From Skermanella pratensis (GTDB lineage Bacteria; Pseudomonadota; Alphaproteobacteria; Azospirillales; Azospirillaceae), in contig NZ_CP030265.1 of NCBI RefSeq assembly GCF_008843145.1, positions 2,404,001 through 2,468,000 of the forward strand: DNA of 64,000 bases. Direction: 5' to 3'. The notes beneath the pieces were generated by a model, which had not been told where the DNA came from, did not search any database, and saw nothing but the letters and a program-made list of their open reading frames with translations. A program made the translations under genes and the position numbers. Every line of letters begins with the position of its first letter. Position 1 is the stretch's first letter. This document shows, in pieces, positions 1 to 64,000 of this stretch.

Positions 1-318
1 AGCGAAAATCCCGGGCTTGACGCTGCCGGTTTGGGTAGCCACTTGACTGATATGGGCTTCTCCGACCTGGAAGACGCCATTGGTCCGGCTTCCTTCCTGT
101 ATGCCTTCGCGAGGCCGGATGCGACACCGGAGCAGGCCCGGCGAGGCTGGTATGACGTATGGGGGCAAACATATACCGATCATATCAAGTCCGAACGCCG
201 GGAGGCGACCCAGTCCTTCGCCCGCGATATGAATGCCGATAACTGGTCCCGCGTTCGGGCATTGCTCGAAGCCGAGGCCGGCGCGGCCGAGTTCGAAGAC
301 CCCGACCTTGAATACTGA
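1..318 (+). CDS. dnaG: DNA primase, C-terminal end (partial)
   Basis: The reading frame is open from the first base of the window and stops at 316-318, giving about 105 residues of a C-terminus. The text has the features of the DnaG C-terminal helicase-interaction region of alphaproteobacteria: an FARPD segment, a GWYDVWGQ segment and a charged helix ending in MNADNWSRVRALLEAE. DnaG makes RNA primers at the replication fork and its C-terminus binds DnaB. The position just upstream of rpoD is the conserved macromolecular-synthesis order. The catalytic Toprim and zinc domains lie outside the window, so the call rests on this short tail plus context. Confidence 0.8.
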   Translation, partial: SENPGLDAAGLGSHLTDMGFSDLEDAIGPASFLYAFARPDATPEQARRGWYDVWGQTYTDHIKSERREATQSFARDMNADNWSRVRALLEAEAGAAEFEDPDLEY

Positions 319-447
319 GGTCGCCTATGGCAGATGGAGCAGGAGCTTGGGTCAGGCCGAAAAAAGTCAGTCCTGTGTGTGCGGATGGCGCGGAGCACCG
401 TTGGCCTTGCGTAACGCACGTGTATTCTAGGCGGGGGCATCAATCGA

Positions 448-2418
<1,971 letters not shown>

Positions 2419-2549
2419 GACGGCTTGACGGGCTCGGGGGGCGCGCGGCTCCGGTCGCGCGTCCCGGCTTCCGCCGCCAAGACCCGGTCACAGCAAACAT
2501 CGGGGTTGCTTTAAGGCGCTTTCGGCGGCACATTCTCGTGCCTCGCGTC

Positions 2550-2626
2550 GGGCGTGTAGCTCAACTGGTTAGAGCTGGCCGCTCATAACGGTCTGGTTAT
2601 CGGTTCAAGTCCGGTCACGCCCACCA
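2550..2626 (+). tRNA. tRNA with CAT anticodon, probably tRNA-Ile2 (k2C/lysidine-type)
   Basis: A full 77-base cloverleaf can be folded. The 7-bp acceptor stem is GGGCGTG/CACGCCC, the D-arm is closed by GCTC/GAGC, the anticodon stem is GGCCG/CGGTC with loop CTCATAA, the T-loop is TTCAAGT, and CCA is encoded. The anticodon is CAT. The acceptor sequence and the position directly downstream of rpoD fit the minor tRNA-Ile that TilS converts to read AUA. Elongator tRNA-Met shares the anticodon, so the identity is inferred rather than proved. Confidence 0.93.
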
Positions 2627-2716
2627 TTCCCCGCCGCCTCCCTGTGGTGCAAAGGCTTGCAAAACTTCGGTTTTGACCGCACCTTCTTGTCATGTGCTTA
2701 AGTACGCGGAGGGAGA

Positions 2717-2992
2717 ATGGCGGAAACCATCGATCTATCCTCGTTCCGACAGGCGCGCGAAGCCGCGCCACTGGCGCGGGCCACGAATTCATTCCTCGCC
2801 CTGGCAACCCAGACTAACCATGCCGGCCTCGATACCAAGCTGTTGCTCCAGGCCATGACCATTGCGTTGGCCAAGCTGGTCGTGGAGGCCACCGACCAGG
2901 AGGATGCCGAAAAGGTCGCCCGCCAGATCGGCGACAGCCTTCCGGCCCTGGTGGAACACCTCATGCGGGCGGACCCCACCCATACCCATTGA
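2717..2992 (+). CDS. small protein of unknown function (91 aa)
   Basis: The start codon has a strong ribosome binding site (GGAGGGAGA) directly upstream. The predicted protein is soluble, mostly helical and acidic, with no signal peptide or membrane segment. A central stretch (residues 35-80) looks like an amphipathic helical bundle rich in Leu, Ala and Glu, and the tail is His/Thr-rich (THTH). I do not recognise the family. It stands alone between the tRNA and sufE, in the same direction as both. Confidence 0.65.
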   Translation: MAETIDLSSFRQAREAAPLARATNSFLALATQTNHAGLDTKLLLQAMTIALAKLVVEATDQEDAEKVARQIGDSLPALVEHLMRADPTHTH

Positions 2993-3058
2993 ACGTGAGC
3001 GGGCTTGCGCCTGGGTCGGCGGGCTGGTACGGACCGATGACCGCGACCAGGAGCCGCC

Positions 3059-3475
3059 ATGACGATCGATGAGCTGATCGAGAACTTCGCACTGTTCGAC
3101 GAGTGGGAGGACAGGTACCGCTACGTCATCGACCTGGGGCGCGGCCTGCCGCCGCTGGACGACCGCTATCATACCGATGCCTTCAAGGTGGAAGGCTGCA
3201 TGAGCCAGGTCTGGCTGGTGCCGCTGCCCGCCGAGGAGGGCCGCATGCGGTTCGCTGCCGACAGCGACAGCGCGATCGTGAAGGGACTGGCCGCGGTCCT
3301 GCTGACCGCCTATTCCGACCACACGCCGAAGGAGATCCTGGACACCGACCTGGAAGCCATCTTCGCCCGGATCGGCCTGGACCAGCATCTCAGCCCCAAC
3401 CGGCGCAATGGTTTCTTCTCGATGGTCGAGACCATCAAGGCGTCCGCCAAGGCCCGGATCGCTGCCAGCGACTGA
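3059..3475 (+). CDS. sufE: SufE-type cysteine desulfurase activator
   Basis: The 138-residue protein matches the SufE/CsdE family over its full length. It has an N-terminal LIENFALFDEWEDRYRYVIDLG helix and the acceptor-cysteine motif VEGCMSQVW at about residues 46-54. The helical C-terminus contains HLSPNRRNGFFSMVETIK. SufE takes sulfur from the desulfurase SufS and passes it to the SufBC2D scaffold for Fe-S cluster assembly in the cytoplasm. No other suf gene is in the window, so it is a detached copy, which is usual in alphaproteobacteria. The ribosome binding site is AGGAGC. Confidence 0.93.
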   Translation: MTIDELIENFALFDEWEDRYRYVIDLGRGLPPLDDRYHTDAFKVEGCMSQVWLVPLPAEEGRMRFAADSDSAIVKGLAAVLLTAYSDHTPKEILDTDLEAIFARIGLDQHLSPNRRNGFFSMVETIKASAKARIAASD

Positions 3476-3484
3476 CGCGCCCCA

Positions 3485-3943
3485 TCAGCCTTTTCCGCCG
3501 GTCCGGGGCACCGGCCGCCAATCCGGCGGAGCCAACTCGAACCCGGCGAACCCGAACGCCGGCGCCACGGTGCAGCCGACCAGCGTCAAGGCCCCGAGCG
3601 ATACCGCGGTCTGCCAAGCGCCGGCGGGAACGACGGCCTGGGGCCGTTGCCCCTGCGCCAGCGCCGGTCCCAGATGCATCGATTGCGCGTCGTGGCCGTT
3701 CGGCGAGATCGTCAGGGCCAGCGGCCCGCCGGCATACCAGTGCCAGATCTCCACCGCGTCCACCCGATGCCAGGCGGAGAACTCGTCCGCCTGCAGCAGG
3801 AAATAGATGGCGGTGCAGGCGCCGCGCGAACCGTCTGCCGGCGAGTCGCGGAACGTCTCGACATAATGCCCGCCCTCGGGATGCGGCTGCATCCCGAGGA
3901 GCCGGATGATCTCCGCGGCGGAGAGATCGCCTGCCGGCAGCAC
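3485..3943 (-). CDS. cupin-family protein (DUF985, YML079W-like)
   Basis: The 152-residue protein has the DUF985 signature: IIRLLGMQPHPEGGHYVETFRDS at the N-terminus, then AIYFLLQADEFSAWHRVDAVEIWHWYAGGPL and the late PAGAWQTA and VAPAFGFAGFELAPP strands. The fold is a small double-stranded β-helix. Family members bind small or sugar-like ligands, and the reaction is unknown. The start is GTG. It lies 9 bp downstream of the glutathione S-transferase stop on the same strand, so the two probably share a transcript. It converges on sufE with only 9 bp between the stops. Confidence 0.85.
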   Translation of the reverse strand: MLPAGDLSAAEIIRLLGMQPHPEGGHYVETFRDSPADGSRGACTAIYFLLQADEFSAWHRVDAVEIWHWYAGGPLALTISPNGHDAQSMHLGPALAQGQRPQAVVPAGAWQTAVSLGALTLVGCTVAPAFGFAGFELAPPDWRPVPRTGGKG

Positions 3944-3952
3944 CGGCCGCCC

Positions 3953-4564
3953 TCAGGCCGCAGGAGGCTTGGTGGCGGCGAAACTGCCGCGGGCGCTAGC
4001 CTGATCGAACCAGGCGCTGAGGGCGGGACGGCCCTGGCGCCAGTCCTCGTGTCCGAAGCGGAAGTCCAGGTATCCCAGCGCCGCCAGCACGGCCAGCGCT
4101 CCGATGTCGGCGCGGGTGCCGAGCCGGTCGGCCTCCTTCTCCAGCTGGTCGAGGGAGCGGGCGACCGCCCGCCGCTGACGCTCCATCCAGTCGGACGAGC
4201 GGAACTGCTCCGGCCGGTTGCCTTCCAGACGCCGCAGGATCGCGGCGTCGCAGATGCCGTCGGCGAGCGCCTGGAACCGCAAGGCCGCCCACCGCTCCGC
4301 GCCCGGCGGGGGAAACAGTCGTCCCTCGCCACCGGAAGCCAAGCTGTCCAGGTATTCGCAGATGACCGGGCTGTCGAACAGCGCGGTGCCTCCCTCGACG
4401 ACCAGGGCCGGAACCTTGCCGAGCGGGTTGTCGTCGGGAAGGTTGGTCTCCGGGCTCCAGGCGTCGGTCTTCTCAAGCTCGACCCGATCCGCGAGGCCCA
4501 GTTCGTGAATCACCATCATCACCTTGCGCACATAGGGCGAGGTCGCGCTGTAGCGCAGCTTCAT
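3953..4564 (-). CDS. glutathione S-transferase family protein
   Basis: A thioredoxin-fold N-terminal domain begins MKLRYSATSPYVRKV, in which Ser at the SPYVRK turn is the likely glutathione-activating residue. It continues with the cis-Pro strand (GKVPALV) and the ES-like DSPVICEYL motif. The all-helical C-terminal domain contains ALGYLDFRFGHEDW. The start is placed at the internal Met five codons into the open frame, where the family homology begins. It would conjugate or reduce electrophiles with glutathione in the cytoplasm. It sits between the cupin gene and gloB, all on the minus strand, so this is a small glutathione-linked group. Confidence 0.9.
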   Translation of the reverse strand: MKLRYSATSPYVRKVMMVIHELGLADRVELEKTDAWSPETNLPDDNPLGKVPALVVEGGTALFDSPVICEYLDSLASGGEGRLFPPPGAERWAALRFQALADGICDAAILRRLEGNRPEQFRSSDWMERQRRAVARSLDQLEKEADRLGTRADIGALAVLAALGYLDFRFGHEDWRQGRPALSAWFDQASARGSFAATKPPAA

Positions 4565-4609
4565 GTCGGGTCCTTCCAAGAATGTCCTCTTTGTTTAAAG
4601 AGGCGACTG

Positions 4610-5371
4610 TCAGAAATGATCCTTGCGCCGGCGGATCTCGGTGAAGACCTCGACCGGATCGGCGCCCGAGAGGCCGAGTTCGGCGGCAAGACCCGGATCG
4701 TCGGCGCGCAGGAACGGGTTGGTCGCCCGCTCCACGCCGAGCGTGGTCGGGATGGTCGGCTTGCCGGCGTCGCGCAGCACGGCGATATCGGCCGCTCGCT
4801 CCTTGAGGGCCGGGTTGCCGGGATCGATGCTGACCGCGAAGCGGGCGTTGGACAGCGTGTATTCATGTCCGCAATAGACCCGCGTGTCGGCGGGCAACTC
4901 CCGCAGCTTCAGCAGCGAGGTCCACATCTGGGCCGGCGTCCCTTCGAACAGCCGGCCGCATCCCAGCGCGAACAGCGTATCGCCGCTGAACAGGGCGGAT
5001 GCGTCGGGAAACCAGAAGGCGACGTGGCCGCTGGTGTGGCCCGGCGTCTCGAAGACGCGGACTTCGTGCGAGCCGAAATGATAGGTGTCCTCGTCGGCGA
5101 CAACCACGTCCAGTTCGGGAATCCGGCCGCGGTCGGCGGCGGGCCCGATGATGGTACAACCGAAGCGTTGCTTCAACACGCCGTTGCCGCCGATATGGTC
5201 GGCGTGATGATGGGTGTTGAAGATGTGCGTCGGACGCCAACCTGTTCTATCCAGGGCGGCGAGCACAGGTCCCGGCTCGCCGGGATCGACGATGCCGACC
5301 GCATCGCTCTGGGGATCCTTGAAAAGGTAGACGTAGTTGTCGCTGAGCGTTGGGATGAGCTGGATATCCAT
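4610..5371 (-). CDS. gloB: hydroxyacylglutathione hydrolase (glyoxalase II)
   Basis: This metallo-β-lactamase fold protein of 253 residues carries the dinuclear-metal motif THHHADHIGGN near residue 55, a later GHTSGHVAFW and the C-terminal glyoxalase II domain with CGHEYTLSNARFA. It hydrolyses S-D-lactoylglutathione to lactate and glutathione, the second step of methylglyoxal detoxification. The start at MDIQLIPTL is chosen because homology begins there; the open frame extends 16 codons upstream. It is divergent from the methyltransferase gene, with about 85 bp between the starts. Confidence 0.95.
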   Translation of the reverse strand: MDIQLIPTLSDNYVYLFKDPQSDAVGIVDPGEPGPVLAALDRTGWRPTHIFNTHHHADHIGGNGVLKQRFGCTIIGPAADRGRIPELDVVVADEDTYHFGSHEVRVFETPGHTSGHVAFWFPDASALFSGDTLFALGCGRLFEGTPAQMWTSLLKLRELPADTRVYCGHEYTLSNARFAVSIDPGNPALKERAADIAVLRDAGKPTIPTTLGVERATNPFLRADDPGLAAELGLSGADPVEVFTEIRRRKDHF

Positions 5372-5456
5372 GACGAAGAGGTTACCCCATGGCCGTGGGT
5401 CAGGCAAAGCCCTGGGCATGACCCCGGCTGTTGTTTCGTGTTAGACTCCGGTCACA

Positions 5457-6308
5457 ATGTATACCGACGCTATTGATCTTCGCGAGTTTTACGAGAGCAG
5501 CCTGGGACAGGTCGCCCGGCGGATGATCCGCCGGCGTGTCCGCGAGCTGTGGCCGGATGTCCGCGGCCAGGTGGTCCTGGGCGTGGGCTATGCCGCCCCA
5601 TACCTGCGCCCCTTCCGCGACGAGGCGGAGCGCACCATGGCCCTGATGCCGGCATCGCAGGGTGTCGTCTATTGGCCGGCCGAGGGTCCGGGCCTGTCGG
5701 CGCTGGCCGACGAGGCGGAACTGCCGCTGCCCGACATGTCGGTCGACCGGGTGCTGCTGGTCCACGGCCTGGAATGCACCGAGCAGCTCCGCCCGATGAT
5801 GCGCGAGATCTGGCGCGTCATGGCCGGGGGAGGGCGGCTGCTGGTGGTCGCGCCGAATCGGCGGGGCATCTGGGCCCGGATCGACCGCACGCCGTTCGGC
5901 CACGGCAGCCCTTATTCACCGTCCCAGCTGAAGCACGTGCTTCGGGAGAACATGTTCGTTCCGGAACGGTCGGCCCGCGCCCTGTTCATTCCGCCGATCC
6001 GCTCCCGCTTCCTGCTCGGATCGGCGCCGGCCTGGGAAGAGATCGGCGAGCGTTGGTTCAAGGCCTTCGCCGGTGTCTATCTGCTGGAGGCCAGCAAGCA
6101 AATCTATGCCGGCGTGTCGCGCAAGGTGGTCCGTCCGAAGAAGCGCCGCCTGATGGTGCCGATTCCCTCCGGTGCCGGCATGCCGGGCGCCGCCGGCGCC
6201 GCCCATGTCGAGCATGTGGACGGCGTGCCGACGGCGGCCTGCGAGGAGGCGGACGGAGCGGCCGATTATGCGGACTTGCGCGACTTGCCCACGGGTGCCG
6301 GCAGGTAG
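5457..6308 (+). CDS. class I SAM-dependent methyltransferase
   Basis: The 283-residue protein has a Rossmann-type core: [14 protein letters not shown] (motif I region), [18 protein letters not shown] (acidic loop and motif IV) and [23 protein letters not shown] (post-I strand). The C-terminal half carries basic stretches ([14 protein letters not shown]). It looks like the Methyltransf_11 proteins that lie next to gloB in many alphaproteobacteria. The substrate is unknown. Its last 43 bases overlap the 3' end of the convergent uvrA gene. Confidence 0.88.
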
Positions 6309-9121
6309 GGCGCCAGATACCGCCCTGTGTAGCTGCGTTCCTCCCGGACGACCTTTTCGGGAGGGCCTTCGGCGACGATGTCGCCGCCGCCGGTGCCGCC
6401 CTCCGGGCCGAGGTCGATGATCCAGTCCGCGGTCTTGATGACTTCCAGGTTGTGCTCGATCACCACGACGGTGTTCCCTTGGTCGACCAGGGCGTGGAGC
6501 ACTTCCAGGAGCTTCCGCACGTCCTCGAAATGCAACCCGGTCGTCGGCTCGTCCAGGATGTAGAGGGTGCGGCCGGTGGCGCGGCGGCTCAGTTCCTTGG
6601 CGAGTTTGACCCGCTGGGCCTCGCCGCCCGACAGCGTGGTCGCCGCCTGCCCGACATGGATGTAGCCCAGTCCGACCCGTTCCAGCGTCTGCATCTTGTC
6701 GCGGATAGAGGGTACCGCCTTGAAGAACTCGGCACCTTCCTCCACCGTCATGTCCAGGACGTCGGCGATGCTCTTGTCGCGGTACAGGATTTCCAGCGTT
6801 TCGCGATTGTAGCGCTTGCCATGGCAGACGTCGCAGGTGACGTAGACGTCGGGCAGGAAGTGCATCTCGATCTTCAGAACGCCGTCGCCCTGGCAGGCCT
6901 CGCACCGGCCGCCCTTGACGTTGAACGAAAAGCGGCCGGGGCCGTAGCCGCGGGCCTTGGCTTCCGGCAACCCCGCGAACCAGTCGCGGATCGGCGTGAA
7001 GGCGCCGGTATACGTCGCCGGGTTGGACCGCGGCGTCCGGCCGATCGGCGACTGGTCGATGTCGATCACCTTGTCCAGGTGCTCGACGCCGTTGATCGCG
7101 TCATGCTCCGCCGGGTGCTCCCGCGCGCCGTTGAGCTTGCGGGCGAGCGACTTGTAAAGGGTCTCGACCACCAGCGTGCTCTTGCCGCCGCCCGACACGC
7201 CGGTGACGCAGGTGAAGGTGCCGAGCGGGATCTTCGTCGAAATGTCGCGCAGGTTGTTCGACCGTGCGCCGACGACTTCCAGGAATTGCCCCTTGTGCCC
7301 CTTGCGCCGCTGGCCCGGCACTGGGACCGACTTGCGGCCGGTCAGGTAGTCGGCGGTGATGCTGTCGGGGTTCTGCATCACCTCCTCCGGCGTGCCTGCG
7401 GCGATCACCTGGCCACCATGGACACCGGCCGCAGGCCCCATGTCCACGAGATAGTCGGCGGCCCGGATCGCGTCCTCGTCGTGCTCGACCACGATCACGG
7501 TGTTGCCGATGTCGCGGAGGCGCCGCAAGGTCTCCAGCAGGCGGTCGTTGTCGCGCTGGTGCAGACCGATCGAGGGTTCGTCGAGCACGTAGAGCACGCC
7601 GGTGAGGCCTGAGCCGATCTGCGAGGCGAGGCGGATTCGCTGGCTCTCCCCGCCCGACAGCGAGCCGGAATTGCGGCTGAGCGTCAGGTAATCGAGGCCG
7701 ACATTGTTGAGGAAGCCCAGCCGCTCGTTGATCTCCTTCAGGATGCGGTAGGCGATCTCCTGGTCCTTGGGGCGGAGATGCTGGTTCAATTCGCCGAACC
7801 ATTCGCCGGCCTTCAGGATCGACATCTCGGTGACTTGGCTGATGTGCAGGCCGCGGATCTTGACGGCCAGCGCCTCCGGCTTCAGGCGGGCGCCCTTGCA
7901 GGCCTCGCACGGCTGGCTGGACTGGTACTTGCCCAGTTCCTCCTTGACCCAGGCGCTCTCCGTCTCCCGCCAGCGCCGTTCCAGGTTGTTGACGATCCCC
8001 TCGAACGCCTTGTTGGTCTCGTAGCTGCGCAGGCCGTCGTCGTAGCGCATGGTGACCGGCTTGCCCCCGGAACCGTAGAGGATGGCGTGCCGGACGTCCT
8101 CGGGCAGGTCTTTCCAGGGCTTGGTGGTCGCGACCTTGTAGTGGCGCGCCAGGCTCTCCAGCGTCTGGGCATAATACTGGGAGGTCGAGTTGGCCCAGGG
8201 GGCTATGGCACCCTTGTCGAGCGACAGGTCCTCGTTCGGCACGACCATCAACGGATCGAAATACAGCTTCTCGCCCAGGCCGTCGCACGACGGGCAGGCG
8301 CCGAACGGGTTGTTGAACGAGAACAGCCGCGGCTCGATCTCCGGGATCGTGAAACCGCTCTCCGGGCAGGCGAACTTGGCGGAAAAGGTGGTCCGGTCGC
8401 CGGTGTCGGCGTTCTCCGCGAAGGCCAGGCCGTCGGCGAGGCCCAAGGCCTGTTCGAGCGAGTCGGCGATCCGGTTGCCCAGCCCCTCGCGCACGACGAT
8501 GCGGTCCACGACCACTTCGATGTCGTGCTTCAGCTTCTTGTTGAGGGCGGGGGCGGCATCGATCTCGTACAGTTCTCCATCGATCTTGACGCGCTGATAA
8601 CCGCGTTTGGAGAGATCCTGGAGTTCCTTGCGGTACTCGCCCTTGCGCCCGCGCACGATGGGGGCGAGCAGCAGCAGGCGGGTTCCCTCCGGCATATCCA
8701 TGATCCGGTCGACCATCTGGCTGACCGTCTGGCTTTCGATTGGCAGGCCCGTCGCCGGCGAGTAGGGGACCCCGACTCGCGCGAACAGCAGCCGCATATA
8801 GTCGTAGATCTCGGTCACGGTCCCGACGGTGGAGCGCGGATTCCGCGACGTGGTCTTCTGCTCGATCGAGATCGCGGGCGACAGCCCCTCGATCGAGTCC
8901 ACGTCCGGCTTCTGCATCAATTCCAGGAACTGGCGCGCGTAGGCCGACAGGCTCTCGACGTAGCGTCGCTGCCCCTCGGCGTAGATGGTGTCGAACGCCA
9001 GCGAGGATTTGCCGGACCCGCTCAGGCCGGTGATCACCACCAGCTTGTCGCGCGGCAGATCCACGTCGATGTTCTTCAAATTATGTTCCCGCGCGCCGCG
9101 GACCGTGATAGATTTGTTCAT
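6266..9121 (-). CDS. uvrA: excinuclease ABC subunit A
   Basis: The 951-residue protein has two ABC ATPase halves. The first Walker A is [12 protein letters not shown] near residue 32 and the second is [11 protein letters not shown] near residue 640. Both ABC signatures are present ([12 protein letters not shown] and [12 protein letters not shown]). Zinc-finger cysteines are seen at [10 protein letters not shown] and at CEACQGDG followed by CDVCHGKRY. UvrA scans DNA for bulky lesions and loads UvrB in nucleotide excision repair. It is divergent from ssb, the arrangement found in many proteobacteria. I looked for an alphaproteobacterial LexA box between the two and did not see one. Confidence 0.98.
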
Positions 9122-9356
9122 GAGATGTTCTTACCAGGAAGACCGGTAGAGGGGAAGCGACAAACCACAGACATATGAGCGATGCGGGACGGAATTGCGA
9201 CTCCCGGCTCGGCAGATCTGTGGTGCGAATCGTGGGACACGAGAGTCGCGGCACCGGGCCGTGACGGCCTAGCCAAGGGCAGCCGTTGCGTTCCGGACCT
9301 CTCCCGCCTACGGTAGGCATCATCGCGCCACCGGCGGATCAGGAGTTAGAGAGACC

Positions 9357-9818
9357 ATGAACGTATGGACATTCAGCGGCCGCGTCGGCGCCGATGCGGA
9401 ATTGAGGACCACCCAGAGCGGCGAGAAGGTGCTGAGCTTCCGGGTGGCCAACGACGTCGGGTTCGGTGACCGCAAGACGACCCAGTGGGTCGACTGCTCC
9501 ATGTGGGGCAGGCGGGCGGAGTCGGTCGCCAACTATGTGAAGAAGGGCGACAAGGTCGTGGTCAGCGGCGAGCTGAAGCTGGAGGAATTCCAGCGCCGCG
9601 ACGGCACCCCCGGTTCCAAGTTGAGCGTCCGCGTCGCCGAGATGGACCTCGGCAGCAAGCAGGGCGAAGGCGGCGGAGGCGGCTACGAGGGTGGCGGCGG
9701 AGGCGGCTACGGCGGCGGCAGTGGCGGCGGCGGCGACCGGGGCGGCTCGGGCGGCGGCAGCCGCGGCGGCAGCAAGCCGGCCTTCGACCAGGATCTGGAC
9801 GACGAGATCCCGTTCTAA
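9357..9818 (+). CDS. ssb: single-stranded DNA-binding protein
   Basis: The N-terminal OB fold (residues 1-105) has the SSB residues WTFSGRVGADAELR, WVDCSMWGRRAE and GDKVVVSGELKLEEF. A Gly-rich linker of about 40 residues follows, and the C-terminal acidic tip is DDEIPF, the docking peptide for replication and repair partners. The 153-residue length is normal. SSB coats and protects single-stranded DNA. A clear intrinsic terminator follows at 9868, so it is transcribed alone. Confidence 0.97.
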   Translation: MNVWTFSGRVGADAELRTTQSGEKVLSFRVANDVGFGDRKTTQWVDCSMWGRRAESVANYVKKGDKVVVSGELKLEEFQRRDGTPGSKLSVRVAEMDLGSKQGEGGGGGYEGGGGGGYGGGSGGGGDRGGSGGGSRGGSKPAFDQDLDDEIPF

Positions 9819-9867
9819 GCTGCGGCGTGAGCCGGCCAAAGGCAGTCTGACGCAAGCTGTGTCGTTG

Positions 9868-9900
9868 GGGCTTCCCTGCGTGGGCAGGGAAGCCCTTTTC
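9868..9900 (+). terminator. intrinsic terminator after ssb
   Basis: A perfect 12-bp stem (GGGCTTCCCTGC at 9868-9879 pairing with 9884-9895) with a 4-base loop is followed by TTTTC. It ends ssb transcription 50 bp after the stop codon. Confidence 0.92.
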
Positions 9901-9972
9901 GTTGGTTGACGGTTGACCTGCCGGGCGGGCTATGGCTGTTACGCCAGAGGATTTCACCGCAGGAACCCAGGA

Positions 9973-11427
9973 TTGGCCGAGAGCTCGCACCGTTATCCAT
10001 TCATCCTGGCCCTCGGCCCGACTTTGGCGGCTTTCGCCTTGAATGCGGCAAGCGTCTTCCCGAACGGCTTCGTGGAGGACGACGGCTATTTCTACAGCAG
10101 GATCGCTTACAATATCGGGATCAACCACCTCTCCAGCTTTGACGGGGTTTCGACCACCAGCGGCTACCACCTGCTCTGGGGATGGCTGCTCGCCGGGATA
10201 AGCTGGATCATCGGCCTGGCCACGCCGTCGGTCCCGGTTCACCTGTTCGCCCATCTCGCGGCCTTCTACAGCCTGATCCTGCTGGCGAGCTGGGAGGCCA
10301 CCCGCCGGCCGGTGGCGGCGGTCGCGGTGGCGGCTTTGCTGCTGACCTCCAGCGGGCTGATGGAAACGGGGCTGCTGGCGCTGCTCCTCGCGATCCTCTT
10401 CCGGTCCTTCCTGGCCCAGGACGGCGAGCGGCCCGCGTTCCCGATGATCCTGGCGGCCGGTCTCGTCCCGCTCGTCCGGATCGACTCCGCCATCATCGTC
10501 GCGGTCCTGGTCCTGTATCTGCTGATCCGCCGGCGGCGGGCCGGCGTCGTCCTGGCCGCCGCGCTCGCTGCCGGGTGCCTCGCGCAGTTCGCCCTGATGA
10601 AGCTGGTGTTCGGCGAGTTTTATTCCGTGTCGTCCTTCCTGAAGGTCAGTGCGGACGTTCATGGTTCCGGCCTCGTCGCCCATCTCAGGGACAACATCTT
10701 CGCGTCTTCCGGACAACTGGCGCGCTTCGGCTGCCTCGGCCTTCTGCTCGCCTGCAGCCTCGTCGCCATCATGGGCGCCGAGACGCGTGAACAGATGCTG
10801 CGGCGGGCGACCGTCGTGGTTTCGGTCCTGGCCTTCTTCACGCCGCTTCTCGTTCTCGTCAACGTGCGAAGCTGGTACTTCGTCGTCCCGTTCCTCGGCC
10901 TCGCCATGGTGGCCTGCCAGCCGTTCCGGACGGGTCGGAGCCGCTCCGGCGCATCCCGCGACCTTGCGCTGGGACTGGCGGCGCTGTTCCTGGCGCTGAA
11001 TCTTGCCGGCCGTGTCCAGTACTACGCGGGCTTCCGGGTCGACCAGCTCGCCAGCGCCGAACTGATCCGCACCATCCACGGTTCGGTCCCGGCCTCCGCC
11101 CGGATGTACCAGATCGACGGCAGCGGGTTCGTCGGCTATTTCGCCGACCGGACCCTGATCAACGGCGACGGACTGGTGAACAGCTACGACTACGCCCGGC
11201 GGCTGCGGGCCGGCTCCCTGGGTGGATACCTGGAGGAAATGAACGTTTGCTACGTCGTGACCAACGTGGCGGAACCACCGATCGACCCGGATGCCGCCAT
11301 CGTGGATATCGGCGGGCTGGTGGTCAGGCGGGCGGAGGTCGACCATGTCTATTTCAGGCCGGACCGGAACGTGAACCCCTACGCCAGGTTCAACATGTAT
11401 CGCCTCCGGCGCGCCGATTGCCTGTGA
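9973..11427 (+). CDS. multi-pass membrane protein, GT-C glycosyltransferase-like
   Basis: About 484 residues with some ten hydrophobic segments. The first periplasmic loop carries an acidic pair in an EDDGYFYSRIAYN context, the position of the catalytic acid in lipid-linked GT-C glycosyltransferases of the ArnT/PMT/GtrII type. The C-terminal 130 residues are soluble (YQIDGSGFVGYF, NGDGLVNSYDY). A likely role is transfer of sugar from a polyprenyl-phosphate donor to an envelope acceptor; this is inference. The start is uncertain. A TTG at 9973 is preferred because the alternative TTG at 9913 lies only 13 bp past the terminator and leaves no room for a promoter. It is monocistronic. Confidence 0.75.
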   Translation: MAESSHRYPFILALGPTLAAFALNAASVFPNGFVEDDGYFYSRIAYNIGINHLSSFDGVSTTSGYHLLWGWLLAGISWIIGLATPSVPVHLFAHLAAFYSLILLASWEATRRPVAAVAVAALLLTSSGLMETGLLALLLAILFRSFLAQDGERPAFPMILAAGLVPLVRIDSAIIVAVLVLYLLIRRRRAGVVLAAALAAGCLAQFALMKLVFGEFYSVSSFLKVSADVHGSGLVAHLRDNIFASSGQLARFGCLGLLLACSLVAIMGAETREQMLRRATVVVSVLAFFTPLLVLVNVRSWYFVVPFLGLAMVACQPFRTGRSRSGASRDLALGLAALFLALNLAGRVQYYAGFRVDQLASAELIRTIHGSVPASARMYQIDGSGFVGYFADRTLINGDGLVNSYDYARRLRAGSLGGYLEEMNVCYVVTNVAEPPIDPDAAIVDIGGLVVRRAEVDHVYFRPDRNVNPYARFNMYRLRRADCL

Positions 11428-11541
11428 CCGCGACAATCGGAACCAAGCGATAGGAGCCCTGTTGTCGGTCCCATGCTGCAATGCAGCGCGAACAGTGGCG
11501 ATGCGCCACCCGACAACCGGCAACATCGAAGGGTTTTTCCG

Positions 11542-12519
11542 ATGCCTTCACATCCTGACCTTCCCGTGGTCGTGATCACGGGCGCTTCGAGCGGTATTGG
11601 ACGCGCGACAGCCCATGCCTTCGCCCGGAAGGGAGCGACCGTGGTCCTTGCCGCCCGGCGCGCGGAAATGCTGCGCGAGGTGGAGCGGGAATGTCTCGAC
11701 CTTGGCGGACGGGCGCTTGCGGTGCCGACCGATACGACCCGGGAGGATCAGGTCGGGAGGCTGGCGGAAATGGCGCTGGAGCATTTCGGCCGGATCGACG
11801 TCTGGTTCAACAATGCCGGAGTCGGCGTCTTCGGCCGCTTCGAGGATATTCCGTCCGACGTCTGGCGCCGGGTCATCGAGACGAACCTGTTCGGCTATGT
11901 CCATGGCGCCAAGGCCGCCATGCGCCAGTTCCGCGTCCAGGGCCACGGCGTACTGATCAACAACGCTTCCATCGTCGGCCGTCTGGCGAAGCCGGACTCC
12001 ACGGCCTACGCCACCAGCAAGTTCGCGGTCAGGGGCTTCTCCGAAGCCTTGAGACAGGAAGTGCTGGATCAGCATGGGATTCACATCTGCACCATCCTGC
12101 CGTCGGTGATCGACACGCCGTTCTTCCATCATGCCGCCAACTTCAGCCATCACCGTGTGCGCGCCGCTCCGCCGGTCTACACGCCGGAGAAAGTGGCACG
12201 GACGGTGGTCGGACTGGTCGAGCATCCGCGTGCCGAAGTAATCATCGGCGGGATCGGCAAGGTCGCCGCGATCCAGAAGCGGCTTGCTCCCTCCCTGATG
12301 ACCCGGATCAACGGCCGCGCGCTGAACTACGGGTTCCTGGCCGACGAGCCGAGCGACGAGACGACCGGAACGCTGTTCGAACCCATGCGGGACGGGCAGG
12401 GCGTCCGTGGCGGTTGGCGGAAGGTTTACAACAATGGCGGTGTCCCGCTGGCGGCTTTGACCCTCCTGGCGCTTCCGGTCGGACTTGCGTTCCTGCTGCG
12501 CAGTCGCCGGGTCTACTGA
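11542..12519 (+). CDS. SDR family oxidoreductase
   Basis: The 325-residue short-chain dehydrogenase has the NAD(P) motif TGASSGIG near residue 12, NNAGVGVFG, the catalytic Ser in INNASIVGRL and YATSKFAVRG supplying Tyr and Lys. The C-terminal 60 residues are an extension ending in a hydrophobic segment (ALTLLALPVGLAFLL), suggesting a membrane-anchored version. The substrate is unknown. The start at the Met preceded by AAGGG is preferred over an in-frame Met 23 codons upstream. Confidence 0.9.
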   Translation: MPSHPDLPVVVITGASSGIGRATAHAFARKGATVVLAARRAEMLREVERECLDLGGRALAVPTDTTREDQVGRLAEMALEHFGRIDVWFNNAGVGVFGRFEDIPSDVWRRVIETNLFGYVHGAKAAMRQFRVQGHGVLINNASIVGRLAKPDSTAYATSKFAVRGFSEALRQEVLDQHGIHICTILPSVIDTPFFHHAANFSHHRVRAAPPVYTPEKVARTVVGLVEHPRAEVIIGGIGKVAAIQKRLAPSLMTRINGRALNYGFLADEPSDETTGTLFEPMRDGQGVRGGWRKVYNNGGVPLAALTLLALPVGLAFLLRSRRVY

Positions 12520-12602
12520 AGGCGTGTCTCCCGATATCTGTTCAAATAATCTCTACGTGTGTTGGAGACGATCTGACGATTGCAGCTGTTGACGGTCCAT
12601 CG

Positions 12603-12632
12603 ATGCCCCGGTCGGGTACCCGACCGGGGCAT
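12603..12632. promoter_or_regulatory. perfect 30-bp palindrome upstream of the DUF2382 gene
   Basis: The 15-base arm ATGCCCCGGTCGGGT is repeated exactly as its reverse complement with no spacer, 37 bp before the ATG at 12670. No T-run follows, so it is a poor terminator for the SDR gene. It could be an operator or an mRNA 5' hairpin that ends just upstream of the ribosome binding site. Confidence 0.55.
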
Positions 12633-12669
12633 GGCAGGCATTCAACAATGCAGTACAAAGGACGCTGAA

Positions 12670-13494
12670 ATGGCTCAGTACACTATTGTGACCATGTTCC
12701 GGGATCGGGACGTTATTGGTACCGTGCAGCAGGAACTGCGCAATTCAGGCGTGGACCTGCATGATGCGCAGATGCTTGACGGCGCCCAGGGAGACGTAGA
12801 GAGCGAACTGGTTCGCCGCCGCGTCGATGGTGACGACGTCCGCCATTACATGCGCGGTGTCGAAAAGGGATATCCGCTGCTGGTCGGAACCGTTGACGAG
12901 GCGAACCTGCAGAGGACCGTGGACATCCTGGACAACCACGGCCCGGTCGACATGCGTGACGGCGCGGATCTTGACTCCGGTGCCGCCGATCTGTCGACGA
13001 ACCATACCGCCGGTACCGGACTTTCGTCTGCGGCAACCGGCCTGCGGGATGTCAACGAGAATGCCGGCACCGACCGCCGGACCGGGACTGCCGAGCAGGA
13101 GGAAGTGATCCCGATCGCGGAGGAGGAGCTGCGTGTCGGCAAGCGGGCGGTCGAGCGCGGTGGCGTCCGGGTCCGCAGCTACGTGGTCGAAACCCCGGTG
13201 GAGGAGTCCGTCAGGCTGCGCGACGAGACCGTCCATGTGGACCGCCGCAAGGTAGACCCGAACCGCCAGGCGACCGACGCCGATTTCCAGGAGCGGGTCG
13301 TTGAACTGCAGGAGACCGACGAGGAAGCGGTCGTGAGCAAGCAGACCCACATCACCGGAGAAGTGGTCGTCCGCAAGGATGTCGAGGAGCGGGAAAAGAC
13401 CATTTCGGATACGGTACGCCGCACCGAGGTGGACGTCGACAAGGGGACTGCGGGCCTGGACCGTACCGATCTCGACAAGGGACCCGTGCGCTAA
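12670..13494 (+). CDS. DUF2382 (YsnF/AvaK) stress-response protein
   Basis: The 274-residue protein has an N-terminal general-stress-type domain (MAQYTIVTMFRDRDVIGTVQ to about residue 95). An acidic Thr/Gly linker follows. The C-terminal DUF2382 domain (from about residue 140) has the hallmark IPIAEEELRVGKRAVERGGVR, RSYVVETPVEESVRLRDE and a VVSKQTHITGEVVVRKD strand. Proteins of this type are common in desiccation- and radiation-tolerant bacteria and resemble PRC-barrel repeats. The mechanism is unknown. The start has an AAAGGA site upstream. It is convergent with the histidine kinase gene. Confidence 0.88.
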   Translation: MAQYTIVTMFRDRDVIGTVQQELRNSGVDLHDAQMLDGAQGDVESELVRRRVDGDDVRHYMRGVEKGYPLLVGTVDEANLQRTVDILDNHGPVDMRDGADLDSGAADLSTNHTAGTGLSSAATGLRDVNENAGTDRRTGTAEQEEVIPIAEEELRVGKRAVERGGVRVRSYVVETPVEESVRLRDETVHVDRRKVDPNRQATDADFQERVVELQETDEEAVVSKQTHITGEVVVRKDVEEREKTISDTVRRTEVDVDKGTAGLDRTDLDKGPVR

Positions 13495-13519
13495 CGGTCT
13501 TCAGGCTGGCGTTGTCTGC

Positions 13520-14929
13520 TTACGGCGGAGGCTTCGACACCTCCGCCGTATCCACGGGGACCGTGATCGCGAACATCGATCCATGGTCGGGGCGGGAGCA
13601 GACCGTCACCGGGTGGTCGAGCAGGGCCGCCGTCCGGCGGACGATGGAGAGGCCCAGGCCGACGCCGCGGAAATCCGTCTGCTCCACCTGATCGATGCGT
13701 CGGAATTCCTCGAAGATGTCGTCCAAGCGGTCGGCTGGAATGCCGATGCCGGTATCCCAGACCTCGATGCGGATGTGCTTGCCCCGCCGGCGGCAGGCGA
13801 GCAGGATCTTTCCCTCGGCGGTATAGCGCACCGCATTCGCCAGCAGGTTGGCGATGATCTGGTGCAGCAGCACGGGATCGCTGCGGATCATGCCGTCGCA
13901 GCGGCGGACCGTAAGCGTCAAGCCGCGGTTTCCGGCGAGGGGGCGGAACTCTTCGCCCAGCCCTTCCAGCAGACCGTCCACGGAGAAGCTCTCGGGGCGG
14001 ACCTGGACCGCTCCGGTCTCCAACCTGGACAAGTCGAGCAGTCCGACCAGCATCCGTTCGCCGGACTGGTGAGCCTTCATCAGGTTGCGCACCAATTCAT
14101 GGTTGGAGGTTCCGGCGAGCCGCGCGTCTAGCAGGTCGATGAACAGCCGCATGGCCTGGAACGGCTGCCCCATGTCATGGCTGGCGGCGGCTAGAAACCG
14201 GGTCTTGGCTTGGTTGGCGTGGTCGGCTTCGTCACGGGCGATCCTGAGGTCGGCCGTCCGCTGCTCGACCTGGCGTTCCAGGTTGCCCAGCACGGTGGAA
14301 AGTTCTTCAGCGAGTTGGATCTTGTCGAGCTTCAGCAGCAGCATCTCGCGTATCCACCGGTTCAGCTTCCAGGCCGCGGTCCACAGGCCGCCGGTAAACA
14401 CCAGGCCGAGCGCGGCCATGCCGAGATAAACGGGGCTGCCTTCCAGCCCCAGGCGGACGACCAGTGGCAGCATGCAGGGCAGCAGGAATGCCGTGACGAC
14501 CGGCATCAGCGGGGACAGCGTGGCGACCGATCCGGCGGCCATGCCGCCCAGCACGAAGGCGACGAACATGCGGTAGATCAGGGGATCGGGCATGAGCAGG
14601 ACCAGCCCGACGCCCCAGATGAGACCCGACACGCCGGACCCCACGGCGAGCCTGGCGATCATGCGGTTTGGGTCAAGGCGCTTGATCGGACTGCCGCTCA
14701 GCCATTTCAAATGCACGAAACGGATCCCGGTCAGCCCGATCAGCAGGCCCGCCCAGAGAACGGCATGGTTGATCCGCACGGCGGGGGCGAGGACCATCAC
14801 GGTCAGGACAGGATTGGCCAGGTTCGCGACCAGAACCAGGGGAAGTTGCTTTACAACCAGCGAAACCTGCTCGCTACGGACATCGAAAGGCCGGCTCTTC
14901 CGGTCCGCACCCTCACTGGCCTGTCCCAT
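13520..14929 (-). CDS. membrane sensor histidine kinase (orphan)
   Basis: About 469 residues. Residues 25-190 hold about six hydrophobic segments and no large periplasmic loop. A coiled linker (residues 200-240) leads to the dimerisation domain with phospho-acceptor His251 in AAASHDMGQPFQAM. The ATPase domain has HQIIANLLANAVRYT (N box), VWDTGIGIP (G1) and GVGLGLSIV (G2). No response-regulator gene is adjacent, so the partner is elsewhere. The H-box HDMGQP resembles that of hybrid kinases, but no receiver domain is fused. The start at the Met at 14929 is tentative; a TTG lies 14 codons upstream. Confidence 0.88.
   Translation of the reverse strand: MGQASEGADRKSRPFDVRSEQVSLVVKQLPLVLVANLANPVLTVMVLAPAVRINHAVLWAGLLIGLTGIRFVHLKWLSGSPIKRLDPNRMIARLAVGSGVSGLIWGVGLVLLMPDPLIYRMFVAFVLGGMAAGSVATLSPLMPVVTAFLLPCMLPLVVRLGLEGSPVYLGMAALGLVFTGGLWTAAWKLNRWIREMLLLKLDKIQLAEELSTVLGNLERQVEQRTADLRIARDEADHANQAKTRFLAAASHDMGQPFQAMRLFIDLLDARLAGTSNHELVRNLMKAHQSGERMLVGLLDLSRLETGAVQVRPESFSVDGLLEGLGEEFRPLAGNRGLTLTVRRCDGMIRSDPVLLHQIIANLLANAVRYTAEGKILLACRRRGKHIRIEVWDTGIGIPADRLDDIFEEFRRIDQVEQTDFRGVGLGLSIVRRTAALLDHPVTVCSRPDHGSMFAITVPVDTAEVSKPPP
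13522..13551. terminator. probable bidirectional terminator hairpin
   Basis: An 11-bp perfect stem (TACGGCGGAGG with its reverse complement) and an 8-base loop lie between convergent genes, starting 27 bp after the DUF2382 stop. It overlaps the last codons of the histidine kinase. There is no T-run, so confidence is moderate. Confidence 0.5.
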
Positions 14930-15075
14930 TGCGCCGCTGCCCCGCTCGTGACATCGGCGCGTATCATACAATGCCGCATTTTTGCCGGGATCTGATTTTT
15001 TGACAAAATCGGATCATCGGTGAATTAGTCGGCCTTGCGGTCGAGAAGCCACCCAATGGGGGAGGCACGATACCC

Positions 15076-15774
15076 TCACGGCGGAGACTGCTCGGTCGCT
15101 GTCGTCGGAGCGGCGCGCCGGCCGTTCCATTCCGCCAAGCGAACCACCTTGCGGCCTTCGTCGGGCACGATGCCGTCCGCCATATCCTCCATGCCGGCGA
15201 CGACCGCGCCCATGGTTTCCGAAACGCTCGCGGCCAGTTCGTTGATGTCCCTGATGTGGTCGCCGATCTCGGCCATGGATTTCCCGGTTTCGCCGGCGAT
15301 GCTCCGGGCCGCCGTGGCCGCGTTCGCGAAACCTTTGCCGGACTGGGCGAACCGGGCGGCCGCGATCATGCTGTCCAGGGCCAGGAGGTTGGTTCGCACG
15401 GCGATGTCCTGGGTCGCCTGGGTCGCCTTGGCGATCCGGCAAAGGCTGCTGTTCAGGGCGCGGAGCGTGTTTCTGACCCGTTCGCGGAGGTCGCCGATAC
15501 GGTCGAGGGCCGGTTTGACCGAAGCGATGGAGGCCGGACCCGCCGGCTGGGCGGCTTCGGCCAGGGACGCCGGCCGGCCAAACCTCCGGCGGTGGGCGAT
15601 CCGGGCGGCAGAAAAGCCGATGCATGCCAGGACGGCCGTGCCGCCGAGCGATGCGGCCGCCGCCGTCCCGTAAGGCACTTCGCCGAGGACCAGGACGCCG
15701 CCGAAGACCAGCCAGGCAGCGCTCCAGACCAACCCTTGCCACCAGGGCGCCCCGAAGGCGCCTTTCATGCGCAT
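15076..15774 (-). CDS. short methyl-accepting chemotaxis-like protein
   Basis: The 232-residue protein starts with two hydrophobic helices (WWQGLVWSAAWLVFGGVLVLG and AAAASLGGTAVLACIGFSAA) that nearly abut, leaving almost no sensor loop. The C-terminal helix keeps the core of the MCP signalling hairpin (RTNLLALDSMIAAARFAQSGKGF then AARSIAGETGKS), but key consensus positions differ and the domain is much shorter than usual. It may signal inside a larger array or to a non-chemotaxis system. The start at 15774 has GGAGG six bases upstream. Confidence 0.7.
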   Translation of the reverse strand: MRMKGAFGAPWWQGLVWSAAWLVFGGVLVLGEVPYGTAAAASLGGTAVLACIGFSAARIAHRRRFGRPASLAEAAQPAGPASIASVKPALDRIGDLRERVRNTLRALNSSLCRIAKATQATQDIAVRTNLLALDSMIAAARFAQSGKGFANAATAARSIAGETGKSMAEIGDHIRDINELAASVSETMGAVVAGMEDMADGIVPDEGRKVVRLAEWNGRRAAPTTATEQSPP

Positions 15775-15983
15775 CGCGATCCTCCGTCCGTCGGTGCCAA
15801 GCGCCGCGAGGTACGCGCCGCCCGATCCTGCGGACCCGGGTCCGCACATGCCCGAGAGTGTATCGCATTCCGACTCTTAAGGAGTACCTATTCAGGGACA
15901 TATGGCGCCAGTGACCAATGGCGGTCATCGGTCGATCTGCTTTGTTCGCGCCGCCTAGACGTCAAGGAGGCGCGTCCGACCCT

Positions 15984-16079
15984 TCCGGCGCTTTGATCGA
16001 GTACGGCGTGACGGAAGACCTGTTCACCGCGCCCAAGCAGAAGCACGCCGAGGAACAGGTGACCGGCCGGTTCGGCTGA
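15984..16079 (+). pseudogene. C-terminal remnant of a phosphate ABC transporter ATPase (PstB)
   Basis: The frame reads ALIEYGVTEDLFTAPKQKHA followed by EEQVTGRFG and a stop at 16077-16079. This is the diagnostic C-terminus of PstB (family form GELIEY..T..IFT.P....TEDYITGRFG). Just upstream, text resembling the preceding PstB residues is collapsed, and nothing upstream resembles the ATPase core. It has no start or ribosome binding site of its own. It sits in the 314-bp gap between the MCP-like gene and the σ54 activator, which holds no other gene. Confidence 0.75.
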
Positions 16080-16088
16080 ATCGGCGCG

Positions 16089-18014
<1,926 letters not shown>

Positions 18015-18167
18015 CTTCCCCCCAATCCGTGACGCCGGTTTTCCGGCCTTCCCGTCTTCGGGTCAGGCTACCTCAATAAATAAATTGAGGCTAGAGCATG
18101 AACGGAGCTTAGAAGCAATGCTCGTAAAACCATTTTCTTGTGCGGCGCAATATAAGGGATCCCTGTT

Positions 18168-18207
18168 TGTGACGAATGCTGTGTGACACGTGTAACGATG
18201 TGTGACG
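18168..18207. promoter_or_regulatory. candidate upstream activator sites for the AcoR-like regulator
   Basis: Four related heptamers, TGTGACG (18168), TGTGACA (18182), TGTAACG (18191) and TGTGACG (18201), lie 45-85 bp upstream of the -24 element. The middle pair forms the near-palindrome GTGACACGTGTAAC at 18183-18196. They resemble the half-site of the palindrome upstream of acoA (TGCGACA). Assignment to this regulator is inference. Confidence 0.5.
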
Positions 18208-18249
18208 CCGAGGCCCTGCCGAACCTGGAGTTTTCCTGCTCGACCGGAT

Positions 18250-18265
18250 TGGCACGCCCATTGCT
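18250..18265 (+). promoter_or_regulatory. σ54 (-24/-12) promoter of the Rieske/PQQ-dehydrogenase unit
   Basis: TGGCACG-N4-TTGCT matches the σ54 consensus at every conserved position, with correct GG-to-GC spacing. Transcription should start about 12 bases after 18264, leaving a leader of about 120 bases before the GTG at 18395. Confidence 0.9.
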
Positions 18266-18394
18266 GCTGCATCTCCCGCATCACTCGATGTGACGGTCCG
18301 ACGTCTCCTCCTTACGGTGCGGCGCAACCGGCGCCGCACCGATTTCCCGGTCGGGGGCGGGCCGTCCGAAAAAGGATACAGGGGAAACTGCCAC

Positions 18395-18994
18395 GTGGAT
18401 CATCAGGAGCCTGAAGTCGATATCGAGCGCCGGACCGTCCTGAAGGCGGCGCTGTGCGCCGGAGTGGCGCTTCATCTGGCGCCAATGGCCGGACCGGCGG
18501 AAGCCATGGCCCAGGGAGACCCGCGCAAGTCGAGGCCCCAGGCGGGCGACCGGCTGGTGTTCGCCTCCGGCGGGCGCAAGGGCGAGCCGATCGCGGACAA
18601 GGATATCCAGCAAGGTCATCAGCAGGTCATGGCCTATAGCCTGGACCCCGCGTCGGAAACGGTCCGCGACGGCTCGCGGCTCAACAAGGTGATGCTGATC
18701 CGGCTCGATCCGGCCGATCTGGACGAGGAGACCCGCAAGCACGCCGCCGACGGCATCGTCGCCTTCTCCGCCGTTTGCAGCCATGCCGGCTGCGACGTTT
18801 CCGGCTGGCACGGGGAGGAGAGGATCCTCGAATGCCCGTGCCACCATTCCAAGTTCGACCCGCGCGCCGGCGGCAAGGTGGTCGGCGGCCCCGCGCCCCG
18901 CCGCCTGGCGCTCCTGCCGCTGGAGAACGGCCCCGAGGGGCTGGTCGTGGCGGCCGGGTTCATCGGCAAGGTCGGCGCCGCGACGTCGGCCTGA
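18395..18994 (+). CDS. Tat-exported Rieske [2Fe-2S] protein
   Basis: The 199-residue protein begins with a twin-arginine signal (ERRTVLKAALCAGVALHLAP). The Rieske fold has box 1 CSHAGC (ligands Cys128 and His130) and box 2 CPCHHS (ligands Cys147 and His150). Cys133 and Cys149 form the structural disulfide, so all six key residues are kept and a fairly high potential is expected. The start is a GTG after AGGGG; an upstream ATG at 18290 would spoil the signal peptide and lies close to the transcription start. It is first in the σ54 unit, 42 bp before the PQQ dehydrogenase, so it probably takes electrons from that enzyme or passes them on in the periplasm. The pairing is inference. Confidence 0.88.
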   Translation: MDHQEPEVDIERRTVLKAALCAGVALHLAPMAGPAEAMAQGDPRKSRPQAGDRLVFASGGRKGEPIADKDIQQGHQQVMAYSLDPASETVRDGSRLNKVMLIRLDPADLDEETRKHAADGIVAFSAVCSHAGCDVSGWHGEERILECPCHHSKFDPRAGGKVVGGPAPRRLALLPLENGPEGLVVAAGFIGKVGAATSA

Positions 18995-19036
18995 AGGCAA
19001 GCAACTCAACGAAAAACAATCTTTGGGGAGGAAATC

Positions 19037-20764
19037 ATGGACAAGGGATCGTTGGCGAGAGGCATCGCCGCGGTGGCGCTGATGCTGGGTTCGGTGCCCG
19101 CGTTGGCGGCCGGCCCGCTGGACAACTATGCGCCGGTCACCCAGGAGCGGTTGGAGAAACCGGAGGATGGCAACTGGCTGCAATACCGCCGGACCTACGA
19201 CAGCTGGGGCTACAGCCCGCTGTCCCAGGTGAACGCCGGCAACGTCAAGGACATGGTGCCGGTCTGGAGCTTCTCGACCGGCGTGAACGAGGGACACCAG
19301 GCGCCGCCGGTGGTCAACAACGGCGTCATGTTCATCACCACGCCCCAGGCGCAGGTGATAGCGCTGGACGCCAAGACCGGGGACCTGCTGTGGCGCTACA
19401 AGCGCGAGTTGCCGGAGGATCTGACCCAGCTCCACCCGACCAACCGGGGCGTGGCGCTGCTGGGCGACAAGGTCTATGTCGGCACGGTGGATGCCTTCAT
19501 CGTGGCGCTGGACGCCAAGACCGGAAAGCTGGTGTGGGAGCAGCCGGTCGAGGATTACCAGAAGGGCTACTACATCACCATGGCGCCGCTGGCCGCCAAG
19601 GGGAAGGTTATGGTCGGCATGTCCGGCGGCGAGTTCGGCATCCGGGGTTTCCTGGCGGCGTTCGACGCGGAGACGGGCAAGCCCGCCTGGAAGACCAGCA
19701 CCATTCCGGGACCGGGCGAGCCGGGGCACGAGACCTGGGCGGGCGAGACCTGGAAGACCGGCGGCGCCCCGGTCTGGATCACCGGCAGCTACGACCCGGC
19801 CACGGGCCTGTCCTACTGGGGGACCGGCAACGCGGCGCCCTGGATGGCCGACCAGCGGGCGGGGGACAACAAGTGGGCGAACTCCGTCGTCGCGATCGAT
19901 GTCCAGACCGGCAAGATGAAGTCGGCCCACCAGTACCATTGGAACGAGGCGTGGGACTGGGACGAGGTCGCGGCCCCGATCCTGGTCGACGTGCAGCGGG
20001 ACGGCCGGACCTACAAGAGCCTCGTCCATGCCGGCCGCAACGGCTATCTGTGGATCCTGGAAAGGTCGGGGGACGAGATCAAGTTCGTCGACGCCAAGCC
20101 CTTCGTCCGGCAGAACGTGTTCAAGAGCCTGGATCCCAAGACCGGGCGGCCGACCTATGACGAGACCAAGGTTCCGGGCACCGGCAAGCGGGCGGACTTC
20201 TGCCCCTCGCTGTGGGGCGGCAAGGACTGGCCGCCGGTGGCCTACAACCCGCAGACCCGGCTGATGTATATCCCGGCCAACGAGAACCTGTGCGGCTATC
20301 TGGAAGGCAAGCAGACCGAGTACGAGCCCGGCCAGCTCTATATCGGCGTCGCCATCTCCGACATCGGCATGACAGTCCATCCCGGCGCCGACCATATCGG
20401 CGAGCTTCAGGCCTGGAACCTGGATACCGGGCAGAAGGTCTGGACCCAGAAATTCGACAAGTCGCAGAACTGGGGGCCGGTGCTGACGACAGGCGGCGGC
20501 CTGGTCTTCATGGGCGGCACCAACGACCGCTTCTTCCGGGCGTTCGACGCCAAGACCGGCGACAAGCTGTGGGAGACGCGGACGAACTCCGGCGTGACGG
20601 GAGTGCCGGTATCTTACGAGGTCGACGGAGTGCAGTACGTCGCCGTCCAATCCGGCTGGGGCGTCGATGCCCAGCGCAAGCAGGAAAAGCTGGCCCAGCT
20701 CGGCTATGCGACGCTGGACGTGCCCCAGGGCGGCGTCGTCTGGGTCTACGCGCTTCGCAAGTAG
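19037..20764 (+). CDS. periplasmic PQQ-dependent alcohol dehydrogenase (methanol/ethanol family)
   Basis: The 575-residue protein has a cleavable signal peptide (ending PALAA) and then repeated β-propeller W-motifs such as ALDAKTGDLLWRY, ALDAKTGKLVWEQ and AFDAKTGDKLWETR. The catalytic Asp is Asp307 within WDWDEV. Asp309 two residues later is the extra acid that coordinates a lanthanide in XoxF/PedH-type enzymes, and the metal-ligand Asn region YWGTGNAAPW is present. Only two cysteines exist and they are not adjacent, so the vicinal disulfide typical of the family is absent. It oxidises an alcohol or aldehyde in the periplasm. No cytochrome c gene is adjacent; the Rieske gene precedes it instead. 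Confidence 0.92.
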   Translation: MDKGSLARGIAAVALMLGSVPALAAGPLDNYAPVTQERLEKPEDGNWLQYRRTYDSWGYSPLSQVNAGNVKDMVPVWSFSTGVNEGHQAPPVVNNGVMFITTPQAQVIALDAKTGDLLWRYKRELPEDLTQLHPTNRGVALLGDKVYVGTVDAFIVALDAKTGKLVWEQPVEDYQKGYYITMAPLAAKGKVMVGMSGGEFGIRGFLAAFDAETGKPAWKTSTIPGPGEPGHETWAGETWKTGGAPVWITGSYDPATGLSYWGTGNAAPWMADQRAGDNKWANSVVAIDVQTGKMKSAHQYHWNEAWDWDEVAAPILVDVQRDGRTYKSLVHAGRNGYLWILERSGDEIKFVDAKPFVRQNVFKSLDPKTGRPTYDETKVPGTGKRADFCPSLWGGKDWPPVAYNPQTRLMYIPANENLCGYLEGKQTEYEPGQLYIGVAISDIGMTVHPGADHIGELQAWNLDTGQKVWTQKFDKSQNWGPVLTTGGGLVFMGGTNDRFFRAFDAKTGDKLWETRTNSGVTGVPVSYEVDGVQYVAVQSGWGVDAQRKQEKLAQLGYATLDVPQGGVVWVYALRK

Positions 20765-20773
20765 ATCCGGGAG

Positions 20774-21058
20774 ATGCTTCGGCTTCGATCGGTGCCGGGA
20801 GATCCGCCGTCGCGCTGGTCGGCCGAGATCGTGGAAGGCTGCGGGGAATTCCGCAGCCTTCTGCTCGGGACCGGACGGGACCGCCGCTACATCATCGACT
20901 TCTGCGTGGTCGCGGACCGGCCAATGATGCTGATCAGCCTGACGGACGGGACACCGGAGGCCGCGGTCTACATCGAAGCCGGCAGGGTCATCCTGGAGGA
21001 CCGGTGCCGGCACGCCGCCGTGGTGGAGGACGGGATGTTGCGGGAGGAGGGCGGGTAG
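20774..21058 (+). CDS. small protein of unknown function (94 aa)
   Basis: The start lies 9 bp after the dehydrogenase stop, with GGGAG just upstream, so it is probably the last gene of the σ54 unit. The protein is soluble, with alternating β-type segments (RYIIDFCVVADRPMMLISLTD) and an acidic tail. No signal peptide, membrane segment or known motif is seen. Its coupling to the dehydrogenase is the only clue to function. Confidence 0.6.
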   Translation: MLRLRSVPGDPPSRWSAEIVEGCGEFRSLLLGTGRDRRYIIDFCVVADRPMMLISLTDGTPEAAVYIEAGRVILEDRCRHAAVVEDGMLREEGG

Positions 21059-21153
21059 AGGCGTTTCGATGGCCCTGCCGGGGCGCTCTCCCGCAACAAG
21101 CGGCTTGACGTGGCCTCCGGATGTGCGAACCTTTCCGTCATCTGCAAACAACG

Positions 21154-21168
21154 GAAAGGAGGTGATCC
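21154..21168 (+). promoter_or_regulatory. exceptionally long Shine-Dalgarno sequence
   Basis: GAAAGGAGGTGATCC is a 15-base perfect complement to the conserved 3' end of bacterial 16S rRNA, with the GGAGG core seven bases before the ATG at 21170. It fixes the start of the small gene that follows. Confidence 0.85.
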
Positions 21169-21169
21169 A

Positions 21170-21340
21170 ATGTCTCATGGAGCAAAGCCGGTCATTGCCG
21201 TGCTGTTCGGCATCTCGGCTCTTCTGACGGCTGGGGTCGCCAGCGCCTGCCCTTCGCATACGACCCACTCCGCTCAGGCCCCGGCCAGCGACACCGTCGC
21301 CGACCAGGCCAAGAAAGTGCAGAGCGAGACACGCGGCTGA
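21170..21340 (+). CDS. small secreted protein (56 aa)
   Basis: The protein consists of a signal peptide (KPVIAVLFGISALLTAGVASA, with AxA cleavage) and a mature part of only about 30 residues rich in Ser, Thr, Ala and His (CPSHTTHSAQAP, then DTVADQAKKVQSET). A cysteine directly after the cleavage site might make it a lipoprotein, though the -3 residue is Ala rather than Leu. The start is set by the 15-base ribosome binding site. It has its own terminator at 21366. Function unknown; high translation is likely. Confidence 0.75.
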   Translation: MSHGAKPVIAVLFGISALLTAGVASACPSHTTHSAQAPASDTVADQAKKVQSETRG

Positions 21341-21365
21341 CGACCGGCTGCACCATGGTAGGAAG

Positions 21366-21397
21366 CGGGCCGTCCCACACCGGGGCGGCCCGTTTTC
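21366..21397 (+). terminator. intrinsic terminator after the small secreted protein gene
   Basis: An 11-bp stem (CGGGCCGTCCC at 21366-21376 pairing with 21382-21392, one G-T pair) with loop ACACC is followed by TTTTCC. Confidence 0.9.
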
Positions 21398-21815
21398 CTT
21401 TGGGCCGGCGGGACCGGCTTTCCCGGGCCGCAGATGACGGCGAGGGACGAGGAGGGGCGCCCGTTTTGGATGTCGCCCCGCGGTGCGGTTCCTTATTCAC
21501 GATGTCAGATATCCCTGAGCACGGGCATGGTCCGCGGTGGACGGGTCGGCGGATGCTGTCCTGATCGTCAATACGCAGCGGATCGGCCGGAAAGTCAAGG
21601 ATTATTTTCCTGTTCCGTCACCGTGCCGCCGCCACCCCCGGTATCGGCCGCAAGTGTCGGCAAAGGTCATGATTCCGAAGGATGTTGACATGGCACCCCC
21701 CGGTTATGGACGCAAATGTAAACATTCTCGGCGGTCGGGCAGTTGCGGTAACTCATTTGGCTTGAGCGGTCCGGCCCCATCAGCGGTTCGGAGATCGTTA
21801 GGTATTTTGCCCTAA
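21398..21815. other. gene-poor spacer before the insertion sequence
   Basis: About 420 bp with no open frame that has both a ribosome binding site and family resemblance. Short frames on either strand look random in composition. The last bases before 21816 supply the left TAA of the insertion-sequence target duplication. Confidence 0.6.
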
Positions 21816-22678
21816 GAGTGCCTAACATAACCATCGTTCGACGAAGCGGAAGGTGATGAGGGCTGCGGCGAGGTGATTGAAGGCGGCAAAGATATCGATC
21901 CGGCGTTCGTAGCGCACGGAGATCCGCCGGAATCGGGCGAACCATGCCAAGGTGCGTTCGACCTTCCAGCGGTGCCGGCCGAGCCGTTCGCTGTTTTCGA
22001 TGCCGCGGCGCGCGATGCGGGGAATGATGGCGCGCCGGCGCAAGGCGCGGCGGCAGCGGGAGAAATCATAACCCTTGTCGGCGTGGAGCTTGGCGGGACG
22101 GCGGCGGGGCCGTCCGGCGCACTGGCGAATGGCCGGGATGGCGTCCACCGTGGCCTCCAGCATGCGGCTGTCGTGGACGTTGGCGGCCGACAGGGTCACG
22201 GCCAACGGGATGCCATTGGCGTCGATGACGACGTGGCGCTTGGAGCCCGGCTTGCCGCGGTCGGTCGGGTTCGGCCCGGTCTCCCGGCCCCCCTTTTTGC
22301 CGGGACGCTGGCGCTGTCCAGCGCCGCCCGGCTCCAGTCGATCGCGTTGGCCTTGCCCAGCCGGTCCAGAAGAACGTGGTGCAACGTCTCCCAGACCCCC
22401 GCGGACTGCCAGTCGCGCAACCGCCGCCAGCAGGTCATGCCCGAGCCACAGCCCATCTCTTGCGGCAGCATCTCCCACGGAATGCCACTTTTCAACACGA
22501 ACAGGATGCCGGTCAGCGCCGCCCGGTCATCGACCGGCGGCCGACCACCTTTCGGACGGGGCGGACGGGACGGCAACAGCGGCGCCACGACCGCCCACAG
22601 CTCATCGCTGACAAGGGGTTTCGCCATGCCCTTCAGATAGGCGGCGCCAGCCTCTCATCAAGGTTTTGTTAGACGCTC
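21816..22678 (-). mobile_element. IS5-family (IS427-group) insertion sequence, 863 bp
   Basis: The ends are imperfect inverted repeats, GAGTGCCTAACATAACC on the left and GAGCGTCTAACAAAACC on the right (read inward). They are flanked by a direct TAA (21813-21815 and 22679-22681), as expected for this group's TA-rich target. The element carries one transposase in two frames, and its total size is normal for the group. Both ends are intact, so it could still be mobile if the frame change is made during translation. Confidence 0.9.
21822..22627 (-). CDS. IS5-family transposase in two overlapping frames (-1 frameshift)
   Basis: The first frame (22627 down to about 22196) has the helix-turn-helix region and the first catalytic Asp (ALDSASVPAKRG). 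The second frame (from about 22300 to 21822) supplies GPNPTDRGKPGSKRH, the second Asp (ADKGYD) and the Glu helix (VERTLAWFARFRRISVRYER). A -1 shift in the run of five A and six G (minus strand, near 22287-22297) joins them into a protein of about 268 residues with a complete DDE triad. Elements of this group use programmed frameshifting in such runs, so it may be functional rather than broken. Confidence 0.85.
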
Positions 22679-22702
22679 TAAGTGCTCGTGACGATCAAGG
22701 AT

Positions 22703-22770
22703 TAGCGGTCCGGCACAGTGGTTTCGATGAGTCCGGCGGCGCGGAGTGTCGTCGGCCGGCGTCGGCCTAC
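22703..22770. repeat. truncated copy of the TIR-bounded repeat seen at 35026
   Basis: TAGCGGTCCGGCACAGTGG followed by TTTCGATGA and GTCCGGCGGCGCGGAGTG matches the left end of the 35026 element with scattered differences. The copy then breaks down at GTCGGCCTAC. It lies 24 bp beyond the insertion sequence. Confidence 0.65.
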
Positions 22771-22789
22771 AGTTGGAAGCCCGCGTCGT

Positions 22790-23140
22790 TCACGACGGCG
22801 GTTCCCTTATATCCGGGCCTCGGCCCGACACGAGCCTGACGACGGCGTTTCCGGCGCTCTTCATGGCGGATACGACCGGCCAGACGCACCAGGCCTGCAA
22901 GAGCGTGGCGGCAGCGCCGGTCAGGGTGGCCAACAGCATTCCGACGGTGGTGACGCCGGCCATTTCGCCCATGGCGCCATCGGAAATGCCGATCGCGGCG
23001 GCTAGGGCCAGATAGCGAGGATAGTGGCCGAGGCAGAGGGCCAGGATGAAGACGGCGGCGGCGGTCAGGGGGCTGGCCGCCGAGGCGGCGAAAACGCCGA
23101 TCAGCTCGATCAGGGGTGCCAGAGCGTCACGGTGGTCCAT
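22790..23140 (-). CDS. small membrane protein of unknown function
   Basis: 116 residues with three hydrophobic helices (SPLTAAAVFILALCLG, LALAAAIGISDGAMGEMAGVTTVGMLLATLTGAAATLL and LLQAWCVWPVVSAM). The start at 23140 is preceded by GGGAGG with seven-base spacing, which supports translation. No family is recognised. It lies between the insertion sequence and a lactate permease remnant, in a region of decay, so it may itself be a fragment of a larger transporter. Confidence 0.5.
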   Translation of the reverse strand: MDHRDALAPLIELIGVFAASAASPLTAAAVFILALCLGHYPRYLALAAAIGISDGAMGEMAGVTTVGMLLATLTGAAATLLQAWCVWPVVSAMKSAGNAVVRLVSGRGPDIREPPS

Positions 23141-23244
23141 CGGCCATACCTCCCGGATAGGCATCATAAACCTTTGCCGGCCCGTGCTGGAAGAGGCGGG
23201 ACGCCGCCGGCTCCGGAAGAGCGGCGGCGACCCTTACTTTCGGA

Positions 23245-23505
23245 TCACAAGACCAGCAGGGTGAACGGCCTGACATGGGCCTGGGCCATGATCAGCAGCC
23301 CGACCGGGACTGCCAGCGCCGTCGGCCGACGCCATCAGGACCGGGTTGATGCCCAACCGCTCCGACGTGATCTTCGGCAGGCCGCCGAACAGCACGTTCC
23401 TCATGTGGAAGATGCCGATCCCCCGGCAGGACGACGATCGGAATCGTCGCCACCACGGGTCGAGAACATCATGCTTTCGAATGGATCATAAATCTGGCGC
23501 CACAT
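23245..23505 (-). pseudogene. L-lactate permease remnant, internally deleted and frameshifted
   Basis: From 23505 (ATG with GGGAGGA upstream) the frame reads MWRQIYDPFESMMFST, the typical LctP/LldP N-terminus. Shifting frames give VVATIPIVVLPG, then GIGIFHMRNVLFGGLPKITS and ERLGINPVLMASADG. The last part is the conserved C-terminal segment LFG.L...T...LG.NPVLMA. About 400 central residues are missing and at least two frame changes are needed. The stop is at 23245. The start site is preserved, so a short peptide could still be made. Confidence 0.78.
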
Positions 23506-23729
23506 TGCGTGTCCTCCCATGGCTCCGATCAGCGTGCCCTGTTCCATGCCTTGGAAGGCCCATTGGTTCGTATCAAACAGCTTGCAACGGCGACAGTGGG
23601 GATGCCCACATTTCAGGGCTTCGGGAACCAGTCTTGAGGAGGAGCATCGAACTCTGGTGCGCCGCACAATCCGCTACGTCCCGCGCGGCGCACCCAATCC
23701 TGGAGAAGTTGACTTTCAGAAGTTCCGGT

Positions 23730-24253
23730 TCAGTGATCCACAACCAGATATTGCTTGAACCTCTGCCAGTTCGAGACGTAGCGGTCGGCGCCCTTGCGCA
23801 TCTCGGCGATCTGGTCCTCGGTGAGCTGGCGAATCACCTTGCCGGGGGAGCCCACCACCATGGAATTGTCGGGGATCTCCTTGCCCTCGGTGATCAGGCT
23901 GTTGGCCCCGATCAGGCAGTTCTTCCCGATCCTGGCGCCGTTCAGGACGATGCTGCCGATTCCGACCAGGGACCCCTCGCCGATGGTGCAGCCGTGAAGC
24001 ATGACCATATGGCCCACCGTGACGTTCGCGCCGATGTCCATCGGGAACCCGGGGTCGGTGTGGAGCACGGAGCCATCCTGGATGTTGGCGTTCTCGCCGA
24101 TGGTGATCGGTTCGTTGTCCCCCGGATGACCGCGTTCCACCAGACGCTTGCGTTGCGCTTCATGATCACGTTGCCGATGACGACGGCGTTGGGCGCTATC
24201 CACCAGGCATCGCCTTCGGTCTGAACCCGAACATCCCCCAAAGCGTATTTCAT
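23730..24253 (-). pseudogene. γ-carbonic anhydrase family protein (PaaY/YrdA-like), single-base frameshift
   Basis: The first part, from [20 protein letters not shown] to WWNAVIRG, is in one frame. The rest, [25 protein letters not shown] onward through [17 protein letters not shown], is in another. Adding one G to the five-G run at 24119-24123 restores a 174-residue left-handed β-helix protein, exactly the family length, with the zinc-site histidines present in [13 protein letters not shown]. Either the gene is broken by one base or the consensus lost a G. If intact, the protein would be a cytoplasmic hexapeptide-repeat γ-carbonic anhydrase homologue. Confidence 0.85.
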
Positions 24254-24324
24254 GGTCTGGTCTCCCTTGCTGAGGCTGGCTATCCATTGACGGGTACGAC
24301 CTGGGAAAACAAGGTTCAGTCGGC

Positions 24325-24966
24325 ATGATTGCAAATTTGGGCAGGCGGGGCCTTGCCGTGCGGGTGGCGGTCGTCCTGGCGGTCGCGGCGGGCGTCGCCC
24401 TGTCGGATCGCCTGGCCGACGCGGTCGGGAACGTGCGCGACGCGGCGGTGGGGGCGAGGCGGACCGACCTGTTCGTTTCCGGCGGGCTGACCCACAGGGC
24501 GGGACGCGAGATCGTCGCCTTCATCGAGGCCCACCGGGGCGAACCGGTCCGCCTGGTGCTGGACAGCCCCGGCGGCTATGCTGGAGCCGCCGACCGGGTG
24601 CGCGAGGCGGTGCTGGATCATGGCGCTGTCGGGACGGTGGTCGCCGGCTACAACATCTGCGCCTCGGCCTGCACCGCCATCTTCGCGGCCGGCCGAAGCC
24701 GGGCGGCGGGAGAGAACGCCCGGTTCGTCTTCCATGCCCCCCGCCTGGTGATCGGGCCGGTGTCGCTGCCCGATCCGTTCGGCGGGGACCCGGCCCGCTA
24801 TGCCGTGCCGAACGATCCCGGCGGGCGCATCGGAACGGCGCTCAAGGGGTTCCTGGAACGCGGGGATGCGCTGGACGACGGGGAGACCGGGGCTTCCGCC
24901 CTCGACCTGGCGCGGATCGTGCCGGGCTGGATCACGGAATTGCTGCCCTCCGATGCGGCGATATGA
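24325..24966 (+). CDS. exported ClpP-fold protein (COG3904-like)
   Basis: 213 residues. An N-terminal hydrophobic signal or anchor ([15 protein letters not shown]) is followed by a ClpP/crotonase-like fold. The segments [22 protein letters not shown] and [18 protein letters not shown] match the oxyanion-loop and nucleophile-helix positions (Ser in CASACT). The C-terminus has a helix ending near a [10 protein letters not shown] tail. It would act outside the cytoplasm, perhaps as a membrane-associated peptidase. It starts 72 bp from the γ-carbonic anhydrase start in the divergent direction. Confidence 0.72.
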
Positions 24967-25050
24967 CGGGTTATTTCGGCAGGCGCATGTTGGTGTTGAA
25001 CGGGTGCCGCCGGTGTTTGTTGAACCTTTGGTCAATCCAAAGGGGGAAAA

Positions 25051-25308
25051 ATGTCGATCATCGCTTGGATCATTCTGGGACTCATCGCGGGCTGGATCGC
25101 CAGCAAGATCATGCACGGCTCCGGGTCCGGCCTTGTCATCAACCTGGTGCTCGGCATCGTCGGCGCCTTCGTCGGCGGGTTTCTGTTCAGCGCAGTCGGC
25201 GGGACCGGGGTCACCGGTTTCAATATCTGGAGCCTGATCGTCGCCGTGATAGGCGCCATCGTCGTGCTCTGGATCTACAACGCCGTCGCGGGCCGCCGCA
25301 GGGTCTGA
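25051..25308 (+). CDS. GlsB/YeaQ/YmgE-family stress membrane protein
   Basis: The 85-residue, three-helix inner-membrane protein has the family pattern IAWIILGLIAGWIASKIM, GSGLVINLVLGIVGAFVGGFLF and a Gly-rich turn before the last helix IVAVIGAIVVLWIYNA. Members are induced by envelope or general stress. Their role is unclear. The upstream site AAAGGGGGAAAA sets the start. Confidence 0.93.
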   Translation: MSIIAWIILGLIAGWIASKIMHGSGSGLVINLVLGIVGAFVGGFLFSAVGGTGVTGFNIWSLIVAVIGAIVVLWIYNAVAGRRRV

Positions 25309-25370
25309 GGGCGGTGAGGGCGGTCCGCTTCGAATTCGGCCGGTAGCGCCTTCAGAACCGGCGGTTCGGA

Positions 25371-25413
25371 TCGTAGGTCGGCGTCGGCGCTGCTAGCCGA
25401 GACCGGCCTACGA
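25371..25413. repeat. short palindromic intergenic repeat (GTAGGTCGG family)
   Basis: The left arm TCGTAGGTCGG pairs with CCGGCCTACGA on the right (one mismatch). It shares its ends with the larger repeats at 35082 and 38040. It lies after the GlsB-like gene. The rest of the spacer to 25581 shows no gene. Confidence 0.6.
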
Positions 25414-25580
25414 TGCGCCGGCCTTGATGGGCCGGTCGCAGGTATCGCGATACTTTTACGATCTTAGGTTGTCATCCCTTGCGGCGTTCTGTCAGAATGC
25501 CTTTGTAGCATCGATGTTGCATAGCAGCAAAAGATGTCGCACCATGGAGGCAATGCAATTCTGCTGGAGCGGATCAAGCG

Positions 25581-26233
25581 ATGGTTGCCACCAAGAACCC
25601 TACAAGGCGGACCGGCAGACAGCCTGCCCAATCCGACGCCAAGCCCGCCACCCCGGCCCGTAAGCCCGCCATCCGGTCCCGCGCGAAGAGCGCGGAGAAT
25701 GCGCCGGACGTGATGACGGACCCGGTGGCGACCCCCCGCAATCCCCGGCGGAGCCCGAAACGGCGTCACGGCCCGAAGCCGCTCCGGTGGCGGAGGCCGC
25801 GTCGGCCGAACCGCTGCCCGAGGCCGCCGCTCCCGAACCCGAGCCCGCCGTTTCGGAGCCGGAGCCCGACGCTTCCGAGGAGGCAACGGCGGCAATGGCC
25901 GAGGAGCTTGGCGTGGACCAGGACGTGGACAAGCTGGCGAGCCTTGCCGAGCAGGTCGTCCACGAGGCCGAGGCGATGGCTGGGGAGGCCGCGCACAATT
26001 TCCAGAAGGCGATGCAGGCGGCCACTTCCGGGGGCGGCGTCGTGCCGACGCTGGGCGGGGTCAACTCCTATCTGCGCCTGTCGGTCGAGATCAACGCCCG
26101 GTTCATGGAGGAATTCGCCAAGGTGCGTTCCCCGGTGGATCTCGTGGGGCTCCAGATGCGCTTCCTGGAGGAGCACCGGGCCGCCATGCTGGATTTCGCC
26201 CGCCAGTGGGTGCCGAAGACGCGCGAGTCCTGA
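25581..26233 (+). pseudogene. phasin-family protein with a single-base frameshift
   Basis: The N-terminal frame gives a basic, Pro/Ala-rich tail (VATKNPTRRTGRQPAQSDAK). After the six-C run at 25731-25737 the continuing frame is +2, an acidic Pro/Glu linker and then a helical phasin domain (QDVDKLASLAEQVVHEAEAM, VEINARFMEEFAKVRSPVDL). Restoring one C gives one 217-residue protein. Phasins coat polyhydroxyalkanoate granules. Alternatively, translation starts at the ATG at 25787 and makes only the 148-residue domain. Confidence 0.72.
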
Positions 26234-26241
26234 ACCGCGTC

Positions 26242-26280
26242 TGCGACACCTGTCGCAGGCCTGTAGCAACAGGCGTCGCA
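26242..26280. promoter_or_regulatory. AcoR binding region upstream of acoA
   Basis: TGCGACACCTGTCGCA at 26242-26257 is a perfect inverted repeat with a 2-bp spacer. Two further TGTCGCA-like half-sites follow at 26262 (TGTAGCA) and 26274 (CGTCGCA), spaced about one helical turn apart. The palindrome is 75-90 bp upstream of the -24 element, a normal enhancer position for a σ54 activator. Confidence 0.7.
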
Positions 26281-26332
26281 CCGGCACCTGGACATATGCC
26301 GAAAGCCGTTGCCGACCAATAGCTTGGTATGA

Positions 26333-26348
26333 TGGCACGGCGGTTGCT
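26333..26348 (+). promoter_or_regulatory. σ54 (-24/-12) promoter of acoABC
   Basis: TGGCACG-N4-TTGCT matches all conserved positions. The predicted transcript starts near 26359, 45 bases before acoA. Confidence 0.92.
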
Positions 26349-26403
26349 CTTCCCTCGACACGGACCCGGTTCACAAGGGTCCGCACCCGAGGGAGGAGCA
26401 GAC

Positions 26404-27369
26404 ATGCAGCTCAATCGAGAAGAGCTACTCCAGAGCTATCGCACCATGTGCACGATCCGCGAGTTCGAGGAACGTGTGCATACCGAGTTCTCCGAAGGCG
26501 GCATCCCCGGCTTCGTGCATCTCTATGCCGGCGAGGAGGCTTCGGCCGTCGGTGTGTGCATGCACCTGGACGGCCGCGACAACATCGCCAGCACCCACCG
26601 CGGCCACGGCCACTGCATCGCCAAGGGCTGCGACGTCGTCGGCATGATGAAGGAGATCTTCGGCCGGGGCGACGGGCTGTGCGGCGGCAAGGGCGGCTCC
26701 ATGCACATCGCCGACCTGTCGCGCGGCATGATGGGGGCGAACGGCATCGTCGGCGGCGGCCCGCCGCTTGTCTGCGGCGCCGCCCTGACCGCGAAGACCC
26801 TGAAGACCGGCGGGGTCGCCGTGGCCTTCGTCGGTGACGGCGCGTCCAACCAGGGTACCACCCTGGAAAGCTACAACCTCGCCAAGGTCTGGAACCTGCC
26901 GGTCATTTTCGTGGTAGAGGACAACGGCTATGCCGAGGCGACCGCCAGCGTCTGGTCGGTGGCCGGCAGCCAGTCCAAGCGGGCGGCGGCATTCGACATT
27001 CCCTCCTATGAGTTGGACGGCAACGACTTCTTCGCGATCCATCAGGCTGCCGGCGAGGCGATCGAACGGGCGCGGGGCGGTGGCGGGCCGAGCCTGCTGC
27101 ATGTCAGGCTGACCCGCTACTACGGCCATTTCGAGGGCGACGCCATGACCTACCGCGCGCCCGGCGAGGTCGAGACGGCGCGGCGCGAGCGCGACCCGCT
27201 CAAGTTCTTCCGCCAGCGCGTGACCGAGGCGGGGCTGCTGGAGCCTGCCCAGCTGGACGAGATCGAGGGCGAGGTAAAGTCGCTGATCGACCGGTCCGTC
27301 ATGGAGTCCAAGGCGGCCCCGCCGCCGGCCCCCGACCGCCTGCTGACCGACGTCTACGTCTCGTACTGA
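26404..27369 (+). CDS. acoA: acetoin dehydrogenase E1 component, α subunit
   Basis: The 321-residue E1α of the 2-oxoacid dehydrogenase type begins with a helix YRTMCTIREFEERV. The active-site loop HLYAGEEASAVG is present, and the thiamine-diphosphate motif GDGASNQGTTLESYNLAKVWNLPVIFVVEDN lies at about residues 148-180. Acetoin E1 enzymes cleave acetoin to acetaldehyde and an acetyl group passed to E2. The start at 26404 follows GGGAGGAGC. It is the first gene of the σ54-controlled aco operon, 12 bp before acoB. Confidence 0.95.
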   Translation: MQLNREELLQSYRTMCTIREFEERVHTEFSEGGIPGFVHLYAGEEASAVGVCMHLDGRDNIASTHRGHGHCIAKGCDVVGMMKEIFGRGDGLCGGKGGSMHIADLSRGMMGANGIVGGGPPLVCGAALTAKTLKTGGVAVAFVGDGASNQGTTLESYNLAKVWNLPVIFVVEDNGYAEATASVWSVAGSQSKRAAAFDIPSYELDGNDFFAIHQAAGEAIERARGGGGPSLLHVRLTRYYGHFEGDAMTYRAPGEVETARRERDPLKFFRQRVTEAGLLEPAQLDEIEGEVKSLIDRSVMESKAAPPPAPDRLLTDVYVSY

Positions 27370-27381
27370 GAGGATGCCATC

Positions 27382-28386
27382 ATGTCGAAGAAGTCATACC
27401 GTCAGGCGATCAACGAGGCGCTGGCCCAGGAGATGCGCCGCGACCCGACCGTCATCGTGATGGGCGAGGACAATGTCGGCGGCATGGGCGCTCCCGGCGA
27501 GGACGACGCCTGGGGCGGCGTGCTTGGCGTGACGAAGGGTCTGATGCCGGAGTTCGGGCGCGACCGGGTGCTCGACACGCCGATCACCGAGAGCGCCTTC
27601 ATCGGCGCCGCCGTGGGAGCCGCCGCGACCGGGCTGCGGCCGGTGGCCGAGCTGATGTTCGTGGATTTCATGGGCGTCTGCTTCGACCAGATCTTCAACC
27701 AGGCGGCCAAGTTCCGCTACATGTTCGGCGGCAAGGCGGTCACGCCGGTGGTGATCCGGACCATGTACGGTGCGGGGTTCCGGGCCGCCAGCCAGCACAG
27801 CCAGTGCCTTTACCCCGTCTTCACCCACATTCCGGGGCTGAAAGTCGTCGTGCCGTCGTCCGCCTATGAGGCCAAGGGACTGCTGATCCAGTCGATCCGC
27901 GACAACGACCCTGTGATCTTCCTGGAGCACAAGGTCCTTTACGACGAAATCGAGGAGGTGCCGGACGAGCCCTACACGATCCCGTTCGGCGAGGCCAACC
28001 TTACCCGCGAGGGCGACGACGTGACGATCGTCGCGTTCGGCCGGATGGTCGGTTTCGCCAACAAGGCGGCCGATCTGCTGGAGAAGGAGGGCATCGCCTG
28101 CACGGTGATCGACCCGCGCACGACTTCCCCGCTGGACGAGGACACCATCATCGAAGCGGTCGAGGACACCGGCCGGCTGGTGGTGGTGGACGAGGCCAGC
28201 CCCCGATGCGGCATGGCGGCCGACGTTTCGGCGCTGGTCGCCCAGAACGCCTTCAAGGCGCTGAAGGCGCCGATCCGCATGGTGACTCCGCCGCACACGC
28301 CGGTGCCCTTCGCGCCGGAGCTGGAGGACGCCTACATCCCGACGCCGGACAAGATCGCCGAGGCCGTCCGCCACGTCATGGCGTGA
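27382..28386 (+). CDS. acoB: acetoin dehydrogenase E1 component, β subunit
   Basis: The 334-residue transketolase-like E1β begins SYRQAINEALAQEMRRDPTVIVMGEDN. The subunit-interface Glu lies in LDTPITESAFIGAAVGAA. The pyrimidine-binding domain contains FVDFMGVCFDQIFNQAAKFRYMFG, and the C-terminal transketolase domain ends VPFAPELEDAYIPTPDKI. With AcoA it forms the α2β2 E1 enzyme in the cytoplasm. It is tightly packed between acoA and acoC. Confidence 0.95.
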   Translation: MSKKSYRQAINEALAQEMRRDPTVIVMGEDNVGGMGAPGEDDAWGGVLGVTKGLMPEFGRDRVLDTPITESAFIGAAVGAAATGLRPVAELMFVDFMGVCFDQIFNQAAKFRYMFGGKAVTPVVIRTMYGAGFRAASQHSQCLYPVFTHIPGLKVVVPSSAYEAKGLLIQSIRDNDPVIFLEHKVLYDEIEEVPDEPYTIPFGEANLTREGDDVTIVAFGRMVGFANKAADLLEKEGIACTVIDPRTTSPLDEDTIIEAVEDTGRLVVVDEASPRCGMAADVSALVAQNAFKALKAPIRMVTPPHTPVPFAPELEDAYIPTPDKIAEAVRHVMA

Positions 28387-28459
28387 CCGGAGGAAGCGGG
28401 CCGGCCGGCGACGGAGTGGCGCCGGCCGGCGGGTGATTGCCTGGAAAGGACTTCAGTCT

Positions 28460-29590
28460 ATGACAAACGAGATCAAGGCCCTGGCCATGCCCAAATGGGG
28501 CCTGGCGATGACCGAGGGTGCCGTCACCGCGTGGCTGGTCGAGGAAGGCGCCACGGTCCGGGAAGGGGACGAGATCCTGGAGATCGAGACGACCAAGATC
28601 ACCAACGTCTATGAATCCCCGATCGCCGGCACCCTGCGCCGCCGCAACGTGGAAGCCGGGCAGACCGTCCCGGTCGGCGCGTTGCTGGGCGTCGTCGCCG
28701 ACCCGGGCGTGCCCGACGCCGACATCGACGCCTTCATCGCGCGGTTCCAGGAGGAGTTCGCGGTCGAGGCCGCGGAGGCGGGCGAGGCGGCCGGGCCGGA
28801 ACCCCGGTTCATCGATGCCGGGGGGCGGCGGCTGCGCTATCTGGTGATGGGCGAGGGAGCGGACGGGGCGGTGCCCCTGGTGCTGATCCACGGTTTCGGC
28901 GGCGACCTCAACAACTGGCAGTTCAACCAGCCGGTACTGGCGGAGGATCGCCCCGTCTATGCGCTGGACCTGCCTGGACATGGCGGGTCGGTCAAGCACG
29001 GGGTGGAGGGCGGCGTGCCGGAACTGGCCGGCACGGTGCGGGACTTCCTCAACGCGCTGGGCATCCGGCGGGCGCACCTGGGCGGGCATTCCATGGGGGG
29101 AGCCGTGGCGCTGCATCTGGCGACGGAGGAGCCTTCACGGGTCGCCTCGGTGACGCTGGTCTGCTCCGCCGGGCTGGGCGAGGAGGTCAACCTGGACTAC
29201 ATCGAGGGCTTCATCGCCGCCGAACGGCGCAAGGAGATGAAGTCGGTGCTGGAGATGCTGTTCGCCGATCCGTCGCTGGTCAGCCGCGACATGGTCGAGG
29301 AGCTGCTGAAATACAAACGGCTGGACGGGGTCGGCGCGGCGCTCCGCTCCATCGCGGACGCGGCATTCGCGGGCAGGCGCCAAGCCCATGTCCTGGCCGG
29401 CAGGCTGGGGCAGGTGACGGCTCCCGTGCAGGCGGTGTGGGGTGCTGCGGACCGGATCATCCCGGCGGCACATGCCAAGGCGGTCGGGGACGGCCGGCGG
29501 CACGTGTTCGAGGGCGCCGGGCATATGGTCCACATGGAGAAGTCCGGGGAGCTCAATCGGCTGATATCCGACTTTATGACCAGTGCATAA
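28460..29590 (+). CDS. acoC: acetoin dehydrogenase E2 component (lipoyl domain fused to α/β hydrolase)
   Basis: The 376-residue AcoC starts with a lipoyl domain in which Lys46 sits in the ETTKITN turn. A short linker leads to an α/β-hydrolase domain with LIHGFGGD (oxyanion region), the nucleophile elbow GGHSMGG (Ser211) and a late His in GAGHMVHME. This fused hydrolase layout, rather than a 2-oxoacid E2 catalytic domain, is the mark of acetoin E2. It transfers the acetyl group to CoA. No dihydrolipoamide dehydrogenase (acoL) or acoX follows, so E3 must come from another locus. Confidence 0.93.
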   Translation: MTNEIKALAMPKWGLAMTEGAVTAWLVEEGATVREGDEILEIETTKITNVYESPIAGTLRRRNVEAGQTVPVGALLGVVADPGVPDADIDAFIARFQEEFAVEAAEAGEAAGPEPRFIDAGGRRLRYLVMGEGADGAVPLVLIHGFGGDLNNWQFNQPVLAEDRPVYALDLPGHGGSVKHGVEGGVPELAGTVRDFLNALGIRRAHLGGHSMGGAVALHLATEEPSRVASVTLVCSAGLGEEVNLDYIEGFIAAERRKEMKSVLEMLFADPSLVSRDMVEELLKYKRLDGVGAALRSIADAAFAGRRQAHVLAGRLGQVTAPVQAVWGAADRIIPAAHAKAVGDGRRHVFEGAGHMVHMEKSGELNRLISDFMTSA

Positions 29591-29677
29591 GGGAGTGTGC
29601 CGATACCGCGGGCGGCGGGCTGGTGCTACACTCGACCGATAACGGCGATCCAACGTCGGCATGATGGGAGGAAGGCA

Positions 29678-31615
29678 ATGGTCCGTCTCCATGCGCCAGA
29701 GCGGGAGCACGTCGATCTGATACTGGCCAGCGTCACAGGAGACGCGGCGGGACGGGAAGCCGATCCGCCCGACCTGATCCGGCGGTCCTGGGCGCGGTGC
29801 CTCAACAGCCACCAGCTCGATCCGGCCCGTCCGGGCCGTCCGGTGGTCCTGACCCAGACGGAGCTGGGCGGATTCCGCGAGCCGATGGAGGAGTTCATCG
29901 GAATCGCCACCGCCGAACTGCGGCGCCTCTACGCGCAGGTCGCCGGGTCGGACTATGTCGTCATGCTGACCGATGCCAACGGCATCGCGGTGGATTACCT
30001 TGGTCATGCCAGCTTCGAGCAGGAGCTGAAGCAGGCCGGCCTCTATCTCGGCTCGATCTGGTCGGAGGCGCAGGAGGGCACCAACGGGGTGGGAACCTGC
30101 ATCGCCACGCGCGAGCCGCTGACCGTCCACCGGCAGGAGCATTTCCGCACCCGGCACACCAGCCTGACATGCACGGTGGCGCCGATCTTCGACCCTTCCG
30201 GCCAGATGCTGGGCGTGCTCGACGTTTCCAACATGACGGCCCCGGCGGACCGCCGCAGCCAGATGCTGGCGCTGGAACTGGTCAAGCGTTCCGCCCGGCT
30301 GATGGAGGACGGCTATTTCCTGGCGCGGTCGCGGCGGCATTGGGTGGTCGGACTGAGCGCCGGGCGCGAGCTGGCCGACCTAGTGATCGACGGGCTGCTG
30401 GCGGTGGACGGCGGCGGCACCATCCTGGGCGCCAACCAGACCGCGCTTCGGGCGGGCCTCACGGGAGACGCGGGGCCGCTGCTTGGCAGGAGCCTGTACG
30501 AGCTGTTCGGCATCACCATGGAGGCGCTGATCGGCCGCCAGCGCACCGGCATCCCGCAGCCGCTGCGCTGCCTGGCGACGGGCGCCACCTGGTATGCCAC
30601 GCTGCGCCCGCCGACCGGGCGCCTGCTGCGCGGCGGCACCGAGAGGACCCGGCAGCAGGCAGCGGCCTCGTCGCTTCCGGGCGCGGTCTCGGGGCCGCTC
30701 GACCTCGGCCGGCTGGCCGGCAACGATCCCGCGATGGCGGGCAACGTCCAACGCATCCGGCGGGTGCTGGACAAGGGCATCGGCATCATGATCCTGGGCG
30801 AGACCGGCACCGGGAAGGAAGCGGTCGCCCGCGCGATCCACCAGGCGAGCGCCCGCGCGGCCCGGCCGTTCGTCGGGATCAACTGCGCGGCCATCCCGGA
30901 GAGCCTGATCGAGAGCGAGCTTTTCGGCTATGTCGAGGGCGCCTTCACCGGCGCCCGGCGCGGCGGCGTGCGCGGCAAGGTCCAACTGGCGGACGGGGGC
31001 ACGCTGTTCCTGGACGAGATCGGAGACATGCCGCTGGGAGCGCAGACCCGGCTTCTGCGGGTGCTGGCCGAGCGGGAGATCCTGCCGCTGGGCCATGACC
31101 GGCCGATCGCGGTCGACCTCAGCGTCATCTGCGCCACCCACCAGGACCTGGAGAGGCTGGTCGCCGACGGGCGATTCCGCGAGGACCTGTATTACAGGCT
31201 GAACGGCCTGTCCCTGACCCTGCCGCCGCTGCGCGAGCGGTCGGACAAGGCGGACCTGATCCGCGGAGTGGCGGCGCCGGCCCGGATCGACCCGCCGGCG
31301 CTGTCGGCCCTGCTGGCCTGCCGCTGGCCGGGCAACATCCGCCAGCTCCAGACCGTGATGCGGGTGGCCACCGCCCTGTCGGAGGGCGGCGTGATCCGGC
31401 TGGAGGACCTGCCGGCCGAGGTCACCCGCCCCCCGGCGGCGCCCACCCCGCCGGACCCGCTGCCGTCGGGCGAAGCCGGCATCCTGCTGTCGGTCCTGCG
31501 CCGCCACCAGTGGTGCGTGACCCGCGCCGCCGACGAGCTGCATATCAGCCGCTCGACCCTGCACCGGAAGATCAACCGCTACGGGCTGGTCTCCCCGGCG
31601 CGGCTGGAGGGGTAG
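29678..31615 (+). CDS. acoR: acetoin catabolism activator AcoR (σ54-dependent)
   Basis: The 645-residue protein has a GAF-type sensor (about residues 75-215, EGTNGVGTCIATREPLTVHR), a PAS-like segment, an AAA+ domain with Walker A GETGTGKE at 374-381, GAFTGA at 421-426 and LFLDEIGDMP, and a C-terminal helix-turn-helix (CVTRAADELHISRSTLHRKI). The start at 29678 follows GGGAGGAAGG. It lies 87 bp after acoC in the same direction. It should bind the palindrome at 26242 and activate the σ54 promoter at 26333 in response to acetoin. It is closely similar in sequence and layout to the regulator at 16089. Confidence 0.93.
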   Translation: MVRLHAPEREHVDLILASVTGDAAGREADPPDLIRRSWARCLNSHQLDPARPGRPVVLTQTELGGFREPMEEFIGIATAELRRLYAQVAGSDYVVMLTDANGIAVDYLGHASFEQELKQAGLYLGSIWSEAQEGTNGVGTCIATREPLTVHRQEHFRTRHTSLTCTVAPIFDPSGQMLGVLDVSNMTAPADRRSQMLALELVKRSARLMEDGYFLARSRRHWVVGLSAGRELADLVIDGLLAVDGGGTILGANQTALRAGLTGDAGPLLGRSLYELFGITMEALIGRQRTGIPQPLRCLATGATWYATLRPPTGRLLRGGTERTRQQAAASSLPGAVSGPLDLGRLAGNDPAMAGNVQRIRRVLDKGIGIMILGETGTGKEAVARAIHQASARAARPFVGINCAAIPESLIESELFGYVEGAFTGARRGGVRGKVQLADGGTLFLDEIGDMPLGAQTRLLRVLAEREILPLGHDRPIAVDLSVICATHQDLERLVADGRFREDLYYRLNGLSLTLPPLRERSDKADLIRGVAAPARIDPPALSALLACRWPGNIRQLQTVMRVATALSEGGVIRLEDLPAEVTRPPAAPTPPDPLPSGEAGILLSVLRRHQWCVTRAADELHISRSTLHRKINRYGLVSPARLEG

Positions 31616-31641
31616 GGGCCCACAAGGGGAAGCGGCGTCCC

Positions 31642-33171
31642 CTATGCCACGTCGAACAGGCCACCCTGCGGGGCCGCCGCGTCATCGGCGGCGTTGGGAT
31701 CGCCCGGGGCGGTCTCCCAGCCGAGGCCGGGCAGGGCGATGATGCGGTTGCCGGCGCCGTCGTTGCGGCTGACCACGAAGCCGCGCTGGTCCATGTATGT
31801 CAGCAGCCGGCGGGCGCGGCCCGGCGACCGGCTGCCGACCGCGCGGGCCAGTTCGGCGTCGGACGGGCAGGGGGCGCGCTCGATCGCGGCGCGGGCGATC
31901 AGCAGGAACACGCCCTGGATGTCCTCCGGCAGGTCGGCGGCGATGGCGGACGCCTGCTCCCATTCGGGCCCGTCGGCGGTCTGCTCGCCGACGCCGGCGC
32001 GGGCGGCGGACAGCCGGCGCTTGAAGGCGGCGAGGTCCAGGGGAGCGCCGGGAACCTTGTGGATGCGGCAGCGGACCAGGAAATCCTGGTACAGCACCGC
32101 GACCGAACGGAATGCGGCTTCCGGGTCGGTCAGGATCTTGCGCAGGATGTCGTCGAGAAGGGGCTCGCGGTCGATCTCCGGCCCCTGCTCCTCCGCCTCC
32201 CCGGGCGGCGGCGTCAGGACGGGACGCGACTGGGCGAGCTGGAACAGGATATCCATGTTGGCGGCGGCGGCCGGGGCCGGCCGGCGGATGACCGGGCGGG
32301 GCGGCGGCTCGGGCTCCCCAGGCTGGAGGATCAGGTCCCGGGCGTCCTCCGGCGCGGTCGAGGGCAGAGGCGTCAGCTTGGGACTGCCGGTCCGCCCGGT
32401 GGTCTCGACCATGCCGATGCGGAGCGGCAGCGGGCGGCGGGACAGCGCCGGTCCCAAGGCTATGAAGTGGCCGCGCTCCAGGTCGCGGAACATCTCGGCC
32501 TGGCGGCGCTCCATGCCCAGCAGGTCGGCGGCGCGCGCCATGTCGATGTCGAGGAAGGTGCGGCCCATCAGGAAATTGGAGGCTTCCGCCGCGACGTTCT
32601 TGGCGAGCTTGGCGAGGCGCTGCGTCGCGATGACGCCGGCCAGCCCGCGCTTGCGCCCGCGGCACATCAGGTTGGTCATGGCGCCCAGCGACACCTTGCG
32701 CGCCTCGTCCGCGACCTCGCCGGCCGCCGCGGGGGCGAACATCTGGGCCTCGTCCACCACGACCAGCATCGGGTACCAGAAGTCCCGGTCGGCGTCGAAC
32801 AGCCCGCCGAGGAAGGCGGCGGCATGGCGCATCTGAAGCTCGACGTCGAGCCCTTCCAGGTTGACCACGACCGAGACGCGATGCTCGCGCACCCGCGCCG
32901 CGATCCGCTGGAGCTGCCCTTCGGAATGGGCCGAGGCATCGACCACCACATGGCCGAACCGGTCTGCCAGCGTCACGAAATCCCCTTCGGGGTCGAGGAT
33001 CGCCTGCTGGACCCAGGCGGCGCTCTGTTCGACCAGGCGGCGCAGGAGGTGCGACTTGCCGGAGCCGGAGTTGCCCTGGACCAGCAGCCGCGTCGCCAGC
33101 AGTTCCTCCAGATTCAGCGTCGCCGGCGAGCCTCCCTGCGTCGAACCCATGTCGATGCTGACATTCATCAA
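31642..33171 (-). CDS. HerA/DUF853-like ATP-binding protein
   Basis: The 509-residue P-loop ATPase has Walker A GNSGSGKSHLLRRL near residue 33, Walker B MLVVVDEAQMFAP near residue 137 and a sensor-type GLAGVIATQRLAKLAKN. This pattern is found in HerA/VirB4-like ATPases that act as hexameric DNA or protein pumps. The middle is Pro-rich (about 290-320). The C-terminal 150 residues look like winged-helix repeats (DAELARAVGSRSPGRARRLLTYMDQRGF). No nuclease partner (NurA type) is adjacent. The cellular role is unknown. It converges on acoR. Confidence 0.82.
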   Translation of the reverse strand: MMNVSIDMGSTQGGSPATLNLEELLATRLLVQGNSGSGKSHLLRRLVEQSAAWVQQAILDPEGDFVTLADRFGHVVVDASAHSEGQLQRIAARVREHRVSVVVNLEGLDVELQMRHAAAFLGGLFDADRDFWYPMLVVVDEAQMFAPAAAGEVADEARKVSLGAMTNLMCRGRKRGLAGVIATQRLAKLAKNVAAEASNFLMGRTFLDIDMARAADLLGMERRQAEMFRDLERGHFIALGPALSRRPLPLRIGMVETTGRTGSPKLTPLPSTAPEDARDLILQPGEPEPPPRPVIRRPAPAAAANMDILFQLAQSRPVLTPPPGEAEEQGPEIDREPLLDDILRKILTDPEAAFRSVAVLYQDFLVRCRIHKVPGAPLDLAAFKRRLSAARAGVGEQTADGPEWEQASAIAADLPEDIQGVFLLIARAAIERAPCPSDAELARAVGSRSPGRARRLLTYMDQRGFVVSRNDGAGNRIIALPGLGWETAPGDPNAADDAAAPQGGLFDVA

Positions 33172-33402
33172 ACCCGAACCTCTCCGCTACGCTGCGTCAC
33201 CCACCAACCCTCCTATAGCGTAGAATCCCGCCGTCGCAAAACGGTGCGCGGCGTCCGGAATTCCAAGTAAATTCGTAAACGAACTTAAAGCATATTCGCC
33301 CAGGGGGCGGCCGGTGCGGCATTTTAATACGTAGACAGGATGCCGATGCCTTCGCATAGGTGGCGCTGTATAGTGTAGGGATATTGTTTTTCGGGGCCAC
33401 CG

Positions 33403-34188
33403 ATGCCGAGTGACCATAACATTGATGCTGATCTGGTTGCTGAATTATTACCTTTCTTTATCGATGACGTCATTGAAAGGTTAGGCACCGTAGAGGAGAT
33501 GGTCGTCCGCTTCTCCAAGGAGACTGCGGTAAAGCCAGACTCGTTCGAATTGTTGCGGCACGTCCACAGCATCAAGGGTGCCGCCGCCAGTTTCGGCTTT
33601 CCGACGATCGCACTGATCGCCCACCACCTCGAAGACTATATCATCGCCACCGGCAACTTCCGAGAAGCGGCGGTCGAGGGCATCCTGGAGCATGTCCAGG
33701 CGATCGGGCGGATCGTAGAGTCCCGGCGCGATCCGGGCAGCGAGGAGGGCCGCCGGGTCTTGAAGTCCCTGCCGGACTTCCACCCCTCCCCGGCGCTGCG
33801 CCGGACGGCGGCCCAGAAGACGGTGCTGTTCATCGGCCCGCGCAACATCCAGCTCCGCCTGATGGAGCCGGAGATCCGGGCGACCGGCTTCCGGCTGGTG
33901 GCGCTGTCCAATTCGTTCCAGGGGATCGAAAGCGCGATCCGGACCCGGCCCGACCTGATCCTGATCAGCAACATCATCGATATTCTGGACGGCGTGGACG
34001 TCGCCCGCATGATCCGGGTCTGCGAGGTGACCCGGTGCATCCCGCTGATCGTGGTCGCCGCCAAGCTGGATGCGGAGCCGGTCGGCGCCCGGCTGCGGCG
34101 CGAGGGGGGCGGCATCCTGGTGGTCCGCAAGGGGGAGGATTTCGCGGCCGATTTCGCCAAGGCGCTCGTGGCGCTCGAGGTGGTCTGA
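33403..34188 (+). CDS. Hpt-domain protein fused to a receiver-like domain lacking the phospho-acceptor Asp
   Basis: 261 residues. The N-terminal Hpt domain (about 5-115) has the phospho-accepting His55 in LLRHVHSIKGAAASFG. The second half (about 140-261) has the α/β pattern of a CheY-like receiver (KTVLFIGPRNIQLRLMEPEI, TRPDLILISNIIDILDG, IPLIVVAAKLD). The usual Asp at the end of strand 3 is Ser or Asn, and the N-terminal acidic pair is missing. It is probably a phosphorelay intermediate whose second domain only binds partners. The 231-bp region upstream of it is unusually AT-rich for the window and should hold its promoter. Confidence 0.82.
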   Translation: MPSDHNIDADLVAELLPFFIDDVIERLGTVEEMVVRFSKETAVKPDSFELLRHVHSIKGAAASFGFPTIALIAHHLEDYIIATGNFREAAVEGILEHVQAIGRIVESRRDPGSEEGRRVLKSLPDFHPSPALRRTAAQKTVLFIGPRNIQLRLMEPEIRATGFRLVALSNSFQGIESAIRTRPDLILISNIIDILDGVDVARMIRVCEVTRCIPLIVVAAKLDAEPVGARLRREGGGILVVRKGEDFAADFAKALVALEVV

Positions 34189-34242
34189 CTGTAAGTTCGT
34201 GGGGACGACATCGGCAGACAGACCGCTTATCAGGGGAATCGC

Positions 34243-35028
34243 ATGACCGACCGCTTGATCGCCGAACGGCAGGGGCCGATCGGCTGGATCACCTTCTCGA
34301 ACCCGGAACGCCACAACGCCCTGAAGGTCGAGATGTGGCAGGCCCTGCCGGAGGCGCTGGCCCGGTTCGAGGCCGACGACGATGTCAAGGTCATCGTGCT
34401 GCGCGGAGCCGGCGACAAAGCCTTCATCTCCGGCGCGGACATTTCGGAGTTCGAGGAGATGCGCTCTTCGGAAGAGGCCGTGCTGGCCTACGAGGATCTT
34501 GCCGAGGGGTCCATGCGGGCGCTCCAGACGGTGGCTAAGCCGACGATCGCCATGATCCGGGGCTACTGCATCGGCGGCGGACTGGGAGTCGCGATCAGTT
34601 GCGACATCCGGATCGCGGCGGAAGGCTCGACCTTCGCCATTCCGGCCGGACGGCTGGGCCTGGGCTACCGCTTCAGCGGGGTCAAGCGGCTGCACGACCT
34701 GGTCGGGCCGGCCTTCGCGAAGGAGATCTTCTTCACCGCCCGGCGCTTCCCGGCGCAGGAGGCGATGCGGATCGGCCTGATCAACCGGATGGTGCCGGAC
34801 GGCGACCTGGACCGCGCAGTGGCGGAGACCTGCGCCACCATCGCCGACAACGCGCCCCTGACCGTGCGCTCGGTCAAGCTCATGATCGAGGAATTGGGAA
34901 AGCCGGCGGGCGAACCCGACGCCGAGATGTGCGAACGCCTGGTGCGCGGCTGCTTCGCCAGCGAGGACTATGTCGAGGGCAGGCGCGCCTTCATGGAGAA
35001 GCGCAAGCCGGTGTTCCGCGGCCGCTAG
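34243..35028 (+). CDS. enoyl-CoA hydratase/isomerase family protein
   Basis: The 261-residue crotonase-fold protein has the oxyanion-hole segments GDKAFISGADISEFEEM and GYCIGGGLGVAISCDIRIA, and a helical C-terminus. The catalytic Glu of true hydratases is expected near AGRLGLGYRFSGVKRL. The position is occupied by Gly/Leu residues rather than an obvious Glu, so another crotonase-type reaction on acyl-CoA is possible. Its TAG stop codon coincides with the left tip of a repeat element (35026). Confidence 0.88.
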   Translation: MTDRLIAERQGPIGWITFSNPERHNALKVEMWQALPEALARFEADDDVKVIVLRGAGDKAFISGADISEFEEMRSSEEAVLAYEDLAEGSMRALQTVAKPTIAMIRGYCIGGGLGVAISCDIRIAAEGSTFAIPAGRLGLGYRFSGVKRLHDLVGPAFAKEIFFTARRFPAQEAMRIGLINRMVPDGDLDRAVAETCATIADNAPLTVRSVKLMIEELGKPAGEPDAEMCERLVRGCFASEDYVEGRRAFMEKRKPVFRGR

Positions 35029-35213
35029 TGGTCCTGCACAGTGTTTTTGATGACGTTCGGCGGAGCGGAGTGCCGGAGTGCCGTAGGTCGGCCTTCGCCC
35101 GTCAGGGCGAACGCCGACACCCTGCGTCAACGCTCCGGCCACGCTGTCGGCGTCGGCCTTCGGCCGAGGCCGACCTACGATAGATCAATCAAAACCACTG
35201 TGCCGAGCCGCTA
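35026..35213. repeat. 188-bp MITE-like element with terminal inverted repeats
   Basis: The ends read TAGTGGTCCTGCACAGTG and (from the other side) TAGCGGCTCGGCACAGTG, extending through TTTTGAT as a 26-bp imperfect inverted repeat with five mismatches. A TA at each tip could be the target duplication of a mariner/IS630-type mobiliser. Nested inside at 35082-35179 is a 98-bp palindromic unit also found alone at 38040. No coding capacity. Confidence 0.75.
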
Positions 35214-35233
35214 GGTGAGCGGCCCGGCGCCGG

Positions 35234-36661
35234 TCACGGTTGGGCGAGGCTGCCGAGGCAGCGGCCGAGGCTCTTCAGGTCGGACATGAACCCTTCCGCA
35301 AAGCCGGTCAAGGACGTGTCGCGCGCCGCTCGGCCGCCCGCCCCTTCGGCGCAGACGTCGCGAGGCGAGGCCGGCTGCTGGGCGACCTGCCGGGGGGGAG
35401 CCGGTTCGGGAAGCTGGGGCGGCGGCGTCAGCCGGACGGGCGGCGCCACGACGGGACGCTCGTCCGCGGGACCCGGGGCTGCGGATGCAGCCGGCCGTTG
35501 CTGTCCCTGCTGGGTCGGGGCGCTCCGGGACGATGCCGGGGGCTGGGGGCGCCGATCGGCCGGCTGCTCCCATGCGGGCGGGAGGGCGACCGCGGCGGGC
35601 GGCGGCGCAGGTTCGGCCGGCAGCCGTTCCGTTTGGGGCAGCGGGATCGTCGGCGGCGGCGTCGGCAGGCCGGCGGTCAGCGCCGACCGTCCGTCGCCGT
35701 CGAGCAGATCGGCCGTGGAACGGGGAGCCGCCGGCCACATCGCATTGGTCAGGAAACCGGCGCCGAATGCCAGGATAACGAACAGTCCCGCGAACGCCCA
35801 CCGCAGTCCCCGCCGGCCGGTGGGCGCCGGCCGGGGCTCGGGTTCAAGCATGTGCAGGGGGATGGGCCGGAATACGGGCCTGACGGGAGCCTCATCCGCC
35901 AACGGCCGGCTGCGGCGGCGGAACTCGGCCGGTCGCGGCGCGGCGGGGCGAGGGGCCGTGTTCCCGACGGGCGGCCGGGGCTCCGTCGCCGATGACGGAA
36001 GGGCTGGAGTGGGTTTCGGCTGAACCTCGGGCGGGGGTTCGGGCACGGGATCAGGCTCCGCCTGCCCGATGCTCCAGCGGGCGCTTGCGACCTGGCGGGC
36101 GGCACCCGTCAAGGCCGGATCGTCGAACAACCGGTCCAGGGCCGGGCTTCCGGTCAGCAGGACCTGGATGTAGAGGCCGGTGTCGGTATCGCTCCCGGAC
36201 AGCTCGAACAGGTCCGCGACCGTCGCCGCGTCGAGCAGGTGGGCGTCGAGGACGACCAGCAGGCCCGAACCGGCCGCTTCCAATCCGCGCTCCAGCGCCA
36301 GGGCCAGCCGTTCCATGTCGCCGGACCCCCCGGCATCCAGGTCGGCGGAGACCTGCACGAGCAGATCCTCGACGCTGGCGCCGCGATGGGCGGTCGCCAG
36401 CAGCCCCAGGCCGCAGGACGAGTTCATATGGCCGGCCATGCGGCTGCCCAGCGCCCGGCCGGCATCCGGGTAACCGTCGGCCACGACCATGACCCTGCGG
36501 CCCGCCATCACGGACATCAGCACGGTATTGAACATCGCCTCCCGTTCCGCCAAGGGATCGGGAATGGATTCCGGGGGTGGGGCAGCGTTCCGGGGTATGA
36601 TTCGTATGCCGCTCGTCATCGGTCGCCCGCCAGGGAGCGCTTCGGGTCGTGGGCTGGTCAT
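35234..36661 (-). CDS. Pro-rich single-pass membrane protein with an AAA-like N-terminal domain
   Basis: 475 residues. Residues 1-200 have the α/β pattern of an ExeA/MshM-type ATPase (AMFNTVLMSVMAGRRVMVVAD, GSGLLVVLDAHLLDAATVADLFELSG, LYIQVLLTGSPALDRLF), but the Walker A GxxGxGKT is absent. A Pro-rich linker follows, then one transmembrane helix (LRWAFAGLFVILAFGAGFLTNAM) near 305-327 and a long Pro/Ala-rich tail with two cysteines near the end. It may bind a periplasmic partner such as peptidoglycan or a secretion component; this is inference. No family is firmly recognised. Confidence 0.65.
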   Translation of the reverse strand: MTSPRPEALPGGRPMTSGIRIIPRNAAPPPESIPDPLAEREAMFNTVLMSVMAGRRVMVVADGYPDAGRALGSRMAGHMNSSCGLGLLATAHRGASVEDLLVQVSADLDAGGSGDMERLALALERGLEAAGSGLLVVLDAHLLDAATVADLFELSGSDTDTGLYIQVLLTGSPALDRLFDDPALTGAARQVASARWSIGQAEPDPVPEPPPEVQPKPTPALPSSATEPRPPVGNTAPRPAAPRPAEFRRRSRPLADEAPVRPVFRPIPLHMLEPEPRPAPTGRRGLRWAFAGLFVILAFGAGFLTNAMWPAAPRSTADLLDGDGRSALTAGLPTPPPTIPLPQTERLPAEPAPPPAAVALPPAWEQPADRRPQPPASSRSAPTQQGQQRPAASAAPGPADERPVVAPPVRLTPPPQLPEPAPPRQVAQQPASPRDVCAEGAGGRAARDTSLTGFAEGFMSDLKSLGRCLGSLAQP

Positions 36662-36728
36662 CCGGCCTTATTAGCCCATCATTCCGCCCGAGCGGAATGA
36701 CAAGGCGGTATTAACCCTATCGAAATAG

Positions 36729-37916
36729 CTAGCGGGCGCCGGGGGACGGCAGGTTGAGCCGGTCCCTGGCTTCGGCGATGGAGCGGTCCCCCCGCAGGTC
36801 GAAGACCTGAAGGATCAGGTCGCTGACGTCGCGCTCCTCGGTGTCGGCACATTCCGCGAAGACGTGTGCCAGCACCTCGATCTGGAAATCGCGGCGGCGG
36901 CTTGCCAGCGCCGCCCGGGGCCACCGCCGGGCGACACCCAGGGCGATGCGGAAGGGTTCCATCAGCCACCCCTTCATGCCGGCCTGGTCGAAGGCAGCCC
37001 TGAGGCCTGCGGGACGCTCGTCCATCACCATGACAGCCGCGGCTTCGCGGGTGACGCCGCAGCGGACGGCCATCCCGGTTATGAAGGCCTCCAGGTCGCC
37101 GGCGCACAGCATGCGGAACAGCAGGTCGGTGGTGAGCTGGCGCTGCCAGTGCATCTGCTCCAGGAAACCCCGCAGGTGCGCGCCGTCAGCCAGCATGGGA
37201 CGGATCATGATCATCATGGCGGCTTCCCGGCCGCGGGTGATGCAGCGTTCAAGCACCATGTCGGGAATCTTGTGGCGCCGCGCGAGATCCCGCGTGACGG
37301 CGGCGGAGACCCGGCCCAGCAGCTTCCAGGCGACGGGCGCCGGCAGCATCGGATGGTGGGCGACCATCGTCGCCACCGACTGGTGGTCGCCGTGCCGGTC
37401 CACGATGCGGCCGAACCCGTCCGGCGCGATCTCCGCGCCCGAATTGGCCAGCAGGCACGACACCACCGCCACGTCTCCGGCATCGATCAGGGCGTCGGAG
37501 ACCACCGTCGACACGCTCGGCCGTCCGGCGATCGCCTCCATCTTGCGCTGGTCGCCCTTGCCGATCAGGGTCGTCAGGAAGGCGTCCTCGAAGCCCGCAT
37601 GGTGGCTCAGCACCGGGGCCGCCACCTCCGCCACGTCCTCGGCCAGGCGGATCGCGAGGGACTCCGGCAGGCGATCGTTGTTCCGGAACTGCCAGGCGAC
37701 GGCTTGGCGGACGGCGACCTCGGCATCCTGCGCGAAGCGCATCAGGATGTCGGCGGCCATGTCGGCGGCCGACCCGGAAAGCCCGCCCTGGCGGATCTGT
37801 TCGGCGACCTTGCCGGCGGTGTCGATCCGGTTGGCGACCGAGGGCTGATCCATCAGACGCGCGACATCGGCCAATGACAGGTTGGTGGGCGGCGTGGAGG
37901 GCATGGCTGAGTGCAC
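36729..37916 (-). CDS. DUF2336 domain-containing protein
   Basis: The 395-residue, all-helical, soluble protein has a HEAT-like repeat pattern (AADILMRFAQDAEVAVRQAV, LAEDVAEVAAPVLSHHAGF) and the DUF2336 features HPMLPAPVAWKLLGRVSAAV and LERCITRGREAAMMIMI. The family is confined largely to alphaproteobacteria and its function is unknown. The start is GTG with GAAGGA six bases upstream; an ATG lies four codons later. Confidence 0.85.
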   Translation of the reverse strand: MHSAMPSTPPTNLSLADVARLMDQPSVANRIDTAGKVAEQIRQGGLSGSAADMAADILMRFAQDAEVAVRQAVAWQFRNNDRLPESLAIRLAEDVAEVAAPVLSHHAGFEDAFLTTLIGKGDQRKMEAIAGRPSVSTVVSDALIDAGDVAVVSCLLANSGAEIAPDGFGRIVDRHGDHQSVATMVAHHPMLPAPVAWKLLGRVSAAVTRDLARRHKIPDMVLERCITRGREAAMMIMIRPMLADGAHLRGFLEQMHWQRQLTTDLLFRMLCAGDLEAFITGMAVRCGVTREAAAVMVMDERPAGLRAAFDQAGMKGWLMEPFRIALGVARRWPRAALASRRRDFQIEVLAHVFAECADTEERDVSDLILQVFDLRGDRSIAEARDRLNLPSPGAR

Positions 37917-38039
37917 GGTCGGTCCTTCGTCTGCTACTTTGGCGTCGGACCTTAAGGGTGACGATCCAAAGTTGACGAAGGATTGCCCGAGGGCGCTGGG
38001 AGCTGTGACAAAGTTGGGTCAGGGGCTGCGCGCCCGCGG

Positions 38040-38137
38040 CGTAGGTCGGCCTTCGCCCATCAGGGCGAACGCCGACGCCCTGCATCGACGTTCCGGCCAG
38101 GGTGTCGGCGTCAGCCTTCGGCCGAGGCCGACCTACG
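38040..38137. repeat. 98-bp palindromic intergenic repeat, second copy
   Basis: It begins CGTAGGTCGGCCTTCGCCC and ends GGCCGAGGCCGACCTACG, with 8 mismatches in 98 to the copy at 35082-35179. Here it is not enclosed by the terminal inverted repeats. The rest of the 258-bp gap between the DUF2336 and TauE genes shows no gene. Confidence 0.8.
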
Positions 38138-38174
38138 GATCTCAAGCATCTGATTTACAATCGGTTTTTCGAGC

Positions 38175-38999
38175 TCAAGTCAGCAAGTCGAGGAACATCC
38201 GTGCCGAGGTGATGCCGAGGAACAGGGCGGAGACGGCGCGGAGCGCGCGGGTCGGGATGGCGTGGGCCAGTCTGGCGCCCCGGGGGGCCGCCAACATGGT
38301 GGCAGGGGCCAGGATCGCGAAGGCGACGAGGTTGACGTTTCCGAGCGAGAAGGGCGGCAGCTCGTCGTTGCCCCAGCCGCCGATGATGGCGCCGACGGTA
38401 CCGGGGAAGGCGATGATCAGGCCGATCGCGGAGGCGGTGCCGACGGCGCGGCGGATCGGGTAGCTGCACAGCACCAGGGTCGGCACGGTCAGGGTGCCGC
38501 CGCCGATCCCCATCATGGTGGAGATCAGGCCGATCAGCGTGCCGATGCCGAAGCGGGGGATGCCGCCGGGCAGGCGGTCGGACAGCCGCAGGCTCTCCGG
38601 CGCGAACGCCATGTGAAGGGCGACCGCGGCGGCCGTCACGGCGAACACGGCGATCAAGACCTCGCCTTCCACAAGGCCGATCAGCACGGCTCCCATGATG
38701 ACGCCGAACGCGATGGCGGGACCCCAGCTTTTCAGCAGGGCCACGTCGACCGCGTCCTTACGCAGGTGGGCGCGCATCGACATGATCGAGGTCGGGATGA
38801 TGGTGGACAGCGATGTGCCGACCGCAAGCTGCATCGCCACGTCGCTATCGATATCGAGCAGGTCGAGCAGGTGGTAGAGCACGGGAACGATGACGATGCC
38901 GCCGCCGACGCCCAGCAGGCCGGCGAGAAGCCCGCCGAACAGTCCGACGCCCAGCAGGACGGCCGCCATGACGGCGAGCTGGGTAAGCTCCGGGGTCAC
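38175..38999 (-). CDS. TauE/SafE-family sulfite/organosulfonate exporter
   Basis: The 274-residue protein has about eight hydrophobic helices and the two family repeats, each with a Gly-rich loop: GLLAGLLGVGGGIVIVPVLYHLL near the N-terminus and GLISTMMGIGGGTLTVPTLVL in the second half. Members export sulfite, sulfoacetate or related anions across the inner membrane. The start is GTG. No sulfur-metabolism gene is adjacent, so the substrate cannot be inferred from context. Confidence 0.9.
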   Translation of the reverse strand: MTPELTQLAVMAAVLLGVGLFGGLLAGLLGVGGGIVIVPVLYHLLDLLDIDSDVAMQLAVGTSLSTIIPTSIMSMRAHLRKDAVDVALLKSWGPAIAFGVIMGAVLIGLVEGEVLIAVFAVTAAAVALHMAFAPESLRLSDRLPGGIPRFGIGTLIGLISTMMGIGGGTLTVPTLVLCSYPIRRAVGTASAIGLIIAFPGTVGAIIGGWGNDELPPFSLGNVNLVAFAILAPATMLAAPRGARLAHAIPTRALRAVSALFLGITSARMFLDLLT

Positions 39000-39071
39000 T
39001 TCGAGTCCATTACGGTAGGGCCTTCCTGAACAAGGCTCCCTCCTCCCCCGGAAGGAGGGAGCCCCCTTGTC

Positions 39072-40865
39072 TTAACGCCCGATCGCGTAGGCCTGCATCA
39101 GGCGCGGCGTCGCCGCGGCCTTGATGATGCCCTGCTCCCGGGATGCTGCGCACAGACGGCCGATCGACCATTCCGGCATTACTTCCACGTTATGCCCGCG
39201 CCGCAGCAATTCCTCAATGGTCGAAGCGGGTAGGTTCGACTCCACCGACAGGCTGCCCGGGCGGCTGGCGCGCGGATAGAAGGAGCCGGGAAAATGGTCT
39301 GTGTGGAACAGCGGCTGGTCGATCGTCTCCTGCAGGTTCAGCCCGTAATGGACATGGCGCAGGAAGAAGATCGGCTGCCACTGGTCCTGCTGGTCGCCGC
39401 CCGGCGTGCCGAACGCCATGTAGGGCTTGCCGTCGCGCAGCGCCATGGACGGGGTCAGCGTCGTGCGCGGGCGCTTGCCCGGCGCCAGGCTGGACGGCAG
39501 GCCTTCCTCCAGCCAGAACATCTGCGCCCGGCTGGTCAGGGCGAAGCCCAGCTCCGGGATGATCGGCGAGCTTTGCAGCCAGCCGCCGCTGGGCGTCGCG
39601 GAAACCATGTTGCCCCAGCGGTCGATCACGTCGATATGGCAGGTGTCGCCCCGCCGCTCGCCGCGCTGTTCGGACAGGTGCGCCATGGTCGGCTCGCCCG
39701 CTCCGGCGCCGCTGTCGCTTCCCGCATGGCCCGCGACGCCGGGAACCGCCCGGTCTGCCTGCCCCTCGAAGCCGGGGACCCGGCCCGGGCGCAGCTCCAT
39801 CGAGGCGGTGTCGCCGACCAGCTTGCGGCGCTCGTCGTTGTAGGCGTCGGACAGCAGGGTCTCGACCGGCACCTCGACGAAGTCGGGATCGCCGTAGTAG
39901 GCCTCGCGGTCGGCGAAGGCGAGCTTCATGCACTCGATGACGGTATGGACGAAGTCGGGGCCGTTGGGATCCATGCTGTCGAGATCGAAGCCCTTCAGAA
40001 GGGCGAGCTGCTGGAGGAAGACGGGGCCCTGGCCCCAGGGGCCGGTCTTGCAGACGGTGTAGTTGCGGTACTCGTAGGTCAGCGGGTCCTCGTATGTCGC
40101 CTTCCAGCCGGCCATGTCCTGGCCGCTCAGCAGCCCGCGGTGGCGGCGGCCGGAGACATCCATCACTTCGTTGGTCCGGCAGAAGCGGTCGATCGCCTCG
40201 GCAACGAAGCCCTGGTAGAACTGGTCGCGGGCGGCCTGGATGCGGGATTCGCGGGTCGGCCCCTGGGCTTCGCGCACCAGGCGCTTGTAGGTCGCGGCGA
40301 GGCGCTCGTTGCGGAACAGGGCGCCCGGCTTGGGCACCTCGCCGTTCGGCAGCCAGGTCGCGGCGGAGGTCGGCCAATCCTCCCGGAACATGTCGCTGAC
40401 CGTGTCGATCGACTGGGAGACGCGCGCCAGCATGGGATGGCCGGTCTCGGCGTAGTAGATCGCCGGCTCCAGCACGTCGGCCAGCTCCATGGTGCCGTGG
40501 TCGCGCAGCATGGTCAGCCAGGCGTCGAACGCGCCGGGGACCACGGCGGCGAGCAGGCCAGTGCCGGGGATCAGCGACAAGCCCTGGTCGCGATAGGCCT
40601 GGATCGTCGCGGCGCCCGGCGCGGTGCCCTGGCCGCAGATCACGCGGACCCGGTCCTCCGACGCGTTGTAGATCAGGATCGGCGCCTCGCCGGCCGGCCC
40701 GTTCAGGTGCGGCTCGACGATCTGGAGCACGAAGCCCGTGGCCACGGCGGCGTCGAAGGCGTTGCCGCCCTTCTCCAGCACCGCCATGCCGGCGGCCGAC
40801 GCCAGCCAGTGGGTCGAGGTGACGGCGCCGAAGGTGCCGAGGATTTCCGGACGGGTGGTGAACAT
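39072..40865 (-). CDS. γ-glutamyltranspeptidase family protein
   Basis: The 597-residue Ntn-hydrolase precursor has the large-subunit features LEKGGNAFDAAVATGFVLQIVEPH and FADREAYYGDP. The self-cleavage site is GDTCHIDVIDRWGNMVSATPS, where Thr408 would become the new N-terminal nucleophile. The glycine-rich oxyanion loop region and GKRPRTTLTPSM follow. There is no signal peptide, so the enzyme is probably cytoplasmic. It cleaves γ-glutamyl bonds as in glutathione. It is the last gene of the leftward ABC-importer operon, which suggests that imported γ-glutamyl peptides are its substrate. Confidence 0.9.
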   Translation of the reverse strand: MFTTRPEILGTFGAVTSTHWLASAAGMAVLEKGGNAFDAAVATGFVLQIVEPHLNGPAGEAPILIYNASEDRVRVICGQGTAPGAATIQAYRDQGLSLIPGTGLLAAVVPGAFDAWLTMLRDHGTMELADVLEPAIYYAETGHPMLARVSQSIDTVSDMFREDWPTSAATWLPNGEVPKPGALFRNERLAATYKRLVREAQGPTRESRIQAARDQFYQGFVAEAIDRFCRTNEVMDVSGRRHRGLLSGQDMAGWKATYEDPLTYEYRNYTVCKTGPWGQGPVFLQQLALLKGFDLDSMDPNGPDFVHTVIECMKLAFADREAYYGDPDFVEVPVETLLSDAYNDERRKLVGDTASMELRPGRVPGFEGQADRAVPGVAGHAGSDSGAGAGEPTMAHLSEQRGERRGDTCHIDVIDRWGNMVSATPSGGWLQSSPIIPELGFALTSRAQMFWLEEGLPSSLAPGKRPRTTLTPSMALRDGKPYMAFGTPGGDQQDQWQPIFFLRHVHYGLNLQETIDQPLFHTDHFPGSFYPRASRPGSLSVESNLPASTIEELLRRGHNVEVMPEWSIGRLCAASREQGIIKAAATPRLMQAYAIGR

Positions 40866-40894
40866 GTTGAGCGATTCCCTTCAGTTTTCTTCGT

Positions 40895-41773
40895 TCAGCG
40901 GCTGTCGCGCGGGTCGAGAGCGTCGCGCAGGCCGTCACCCAGGATGTTGAAGCCGAAGACCACCACGAAGATCGCGATGCCCGGCCAGATCGCCATCCAG
41001 GGCGCCTGGGTGATGAAGTTCTTGGCGGTGTTGAGCATGCTGCCCCAGCTCGGGTCGGGCGGCTGCTGGCCGAGGCCGAGGAAAGACAGGCTGGCCTCCG
41101 CGATGATCGCGGTGGCGATGGTCAGGGTGGACTGGACCAGCAGCGGCGGGAAGATGTTGGGCAGGATGTAGCGGCGGATGATCCTCAGGTCGGAGCAGCC
41201 GACCGCGCGGGCGCCCTGGACATAGTCCTCGGTCTTGACCGACAGCACCTGGCCGCGCGCCAGCCTGGCGAAGATCGGGGCGGCGGAGATGCCGATCGCG
41301 ATCATGGCGTTGGTCAGGCTGGGGCCGAGGAAGGCCGCCAGCGCGATCGCCAGGATCAGGAACGGGCAGGCCAGCACCGCCTCCGTCACGCGGGAGATCA
41401 CCGCGTCCAGCCAGCCTCCGTAATAGCCGGATAGGACGCCCAGCGGCACGCCGATCACCAGGGCTATGACGACCGATATGATGCCGGCGGAGAGCGAGGC
41501 CCGGCTGCCGTGGATCAGCCGGGACATGACGTCCCGGCCGACATCGTCGGTGCCCATCCAGTGGGCTGCGGTCGGCGGCTTGCGGACGGTCAGCCAGCTC
41601 GACACGTTGGGTTCGTAGGGGGCGATCAGCGGGGCCGCGATCGCCATCAGGACGAACAGCAGCACGATAATGCCGCCGGCCAGCGCCGTCCGGTTGCGGC
41701 CCAGCTTCCGCCAGACGCGCGACCGGTACCAGGCGGCGGGGGGTGCGGTCGCGACCGCGTTGGTGATGCTCAT
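40895..41773 (-). CDS. peptide ABC transporter permease (DppC-like)
   Basis: 292 residues with an N-terminal helix (ALAGGIIVLLFVLMAIAAPLIAPYEPN), the OppC-type loop AHWMGTDDVGRDVMSRLIHGSR and the ATPase-contact EAA loop (RAVGCSDLRIIRRYILPNIFPPLL) before the last helices. It is the second permease of the importer, translated 15 bp after the DppB-like gene. Confidence 0.92.
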   Translation of the reverse strand: MSITNAVATAPPAAWYRSRVWRKLGRNRTALAGGIIVLLFVLMAIAAPLIAPYEPNVSSWLTVRKPPTAAHWMGTDDVGRDVMSRLIHGSRASLSAGIISVVIALVIGVPLGVLSGYYGGWLDAVISRVTEAVLACPFLILAIALAAFLGPSLTNAMIAIGISAAPIFARLARGQVLSVKTEDYVQGARAVGCSDLRIIRRYILPNIFPPLLVQSTLTIATAIIAEASLSFLGLGQQPPDPSWGSMLNTAKNFITQAPWMAIWPGIAIFVVVFGFNILGDGLRDALDPRDSR

Positions 41774-41788
41774 GACGGGTGCCCTCCC

Positions 41789-42730
41789 TCAGGCGCGAAG
41801 CCGCGGGTTCAGCAGGAAGTACAGCATGTCGGCCAGCAGGTTCATCAGGATGAAGGCGGTGCCGGTGAACAGGACGACGCCCTGGACGACCGCGTAGTCG
41901 CGGTTGAACACCGCATCCACGATCAGCTTGCCGAAGCCGGGGATGGTGAAGATCTGCTCGGTCAGCACGGCGCCGGACAGCAGTTCGCCGAGCTGGAGCG
42001 TGCCCAGGGTGACGACCGGGATCAGCGCGTTGCGCAGCGCGTGGCGGAGCACGACGACCCGCTCCGACAGACCCTTGGCGCGGGCGGTGCGGACATAGTC
42101 GGCGCGCAGCGACGAGAGCATCGCGCTGCGGGTGTGCCGCATCATGATCGCCGCGATGCCGGTGCCCAGCACGAAGGCCGGCATGATCATGGTCTGGATG
42201 TTGCGGATGGGGTCTTCCAGCGGGTTGGCGTAGCCGGACGCCGGCAGCAGGCCCCACTGGACCGACACCAGCATTATCAGCATGATGCCGAGCCAGAAAT
42301 TGGGGATCGAGATGCCGGAAAGGGCCACCACGTTGGCCCCGACATCCCAGCCGGAGCCCTTGCGGACGGCGGACACGATGCCGGCCGGGATGCCGATCGC
42401 CAACGCTATGATCATCGCCATGACGGCGAGCTGGATGGTGACCGGCAGCTTGCTCAGGATCAGTTCGGTCACCGGCATGCGGCTGCGGATCGACTCACCC
42501 ATGTCGCCGGACAGGACGCCGGTCAGCCAGTACCAGTACTGGACCGGCACAGGGTCGTTCAGGTGGTACCGCTCGCGGATCGCCTCCACCACCTCCGGGC
42601 TGCGCTCCTCCCCGGCGATGGCGAGCGCCGGGTCGCCGGGCAGGAGGAGCTGGAGCGAGAAGACGAGCATAGAGATCAGCAGCAGGGTCGGAATGCTGAC
42701 GGCGAGGCGCCGCGCCATGTAAGCCAGCAA
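41789..42730 (-). CDS. peptide ABC transporter permease (DppB-like)
   Basis: 313 residues with the N-terminal MARRLAVSIPTLLLISMLVFSL helix, the periplasmic loop with LPGDPALAIAGEE and the EAA loop RAKGLSERVVVLRHALRNALIPVV. The start codon appears to be TTG, giving MLAYMARRL as usual for this family and having AAAGGA seven bases upstream. It forms the membrane channel together with the DppC-like protein. Confidence 0.92.
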   Translation of the reverse strand: MLAYMARRLAVSIPTLLLISMLVFSLQLLLPGDPALAIAGEERSPEVVEAIRERYHLNDPVPVQYWYWLTGVLSGDMGESIRSRMPVTELILSKLPVTIQLAVMAMIIALAIGIPAGIVSAVRKGSGWDVGANVVALSGISIPNFWLGIMLIMLVSVQWGLLPASGYANPLEDPIRNIQTMIMPAFVLGTGIAAIMMRHTRSAMLSSLRADYVRTARAKGLSERVVVLRHALRNALIPVVTLGTLQLGELLSGAVLTEQIFTIPGFGKLIVDAVFNRDYAVVQGVVLFTGTAFILMNLLADMLYFLLNPRLRA

Positions 42731-42822
42731 GGGACGTTCCTTTGCGTATCCTCGCCCTCGGCCCCCTGAAAGGGCGAGGGGACAGGGTCCAAGGGTGTCT
42801 CGGGGTCCGGGAGTGTCGCGGG

Positions 42823-44340
42823 TTACTTCTTGAGCGAGACGCCTTCCAGGCGGATCATGCCGTCGGGGTGGGGCTTGAAGCCTTCCAGGCCGGCCGTCAT
42901 CGCCCAGAACCAGTTCTGGTGGTACATGTAGATGCGCTGCCGGTCGGCCAGGTAGAGCTCCGCCGCCTTGGCGTACTCGGCCTTGCGCGCCGCGGTGTCG
43001 GTCGTGGTCCGCGCGGCGTTGAGGTGTTCATCGACCTGGGGATTGCAGTATTTGCCGTCGTTCAGGCCGCCCTTGCACGAGATGAAGGTGTGGATGTTGC
43101 CGTCAGGGTCGGCCCGGCCGCTCCAGCCGATCAGGAACGCCTCGAAGTCGCCGCGGGTCTGGCGGTCCAGGCCGGTCGCGAACTCGGTCGCGTTGACCGA
43201 CACGTCGAAGCCGGCCTCGCCCGCCAGCGCCTGGATCACTTCGGCGACGCGCAGGCTGTCGGGGGCGTTGGGGGTCATCAGCTCGACCTTCACCCGGCCG
43301 TGGCCGGCTTCCTCAAGCAGCTTCTTCGCCCGCTCGACGTCGCGCTCCGGCACCGGCACGTTCTTGGCGTAGTACGGATTGGTTGGAGCCACCGGCTGGT
43401 TGCCGACGGTGTGCTCGCCCTCGAAGCCGACCTGGTTGACGATGGTGCGGTCGATCGCCAGCTCGAACGCCTCGCGCACCTTCGGGTCCTTGCCGAGCGG
43501 CTGGTCGGCGCGGGGGCCGTTGCCGACGTTCAGGGTGATGCCCTGGTAGCCGAGGCTGGTTGCCTGCTCCAGCTTGAGGGAGCTGTCGCCGCGGACGGTC
43601 GGCAGGTCGGCCGGTGCCGTCCGCTCGATGATGTCGAGGCCGCCGGACTGGAGGTTCGCCAGCCGGACCGTGGTGTCGGGGATCGGCAGGTAGCTCACCT
43701 GCGCCAGCGGATAGGCGTCGGCGTTCCAGTGCTGCGGGAACTTCTCCAGCACGATCCGGTCCTGGGCGACCCTCTCGACGAATTTATAGGGGCCGGAGCA
43801 GACGGGGGTGCGGCTGAAGTTCTCGCCGGTCTCGCGGGCTGCCTTGGGCGAGATCATCATGCCGGCGCGGTCCGACAAGGCTGCCAGCAGCGGGGCGAAC
43901 GGCTCCGACAGGTCGAGGCGCACGGTGTAAGGATCGACCACGTCGACCGAGGCCACCGCCGCGATCTCGCTCCGCCGGGTCGAGCCGGGCAGGGTGAGCG
44001 AGCGTTCGACGTTGAACTTCACCGCCTCGGCGTTGAACGGCTCGCCGTCATGGAAGGTGACGCCCTGGCGCAGCTTCATGGTCAGCGCCTTGTTGTCGGG
44101 CGACCACGACCATTCCGTCGCGAGCTGGGGCACGAACTCCAGGTCGGGACCCAGGTCCACCAGCTTGTCGCACAGGCTTGTGAAGACGATGCGGCCGACG
44201 AAGGACCGGGCGAGGTCCGGGTCGAGCAGGTCGGGGTCCTCCTGGAGGCCGACGCGCAGGGTCTGCGCGCCCGCTGCGGAAGCGGTCAGGGCGATGAAGC
44301 CCGCGGCCAGCAGGCCGGCATGCCAGTTCTTCATGGTCAT
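42823..44340 (-). CDS. periplasmic peptide-binding protein of the ABC importer (SBP_bac_5)
   Basis: The 505-residue extracellular solute-binding protein family 5 member has a signal peptide (GLLAAGFIALTASAAGA) and the hallmark LTMKLRQGVTFHDGEPFNAEAVKFNVERSLTLPGS. It continues with TVRLDLSEPFAPLLAAL and VREAFELAIDRTIVNQV. It delivers peptides, nickel-type ligands or glutathione to the DppBC-like permease. The GGT partner makes glutathione or other γ-glutamyl peptides the favoured ligand, which is inference. Confidence 0.92.
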   Translation of the reverse strand: MTMKNWHAGLLAAGFIALTASAAGAQTLRVGLQEDPDLLDPDLARSFVGRIVFTSLCDKLVDLGPDLEFVPQLATEWSWSPDNKALTMKLRQGVTFHDGEPFNAEAVKFNVERSLTLPGSTRRSEIAAVASVDVVDPYTVRLDLSEPFAPLLAALSDRAGMMISPKAARETGENFSRTPVCSGPYKFVERVAQDRIVLEKFPQHWNADAYPLAQVSYLPIPDTTVRLANLQSGGLDIIERTAPADLPTVRGDSSLKLEQATSLGYQGITLNVGNGPRADQPLGKDPKVREAFELAIDRTIVNQVGFEGEHTVGNQPVAPTNPYYAKNVPVPERDVERAKKLLEEAGHGRVKVELMTPNAPDSLRVAEVIQALAGEAGFDVSVNATEFATGLDRQTRGDFEAFLIGWSGRADPDGNIHTFISCKGGLNDGKYCNPQVDEHLNAARTTTDTAARKAEYAKAAELYLADRQRIYMYHQNWFWAMTAGLEGFKPHPDGMIRLEGVSLKK

Positions 44341-44381
44341 TGGTCTCGAAGCTCCCTGTTTTTGATTGGTGCGCCGGCGCC

Positions 44382-45479
44382 TTACGGGGCGGGCGCATCT
44401 TCCTGGAGCGCCCTGCGCTCCATGTAGAGGGCGCGGCGCTTGGCATAGGCCGCGCTGATCGGATGGGCCGCCGTGTCCGGGCGGGGCAGGGCGCCGATCT
44501 CCTGCCAGAAATGGCAGGCGACGCCGTGCTCGTCGTCGTTCGTGCCCATCACCGGCTCCTCCGTCCGGCAGCGCTCCCGGACGTACGGGCAGCGGGTATG
44601 GAACCGGCAGCCGCTCGGGGGATTGAGGGGGCTCGGCACGTCGCCTTCCAGCAACTGCCGGTCCGACCGGGCGCCGGGGTCGGGCAACGGCACCGCCGAC
44701 ATCAGCGCCCGCGTGTAGGGATGGCGGGGCGAGGAGAAGAGGGCCCGGGTGTCCGCAAGCTCCACCATCTTGCCCAGATACATCACGCCGACCCGGTCAG
44801 ACATGTGCCGGACCACGGCGAGGTCGTGGGAGATGATCACCAGCGTCAGGCCCAGCCGCCGCTTCAGGTCCTCCAGCAGGTTGATCACCTGCGCCTGGAC
44901 CGACACGTCCAGGGCCGAGACCGGCTCGTCGCCGATCACCAGCTCCGGGCCGGCCGCCAGGGCGCGGGCGATGCCGATGCGCTGGCGCTGGCCGCCGCTG
45001 AACTCGTGCGGGTAGCGGTCGGCGTGCCGGGCGTTCAGTCCGACCAGTTCCAGGAGCTCGGCCATGCGCTCGCGCTGCTCCCGGCGGGTGCCGAGCTTGT
45101 GGACCTGCATCGGCTCGGTCAGGATCTCCGCGACGGTCATGCGCGGGTTGAGCGAGGCGAAGGGGTCCTGGAAGATCATCTGCATGCGGGCGCGGAGCGG
45201 GCGCATGCTGCGTTCGGGAATGGTCGCGATGTCCTGGCCATGGAAGCGGACGGTGCCGCCGGTCGGGTCGATCAGGCGCAGGATCAGCCGGGCCAGGGTG
45301 GACTTGCCGCAGCCGCTCTCGCCGACGATCGCCAGCGTCTCTCCCTTGCGGACGGTGAAGCTGACGCCGTCCACCGCCTTGACGGAACGCCCTCCACCGG
45401 GCAGCAGCGACCTGGAGGTCGCGAAATGTTTGGTCAGGTTCTCGATTTCGAGGATGGTCTCGGCAGGTGCCGTCTGCAT
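44382..45479 (-). CDS. peptide ABC transporter ATP-binding protein (OppF/DppF-like)
   Basis: The 365-residue ABC ATPase has Walker [14 protein letters not shown], the ABC signature [16 protein letters not shown], Walker [15 protein letters not shown] and the H-loop [10 protein letters not shown]. The C-terminal oligopeptide extension carries [21 protein letters not shown], a cysteine cluster that in DppD/F homologues binds a Fe-S cluster. It powers the importer together with the OppD-like subunit. Confidence 0.94.
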
Positions 45480-45494
45480 GGCGGTCCTCCTATG

Positions 45495-46538
45495 TCAAGC
45501 GGCGCGCTCTTCCAGCGGGGCCCTCCAGCAGGCGACGGCGTGGCCGGGGGACAGGTCGGCCAGCGGCGGCTCCTCGGTCCTGCACTTCTCCACGACGAAC
45601 GGGCAGCGGGTGGAGAAGCGGCATCCCTGCGGCATGTCGGCAGGGGAGGGCACCGAGCCGCGGATCGTCGGCAGGCGCCCGATGTCGGCATCCAGGCGCG
45701 GGATCGAGCTGAGCAGGCCCAGGGTGTAGGGGTGCTGCGGATCGGCGAACAGGTCGGCCACGGACGCCTGTTCCACGATCCGGCCGGCATACATCACGGC
45801 CACGTCGTCGCCGACTTCCGCCACCACGCCCAGGTCGTGCGTGATCAGGAGGACCGCGGTGCCGGTCTCGTCCTGGAGGGTCCGGATCAGGTCCAGGATC
45901 TGCGCCTGGATCGTGACGTCGAGCGCGGTGGTCGGCTCGTCCGCGATCAGCAGCCGGGGGTCGTTGGCGAGCGCCATGGCGATCATCACCCGCTGGCGCA
46001 TGCCGCCCGAGAGCTGGTGCGGGTAGTCCTTCATCCGCTGTTCGGCGGCGGGGATGCGCACCCGCTTCAGCATCTCGACCGCGTGCCTCTCGGCCGCCGC
46101 CTGGCCGACCGGGCGGTGGCGCCGGATGCCCTCGACGATCTGGTCGCCGACGGTGAAAACCGGGTTGAGCGAGGTCATCGGCTCCTGGAAGATCATCGCC
46201 ATCCGGTCGCCGCGCCGCTCGTTGAGTTCGTTGCGGTTCAGCTTGAGCAGGTCGGTGCCGTCCAGCAGGACCTCGCCCCGGCCGACCACGGCGGTCGGCG
46301 CCAGGAGGCCCATGATCGACAGGGCGGTGACGCTCTTGCCGCAGCCGGACTCGCCGACCAGGCACAGGGTGCGCCCGCCGCGCACCATGAAGGACACGCC
46401 GTCAAGCACGTTGAAGCTGCCGTCGTCGGTGTGGAATCCCACCTGGAGGTCGCGAATCTCGGCGACCGGCGTCCCGGCGGTCTCCATCCCATCCGCCGTC
46501 TTGGCGGCCGGTACGGTGTCGGCTCCTTGAAGAGCCAT
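45495..46538 (-). CDS. peptide ABC transporter ATP-binding protein (OppD/DppD-like)
   Basis: The 347-residue ABC ATPase has Walker [14 protein letters not shown], signature [16 protein letters not shown], Walker [15 protein letters not shown] and H-loop LITHDLGVV. The C-terminal cysteine cluster is [19 protein letters not shown]. The ATG shares one base with the TGA of the GntR gene, so the two are translationally coupled. The start is placed there, not at the longer open frame upstream. Confidence 0.94.
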
Positions 46539-47212
46539 CAGCCCTCCTCTCCGGCGAGGCCGGTTTCCAGAACGGTGTTGATGTGATGGGTGATCGCGGT
46601 CACCGCGGTCTCGGGATCGCAGGTGCGCAGCGCTTCGACCACGTCCCAATGGCGCCGCGCGGAGGTCAGCAGCGGGCGGGTGCGGCCCGGTTCGGCCAGC
46701 GTCAGCCGGTGCAGATGGAGAAGGCAGCGGCTGAGGATCGCGTCGAGCGCCGGCATTCCGGCCCGGGCGAAGATCGCGAGGTGGAACTCGCAGTCCAGCT
46801 CGGTCAGAGCGTATTCATCCCCGGCTTCGGCCATCCTTTCCATTTCCTCGACCACCCTGGACAGCCGGGCCAGAAGACTGTCGTCGGCGAGCGGTGCGGC
46901 CTGGCGGATGCCCCGAGTCTCCAGGTGGAGGCGCAGGAACTGCATCTCCCGCGCCTCGGCCGGGCCGGTGACGGAGACCGTCGTTCCCCGGTAGCCGCTG
47001 CGGACCACGAGGCCGTCCTCCTGGAGCCGCATCAGCGCTTCGCGCACGGTGCCCTGGCTGCATCCGTATTCCCGGGCGACGGTGATCTCCAGCATCGGCT
47101 CGCCGGGCTTCAGCCCGCCCTTGACGATCTGGCGACGAAGATCGTCGTAGAGCACGCTGCCCTTGCGCCCCTTGCTGAACTGAATCGCTCCCGCTTCGCC
47201 GAGCCGCGCCAT
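46538..47212 (-). CDS. GntR-family (FCD/FadR-type) transcriptional regulator
   Basis: 224 residues. The N-terminal winged helix-turn-helix (about 18-85) has LYDDLRRQIVKGGLKPGEPM and EYGCSQGTVREALMRLQEDGLV. The C-terminal all-helical FCD domain (about 95-215) has a metal/ligand-binding pattern FLRLHLETRGIRQ, DCEFHLAIFARAG and HWDVVEALRTCDPETA. It is the first gene of the importer/GGT operon. The palindrome 14 bp upstream of its ATG is the probable binding site, so it should repress itself and the operon until its ligand is present. Confidence 0.92.
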   Translation of the reverse strand: MARLGEAGAIQFSKGRKGSVLYDDLRRQIVKGGLKPGEPMLEITVAREYGCSQGTVREALMRLQEDGLVVRSGYRGTTVSVTGPAEAREMQFLRLHLETRGIRQAAPLADDSLLARLSRVVEEMERMAEAGDEYALTELDCEFHLAIFARAGMPALDAILSRCLLHLHRLTLAEPGRTRPLLTSARRHWDVVEALRTCDPETAVTAITHHINTVLETGLAGEEG

Positions 47213-47226
47213 ACCGCCCTCGCCAC

Positions 47227-47246
47227 TATCGTTATCGATAACGATA
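47227..47246. promoter_or_regulatory. 20-bp perfect palindromic operator of the GntR regulator
   Basis: TATCGTTATC followed by its exact reverse complement GATAACGATA, AT-rich and placed in the promoter region just upstream of the GntR start. Binding by this GntR protein is inferred from position and symmetry. Confidence 0.75.
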
Positions 47247-47342
47247 ATACGCAGAGGGTGGAAAATTGCGCAAGCAGTTTGTTAACCGAAACTTAATGAT
47301 TAATCGCAGGGCGCTTTGCCGATGTTCTGAACAGCGGCTTGC

Positions 47343-48215
47343 CTAACGCGGCGGCATAGCGAGGACGGCGGTGCAGGCGGCCGGTACCGGGGCAAGGGCC
47401 GGACTAGCCGGCGTGGTCTTCTGCTTGACCGGCGCCTTGGCCGGAGGCGTCAGCCTGGCCAGCCAGTCCGCCAGTTCCGCGCCGCAGCCGTCGCCGTCGG
47501 GCGGCGCATCCTGGGAGACGCAATCCGGCTGGTCGGCGGGGCAGTTCAGCCTGACATGGAAATGGGCGTCATGTCCGTGCCAGGGGCGGACCAGCCGCAG
47601 CCAGGACCGGTCGCTCCAGGGGCGCTCGCACAGCGCCTGCTTGATGGCGGGATTGACGAAGATCCGGGCGACGCGGGGGTCCATCGCCGCGAACCGGACC
47701 AGATCGGCCTGCCGGGCGGTGAAACGCTTGGGATCGACCCGTCTCGCCGTGAAGTCGACCATGCTGGGCAGGTCGAGGTCTTCGCGCCCGCTGCGGGGCA
47801 GGGGCGGCAGGTCGAGGCGGAACCAGATGTCGGCATCGAGGCCGATTTCGTGGCTGGCATGGCCGAATGCCATCGGCCCGCCGCGCGGCTGGGACATGTC
47901 GCCGATCAGCGCGATCCCCAGGCCGGCGCCCGCGACGCGCCGCCCCAGGTTCAGCAGGTAATCGACGGTTTCCGAGTGGCCGAAATAGCGATTGCGCGAC
48001 AGGCGGACGGCCTGATGACCCGGACCCTCGGGCGGCAGGGACCGCGCCCCGGCGATACACCCGTTCGTGTATGATCCGAAGATCCTGGGCGGACCGGGCG
48101 CGGGCGCCGCGACCTTGCCCCAATCTCCCGTTCTGCTTGGCTGAGCCCCGGTGGAAAGCCCCGTGCAGAGGGTCACTCCGACGGCAAGCAGGAGGGCCGG
48201 AAGCCTGGGCGTCAT
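47343..48215 (-). CDS. mepA: penicillin-insensitive murein endopeptidase
   Basis: The 290-residue periplasmic LAS-family zinc peptidase has a signal peptide (LPALLLAVGVTLCTGLSTGA). The metal motif HASHEIGLDADIWFR supplies the first His and Asp, and WHGHDAHFHVRL supplies the second His pair. It cuts the D-alanyl-meso-diaminopimelyl cross-links of peptidoglycan. A Pro/Ala/Lys-rich tail ends the protein. The start is set at the Met that begins the signal peptide; the open frame extends 23 codons further upstream. Confidence 0.93.
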   Translation of the reverse strand: MTPRLPALLLAVGVTLCTGLSTGAQPSRTGDWGKVAAPAPGPPRIFGSYTNGCIAGARSLPPEGPGHQAVRLSRNRYFGHSETVDYLLNLGRRVAGAGLGIALIGDMSQPRGGPMAFGHASHEIGLDADIWFRLDLPPLPRSGREDLDLPSMVDFTARRVDPKRFTARQADLVRFAAMDPRVARIFVNPAIKQALCERPWSDRSWLRLVRPWHGHDAHFHVRLNCPADQPDCVSQDAPPDGDGCGAELADWLARLTPPAKAPVKQKTTPASPALAPVPAACTAVLAMPPR

Positions 48216-48344
48216 GGGTGGATCATCTTTAGGTTGGCTATGGCGTTCGGGAGTCTCCCCACGCGTCACCCAGCCGTGTAGCATCGTTTGGTTAAAACAC
48301 GGTTTCCCGAATCAACGAGGGCCGTAGTCGCAGGGGGAAGACAA

Positions 48345-49037
48345 ATGCCGGACATAATGATCGACGTGCATGACCAGCAGATGCCGGCTTACCTGGCCGC
48401 GCCCGAGCGCGAGCACGTCGGCGGGGTCGTGCTGATCCACGAGATCTTCGGGCTCAACAGGTCGATGCGCGAAACGGCCGACCGGTTCGCCAAGGCCGGG
48501 TTCCTGGCCGTCTGCCCCGATCTGACGTGGCGGCAGGGCAGCCTGCCGGAGCTGGAGCCGGGAACCGACCAGGCGCTCGAGGAAGGCCGGCGCCGGATGT
48601 CGGAACTCAGCGACGACCAGATGCTGGACGATGTCAGGGCCGCTGTCCTCCACCTGCGGGAAATGGGACCCTGCAACGAGCGCGTCGCGACCGTCGGCTA
48701 CTGCATGGGCGGGCGGATCGCCTATCTGATGGCATGCCGCGGCGACACTCAGGCCAACGTCGCCTATTACGGCACCCGGATCGAAAAGCATCTCGGCGAG
48801 GCCGTGAAGCTTACCCGCCCGTTCATGATGCACCTGGGCGCAGAGGATCCCTTCATTCCGCCCGAAACGCGCAAGCGCCTGGTGGAACGCCTGTGCCCCG
48901 TTGCAGGGGTCGCCATTCATACTTATCCTGGTGTCGGACACGGCTTCGCCCGGCCCGGCGCCGCGGGAGCGGAGGCCGCGGCAGGCAAGCTGGCCGAGCA
49001 GCGCACCTTCGATTTCCTGGGCCTGTATCTGCGTTAG
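48345..49037 (+). CDS. dienelactone hydrolase family protein
   Basis: 230 residues of α/β-hydrolase fold. The nucleophile is Cys120 in [10 protein letters not shown], the feature that separates this family from serine hydrolases. The activating Glu is in IHEIFGLN (about residue 33), the Asp in [10 protein letters not shown] and the His in [10 protein letters not shown], so the Cys-Asp-His triad is complete. It would hydrolyse dienelactones or similar esters in the cytoplasm. The start has GGGGGAAG upstream. It is followed by msrA in the same direction. Confidence 0.92.
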
Positions 49038-49132
49038 CAGGACCGGAGCACTGGACGGACGGGCCGGGCGCCTCAACATACTCGCAAACGGCTGTTGCCT
49101 GCTGGAGGCGACATCCCGACTGGAGGCGGATC

Positions 49133-49603
49133 ATGGAGAAAGCGACATTCGGTGCCGGCTGCTTCTGGGGAGTGGAGGCGGCGTTCCGCCACGTGGACGG
49201 CGTGACGGACACGGCGGTCGGATATCTCGGCGGAACCCGGGAAAACCCGAGTTATGACGATGTCTGCGCCGGCGAGACCGGCCATGCGGAGGTCGTCCAG
49301 ATCGAGTACGACCCGGCGCGGGTATCCTACGCGCAGCTTCTCGAAGTGTTCTGGCAGATCCATGATCCGACCACGCTGAACTGCCAGGGGCCGGATGTCG
49401 GCGCCCAGTACCGCTCGGCAATCTTCACCCATTCGCCGGAGCAGGAGGCGGCTGCGCGGGCCTCCAAGGAGCGCGCCCAGGCCTCCGGCCGGTTCGTGCG
49501 GCCGATCGTGACCGAGATCACCCCGGCGTCCACCTTCTGGCGGGCTGAGGACTATCACCAGCGCTACCTGGAGCGCCGCGGCATGGCTTCGTGCCACATA
49601 TAG
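49133..49603 (+). CDS. msrA: peptide methionine sulfoxide reductase A
   Basis: The 156-residue protein begins [17 protein letters not shown], the catalytic Cys of MsrA. It has the family segments [27 protein letters not shown] and [27 protein letters not shown] Cys three residues from the end (ASCHI) may resolve the disulfide. It reduces methionine-S-sulfoxide in proteins with thioredoxin. It lies 4 bp before the rluE-like gene. Confidence 0.97.
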
Positions 49604-49607
49604 GGCC

Positions 49608-50192
49608 ATGCACGTGAGGGCAGGGCGGCGGAGCGGGATCATCCTGTTCAACAAGCCCTACGACGTTCTCTCGCAGTTCACCGACCGGGAGCATGGCCGG
49701 GCGACCCTGGCCGACTACGTCAAGATCCCCGGCGTCTATGTCGCGGGCCGCCTTGACCGCGACAGCGAGGGGCTGCTGGTCCTGACCGACGACGGCGCCC
49801 TGAACGCCCGGATCGCCGACCCGCGCCACAAGCGGCCGAAGACCTACTGGGCCCAGGTCGAGGGTGTTCCGGACGAGTCGGCGCTGGAGTCGCTGCGGCG
49901 CGGCGTCACGCTCAACGACGGCCCGACGCTGCCGGCCGGCGCGCGGCTGATCGACGAGCCGGCGGATCTCTGGCCCCGCGATCCGCCGATCCGGTACCGG
50001 GCCAGCATCCCGACCTCCTGGATCGAATTGACGCTCCGCGAGGGGCGCAACAGGCAGGTCCGCCGGATGACCGCCGCGGTCGGTTTTCCGACGCTGCGCC
50101 TGATCCGGCGCGCCGTGGGCGATTGGACAGTCGAAGGGCTGTCACCCGGCGAATGGCGTGAGATTTCCGTCACCTCCAGGCAGGGAAGCTGA
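49608..50192 (+). CDS. rluE: 23S rRNA pseudouridine synthase, RluE/RsuA family
   Basis: The 194-residue protein begins [15 protein letters not shown] and has the catalytic Asp in [19 protein letters not shown]. The C-terminal signature is [25 protein letters not shown]. The short length without an S4 domain is typical of RluE, which modifies U2457 of E. coli 23S rRNA. Position specificity is inferred. It closely follows msrA. Confidence 0.93.
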
Positions 50193-50237
50193 TAAAATCC
50201 GGGGCACTTCCACATCACCGGCGGCCGGGGTGCTTCC

Positions 50238-50702
50238 ATGGCGATCGATCTTGCCCAGTTCAGGCTTCCGGGCGCCTTGAGAATGCCGCGCATCGGGCCC
50301 GCTCCCGTCATCGTCATCGGCGTGCTGTCGGCATCGCTGTTCGGCCTGTTCTTTCTGGCGGCCCTGAACAATCCCGGCATCGTCCGACCGCAACGGCCCG
50401 TCGCGGCGGCCCCGGCCCAGCCAGCCGTGGCACCGCCCCAGGCGGCGGTTTCCGCGCCGAACCTGCCGGCTGCGCCGCCGGCCATGACGCTGCCGGAACG
50501 GCTGCGGCCGGTGACCCGGGCGGAACTGCGGGAAATCCAGACGCTGCTGAAGGCCGCCGGCTACGATCCGGGTCCTGCCGACGGCCTGATGGGACCAAAG
50601 ACCCACGGGGCCATCGCGGCGTTCAGGCACGATCATGCGATCGCTGCCGGAGCGGAACCGGACTCAGCCCTGCTGGAGGCTGTTCGGGCGGCACAGCGGT
50701 AG
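50238..50702 (+). CDS. membrane-anchored peptidoglycan-binding domain protein
   Basis: 154 residues. One N-terminal transmembrane helix (PVIVIGVLSASLFGLFFLAAL) is followed by a Pro/Ala-rich linker (about 55-90) and a C-terminal PG_binding_1 domain (LREIQTLLKAAGYDPGPADG, GPKTHGAIAAFRHDHAI). The domain should lie in the periplasm and bind cell-wall peptide. It ends at a strong hairpin shared with the convergent amidotransferase gene. Confidence 0.85.
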   Translation: MAIDLAQFRLPGALRMPRIGPAPVIVIGVLSASLFGLFFLAALNNPGIVRPQRPVAAAPAQPAVAPPQAAVSAPNLPAAPPAMTLPERLRPVTRAELREIQTLLKAAGYDPGPADGLMGPKTHGAIAAFRHDHAIAAGAEPDSALLEAVRAAQR

Positions 50703-50711
50703 ATTACCGGT

Positions 50712-50759
50712 GGAGGGTGTGCGTCCCGCGCACCTTGGGCGGCGGGACGCACACCCTCC
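50712..50759. terminator. bidirectional hairpin between convergent genes
   Basis: An 18-bp perfect stem (arms at 50712-50729 and 50742-50759) with a 12-base loop occupies almost the whole gap. There is no clear T-run on either strand, so termination is inferred from position. Confidence 0.7.
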
Positions 50760-50767
50760 CGCATGAA

Positions 50768-51490
50768 CTACCGATCCGTCCGGTGTGCCACCAGGTCGAG
50801 CCAGTTGCGGGCCAGGTCGCGGGCGAAGGATGCTGCTTCGGGGAGGTGTTCGGCGAGACCGGCCTCCATCTCGCGGGCGATCGAGTCGTAATCCTCGTCC
50901 GGGCCGGCTTCGGTCCGGAACATGGCGACCCAGTCGCGGACGATCCCCGGCGTGACTTCCGGGTGGAACTGGAGGCCGTACTGGGTCCCGCCCAGCCGGA
51001 AAGCCTGGTTGGCGCAGTCCGGTCCGGTCGCCAGCAGGACGGCGTCCTGCGGCAGGTCGAACGTGTCGTAGTGCCACTGCATGATGTGCCGAACAGGTCC
51101 AAGCGGGCTCAGCACGGGGTCGGCGGCTCCGGCATCCGTCCGGGTGACCGGGCGGAAGCCGCGCTCCACCCGGCTGTGCTTGTAGACCCGTTCGCCATGC
51201 GCCCGGGCCAGCAGCTGCGCGCCCAGGCAGACGCCCAGCAGGGGCCGGTCCGCCTCGGCGAAGCGGCGCATCAGGTCCAGCAGTTCGGGCAGGTAGGGGT
51301 TCTCCCGGTCGTCGCCCGCGAACTGCGGACCGCCGAGCACCAGCGCGCCGTCGAAGCCGTCGATGCCGAGGGGCAGGGCCTCACCTTCGGGCGGAGTGAC
51401 GGCGACGAGTTCGGCGCCGAGGTCGGAGAGGTATTCGCCGAGCAGTCCGGCGGGCGCGCGCCGGCTGTTCTGGACCACGAGGATACGCAC
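50768..51490 (-). CDS. class I glutamine amidotransferase domain protein
   Basis: The 240-residue stand-alone amidotransferase has the nucleophile elbow PLLGVCLGAQLLA (Cys near residue 96), the GGPQFAGDD oxyanion region and LQFHPEVTPG providing His and Glu. It resembles the GuaA-like amidotransferases that act on γ-glutamyl or polyamine conjugates. It is the last gene of a three-gene operon after the MlrC-like gene (13 bp gap), so it should serve the same pathway. Confidence 0.9.
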   Translation of the reverse strand: MRILVVQNSRRAPAGLLGEYLSDLGAELVAVTPPEGEALPLGIDGFDGALVLGGPQFAGDDRENPYLPELLDLMRRFAEADRPLLGVCLGAQLLARAHGERVYKHSRVERGFRPVTRTDAGAADPVLSPLGPVRHIMQWHYDTFDLPQDAVLLATGPDCANQAFRLGGTQYGLQFHPEVTPGIVRDWVAMFRTEAGPDEDYDSIAREMEAGLAEHLPEAASFARDLARNWLDLVAHRTDR

Positions 51491-51502
51491 GATGGCAGGG
51501 CT

Positions 51503-52969
51503 TCACATCTTGTCGAGTGGAAAGACCGGACGGCGGACCCGCTCGAAGCCGAGCCGGCCGTAATCCGAGGTGGTCACCCCCTCGCCGGCGCATTCCACGA
51601 TGTGCCGGGCGATGGGCTGGAAGCCGGCACGATAATGGATCCGCGACTTCAGCATGATGTATTTCTTCGCCGCGGGATCGATGCCGAGACTGAGCAGGCA
51701 GCCCAGGTCCCAGGGCTCGTGGTGGCGCTCGATCAGCACGATCTCGACCGTCCCGGTGTCGAGCACCACGGTGCGGCCCATGCCGACGCGCACCCCCGTA
51801 TACATCGGCCCCCGGATCGTGTACTCGCCGTCGGTGATGATCCGAACGGTCCCGGTGACGGTGAGCGGGCGCCCTTCCAGCCCGATGGCGGGCATCGGCA
51901 GCCGGCCGCCGATGTCGAGCGTGACCCGGGCGCCGACTCCGGCATCGATCAGCCGGGCCACCGAAGCCGGGTCGTGGATCGCGAAGGCGACGACGTCCGT
52001 GAGGCCCTGGCGCATGATTTCCGCCAGCACGGCGGTCACGTCCTGGGTGCCGCCGGAGCCGCAATTGTCGGAATGATCGAGCAGGAGCACCGGGCCGCCG
52101 GCGAGGTCGCGGGCCCGGGCGACCGACTTGGAAAGCGGCTCGGCGTGGTAGACGAACTCCTCCCGGCGGCGCCAGGCTTCGTCGAGGAGGCCGTCGCGGA
52201 TCGCTTCGGCGCCGGCTTGGTCGCCTTCGGTCACGGTGACCACGCTGATCCCGGCGTCGCGGATGTCGGCATGGGGGAAGCCGCCGAACACGCTGACCGC
52301 CAGCGCGCCGTTCCGCTCCAGCCGCCGCGCCTCCTGCACAAGGTCGCGCATGGGAGCCTCATCAGTGCCCATGCGCATGACGTGCGGCAGCATCGGCCGG
52401 TTGCCCCAGGCCATGGCCGGCCGGCAGGTCCCCTTCAAGGCGCCCAGCGTGATCCGGCCGACGCGGTCCCCGGTCTCGTACATGTCGACATGGGGATAGG
52501 TCTTGAACCCGGCGATGGCGGTCGCGTTGGAGACGATCTTTTCCGACAGGTTGCCGTGCAGGTCGAGGGCCACGCCGATCGGCACGCGGGGTGCCGCGGC
52601 GCGGACGCGGGCCAGCAGTTCGCCTTCGCCGTCCTCGAAGCTGCGGGTCACCATGGCGCCGTGCAGGTCGAGCAGCACGCAATCGCAGCCCCGGGTGACC
52701 TCCTCCAGGATCGAGTCGGTCAGCCTTGCGTAGGCATCGTCGCCGACCGGACCGCTGGGCCAGGCCTCCGCCGCGACCGGCGTCACGATGTCGGCCCCCT
52801 CGGCCTCGGCCAAGTCGATGAAGGCGCCCATGGGCGTGGCGGTCCCGCGATATGCGCGGAACGCGTCCGCTCCCCACGCCGGCCCGCCGTTGCCGAACCG
52901 CTCCAACGGTGTGGGCACGGGAGAAAAGGTGTTCGTTTCGTGCTTCAACAGCGCGATGACGACACGCAT
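51503..52969 (-). CDS. MlrC-family (DUF1485) metallopeptidase-like protein
   Basis: The 488-residue protein has the two-part layout of the microcystin-degradation protein family. The N-terminal DUF1485 domain begins VVIALLKHETNTFSPVPTPLERF and includes LLDLHGAMVTRSFEDGEGELL and GVALDLHGNLSEKIV. The MlrC C-terminal domain contains VLLLDHSDNCGSGGTQDVTAVL. Histidine and aspartate clusters suggest a metal centre. Substrates are mostly unknown. It is the middle gene of an operon with a 2-hydroxyacid dehydrogenase homologue and an amidotransferase. The start follows GGAAGG. Confidence 0.9.
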   Translation of the reverse strand: MRVVIALLKHETNTFSPVPTPLERFGNGGPAWGADAFRAYRGTATPMGAFIDLAEAEGADIVTPVAAEAWPSGPVGDDAYARLTDSILEEVTRGCDCVLLDLHGAMVTRSFEDGEGELLARVRAAAPRVPIGVALDLHGNLSEKIVSNATAIAGFKTYPHVDMYETGDRVGRITLGALKGTCRPAMAWGNRPMLPHVMRMGTDEAPMRDLVQEARRLERNGALAVSVFGGFPHADIRDAGISVVTVTEGDQAGAEAIRDGLLDEAWRRREEFVYHAEPLSKSVARARDLAGGPVLLLDHSDNCGSGGTQDVTAVLAEIMRQGLTDVVAFAIHDPASVARLIDAGVGARVTLDIGGRLPMPAIGLEGRPLTVTGTVRIITDGEYTIRGPMYTGVRVGMGRTVVLDTGTVEIVLIERHHEPWDLGCLLSLGIDPAAKKYIMLKSRIHYRAGFQPIARHIVECAGEGVTTSDYGRLGFERVRRPVFPLDKM

Positions 52970-53016
52970 CGGCCTTCCTCCCGTCCGTCTCATGTTCCTG
53001 GCCTGGCGGCGCTCGG

Positions 53017-53859
53017 TCAGGCTTCCTCGCGCCGCTCCAGTGTGGTCCGAACCTTGTGGGCGATCAAGGCGCCGATCCGCGCGTCGGCCGCGTTGCGGGT
53101 GTCCAGCTCGGGTTCGGAATCGCCCTCTTCCAGGTCGAGCAACGCGCCGGACAGACGCCCGGAACGGACCGCGCCGATGACGGCGCCGTTGTCGACAAGG
53201 CCCGGATGGGACGCGTTGATCAGGACCGCGCCCGGTCGCATTTCGGTGATGGTTTCCCAGTCGATCAGCTCGTGGGTCTCGTCGGTCAGGCGAAGATGCA
53301 GGCTGACCGCGTCGCAGCTTTCCAGCAGGTGGAGCAGGCCGGTGGGATGGACGCCCAGGTCGGCCCACAGGGGACTTTCGCTATCGACCAGCGGGTCGTG
53401 GGCCCAGACGGTCAGGCCAAGCGCGCGGGCCCGGCCGGCGATCTCGCGCGCGACCGGGTTGAACCCGACGAGACCCAGCGTCCGGTCGCCGCCGCCGGGC
53501 GTCCATCCGGAACGGCCGAGCAGGCGAACCAGTCCGGCGACGACGCGGTCGGCCGGCGTCTGCTCGGCCCCCGCCTCGTAGGCGTGGATCTCGATCCCGC
53601 GGGCGCGGCAGGCCTCCAAGTCGACCTGCTCCGCGCAGGCGCCGAGGCAGCCGATCACCCGCAGGCGGGGTGCGGCGTCGAGCAGGTCGGCGTCGATGAT
53701 CGTGCGGTCGCGTACGATGAGCGCACGGGCATCGGCCACGGCTCCGCTCAGGGCGGCGCCGTCGCGTGCCAGCGCATGGTCGTATCGGACTTCGAAACTG
53801 CGGCCCAGGTCATGGACCGCGGCTTCGTGCATGGGTTCGGAAATGACGATATCAGGCAC
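53017..53859 (-). CDS. D-2-hydroxyacid dehydrogenase homologue with degenerate active site
   Basis: The 280-residue protein resembles the family in fold: an N-terminal flavodoxin-like part (MPDIVISEPMHEAAVHDLG) and a nucleotide-binding part with DLLHLLESCDAVSLHLRLTDETHELI. The coenzyme motif is GLVGFNPVAREIAG instead of GxGxxG. The catalytic Arg segment (usually NTARG) is NASHPG, and the final His motif (TPH) is absent because the C-terminus is short. It is therefore probably not an active dehydrogenase. It heads the operon with MlrC and the amidotransferase. Confidence 0.82.
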   Translation of the reverse strand: MPDIVISEPMHEAAVHDLGRSFEVRYDHALARDGAALSGAVADARALIVRDRTIIDADLLDAAPRLRVIGCLGACAEQVDLEACRARGIEIHAYEAGAEQTPADRVVAGLVRLLGRSGWTPGGGDRTLGLVGFNPVAREIAGRARALGLTVWAHDPLVDSESPLWADLGVHPTGLLHLLESCDAVSLHLRLTDETHELIDWETITEMRPGAVLINASHPGLVDNGAVIGAVRSGRLSGALLDLEEGDSEPELDTRNAADARIGALIAHKVRTTLERREEA

Positions 53860-53992
53860 GGCGACCTACCGTGTTGGAGAACAGAAAATGGCGGGGAAAC
53901 ATATGCGGGAGGTCTTGCTCTCATCGCATCGCCCTAACATTAACGGATGGGGCACCCGACGCAATCCCCCTTCCGTGACAAAAAAGTGGTCG

Positions 53993-55828
53993 TCAGACCA
54001 TCCTCGCCTGCATGACATGGTCCGAGTTGGCGGAAGCCGTGCCGCTCTGCATGCCCCAAAGGCGGGCATAGATCCCGTTGCGCCGCAGGAGTTCGGCATG
54101 GGTTCCGGTCTCGGCGACCCGTCCCCCGTCGATCACGTAGACCCGGTCGGCATCGACGATCGTAGACAGCCGGTGCGCCACCACAAGCGTCGTCCGCCCC
54201 TGCTGAAGCGCCCTCAGGGCACCCTGGACGGCGCGTTCCGATTCCGTGTCGAGGGCCGAGGTCGCCTCGTCGAGCAGCAGGATCGGGGCGTTCCGCAGCA
54301 TCGCGCGCGCGATCGAGATCCGCTGGCGCTGCCCGCCGGACAGCTTGACGCCGAACTCGCCGACCAGCGTGTCGTAGCCGTCGGGCAGGCCCAGAATGAA
54401 ATCATGGGCGGCCGCCGCCTTGGCGGCGGCGACGATCTCGTCCTCGGTAGCCCCGATCCTGCCATAGGCGATGTTGGCCCGGATCGAGTCGTCGAACAGC
54501 GCCACTTCCTGGCTGACCAGGGCGATGCGGCTCCGCAGGCTGGCCAGCGTCACGTCGCGCACATCGACGCCGCCGATCCTGACGGCGCCGCCGGTGACGT
54601 CGTAGAAGCGCGGGATCAAGTTCAGAAGCGTCGACTTGCCGGCCCCCGAAGGGCCGACCAGCGCCACCGTCTGACCATCCGGCACGTCGAGCGTGATCCC
54701 GTGGAGCGCCTGCTTCTCGTCACCGTACGAGAAATGGACGTCGTCGAAGCGGACATCGTACCGGGCAACGTCGAGCGTACGGGCGCCGGCCCGGTCCACG
54801 ATGGCGGGCGCCGTGTCGAGCAGCGCGAAGACCCGGTCGGCCGCGGCGAGGCCGCCCTGGAGCTGACCGTTCAGCTTCGCCATGCGCTTCATCGGCTCGT
54901 AGGCCAGCAGGAACGCGGTGATGAAGGAGAACAGGGCGCCGGGGGTGCGCTCCCCGCTGATCACCTGGTAGCCGCCGTAGACGATCACCGTGACGATCGC
55001 CATGCCGCTGAGGATCTCCGTCACCGGTCCCGACATGGCCGACACCCTGAAGCCCTTGTGGACCAGCTCATACAGGTTCTCGATGATACCGCCGACCCGC
55101 TTCTGCTCGTACGTCTCCATTCCGTACGCCTTGACGTGGCGGGCGCCCTGGAGCGTCTGGTTCAGGATGGTCGAGAAATGGCCCAGCTCCGCCTGGGTGT
55201 TCGCCGAGACCTTGCGCAGCCGCTTGCCGATCCGCGCAACGAAGTAGGCCGCCAGCGGGAATGCCACGAACGCCCCGGTCGCCAGCACCCAGTCCTGGTG
55301 GAACATCACGCCGACCAGGATCACCAGGGTCAGCACGCTCTTGCCCAGTCCCGTCAAGCATTCCGCGACGGCCAGCCGCATCAGACCGACATCGTTGACC
55401 ATGCGCGAGATGAGCTGGCCGGCCGAGGTGCCGTGGAAGAACGACAGGTCGGAGCGCAGCAGGTGGGCATACATGTCGCCCTGGACGTCGGCCACGATCC
55501 GCTGGCCGATTTTGTTCATCTGGACGCTGTGGAAGTAGGTCGATATTCCCCGCAACCCAAACGCGATAAGCACACCGGCGGCGACCGGAAGCAGCATGGC
55601 CTGGTTGCGGTTCTGGAACACCTCGTCGATGATCGGTTCCATCAGCTTGGCCATCATACCGGTAGTCGCCGCCGCGACGGCCATCCACAGCAGAGCCTGC
55701 GCCAGGATCCAGCGGTAGGGCTTCAGATAGGTCAGGATCAGGCGCTTCAGCAGCGGCCAGGTAGCCGTGTGGCGGGTCGTCGGCAGGTCGAAGGATTTTG
55801 TCACGGATGAGGATGGATTGGTTTTCAT
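53993..55828 (-). CDS. ABC exporter, MsbA-like (permease fused to ATPase)
   Basis: 611 residues. The N-terminal transmembrane domain has six helices (YRWILAQALLWMAVAAATTGMM through about residue 330) and the coupling region FFHGTSAGQLISRMVNDVGLMRL. The ATPase has Walker A GPSGAGKSTLLNL, signature [16 protein letters not shown], Walker B ILLLDEATSALDTESE and H-loop VVAHRLSTI. The size and half-transporter layout fit MsbA, which flips lipid A-core across the inner membrane, or a related lipid or drug exporter. The start at 55828 is set at MKTNPSSSV; a longer open frame exists upstream. Confidence 0.9.
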   Translation of the reverse strand: MKTNPSSSVTKSFDLPTTRHTATWPLLKRLILTYLKPYRWILAQALLWMAVAAATTGMMAKLMEPIIDEVFQNRNQAMLLPVAAGVLIAFGLRGISTYFHSVQMNKIGQRIVADVQGDMYAHLLRSDLSFFHGTSAGQLISRMVNDVGLMRLAVAECLTGLGKSVLTLVILVGVMFHQDWVLATGAFVAFPLAAYFVARIGKRLRKVSANTQAELGHFSTILNQTLQGARHVKAYGMETYEQKRVGGIIENLYELVHKGFRVSAMSGPVTEILSGMAIVTVIVYGGYQVISGERTPGALFSFITAFLLAYEPMKRMAKLNGQLQGGLAAADRVFALLDTAPAIVDRAGARTLDVARYDVRFDDVHFSYGDEKQALHGITLDVPDGQTVALVGPSGAGKSTLLNLIPRFYDVTGGAVRIGGVDVRDVTLASLRSRIALVSQEVALFDDSIRANIAYGRIGATEDEIVAAAKAAAAHDFILGLPDGYDTLVGEFGVKLSGGQRQRISIARAMLRNAPILLLDEATSALDTESERAVQGALRALQQGRTTLVVAHRLSTIVDADRVYVIDGGRVAETGTHAELLRRNGIYARLWGMQSGTASANSDHVMQARMV

Positions 55829-56103
55829 GAGGCGCGGAACAGGACGCGGATGCTCGCCCGTCGGAAGCCGGCGAGCCCGGGGATCGATCAGAACTTGACC
55901 GATCCGGAGGCATTTAGCCAGTGGTGACTTGTCCCATGGGAACGGTCCGCCGCCGGCCGGAGGTCGGTGCGGGAAAATAGATAGGGTGAATGGCGCCGCA
56001 GCCACAGGGTGGCTGAAGCCATATCCTTTGACCAAGCATTAACTATGACCGTGTAGCCTTTTGTCACACGGTGGTCCTTTCAAAGCATCAGCCAGGTGCT
56101 CGC

Positions 56104-57081
56104 ATGCCCGACGAAGCCAGCCTGATCCGCACCCGCCCCCGCATCGGCCTGGCGCTCGGCGCCGGCGTGGCGCGCGGGTGGGCCCATATCGGCGTTATCC
56201 GTGGCCTCAAAAGTTTCGGCATCGAGCCGGACATCGTCACCGGAACCTCGGTCGGCGCCCTGGTCGGCGGCTCCTACCTCGCCGGCCATCTCGATACGCT
56301 GGAGGAATGGGCGCGAAACCTCAGCCGCATGAAGATCGTCAGCTACCTGGACCTGCGGGTGCGCAGCGGCGGCCTGATCGGCGGCGGCCGCTTGATGGCC
56401 GAGATGAAAAAGCATCTGGGCAACCAGCAGATCGAGGATCTGCCGACCCCTTTCGCCGCCGTCGCGACCGACCTGGTGACCGGCCACGAGGTATGGCTGA
56501 GGACGGGCGGACTGGCGGAGGGGTTGCGCGCGTCCTTCTCGCTGCCCGGAGTCTTCCCGCCCGTCTGCATCGACCAGCGCTGGCTGGTGGACGGCGCCCT
56601 GGTGGATCCCGTCCCGGTGGCGGCCTGCCGGGCGCTAGGCGCCGAGATGGTGATCGCGGTCAACCTCAACGCCGACATCCTGGGCAAGGCGCGCAAGCCC
56701 GGCGCCAGCATCGCGACCGCCGCCGGTTTCGACCTGCTCCAGGTGCTCGAGGAAACGCAGAACACTCCCGAAACCCCGCCGCCGTCGCGGCTGGACGCCC
56801 TGACCCGGCGCGTCTTCAGCCGCGACTACGAGGGGCCGAGCCTGTTCGGCGTGATGGTGTCCTCCCTGGGGATCATCACCGACCGGATCGGGCGGGCCCG
56901 GCTGGCGACCGATCCGCCCGACGTCCAGATAGCGCCCCGGCTCGGCCATGTCGGGTTGCTGGAGTTCGACCGCGCGTCCGACGCCATCGAGGAGGGCGCC
57001 GCCGCGACCGAGCGGGCCGTGCCCGACCTGGTCGACGCGATCCGCGTCTTCAGCGCCAACCTGCGGGACACCGCGCGCTGA
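56104..57081 (+). CDS. patatin-like phospholipase (RssA-type)
   Basis: The 325-residue protein has the oxyanion loop LALGAGVARGWAHIG, the nucleophile elbow GTSVGALVGG with Ser49 and the catalytic Asp163 in LVDGALVDPVP, so the Ser-Asp dyad is complete. No signal peptide is present. Members hydrolyse lipids at the inner membrane face. A GTG at 56071 lies 11 codons upstream in frame; the ATG is preferred because AGGTG precedes it. Confidence 0.92.
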   Translation: MPDEASLIRTRPRIGLALGAGVARGWAHIGVIRGLKSFGIEPDIVTGTSVGALVGGSYLAGHLDTLEEWARNLSRMKIVSYLDLRVRSGGLIGGGRLMAEMKKHLGNQQIEDLPTPFAAVATDLVTGHEVWLRTGGLAEGLRASFSLPGVFPPVCIDQRWLVDGALVDPVPVAACRALGAEMVIAVNLNADILGKARKPGASIATAAGFDLLQVLEETQNTPETPPPSRLDALTRRVFSRDYEGPSLFGVMVSSLGIITDRIGRARLATDPPDVQIAPRLGHVGLLEFDRASDAIEEGAAATERAVPDLVDAIRVFSANLRDTAR

Positions 57082-57096
57082 AGGGTGCCCCCGGCA

Positions 57097-57576
57097 TCAG
57101 CCCGGCGGCAGGGTGCCGCCCGGCACGAGTTCCAGGCAGTTCTCCACGATCCGGTAGCACTGGCCCATGGAGGCCGACGCGCCGGCGGAACCGGTGTAGG
57201 ACAGTTGTTCGACAACCCCGTTCCTCACGGTGAAGGTCGCGTCGCAGCTGTTGGAATAGCCGCCGCCCCCGCCGAACAACGGGATGCCGATGCCGAAGCC
57301 GACACCGGAGCCGCCGCTGCCGCCGGCCACGCCGAACGACGTGCTCGGCCCGCCGCCGCCGAATTCACGGCTGGTGTAGGTCATGAACTCGGTGCTGTCG
57401 ACCTGCGCGGAGCGCTGGGGCACGCCCGCGCAGGACAGCAGAGTCTCCTTCGGCATGCCCACGAGCGTCCGCCGCGCGTCGGCGGCCCTGTCCGCATTGG
57501 GATTTGCGCAGGATGCCAATGCCGCCGCGGCGGCACCCAGCACAAGCATGGTCCTGATCGACGAAGATCCCCTCAC
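57097..57576 (-). CDS. small lipoprotein with Gly-rich region
   Basis: About 160 residues with a lipoprotein-type signal (MLVLGAAAAALASC). The mature part has GMPKETLLSCAGVPQRSAQVDST near the start, a Gly-rich, low-complexity middle (about 75-105) and a C-terminal strand-rich part with CDATFTVRNGVVEQLSY and cysteines in CYRIVENCLELV. It resembles small outer-membrane lipoproteins of the SmpA/BamE style in the first half, but this is weak. The start is uncertain: GTG at 57576 or ATG at 57549. Confidence 0.6.
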   Translation of the reverse strand: MRGSSSIRTMLVLGAAAAALASCANPNADRAADARRTLVGMPKETLLSCAGVPQRSAQVDSTEFMTYTSREFGGGGPSTSFGVAGGSGGSGVGFGIGIPLFGGGGGYSNSCDATFTVRNGVVEQLSYTGSAGASASMGQCYRIVENCLELVPGGTLPPG

Positions 57577-57752
57577 CTCACGCTCCTTTCCGATGTCCCG
57601 GCCCGATGTCCAGGCTTCATATTGTTTCTTGGAAAACAGTACAGGAGGCACTGTAGTTCACCCGAAGAGGCTTGATCGAGGGCGCTTCCGCTTCAAGCTT
57701 GATGGGGCTTCCCGGACCCAACGGGACCGGACCAATCGGGGAGGTCGCTTCG

Positions 57753-58562
57753 ATGCCGTTCCAGACCACGTTCCGCCGCACGATCGCGGGCATCCTCACG
57801 TTCCTCGCCGGCTTGGCCGGCCCCTCCGCCGTCATGGCCATGTGCCAGCCGGTGGCGTCCGACCCCGGCACGCTGCACCACCCCGCGGCGATCAGGCAAA
57901 CGGCGGCGCCGGCCGCGGGATCGCTGCGGCTGACCTTCCTCGGCCATTCCAGTTTCCTGATCGAGAGCCCGGAAGACGTGTCGGCGGTGACCGACTACAA
58001 CGGCTATCTGCGGCCGGACCGGCTTCCCGACATCGTGACGATGAACAACGCGCATTCGACCCACTACACCGACCGACCGGACCCCGGCATCCGGCACGTG
58101 CTGCGCGGCTGGGGCGACGAGGACGGCATGGCCGTCCACGACGTGACCCTGCGCGACATGCGGGTGCGGAACGTCCCGACCAACGTGAGGGATTACGGCG
58201 GCACGCGGGTGAGCGGCAACTCGATCTTCGTGTTCGAGGCCGGCGGCCTGTGCGTCGCCCACCTGGGTCACCTGCACCACACCCTGACCGACATGCACTT
58301 GGCGGAACTGGGCGTCATCGACGTGCTGCTGGTGCCGGTGGACGGTTCATACACCATGGCGCAGGACTACATGGTCGAGGTGATCGCTCAGATCCAGCCG
58401 CCGCTGGTGGTCCCGATGCACTACTTCAACGCCTCGACGCTCGCGGGCTTCCTCCAGCGGATGGGCGGTACGTACGAAGTCAGGACATCGGACGACGCCA
58501 CGGTGACCCTGTCCCGCCAGACCCTCCCGTACCGCCAGATCCTCGTCCTGCCCGGCCACTGA
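57753..58562 (+). CDS. exported metallo-β-lactamase-fold hydrolase (UlaG/YtnP-like)
   Basis: 269 residues with a signal peptide (GILTFLAGLAGPSAVMA) and a metallo-hydrolase fold. The first strand reads LRLTFLGHSSFLIESPE. Metal-site residues appear in MNNAHSTHYTD, HLGHLHHTLTD and PMHYFNA, and Asp in DYNGYLRPD. The usual HxHxDH loop is replaced by NNAHSTHYTD, as in UlaG-type and zinc-dependent L-ascorbate-6-phosphate lactonase relatives. The natural substrate is unknown. The start at 57753 follows GGGGAGG. Confidence 0.85.
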   Translation: MPFQTTFRRTIAGILTFLAGLAGPSAVMAMCQPVASDPGTLHHPAAIRQTAAPAAGSLRLTFLGHSSFLIESPEDVSAVTDYNGYLRPDRLPDIVTMNNAHSTHYTDRPDPGIRHVLRGWGDEDGMAVHDVTLRDMRVRNVPTNVRDYGGTRVSGNSIFVFEAGGLCVAHLGHLHHTLTDMHLAELGVIDVLLVPVDGSYTMAQDYMVEVIAQIQPPLVVPMHYFNASTLAGFLQRMGGTYEVRTSDDATVTLSRQTLPYRQILVLPGH

Positions 58563-58576
58563 GGGCGGTCGGGCCT

Positions 58577-59548
58577 TCACCGGGCGAACTGCATCTCGAT
58601 GCGGCTGCTCCAGGCGGGATCGGCCATATCGGGCCATTTGTCCTTGTCGAAACCCTGCATCTGCTTCAGCCGCTCCGGATCGGCGTCCAGGATGAAGCGT
58701 TTCTCCTGCTCGTTCAGCCTGAGCACGCGCCAGGGAACGGCGAACAGCTTTTCCCCGAAGCCCAGGGTGCCGCCGAACGCCAGGACCGCATAGACGACCC
58801 TGCCGTCGGCCAGGTCCACCATGGTGGCCTCGATTGTCCCCAGTTCCTGGCCGGCCCGGTTGCGCACGGTGTCGCCGGCAAGGCTCCCGGCCGACATGAC
58901 GCGCCTGTGCAGCACGTCGCCGTCGCGTCCCATCCAGAAGCCGTGGACACGGTGCCCCCAGGACAGGTCGGCCATGTCCGGCCAGTCGTCCTTGTCGAAG
59001 CCCGGAGCCCCGCGCAGCCGCCCCCTGTCGATGTCGATCCAGATCTGCCGACGCCGCTCGTCGACGCGCAGCGCCTGCCAGGGCAGGGCGAAGAGCTTGC
59101 CCCCCATCCCCATCATGCCGCCGAACGACAGCACGGCATAGGCGACGCGCCCCGTCGGGACGTCGATCATGATGTCTTCGATCCGGCCCAGTCCCTGGTT
59201 CTCCAGGTTGCGGACCTCGTCGCCGATCAGCGATTGCGCCGACAGGACCGCACGCCGCCGCCACCCCTTGGCATCGGCGACGAAGCGGTCCGGCTGGGGC
59301 GTGGTCGAGGCGACGGAAACCGCCAGCCAAGCGATCCCGAGGGCGATCAGTCCGGCAGGCACCGGATTGTCCCGGATCGCGTCCGCCAGCCGGTGGCCGC
59401 CACGGGAGCGCAGCGTTCCCGTGACATCCTCCAGCCACTCGCTCGGCTTGAACTTGCGCTCCAGCTGCGAGATCGCCCGCGCCAGGTTCGCCTGGGTCTC
59501 GCCGATCTCGCGCTGGATCTCGTCCGGTGAGCGGCCGTAGCCGGTCAT
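58577..59548 (-). CDS. DUF3618 plus two PRC-barrel domains
   Basis: 323 residues. The N-terminal DUF3618 motif is SPDEIQREIGETQANLARAI (about 8-50). One transmembrane helix (AGLIALGIAWLAVSVA) follows, then two PRC-barrel domains (about 115-190 and 225-310), each with a LGRIEDIMIDVPTGRVAYAV-type strand pair and a LFALPWQALR/LFAVPWRVLR turn. PRC barrels are found in envelope stress and photosynthetic-complex proteins. It overlaps the holin-like gene by 4 bp, so they are translationally coupled. Confidence 0.88.
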   Translation of the reverse strand: MTGYGRSPDEIQREIGETQANLARAISQLERKFKPSEWLEDVTGTLRSRGGHRLADAIRDNPVPAGLIALGIAWLAVSVASTTPQPDRFVADAKGWRRRAVLSAQSLIGDEVRNLENQGLGRIEDIMIDVPTGRVAYAVLSFGGMMGMGGKLFALPWQALRVDERRRQIWIDIDRGRLRGAPGFDKDDWPDMADLSWGHRVHGFWMGRDGDVLHRRVMSAGSLAGDTVRNRAGQELGTIEATMVDLADGRVVYAVLAFGGTLGFGEKLFAVPWRVLRLNEQEKRFILDADPERLKQMQGFDKDKWPDMADPAWSSRIEMQFAR

Positions 59549-59940
59549 GGCGTGCGGCCCCGGACCAGGCTGGCGTCGCTCTTGAGGGTTTCCAGCGTCC
59601 GCTCCGGCGTCAGGTTCAGCTTCTTCATGTTGCTGATGCCCTTCAGCAGCATGACGACGCCGACCAGCAGCACGACGCCGCCGACGATCAGGGCCGCCAG
59701 CCATGGATCGACCACCTTCGACAGGCCCCAGGTGCCCGCCAGCATCAGGAACAGCATGCCGATGAACAGCACGGCGCCCCCGACCGCCAGGGCCACCGCG
59801 CCGCGGGTGATCTGCCCGACCTTCTGCCCGGCTTCGACGCGGGCCAGCTCGATCTCGCGCTTGACCAGCAACGTCGCTTCCTGCCGCAGATTGGCGAATA
59901 GGCCGCTCAGGGGCATGTCAACCGTCCGGTTTTCCTGCAT
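59545..59940 (-). CDS. phage-holin-superfamily III membrane protein (DUF1469)
   Basis: The 131-residue protein has an amphipathic N-terminal helix (LSGLFANLRQEATLLVKREIEL) followed by two closely spaced transmembrane helices (AVALAVGGAVLFIGMLFLMLAG and LAALIVGGVVLLVGVVMLLKG). The family co-occurs with DUF3618 and PRC-barrel genes in alphaproteobacteria, as here. It has no link to a phage in this window. A role in membrane or envelope stress is likely. Confidence 0.85.
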   Translation of the reverse strand: MQENRTVDMPLSGLFANLRQEATLLVKREIELARVEAGQKVGQITRGAVALAVGGAVLFIGMLFLMLAGTWGLSKVVDPWLAALIVGGVVLLVGVVMLLKGISNMKKLNLTPERTLETLKSDASLVRGRTP

Positions 59941-60046
59941 CTTCCACTCCCGCTACCACATGCGCGCATTTCGACGTCCGAACCGCCGTCCAGCATGTCG
60001 CAAACCATTTAAAGGCGTCGGAGTTCCCGGGGCCGAGGAGTCGGGA

Positions 60047-60745
60047 TCAGGATAACGGCCGCTCGAAACCTGCGGCACGGGCGTCCTCGTCGCTGCAGAA
60101 CAGGCGACCCCCGGTTTCCGGATCGGGCGTGACCTTGTCGTAGACGCCGTCGGTCGGCACCAGGTAGATCTTGCGGCCGGACTGCTCGACGGCGGCCTTA
60201 ACCGGGCAGGGGACCGGGGACTGCCGCTCCGCCTCAAGCCTGTCGCCCTGCCGCCAGCGGACCGATGGGATGAAATCGCCCCGCCAGATCCCGAGCTTGC
60301 TGTCCTTGGCGACCCGCTGCGCTTCCAGATATGCCGGCGGGGCTCCCGGCTGGGCCACGGCGAAACCCTGCTGCACCAGCAGGAGGCCGAGATTGCCGCC
60401 GCTGCCCGTGCACTCCACACCGTCGCCCTCGGGTTGGCGCGTGCAGGACACCGGCGTGATGCCGATCATCTTCCGGAGCGCGAAGCTCGACTCCAGTCCG
60501 CAGGCGTACAGGGAGCCATTGTTGAGGCACCGCTGTCCGAGTTCCGGCGCATCGATACCCGCGAGCTGCTGGACTTCCATCCCGGCCTGCACGGTATCGC
60601 CGTCGATCACCCGGGTGGGAACCGACCCTTCCGAGACCTGCCGGGCGGCCGAAGGAGCCTGGCCTGCCGCGACGGCGATGGCCAGCGTCGCCGTCGCGAC
60701 GATCCCGAGCACCTGTGCGGCAATCCCGATTCCCGATGGTTTCAT
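60047..60745 (-). CDS. exported thermonuclease (SNase)-family protein
   Basis: 232 residues with an N-terminal signal/anchor (VLGIVATATLAIAVAAG). The SNase domain carries the calcium-site segment TRVIDGDTVQ and the family segment LAGIDAPELGQRC. The expected catalytic Arg/Glu helix lies near LRKMIGITPVSC and EAQRVAKDSKLGIW. The C-terminal 60 residues form an extra domain with cysteines (VPCPVKAA, LFCSDEDAR). It would degrade nucleic acid outside the cytoplasm or process envelope DNA. Confidence 0.82.
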   Translation of the reverse strand: MKPSGIGIAAQVLGIVATATLAIAVAAGQAPSAARQVSEGSVPTRVIDGDTVQAGMEVQQLAGIDAPELGQRCLNNGSLYACGLESSFALRKMIGITPVSCTRQPEGDGVECTGSGGNLGLLLVQQGFAVAQPGAPPAYLEAQRVAKDSKLGIWRGDFIPSVRWRQGDRLEAERQSPVPCPVKAAVEQSGRKIYLVPTDGVYDKVTPDPETGGRLFCSDEDARAAGFERPLS

Positions 60746-60820
60746 GGGGCTTGGGCCCTCCGCCGCCTGTCCGCGCGTACCATCCCTTGGCCAACCGGAC
60801 GCGCGGCGGATGGTTCCCGG

Positions 60821-61621
60821 TCAAGCCCTCGGCGGGATCGAGCCTCTTTCGTCGGAGATGGTGATCTCGACGCGGCGGTTCTGCTGGCGCCCGCCCGAGG
60901 TGTTGTTGCTGGCGACCGGAAGCGCCGGACCCAGGCCACGGCTGACGATCCGTTGCGGGTCGATGCCCTGCGAAACCAGCGCCCGGCGTACGGCTTCGGC
61001 CCGGTTCTCGGACAGCTCCTGGTTCAGTTCGACGCTGCCGGTGCTGTCGGTGAAGCCGGTGACTTCCACCGTCCGTTCCGGGTGCTGCCGCATGAAGGCC
61101 GCGAGATCGGTTATGGTCCGCTGGGCTCCCGGGCGCAGCTCGGACTTTCCGACCTCGAACAGGACGTCGCCGAGCGTCAGGACCATGCCGCGTTCGGTCT
61201 GCTTGGCCTGCAGTTCGGCAAGCTCGCGCTGAAGGTTCTGGACCTGCCCTGAGCGGGCATTGAGAAGTACCTGGTCGCGGCTCTGGTTGGCCTGCTCGAT
61301 CTGCTGCTGCGCCGACTTCAATTCGGCGGTCTGGACCGCGATCTCGGCCCGGCGCGACGCCAGATAGGCCTCGTGGTCGACCACGCCGACGTCCTCCCCG
61401 GCCTGCTGGGCGTCCTGTGCTGCGCGCAGCGCCTGCTCGGCGCGCTGCAATTCCAGCGCGGCCGTGTTGACCACCTGCGGATTGTTGCGGGCCGACTGAT
61501 AGGCCGAGTTCGCCTGGCTGACGCTGGCCGTTTCGGTCGGGGCATTGGCGCAGGCGGCAAGCAGCGCGCACGCCGAGGCGCCCAGCGCCAAACGGCGAAT
61601 GACGGTCATCTGATTTCCCAT
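60821..61621 (-). CDS. OmpA-family lipoprotein with DUF4398 domain
   Basis: 266 residues. The lipoprotein signal is LALGASACALLAAC. A helical DUF4398-type region (about 30-110) leads to a coiled stretch (LQRELAELQAKQTERG). The C-terminal OmpA peptidoglycan-binding domain has the segments VEVTGFTDSTGSVELNQELSENRAEAV and GIDPQRIVSRGLGPALPVASN and ends with NRRVEITI. It anchors the outer membrane to the cell wall. The start at 61621 follows GAGGGAG. It overlaps the upstream DUF4398 gene at its longer TTG start, so the two are coupled. Confidence 0.9.
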   Translation of the reverse strand: MGNQMTVIRRLALGASACALLAACANAPTETASVSQANSAYQSARNNPQVVNTAALELQRAEQALRAAQDAQQAGEDVGVVDHEAYLASRRAEIAVQTAELKSAQQQIEQANQSRDQVLLNARSGQVQNLQRELAELQAKQTERGMVLTLGDVLFEVGKSELRPGAQRTITDLAAFMRQHPERTVEVTGFTDSTGSVELNQELSENRAEAVRRALVSQGIDPQRIVSRGLGPALPVASNNTSGGRQQNRRVEITISDERGSIPPRA

Positions 61622-61635
61622 GGGTCGCATCTCCC

Positions 61636-62025
61636 TCAACTGGTCGGCCGTGCGTTCAGCTCACGCCGCAGCGTGTCGATGCTGGCCTGGACCGCGGCGA
61701 CCGCTTCCTTGGTGGTCTGGGTACGAGAGCGAAGTTCGGCGAGACGGGCATCGACCTCCGCCTGCTCGGCAAGCCGCCGGGCCTCCGCGTTGTTCTCGTC
61801 CTGCATCTGGCGTCGGGCGGCTTCCAACTTCTCGCGCGCCATGTTGAGTTCCACGGGGGAGTACTCGACCGCGCCGGCAGTTTCGGCATTCCGGATGATG
61901 TTGTCCGACAGCGTCACTTGTTCGGTTGGAGCCGGGATATTGTTGGCGCAGGCGGCCAGCGCCAGGGCAGCACCGGCCACGAGGCATAGCCTGCCCAATC
62001 CCCGCACTTCGGACGTTATTGGCAT
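61636..62025 (-). CDS. DUF4398 lipoprotein
   Basis: The 129-residue protein has a lipobox (LVAGAALALAAC) and an all-helical DUF4398 domain (VELNMAREKLEAARRQMQDE, ARRLAEQAEVDARLAELRSR). The mature protein is a long coiled coil. It precedes the OmpA/DUF4398 lipoprotein and shares the domain with it. The pair probably forms an envelope complex. Confidence 0.87.
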   Translation of the reverse strand: MPITSEVRGLGRLCLVAGAALALAACANNIPAPTEQVTLSDNIIRNAETAGAVEYSPVELNMAREKLEAARRQMQDENNAEARRLAEQAEVDARLAELRSRTQTTKEAVAAVQASIDTLRRELNARPTS

Positions 62026-62242
62026 GACATCACACTCTCGTCGGCAATTGAAGGTCGCGGGTCACGCCCGCGCTGCCTTACAACCAGCAAGGATGCGACT
62101 AGTTCCCTCGCAAGGTCGGGGAGAGTTCGAACGGGTATAGACTGACTTTGCATATCGCCAGGGCCACGATCGGGTGCGATCCTACGGAGGTCAACCAAAG
62201 AATGCAGCGTGTAAATCGGCTGCCCACACGGGAGGGAACACC

Positions 62243-63268
62243 ATGAATATGGACAGGCGAACGATTCTGAAAGCGGGTGCGGCATCGGCGGGGGTCCTCG
62301 CCGCAGGTCCGGCCCTGGCCCGGGATTGGGGCCATCCACAACCAGTGCGTTATCCCGACCCGGCCATCGAGGTCGTGGACCAAAGCTTCGCCAAGTACCG
62401 GATCGGCAACGCCAACGTCGAGCGTTTGGCCACCGGATTGCGCTGGGCGGAAGGGCCGGTTTACTTCCGGGACGGCGGGTACCTGGTGTGGAGCGACATT
62501 CCCAACAACCGGCTGATGCGGTGGACGGAGGAGACGGGAGCGGTCAGCGTCTTCCGCCCGGTCTCGAACCACGCCAACGGCAACACCCGCGACCGCCAGG
62601 GCCGGCTGATCAGCTGCGAACACGGTTCCAGGCGCGTCACGCGGACCGAGTACGACGGCACCGTCACGGTGCTGATCGACCGGTTCGAGGGGAAACGGCT
62701 CAACGCCCCGAACGACGCGGTCGTGCATTCCGACGGCGGCATCTGGTTCACCGATCCCGGGTACGGCATCCTGGGCGACTACGAGGGCGGGAAGGCCGAG
62801 TTCGAACTGCCGACCAACGTCTATCGCCTTGACCCCGCCACTGGTCAGGCGACCGTGCCGGTCGGCGACTTCCGGCGGCCGAACGGCCTGTGCTTCTCAC
62901 CCGACGAGACGAAGCTCTACATCGCCGACACGGGGGACGACGGGCCGAAGCACATCCGGGTGTTCGACGTGGCGGACGGCACGCGCCTGACCAACGGCCG
63001 TGTCTTCGCCGACATGGGCGCAGGCGCCGCCGACGGCATGCGTACCGATGTGGACGGGAACCTGTGGGCGTCCGCCGGCTGGGGTGGGGAAGGGTATGAC
63101 GGCGTCCACGTCTTCAATCCACAGGGCACGCTGATCGGCAAGATCCACCTTCCGGAGATCTGCTCGAACGTCTGCTTCGGCGGTCCCAGGAGCAACCGCC
63201 TGTTCATGACCGGCAGCACGTCGCTCTACGCGGTCTACGTCAACACCCGCGGCGCCCAGGTCCCCTGA
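62243..63268 (+). CDS. Tat-exported SMP-30/gluconolactonase-family protein
   Basis: 341 residues with a twin-arginine signal (DRRTILKAGAASAGVLAAG). The six-bladed propeller has the SMP-30 features LRWAEGPVYFRDGGYLVWSD, RLNAPNDAVVHSDGGIWFTDPGYG and FRRPNGLCFSPDETKLYIADT, and the metal-binding Glu, Asn and Asp sit in these segments. It hydrolyses a sugar lactone or related ester in the periplasm. The start follows GGGAGGG. Confidence 0.92.
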   Translation: MNMDRRTILKAGAASAGVLAAGPALARDWGHPQPVRYPDPAIEVVDQSFAKYRIGNANVERLATGLRWAEGPVYFRDGGYLVWSDIPNNRLMRWTEETGAVSVFRPVSNHANGNTRDRQGRLISCEHGSRRVTRTEYDGTVTVLIDRFEGKRLNAPNDAVVHSDGGIWFTDPGYGILGDYEGGKAEFELPTNVYRLDPATGQATVPVGDFRRPNGLCFSPDETKLYIADTGDDGPKHIRVFDVADGTRLTNGRVFADMGAGAADGMRTDVDGNLWASAGWGGEGYDGVHVFNPQGTLIGKIHLPEICSNVCFGGPRSNRLFMTGSTSLYAVYVNTRGAQVP

Positions 63269-63295
63269 GCACCGGCGCTCCAACGTCTCCAACCG

Positions 63296-63411
63296 ATTGA
63301 AATCGTTGAAACCGTAGGTCGGGTAGAGCGAAGCGGCACCCGACGAAGCCGGCCCGATGGTGTCGGCTGCCGCTTCGCTCTACCCGACCTGCAAGGCTTG
63401 GCGATTTCAAT
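63296..63411. repeat. palindromic intergenic repeat overlapping a stop codon
   Basis: The 23-bp perfect arms begin AGGTCGGGTAGAGCGAAGCG at 63316-63338 and pair with 63368-63390. An outer 10-bp pair (ATTGAAATCG at 63296-63305 with 63402-63411) encloses them. The right tip contains the TCA that is the stop codon of the next gene at 63407. Otherwise the 138-bp gap holds nothing. Confidence 0.75.
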
Positions 63412-63838
63412 GATGATGATGCCCGTGGCCGTGGTCGCAGCGGCCCTGGGCGTGCTTCTCGTCGCAGGAGAGGCCGTCGGAGACCGGGATCAGGCTGATC
63501 CAGGCGTTCAGGGTGGTCGGATCGTAGCCGACTTCGCGGCGGTCGCCGACCTGGATGAGCGGGCGGCGGATCAGCTCGGGGTCCTTGATCAGGGCTTCGA
63601 GCGCCGCCGCCTCGTCCAGGTCGGCCGGCACGACTTCCTTGCTGCGGACCGCCGGGGCGAAGCGATTGAACCATTCCTCTACGGGGCGGTCGTTGAAATA
63701 GGGACGCAGCGTCTCCGGCGTCCAGGGTTCGGACAGCAGGTCCCGGGCGACGACCGTGTGACCGGCGGCTTCGAGCTGGGTCTTCTGCTTGGCGTTGGCG
63801 GGGCAGCCGGGCTTGGCGTAGAACAGGACTTCGGCCAT
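63407..63838 (-). CDS. nitrogenase-associated ArsC/Spx-family protein with His-rich tail
   Basis: The 143-residue thioredoxin-fold protein begins AEVLFYAKPGCPANAKQ with a single active-site Cys, then TVVARDLLSEPWTPETLRPYF and EWFNRFAPAVRS. The full length resembles the nitrogenase-associated ArsC-like proteins found next to nif genes. It ends in a short His-rich tail (CDHGHGHHHH), a likely metal-binding site. No nif gene is in the window. Confidence 0.83.
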   Translation of the reverse strand: MAEVLFYAKPGCPANAKQKTQLEAAGHTVVARDLLSEPWTPETLRPYFNDRPVEEWFNRFAPAVRSKEVVPADLDEAAALEALIKDPELIRRPLIQVGDRREVGYDPTTLNAWISLIPVSDGLSCDEKHAQGRCDHGHGHHHH

Positions 63839-63941
63839 GGGGCGGTTCTCCGGATGAGATGTGCGGTATGCGGCGGGCATTGTGCACCGCCGCATACCGC
63901 GCCGCCCCCTGGGCGATGCGTCGCACCTCGCCTCCAGGCCG

Positions 63942-64000
63942 TCAGGCGTTCGCGAGCGTGACCAGGGCTTCGGCCAGGACCCGCGCGCCGGCCGCCAAGT
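63942..64000 (-). CDS. C-terminal end of a gene running out of the window (possibly M20-type peptidase)
   Basis: The minus-strand frame reads LAAGARVLAEALVTLANA and stops at 63942. The sequence is typical of the last helix of amidohydrolases of the M20 family, but 18 residues are too few to be sure. Confidence 0.35.
   Translation of the reverse strand, partial: LAAGARVLAEALVTLANA

Follow-up and report, generated by a model that had tools for sequence, protein, structure and literature searches.

PQQ alcohol dehydrogenases are a main entry point of alcohol electrons into respiration, and are re-oxidised by cytochrome c or by membrane ubiquinone. The window analysed here, a stretch of 64,000 nt from Skermanella pratensis (contig NZ_CP030265.1), carries a gene for such an enzyme directly downstream of a gene for a Rieske [2Fe-2S] protein (Table 1), an arrangement already recognised in the preliminary description of this DNA, and it raises the question of where the electrons of this dehydrogenase go. 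The PQQ to 2Fe-2S path proposed at that time is still the one we would best infer.

The dehydrogenase (ADH) gene begins 42 bases 3' of the Rieske gene on the same strand. The two are likely to be carried on one transcript, given this gap and since a sequence scan found no terminator-like site before position 21472 and no sigma70-like site within 18000–21500. The reported absence of a cytochrome c gene also holds, there being no CxxCH-containing ORF of at least 80 aa within 3.5 kb of the ADH gene, and the cytochrome c acceptor that is encoded beside type I quinoprotein ADHs is missing at this locus. The 94 aa ORF downstream of the ADH gene has no Pfam or NCBIfam match, and among the loci searched it was found only in two close congeners (97% in L115, 92% in L116; tblastn).

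Table 1. Features of the Rieske-ADH locus (window coordinates).
Feature	Position	Strand	Basis or remark
AcoR-like sigma54-dependent activator, divergent to the Rieske-ADH module	16089..18014	-	Pfam: GAF, AAA+, Fis-type HTH
32-base block with GTGACACGTGTAAC palindrome	18167..18198	+	identical in window, L115 and L116 (three congeneric loci)
sigma54 -24/-12 promoter box TGGCACGCCCATTGCT (predicted)	18250..18265	+	exact pattern match
Tat-type Rieske [2Fe-2S] protein, GTG start, bc-type ligands and disulfide cysteines	18395..18994	+	PF00355
PQQ-dependent ADH, lanthanide-type by motif, without heme domain or vicinal Cys-Cys	19037..20764	+	TIGR03075
H133-P134-T135 codons, replacing the vicinal Cys-Cys of other PQQ ADHs	19433..19441	+	family alignment
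D307-W308-D309 codons, catalytic Asp and second, lanthanide-type Asp	19955..19963	+	family alignment
94 aa ORF, function unassigned	20774..21058	+	downstream of ADH

Among 289 genomes of the class, the seven with a Rieske match (E ≤ 1e-10) are exactly the seven with a close ADH (the window's own copy and six at 57–62% identity), and in each of them the two genes lie on the same strand within 1 kb. In these class surveys the scoring covered only the top candidates of an initial pass (no more than 11 for Rieske and 4 for ADH), and single misses are possible. Using a query built from the seven Rieske-linked ADHs, at least 528 relatives were confirmed, and in 70 of the best 80 named ones, which represent six phyla, a Rieske gene lies upstream of the ADH gene; far relatives are under-sampled by this choice of query and loci. 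Three of the 70 are weak positives, namely a 41-bit fragment (L069), a split frame (L049, 90 bits) and L096 (115 bits), and the remaining 10 of the 80 gave no Rieske match, one being cut by a contig end (L071) and nine having other upstream sequence. Together with the class loci this gives a family of 87 loci, in 77 of which the Rieske gene adjoins the ADH gene, and all 77 pairs have a common strand and order. On plasmids of Alteromonas and Paracoccus the gene order is swapped and the pair kept, and beyond the six phyla it is also present on a plasmid in Deinococcota. The adjacency is conserved across phyla, and the suggestion that it might be confined to this strain can clearly be dismissed; a single-strain oddity was rejected on the basis of both the class survey and the 80 named loci (best of 528). 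Rieske and ADH distances are correlated (r 0.89, 71 pairs, 0 of 1000 permutations; species kinship uncorrected), the 16 dropped loci of the 87 being rows with unknown residues, without a Rieske protein, or with a short or broken one. Of the 13 distinct Rieske matches in the class and family surveys, three have no adjoining ADH (two in G345 and a weak one in G362). Two of seven records of Thermaceae plasmid Rieske relatives were examined, and both lie near TauE/SafE transporters, with no ADH pairing established. Genes for aldehyde dehydrogenase or of aldehyde-oxidase type adjoin the pair in several records, and in conserved-neighbour clustering no further partner was shared by more than 14 of the 87 loci.

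The Rieske ORF matches PF00355 at 42 bits (cut-off 20.3). All of the ligands and the disulfide claimed for it earlier are present, with C128, H130, C147 and H150, which we take to be the cluster ligands, and C133 and C149, presumably the disulfide, giving the CxH and CxxH motifs plus two cysteines of a high-potential (bc-type) Rieske protein. These residues are invariant in the seven class loci and kept in 75–76 of the 77 Rieske rows (best 80 of 528 plus class loci). Tat export is predicted from a twin-arginine motif (ERRTVLKA), the two arginines of which are present in 74 of the 77 rows. The frame is open further upstream, and the putative GTG start was picked by this motif together with a ribosome-site-like AGGGGA at 18380–18385. 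The nearest solved relative is the Thermus Rieske protein (1nyk/3fou, 130 bits), and cytochrome bc Rieske proteins (Thermus; PetA of bc1) have the same cluster ligands and disulfide. However, the window protein scores only 33.7 bits against the bc1 Rieske model TIGR01416 (cut-off 97.4), and since the genome encodes its own bc1 Rieske protein at C1:880350 (231.3 bits to the same model), it is an extra one; a role as bc1 subunit was rejected. No relative was found in viral contigs. The Rieske protein of bc1 oxidises a quinol, and the window protein would likewise do so. It also matches AioB chains and TIGR02694 (arsenite oxidase small subunit) weakly, at 45.8 bits against a cut-off of 95.65. In arsenite oxidase AioAB, too, the gene of an exported catalytic protein adjoins that of a small Rieske partner, but the catalytic part there is a molybdenum enzyme, whereas the catalytic partner here is a PQQ enzyme.

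The ADH scores 588.1 bits against TIGR03075 (PQQ-dependent dehydrogenase, methanol/ethanol family; curated cut-off 480.05), and its structure model has a pLDDT of 89.6 and a pTM of 0.90. The closest solved structure is PedH, the lanthanide-dependent quinoprotein ethanol dehydrogenase of Pseudomonas putida (PDB 6zcv, 6zcw; 37–38% identity, TM 0.88–0.89), and the propeller family is that of the ordinary PQQ ADHs (MxaF/XoxF, quinohemoprotein ADH). PedH and the window ADH have the PQQ/metal ligands and the D-x-D metal motif in common. Residues E199, N265 and D307, presumably the PQQ/metal ligands, and R334, presumably the active-site Arg, are aligned with PedH and found in all 87 family ADHs. A vicinal Cys-Cys (aligned CC) is present in PedH but not in the window ADH, and PedH uses cytochrome c, whereas the redox protein co-encoded here is a Rieske protein. 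We take this cysteine pair to be the disulfide above PQQ in type I quinoprotein alcohol dehydrogenases. It occurs in 30 of 31 control PQQ ADH rows and is absent from every one of the 87 family ADHs, all of which, the window ADH included, have H133-x-T135 instead. D307 and the second, lanthanide-type Asp (D309) are likewise invariant in the 87 family ADHs, while Ala takes the place of the second Asp in the plasmid copies examined, one group from Alteromonas and two copies from Paracoccus. From this motif the enzyme is probably lanthanide-loaded, and PQQ alcohol dehydrogenases are the known lanthanide enzymes. Neither the missing cysteines nor the Asp pair figured in the preliminary description. 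Also invariant in the 87 rows are C389 and C419, but a replacement disulfide special to the clade was rejected, as cysteine occurs in 12 of the 31 controls at each of the two positions. In a tree of 84 rows the family ADHs form one clade; half of the rows were congeneric, plasmid and control ADHs (42), and the other 42 came from the family, being the window and its six fellow class loci, the ten Rieske-less loci and one in three of the remainder (45 of the 87 left out).

The controls, 31 ordinary PQQ ADHs, show for the most part the reverse of the window arrangement, with the vicinal cysteines, a heme-c ORF on the same strand and no Rieske gene. An adjoining Rieske gene is found at 77 of the 87 family loci and at none of the controls, while a same-strand CxxCH ORF lies within 3.5 kb at 8 of 87 family loci as against 26 of 31 controls (beside or fused), heme ORFs being identified by this motif alone and flank lengths varying between loci. 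When only loci flanked by 3.5 kb in each direction are counted, the figures are 53/61 versus 0/20 for Rieske and 6/61 versus 17/20 for heme ORFs. Four of the eight heme-ORF family loci are among the ten without Rieske (L081, L088, L089 and L104), and the CxxCH frames of L081 and L089 have poor codon patterns.

The sigma54 promoter and the divergent AcoR-like activator named in the preliminary description were both recovered, the former as an exact -24/-12 box upstream of the Rieske gene and the latter with GAF, sigma54 AAA+ and Fis-type HTH domains and an intact GAFTGA in its translation; use of the promoter and binding of the activator are predicted. Exact TGGCAC-N5-TTGC sites number two in the window against 0.09 expected, a count reached in 1 of 100 shuffles, and the 5.87 Mb genome has 12 exact 16-mer sites versus 3 for the reversed control pattern. 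Two further congeneric genomes (L115 and L116) also keep the activator gene in divergent orientation, and in the alignment the box is exact in L115 and has a one-base change (TGGCAT) in L116. The conserved palindromic block (Table 1) is likely to be the upstream activator site. The activator is 51% identical to a second one, the gene of which (29597–31615) closes an aco-type operon some 8 kb further downstream, and because of this family relationship an acetoin-like inducer may be guessed. Such control, kept in the two close congeners, recurs in a few other lineages, with an activator-like ORF in the flanks of 3 of the 80 named relatives (best of 528), and was rejected as a trait of the family.

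We consider it probable that the ADH has the Rieske protein as its dedicated electron acceptor, in place of cytochrome c, within an inducible periplasmic alcohol-oxidation module. In the route envisaged, for which electron transfer, export route, metal, substrate, downstream carrier and inducer are all predictions, the PQQ dehydrogenase, probably lanthanide-loaded, would convert an alcohol into the aldehyde or ketone while keeping the two electrons as PQQH2. The Rieske protein, folded and exported by Tat, would act as a one-electron acceptor, taking them in two steps and passing them, via a c-type cytochrome or a similar carrier, to a terminal oxidase, and so would do the job of the neighbouring or fused cytochrome c of ordinary PQQ ADHs. 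In this genus, the divergent activator would switch the pair on at the sigma54 promoter. A single-chain joint model of the two proteins (pTM 0.70) folds both domains but places them relative to each other without confidence and with no interface, so it says nothing on contact. More tentatively, the Rieske protein might oxidise enzyme-bound PQQH2 directly, with a cluster histidine docked in the PQQ pocket much as it meets ubiquinol at the bc1 Qo site, and loss of the vicinal cysteines might be part of this adaptation.

An alternative that we regard as unlikely is that ADH electrons pass to a soluble cytochrome c whose gene lies at another locus, with the Rieske protein as a structural partner, a small subunit that stays bound and aids stability, maturation or fine tuning, and not as an obligatory carrier. 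The 20 cytochrome c domain matches in the genome would suit it, as would the 10 of 80 named family ADHs (best of 528) without an adjoining Rieske match and the CxxCH ORFs of eight family loci, half of them Rieske-less. However, near-universal retention of the ligands and disulfide cysteines argues against a purely structural subunit, for which loss in some lineages would be expected, and the heme neighbour typical of the controls is mostly missing in the family. Less probable again is that the Rieske protein works with a different redox enzyme of the pathway, e.g., a molybdenum aldehyde oxidase, and for that alone shares an operon with the ADH. Aldehyde oxidase-type 2Fe-2S/MoCo genes do follow the ADH gene in Roseomonas marmotae and L053, and AioB is a known Rieske small subunit of a molybdenum enzyme, but such a 2Fe-2S gene clustered at 6 of 87 loci compared with 77 for the adjoining Rieske gene, the pair occurs in either order on plasmids, and no molybdenum enzyme match was found among the searched window ORFs adjoining it. 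Chance or hitch-hiking gene order with no functional coupling, to which the unpaired Rieske matches (3 of 13) and ADHs (10 of 80, best of 528) might point, is very improbable and largely refuted by the spread over six phyla and a Deinococcota plasmid, by both gene orders and by the matching distances.

No description of a Rieske protein beside a PQQ ADH was found in searchable papers, and the passages available from PMC11996626, PMC10875860, PMC10715153, PMC4013037, PMC10654088, PMC11102522, PMC5023235, PMC11697101, PMC9162365, PMC12314914 and PMC11052242 do not contain one. PMC11697101 proposes that PQQ-domain proteins might be one of several electron donors to intracellular Rieske proteins of Bathyarchaeia, a setting that differs from the exported Rieske protein here. 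The present locus suggests an electron route for PQQ ADHs via an exported iron-sulfur protein that is undescribed in searchable papers. PqqE is encoded in the genome. A Rieske-paired clade that occurs in several phyla, uncultured soil and marine groups among them, would alter the wiring and annotation of PQQ ADHs, and the pairing would account for the absence of a cytochrome partner at such genes. It would also offer a compact system of two proteins in which to test how a Rieske centre oxidises hydroquinone away from the bc1 complex. If direct oxidation of PQQH2 were true, the clade would represent a quinol:Rieske oxidoreductase in soluble form, housed within a propeller enzyme, and a third way of re-oxidising PQQ ADHs besides cytochrome c and membrane ubiquinone.

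The genes for the putatively Tat-exported Rieske protein and the PQQ alcohol dehydrogenase (ADH) are arranged as a compact pair on the plus strand of the window, which covers C1:2404001-2468000 and reads as alphaproteobacterial, with the Rieske gene first and a gap of 42 bases. No terminator-like sites were found between 18000 and 21471 of the window, and no sigma70-like promoters in 18000-21500. The Rieske protein carries a twin-arginine motif, the cluster ligands C128/H130/C147/H150 and the disulfide cysteines C133/C149. The AlphaFold model of the ADH (pLDDT 89.6, pTM 0.90) has PedH, a lanthanide-dependent ADH, as its best structural match. An antisense open frame of 995 aa (18281-21268, minus strand) spans the entire module, and its codon-position GC pattern fits that of a shadow frame in a GC-rich genome. 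Further downstream, at 21822-22627, are two overlapping frames with ORFs read as transposase-like, and the congeneric locus L116 shows no similarity to 21.4-22.8 kb of the window, which would be consistent with insertion of an IS element at this place.

Features of the Rieske-ADH module and its surroundings in the window
Feature	Position	Strand or orientation	Details
Activator, GAF/AAA+/Fis-HTH	16089-18014	divergent to Rieske-ADH pair	GAFTGA in translation
Sigma54 box, perfect	18250-18265		TGGCACGCCCATTGCT
Rieske gene	18395-18994	+	GTG start; PF00355 at 42 bits
PQQ alcohol dehydrogenase gene	19037-20764	+	TIGR03075 588 bits, cut-off 480
Second AcoR-like activator	29597-31615		51% identical to module activator

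Among 289 genomes of the class, the Rieske protein (E<=1e-10) is found in seven and a close ADH in seven, and these are the same seven genomes. The close ADHs are the window's own and six at 57–62% identity, while the next-best ADHs share 39–44%. All seven pairs are on one strand and within 1 kb; one of them, L025, has a gap of about 0.9 kb, in which an opposite-strand ORF may sit. An alignment of the seven ADHs, searched against a named genome collection, gave at least 528 confirmed relatives, of which the best 80 were taken. By record title these span six phyla (Rokubacteria, Binatota, Acidobacteria, Gemmatimonadetes, Myxococcota and Proteobacteria), MAG titles being fallible. The preliminary description had proposed that the Rieske protein and the dehydrogenase form a pair, and the adjacency is indeed conserved in related genomes: the Rieske profile detects a same-strand upstream partner in 70 of these 80, in addition to the seven class genomes. 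The other ten lack a Rieske match, one (L071) ending at a contig edge and nine having other sequence upstream. Viewed from the Rieske side, 10 of the 13 distinct matches in the class and family surveys adjoin an ADH, the exceptions being two in genome G345 (L117, L118) and a weak one in G362. The best ADH match anywhere in G345 is partial, at 451 bits, which is at the control level. Rieske and ADH distances are correlated (r 0.89, 71 pairs, species relatedness left in). Three modules (L041, L042 and L046) lie on MAG contigs titled Klebsiella pneumoniae, titles that are probably mislabels; L042 clusters with Binatota and other MAG copies in the 84-row tree, which did not include L041 and L046.

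The 87 family ADHs (the 80 relatives and seven class loci) were compared with 31 control ADH rows, which come from the complete set of 29 second-tier ADH places in the class survey (39–44% identity). All 87 conserve the PQQ/metal residues E199, N265, D307 and R334 and also D309, the second Asp. The position of the vicinal Cys-Cys pair, present in 30/31 control rows, is His-x-Thr in every family member, and no control ADH (0/31) has a Rieske gene beside it. A CxxCH ORF (a heme-c candidate by motif) on the same strand within 3.5 kb, or fused, accompanies 26/31 controls versus 8/87 family loci (Fisher P 2e-14, which is only descriptive since the loci are related). Four of these eight are among the ten loci without Rieske; the frames of L088 and L104 look real, and those of L081 and L089 are doubtful. 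A further 20/87 family loci have such an ORF on the opposite strand only, 368–470 aa long in 17 of the 20. In 14 loci (e.g., L055, 8577-9860, minus strand), the ADH is followed downstream by a clustered opposite-strand CxxCH ORF of about 430 aa, its 12 listed offsets from the ADH starting at 1.6 kb, centre to centre; by its motif it looks like a diheme peroxidase.

In an 84-row tree, the family ADHs form one group of 51 rows (SH-aLRT 99). Just outside it (90-93), with one very long control branch in between, is the ADH of a Deinococcus aetherius plasmid (L126), which adjoins a Rieske gene and retains Cys-Cys. This pair is a possible intermediate, and the Rieske partner may have been acquired first, with Cys-Cys lost later and Rieske later lost in some, but the position of the D. 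aetherius branch in the tree is not firm. This Rieske gene occurs in 16 plasmid records and adjoins an ADH in nine (Roseomonas, Azoarcus, Methylobacterium, Alteromonas, four Paracoccus and D. aetherius), as judged by coordinates and annotation or, in the case of Methylobacterium, whose record is unannotated, by profile. The remaining seven are from Thermaceae, and the two of these examined have no ADH within 4 kb of the Rieske gene. In these two, a Thermus and a Meiothermus plasmid (L170, L171), the related Rieske genes adjoin TauE/SafE-type transporters, a different pairing. The ADH precedes the Rieske gene in the Alteromonas and three Paracoccus records examined, so gene order varies across plasmids while the partnership is kept. 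The ADH copies examined from these two genera lack the second Asp and are of calcium type by motif, indicating that the Rieske pairing is independent of the lanthanide motif. On Alteromonas and Paracoccus plasmids (L124, L125, L127, L172), the gene 3' of Rieske encodes a small protein that has conserved cysteines and appears to be secreted; in Paracoccus it is followed by a regulator and aldA.

The window contains two exact TGGCAC-N5-TTGC boxes (0.09 expected), and the 16-base sigma54 form has 12 sites in the genome, a 5.87 Mb contig, versus 3 for the reversed pattern. The second box, at 26333 and 8 kb downstream of the first, precedes E1-alpha, E1-beta and lipoyl-hydrolase genes of acetoin dehydrogenase type and the second AcoR-like activator. 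An exact box is also present in L116, which is similar to the beginning of 26333-31615. Five genomes of the genus were surveyed, including the window's own. Two others (G364, G365) keep the divergent activator beside the same module. The module's box is perfect in one of them and differs at a single base in the second, and all three congeneric loci share an identical 32-base block, located 51 bases upstream of this box. The copy in G366 is distant (Rieske 41%), and no copy was found in G363. Activator-like ORFs were seen in the examined flanks of 3/80 named relatives: L092 and L098 have an exact TGGCAC-N5-TTGC box immediately 5' of the Rieske frame, and in L053 an exact-type box is followed by an aldehyde dehydrogenase-like ORF, Rieske and ADH. 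The Alteromonas plasmid has an annotated sigma54-dependent regulator divergent to the pair, its best box having two mismatches. Sigma54 control is therefore recurrent without being a defining trait of the family.

In public records both genes are annotated, with names that are generic. The full-text literature searched, which mostly excluded subscription papers and preprints, did not describe a Rieske protein as the partner of a PQQ alcohol dehydrogenase. In the most probable scheme, an alcohol would be oxidised in the periplasm with the electrons held on PQQ, and the Rieske protein would accept these singly and hand them on. Its role as acceptor is supported in that a heme-c neighbour is rare, all cluster ligands are retained, an export motif is present and the two genes are inherited together. 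In a single-chain model of both proteins (pTM 0.70), the two domains are folded and their mutual position is not placed. Rieske centres of the bc type have potentials of +150 to +300 mV. PQQ lies near +90 mV, a value also quoted in PMC11697101, so the transfer would be downhill. In Azoarcus, Alteromonas, Paracoccus, L053 and Roseomonas the pair has aldehyde-oxidising genes next to it, which fits a path from alcohol through aldehyde to acid. The host genome encodes PqqE (588.8 bits), four PQQ ADH matches, a bc1 Rieske protein and many cytochromes c and, judging from this gene content, a complete electron route could exist in this organism.
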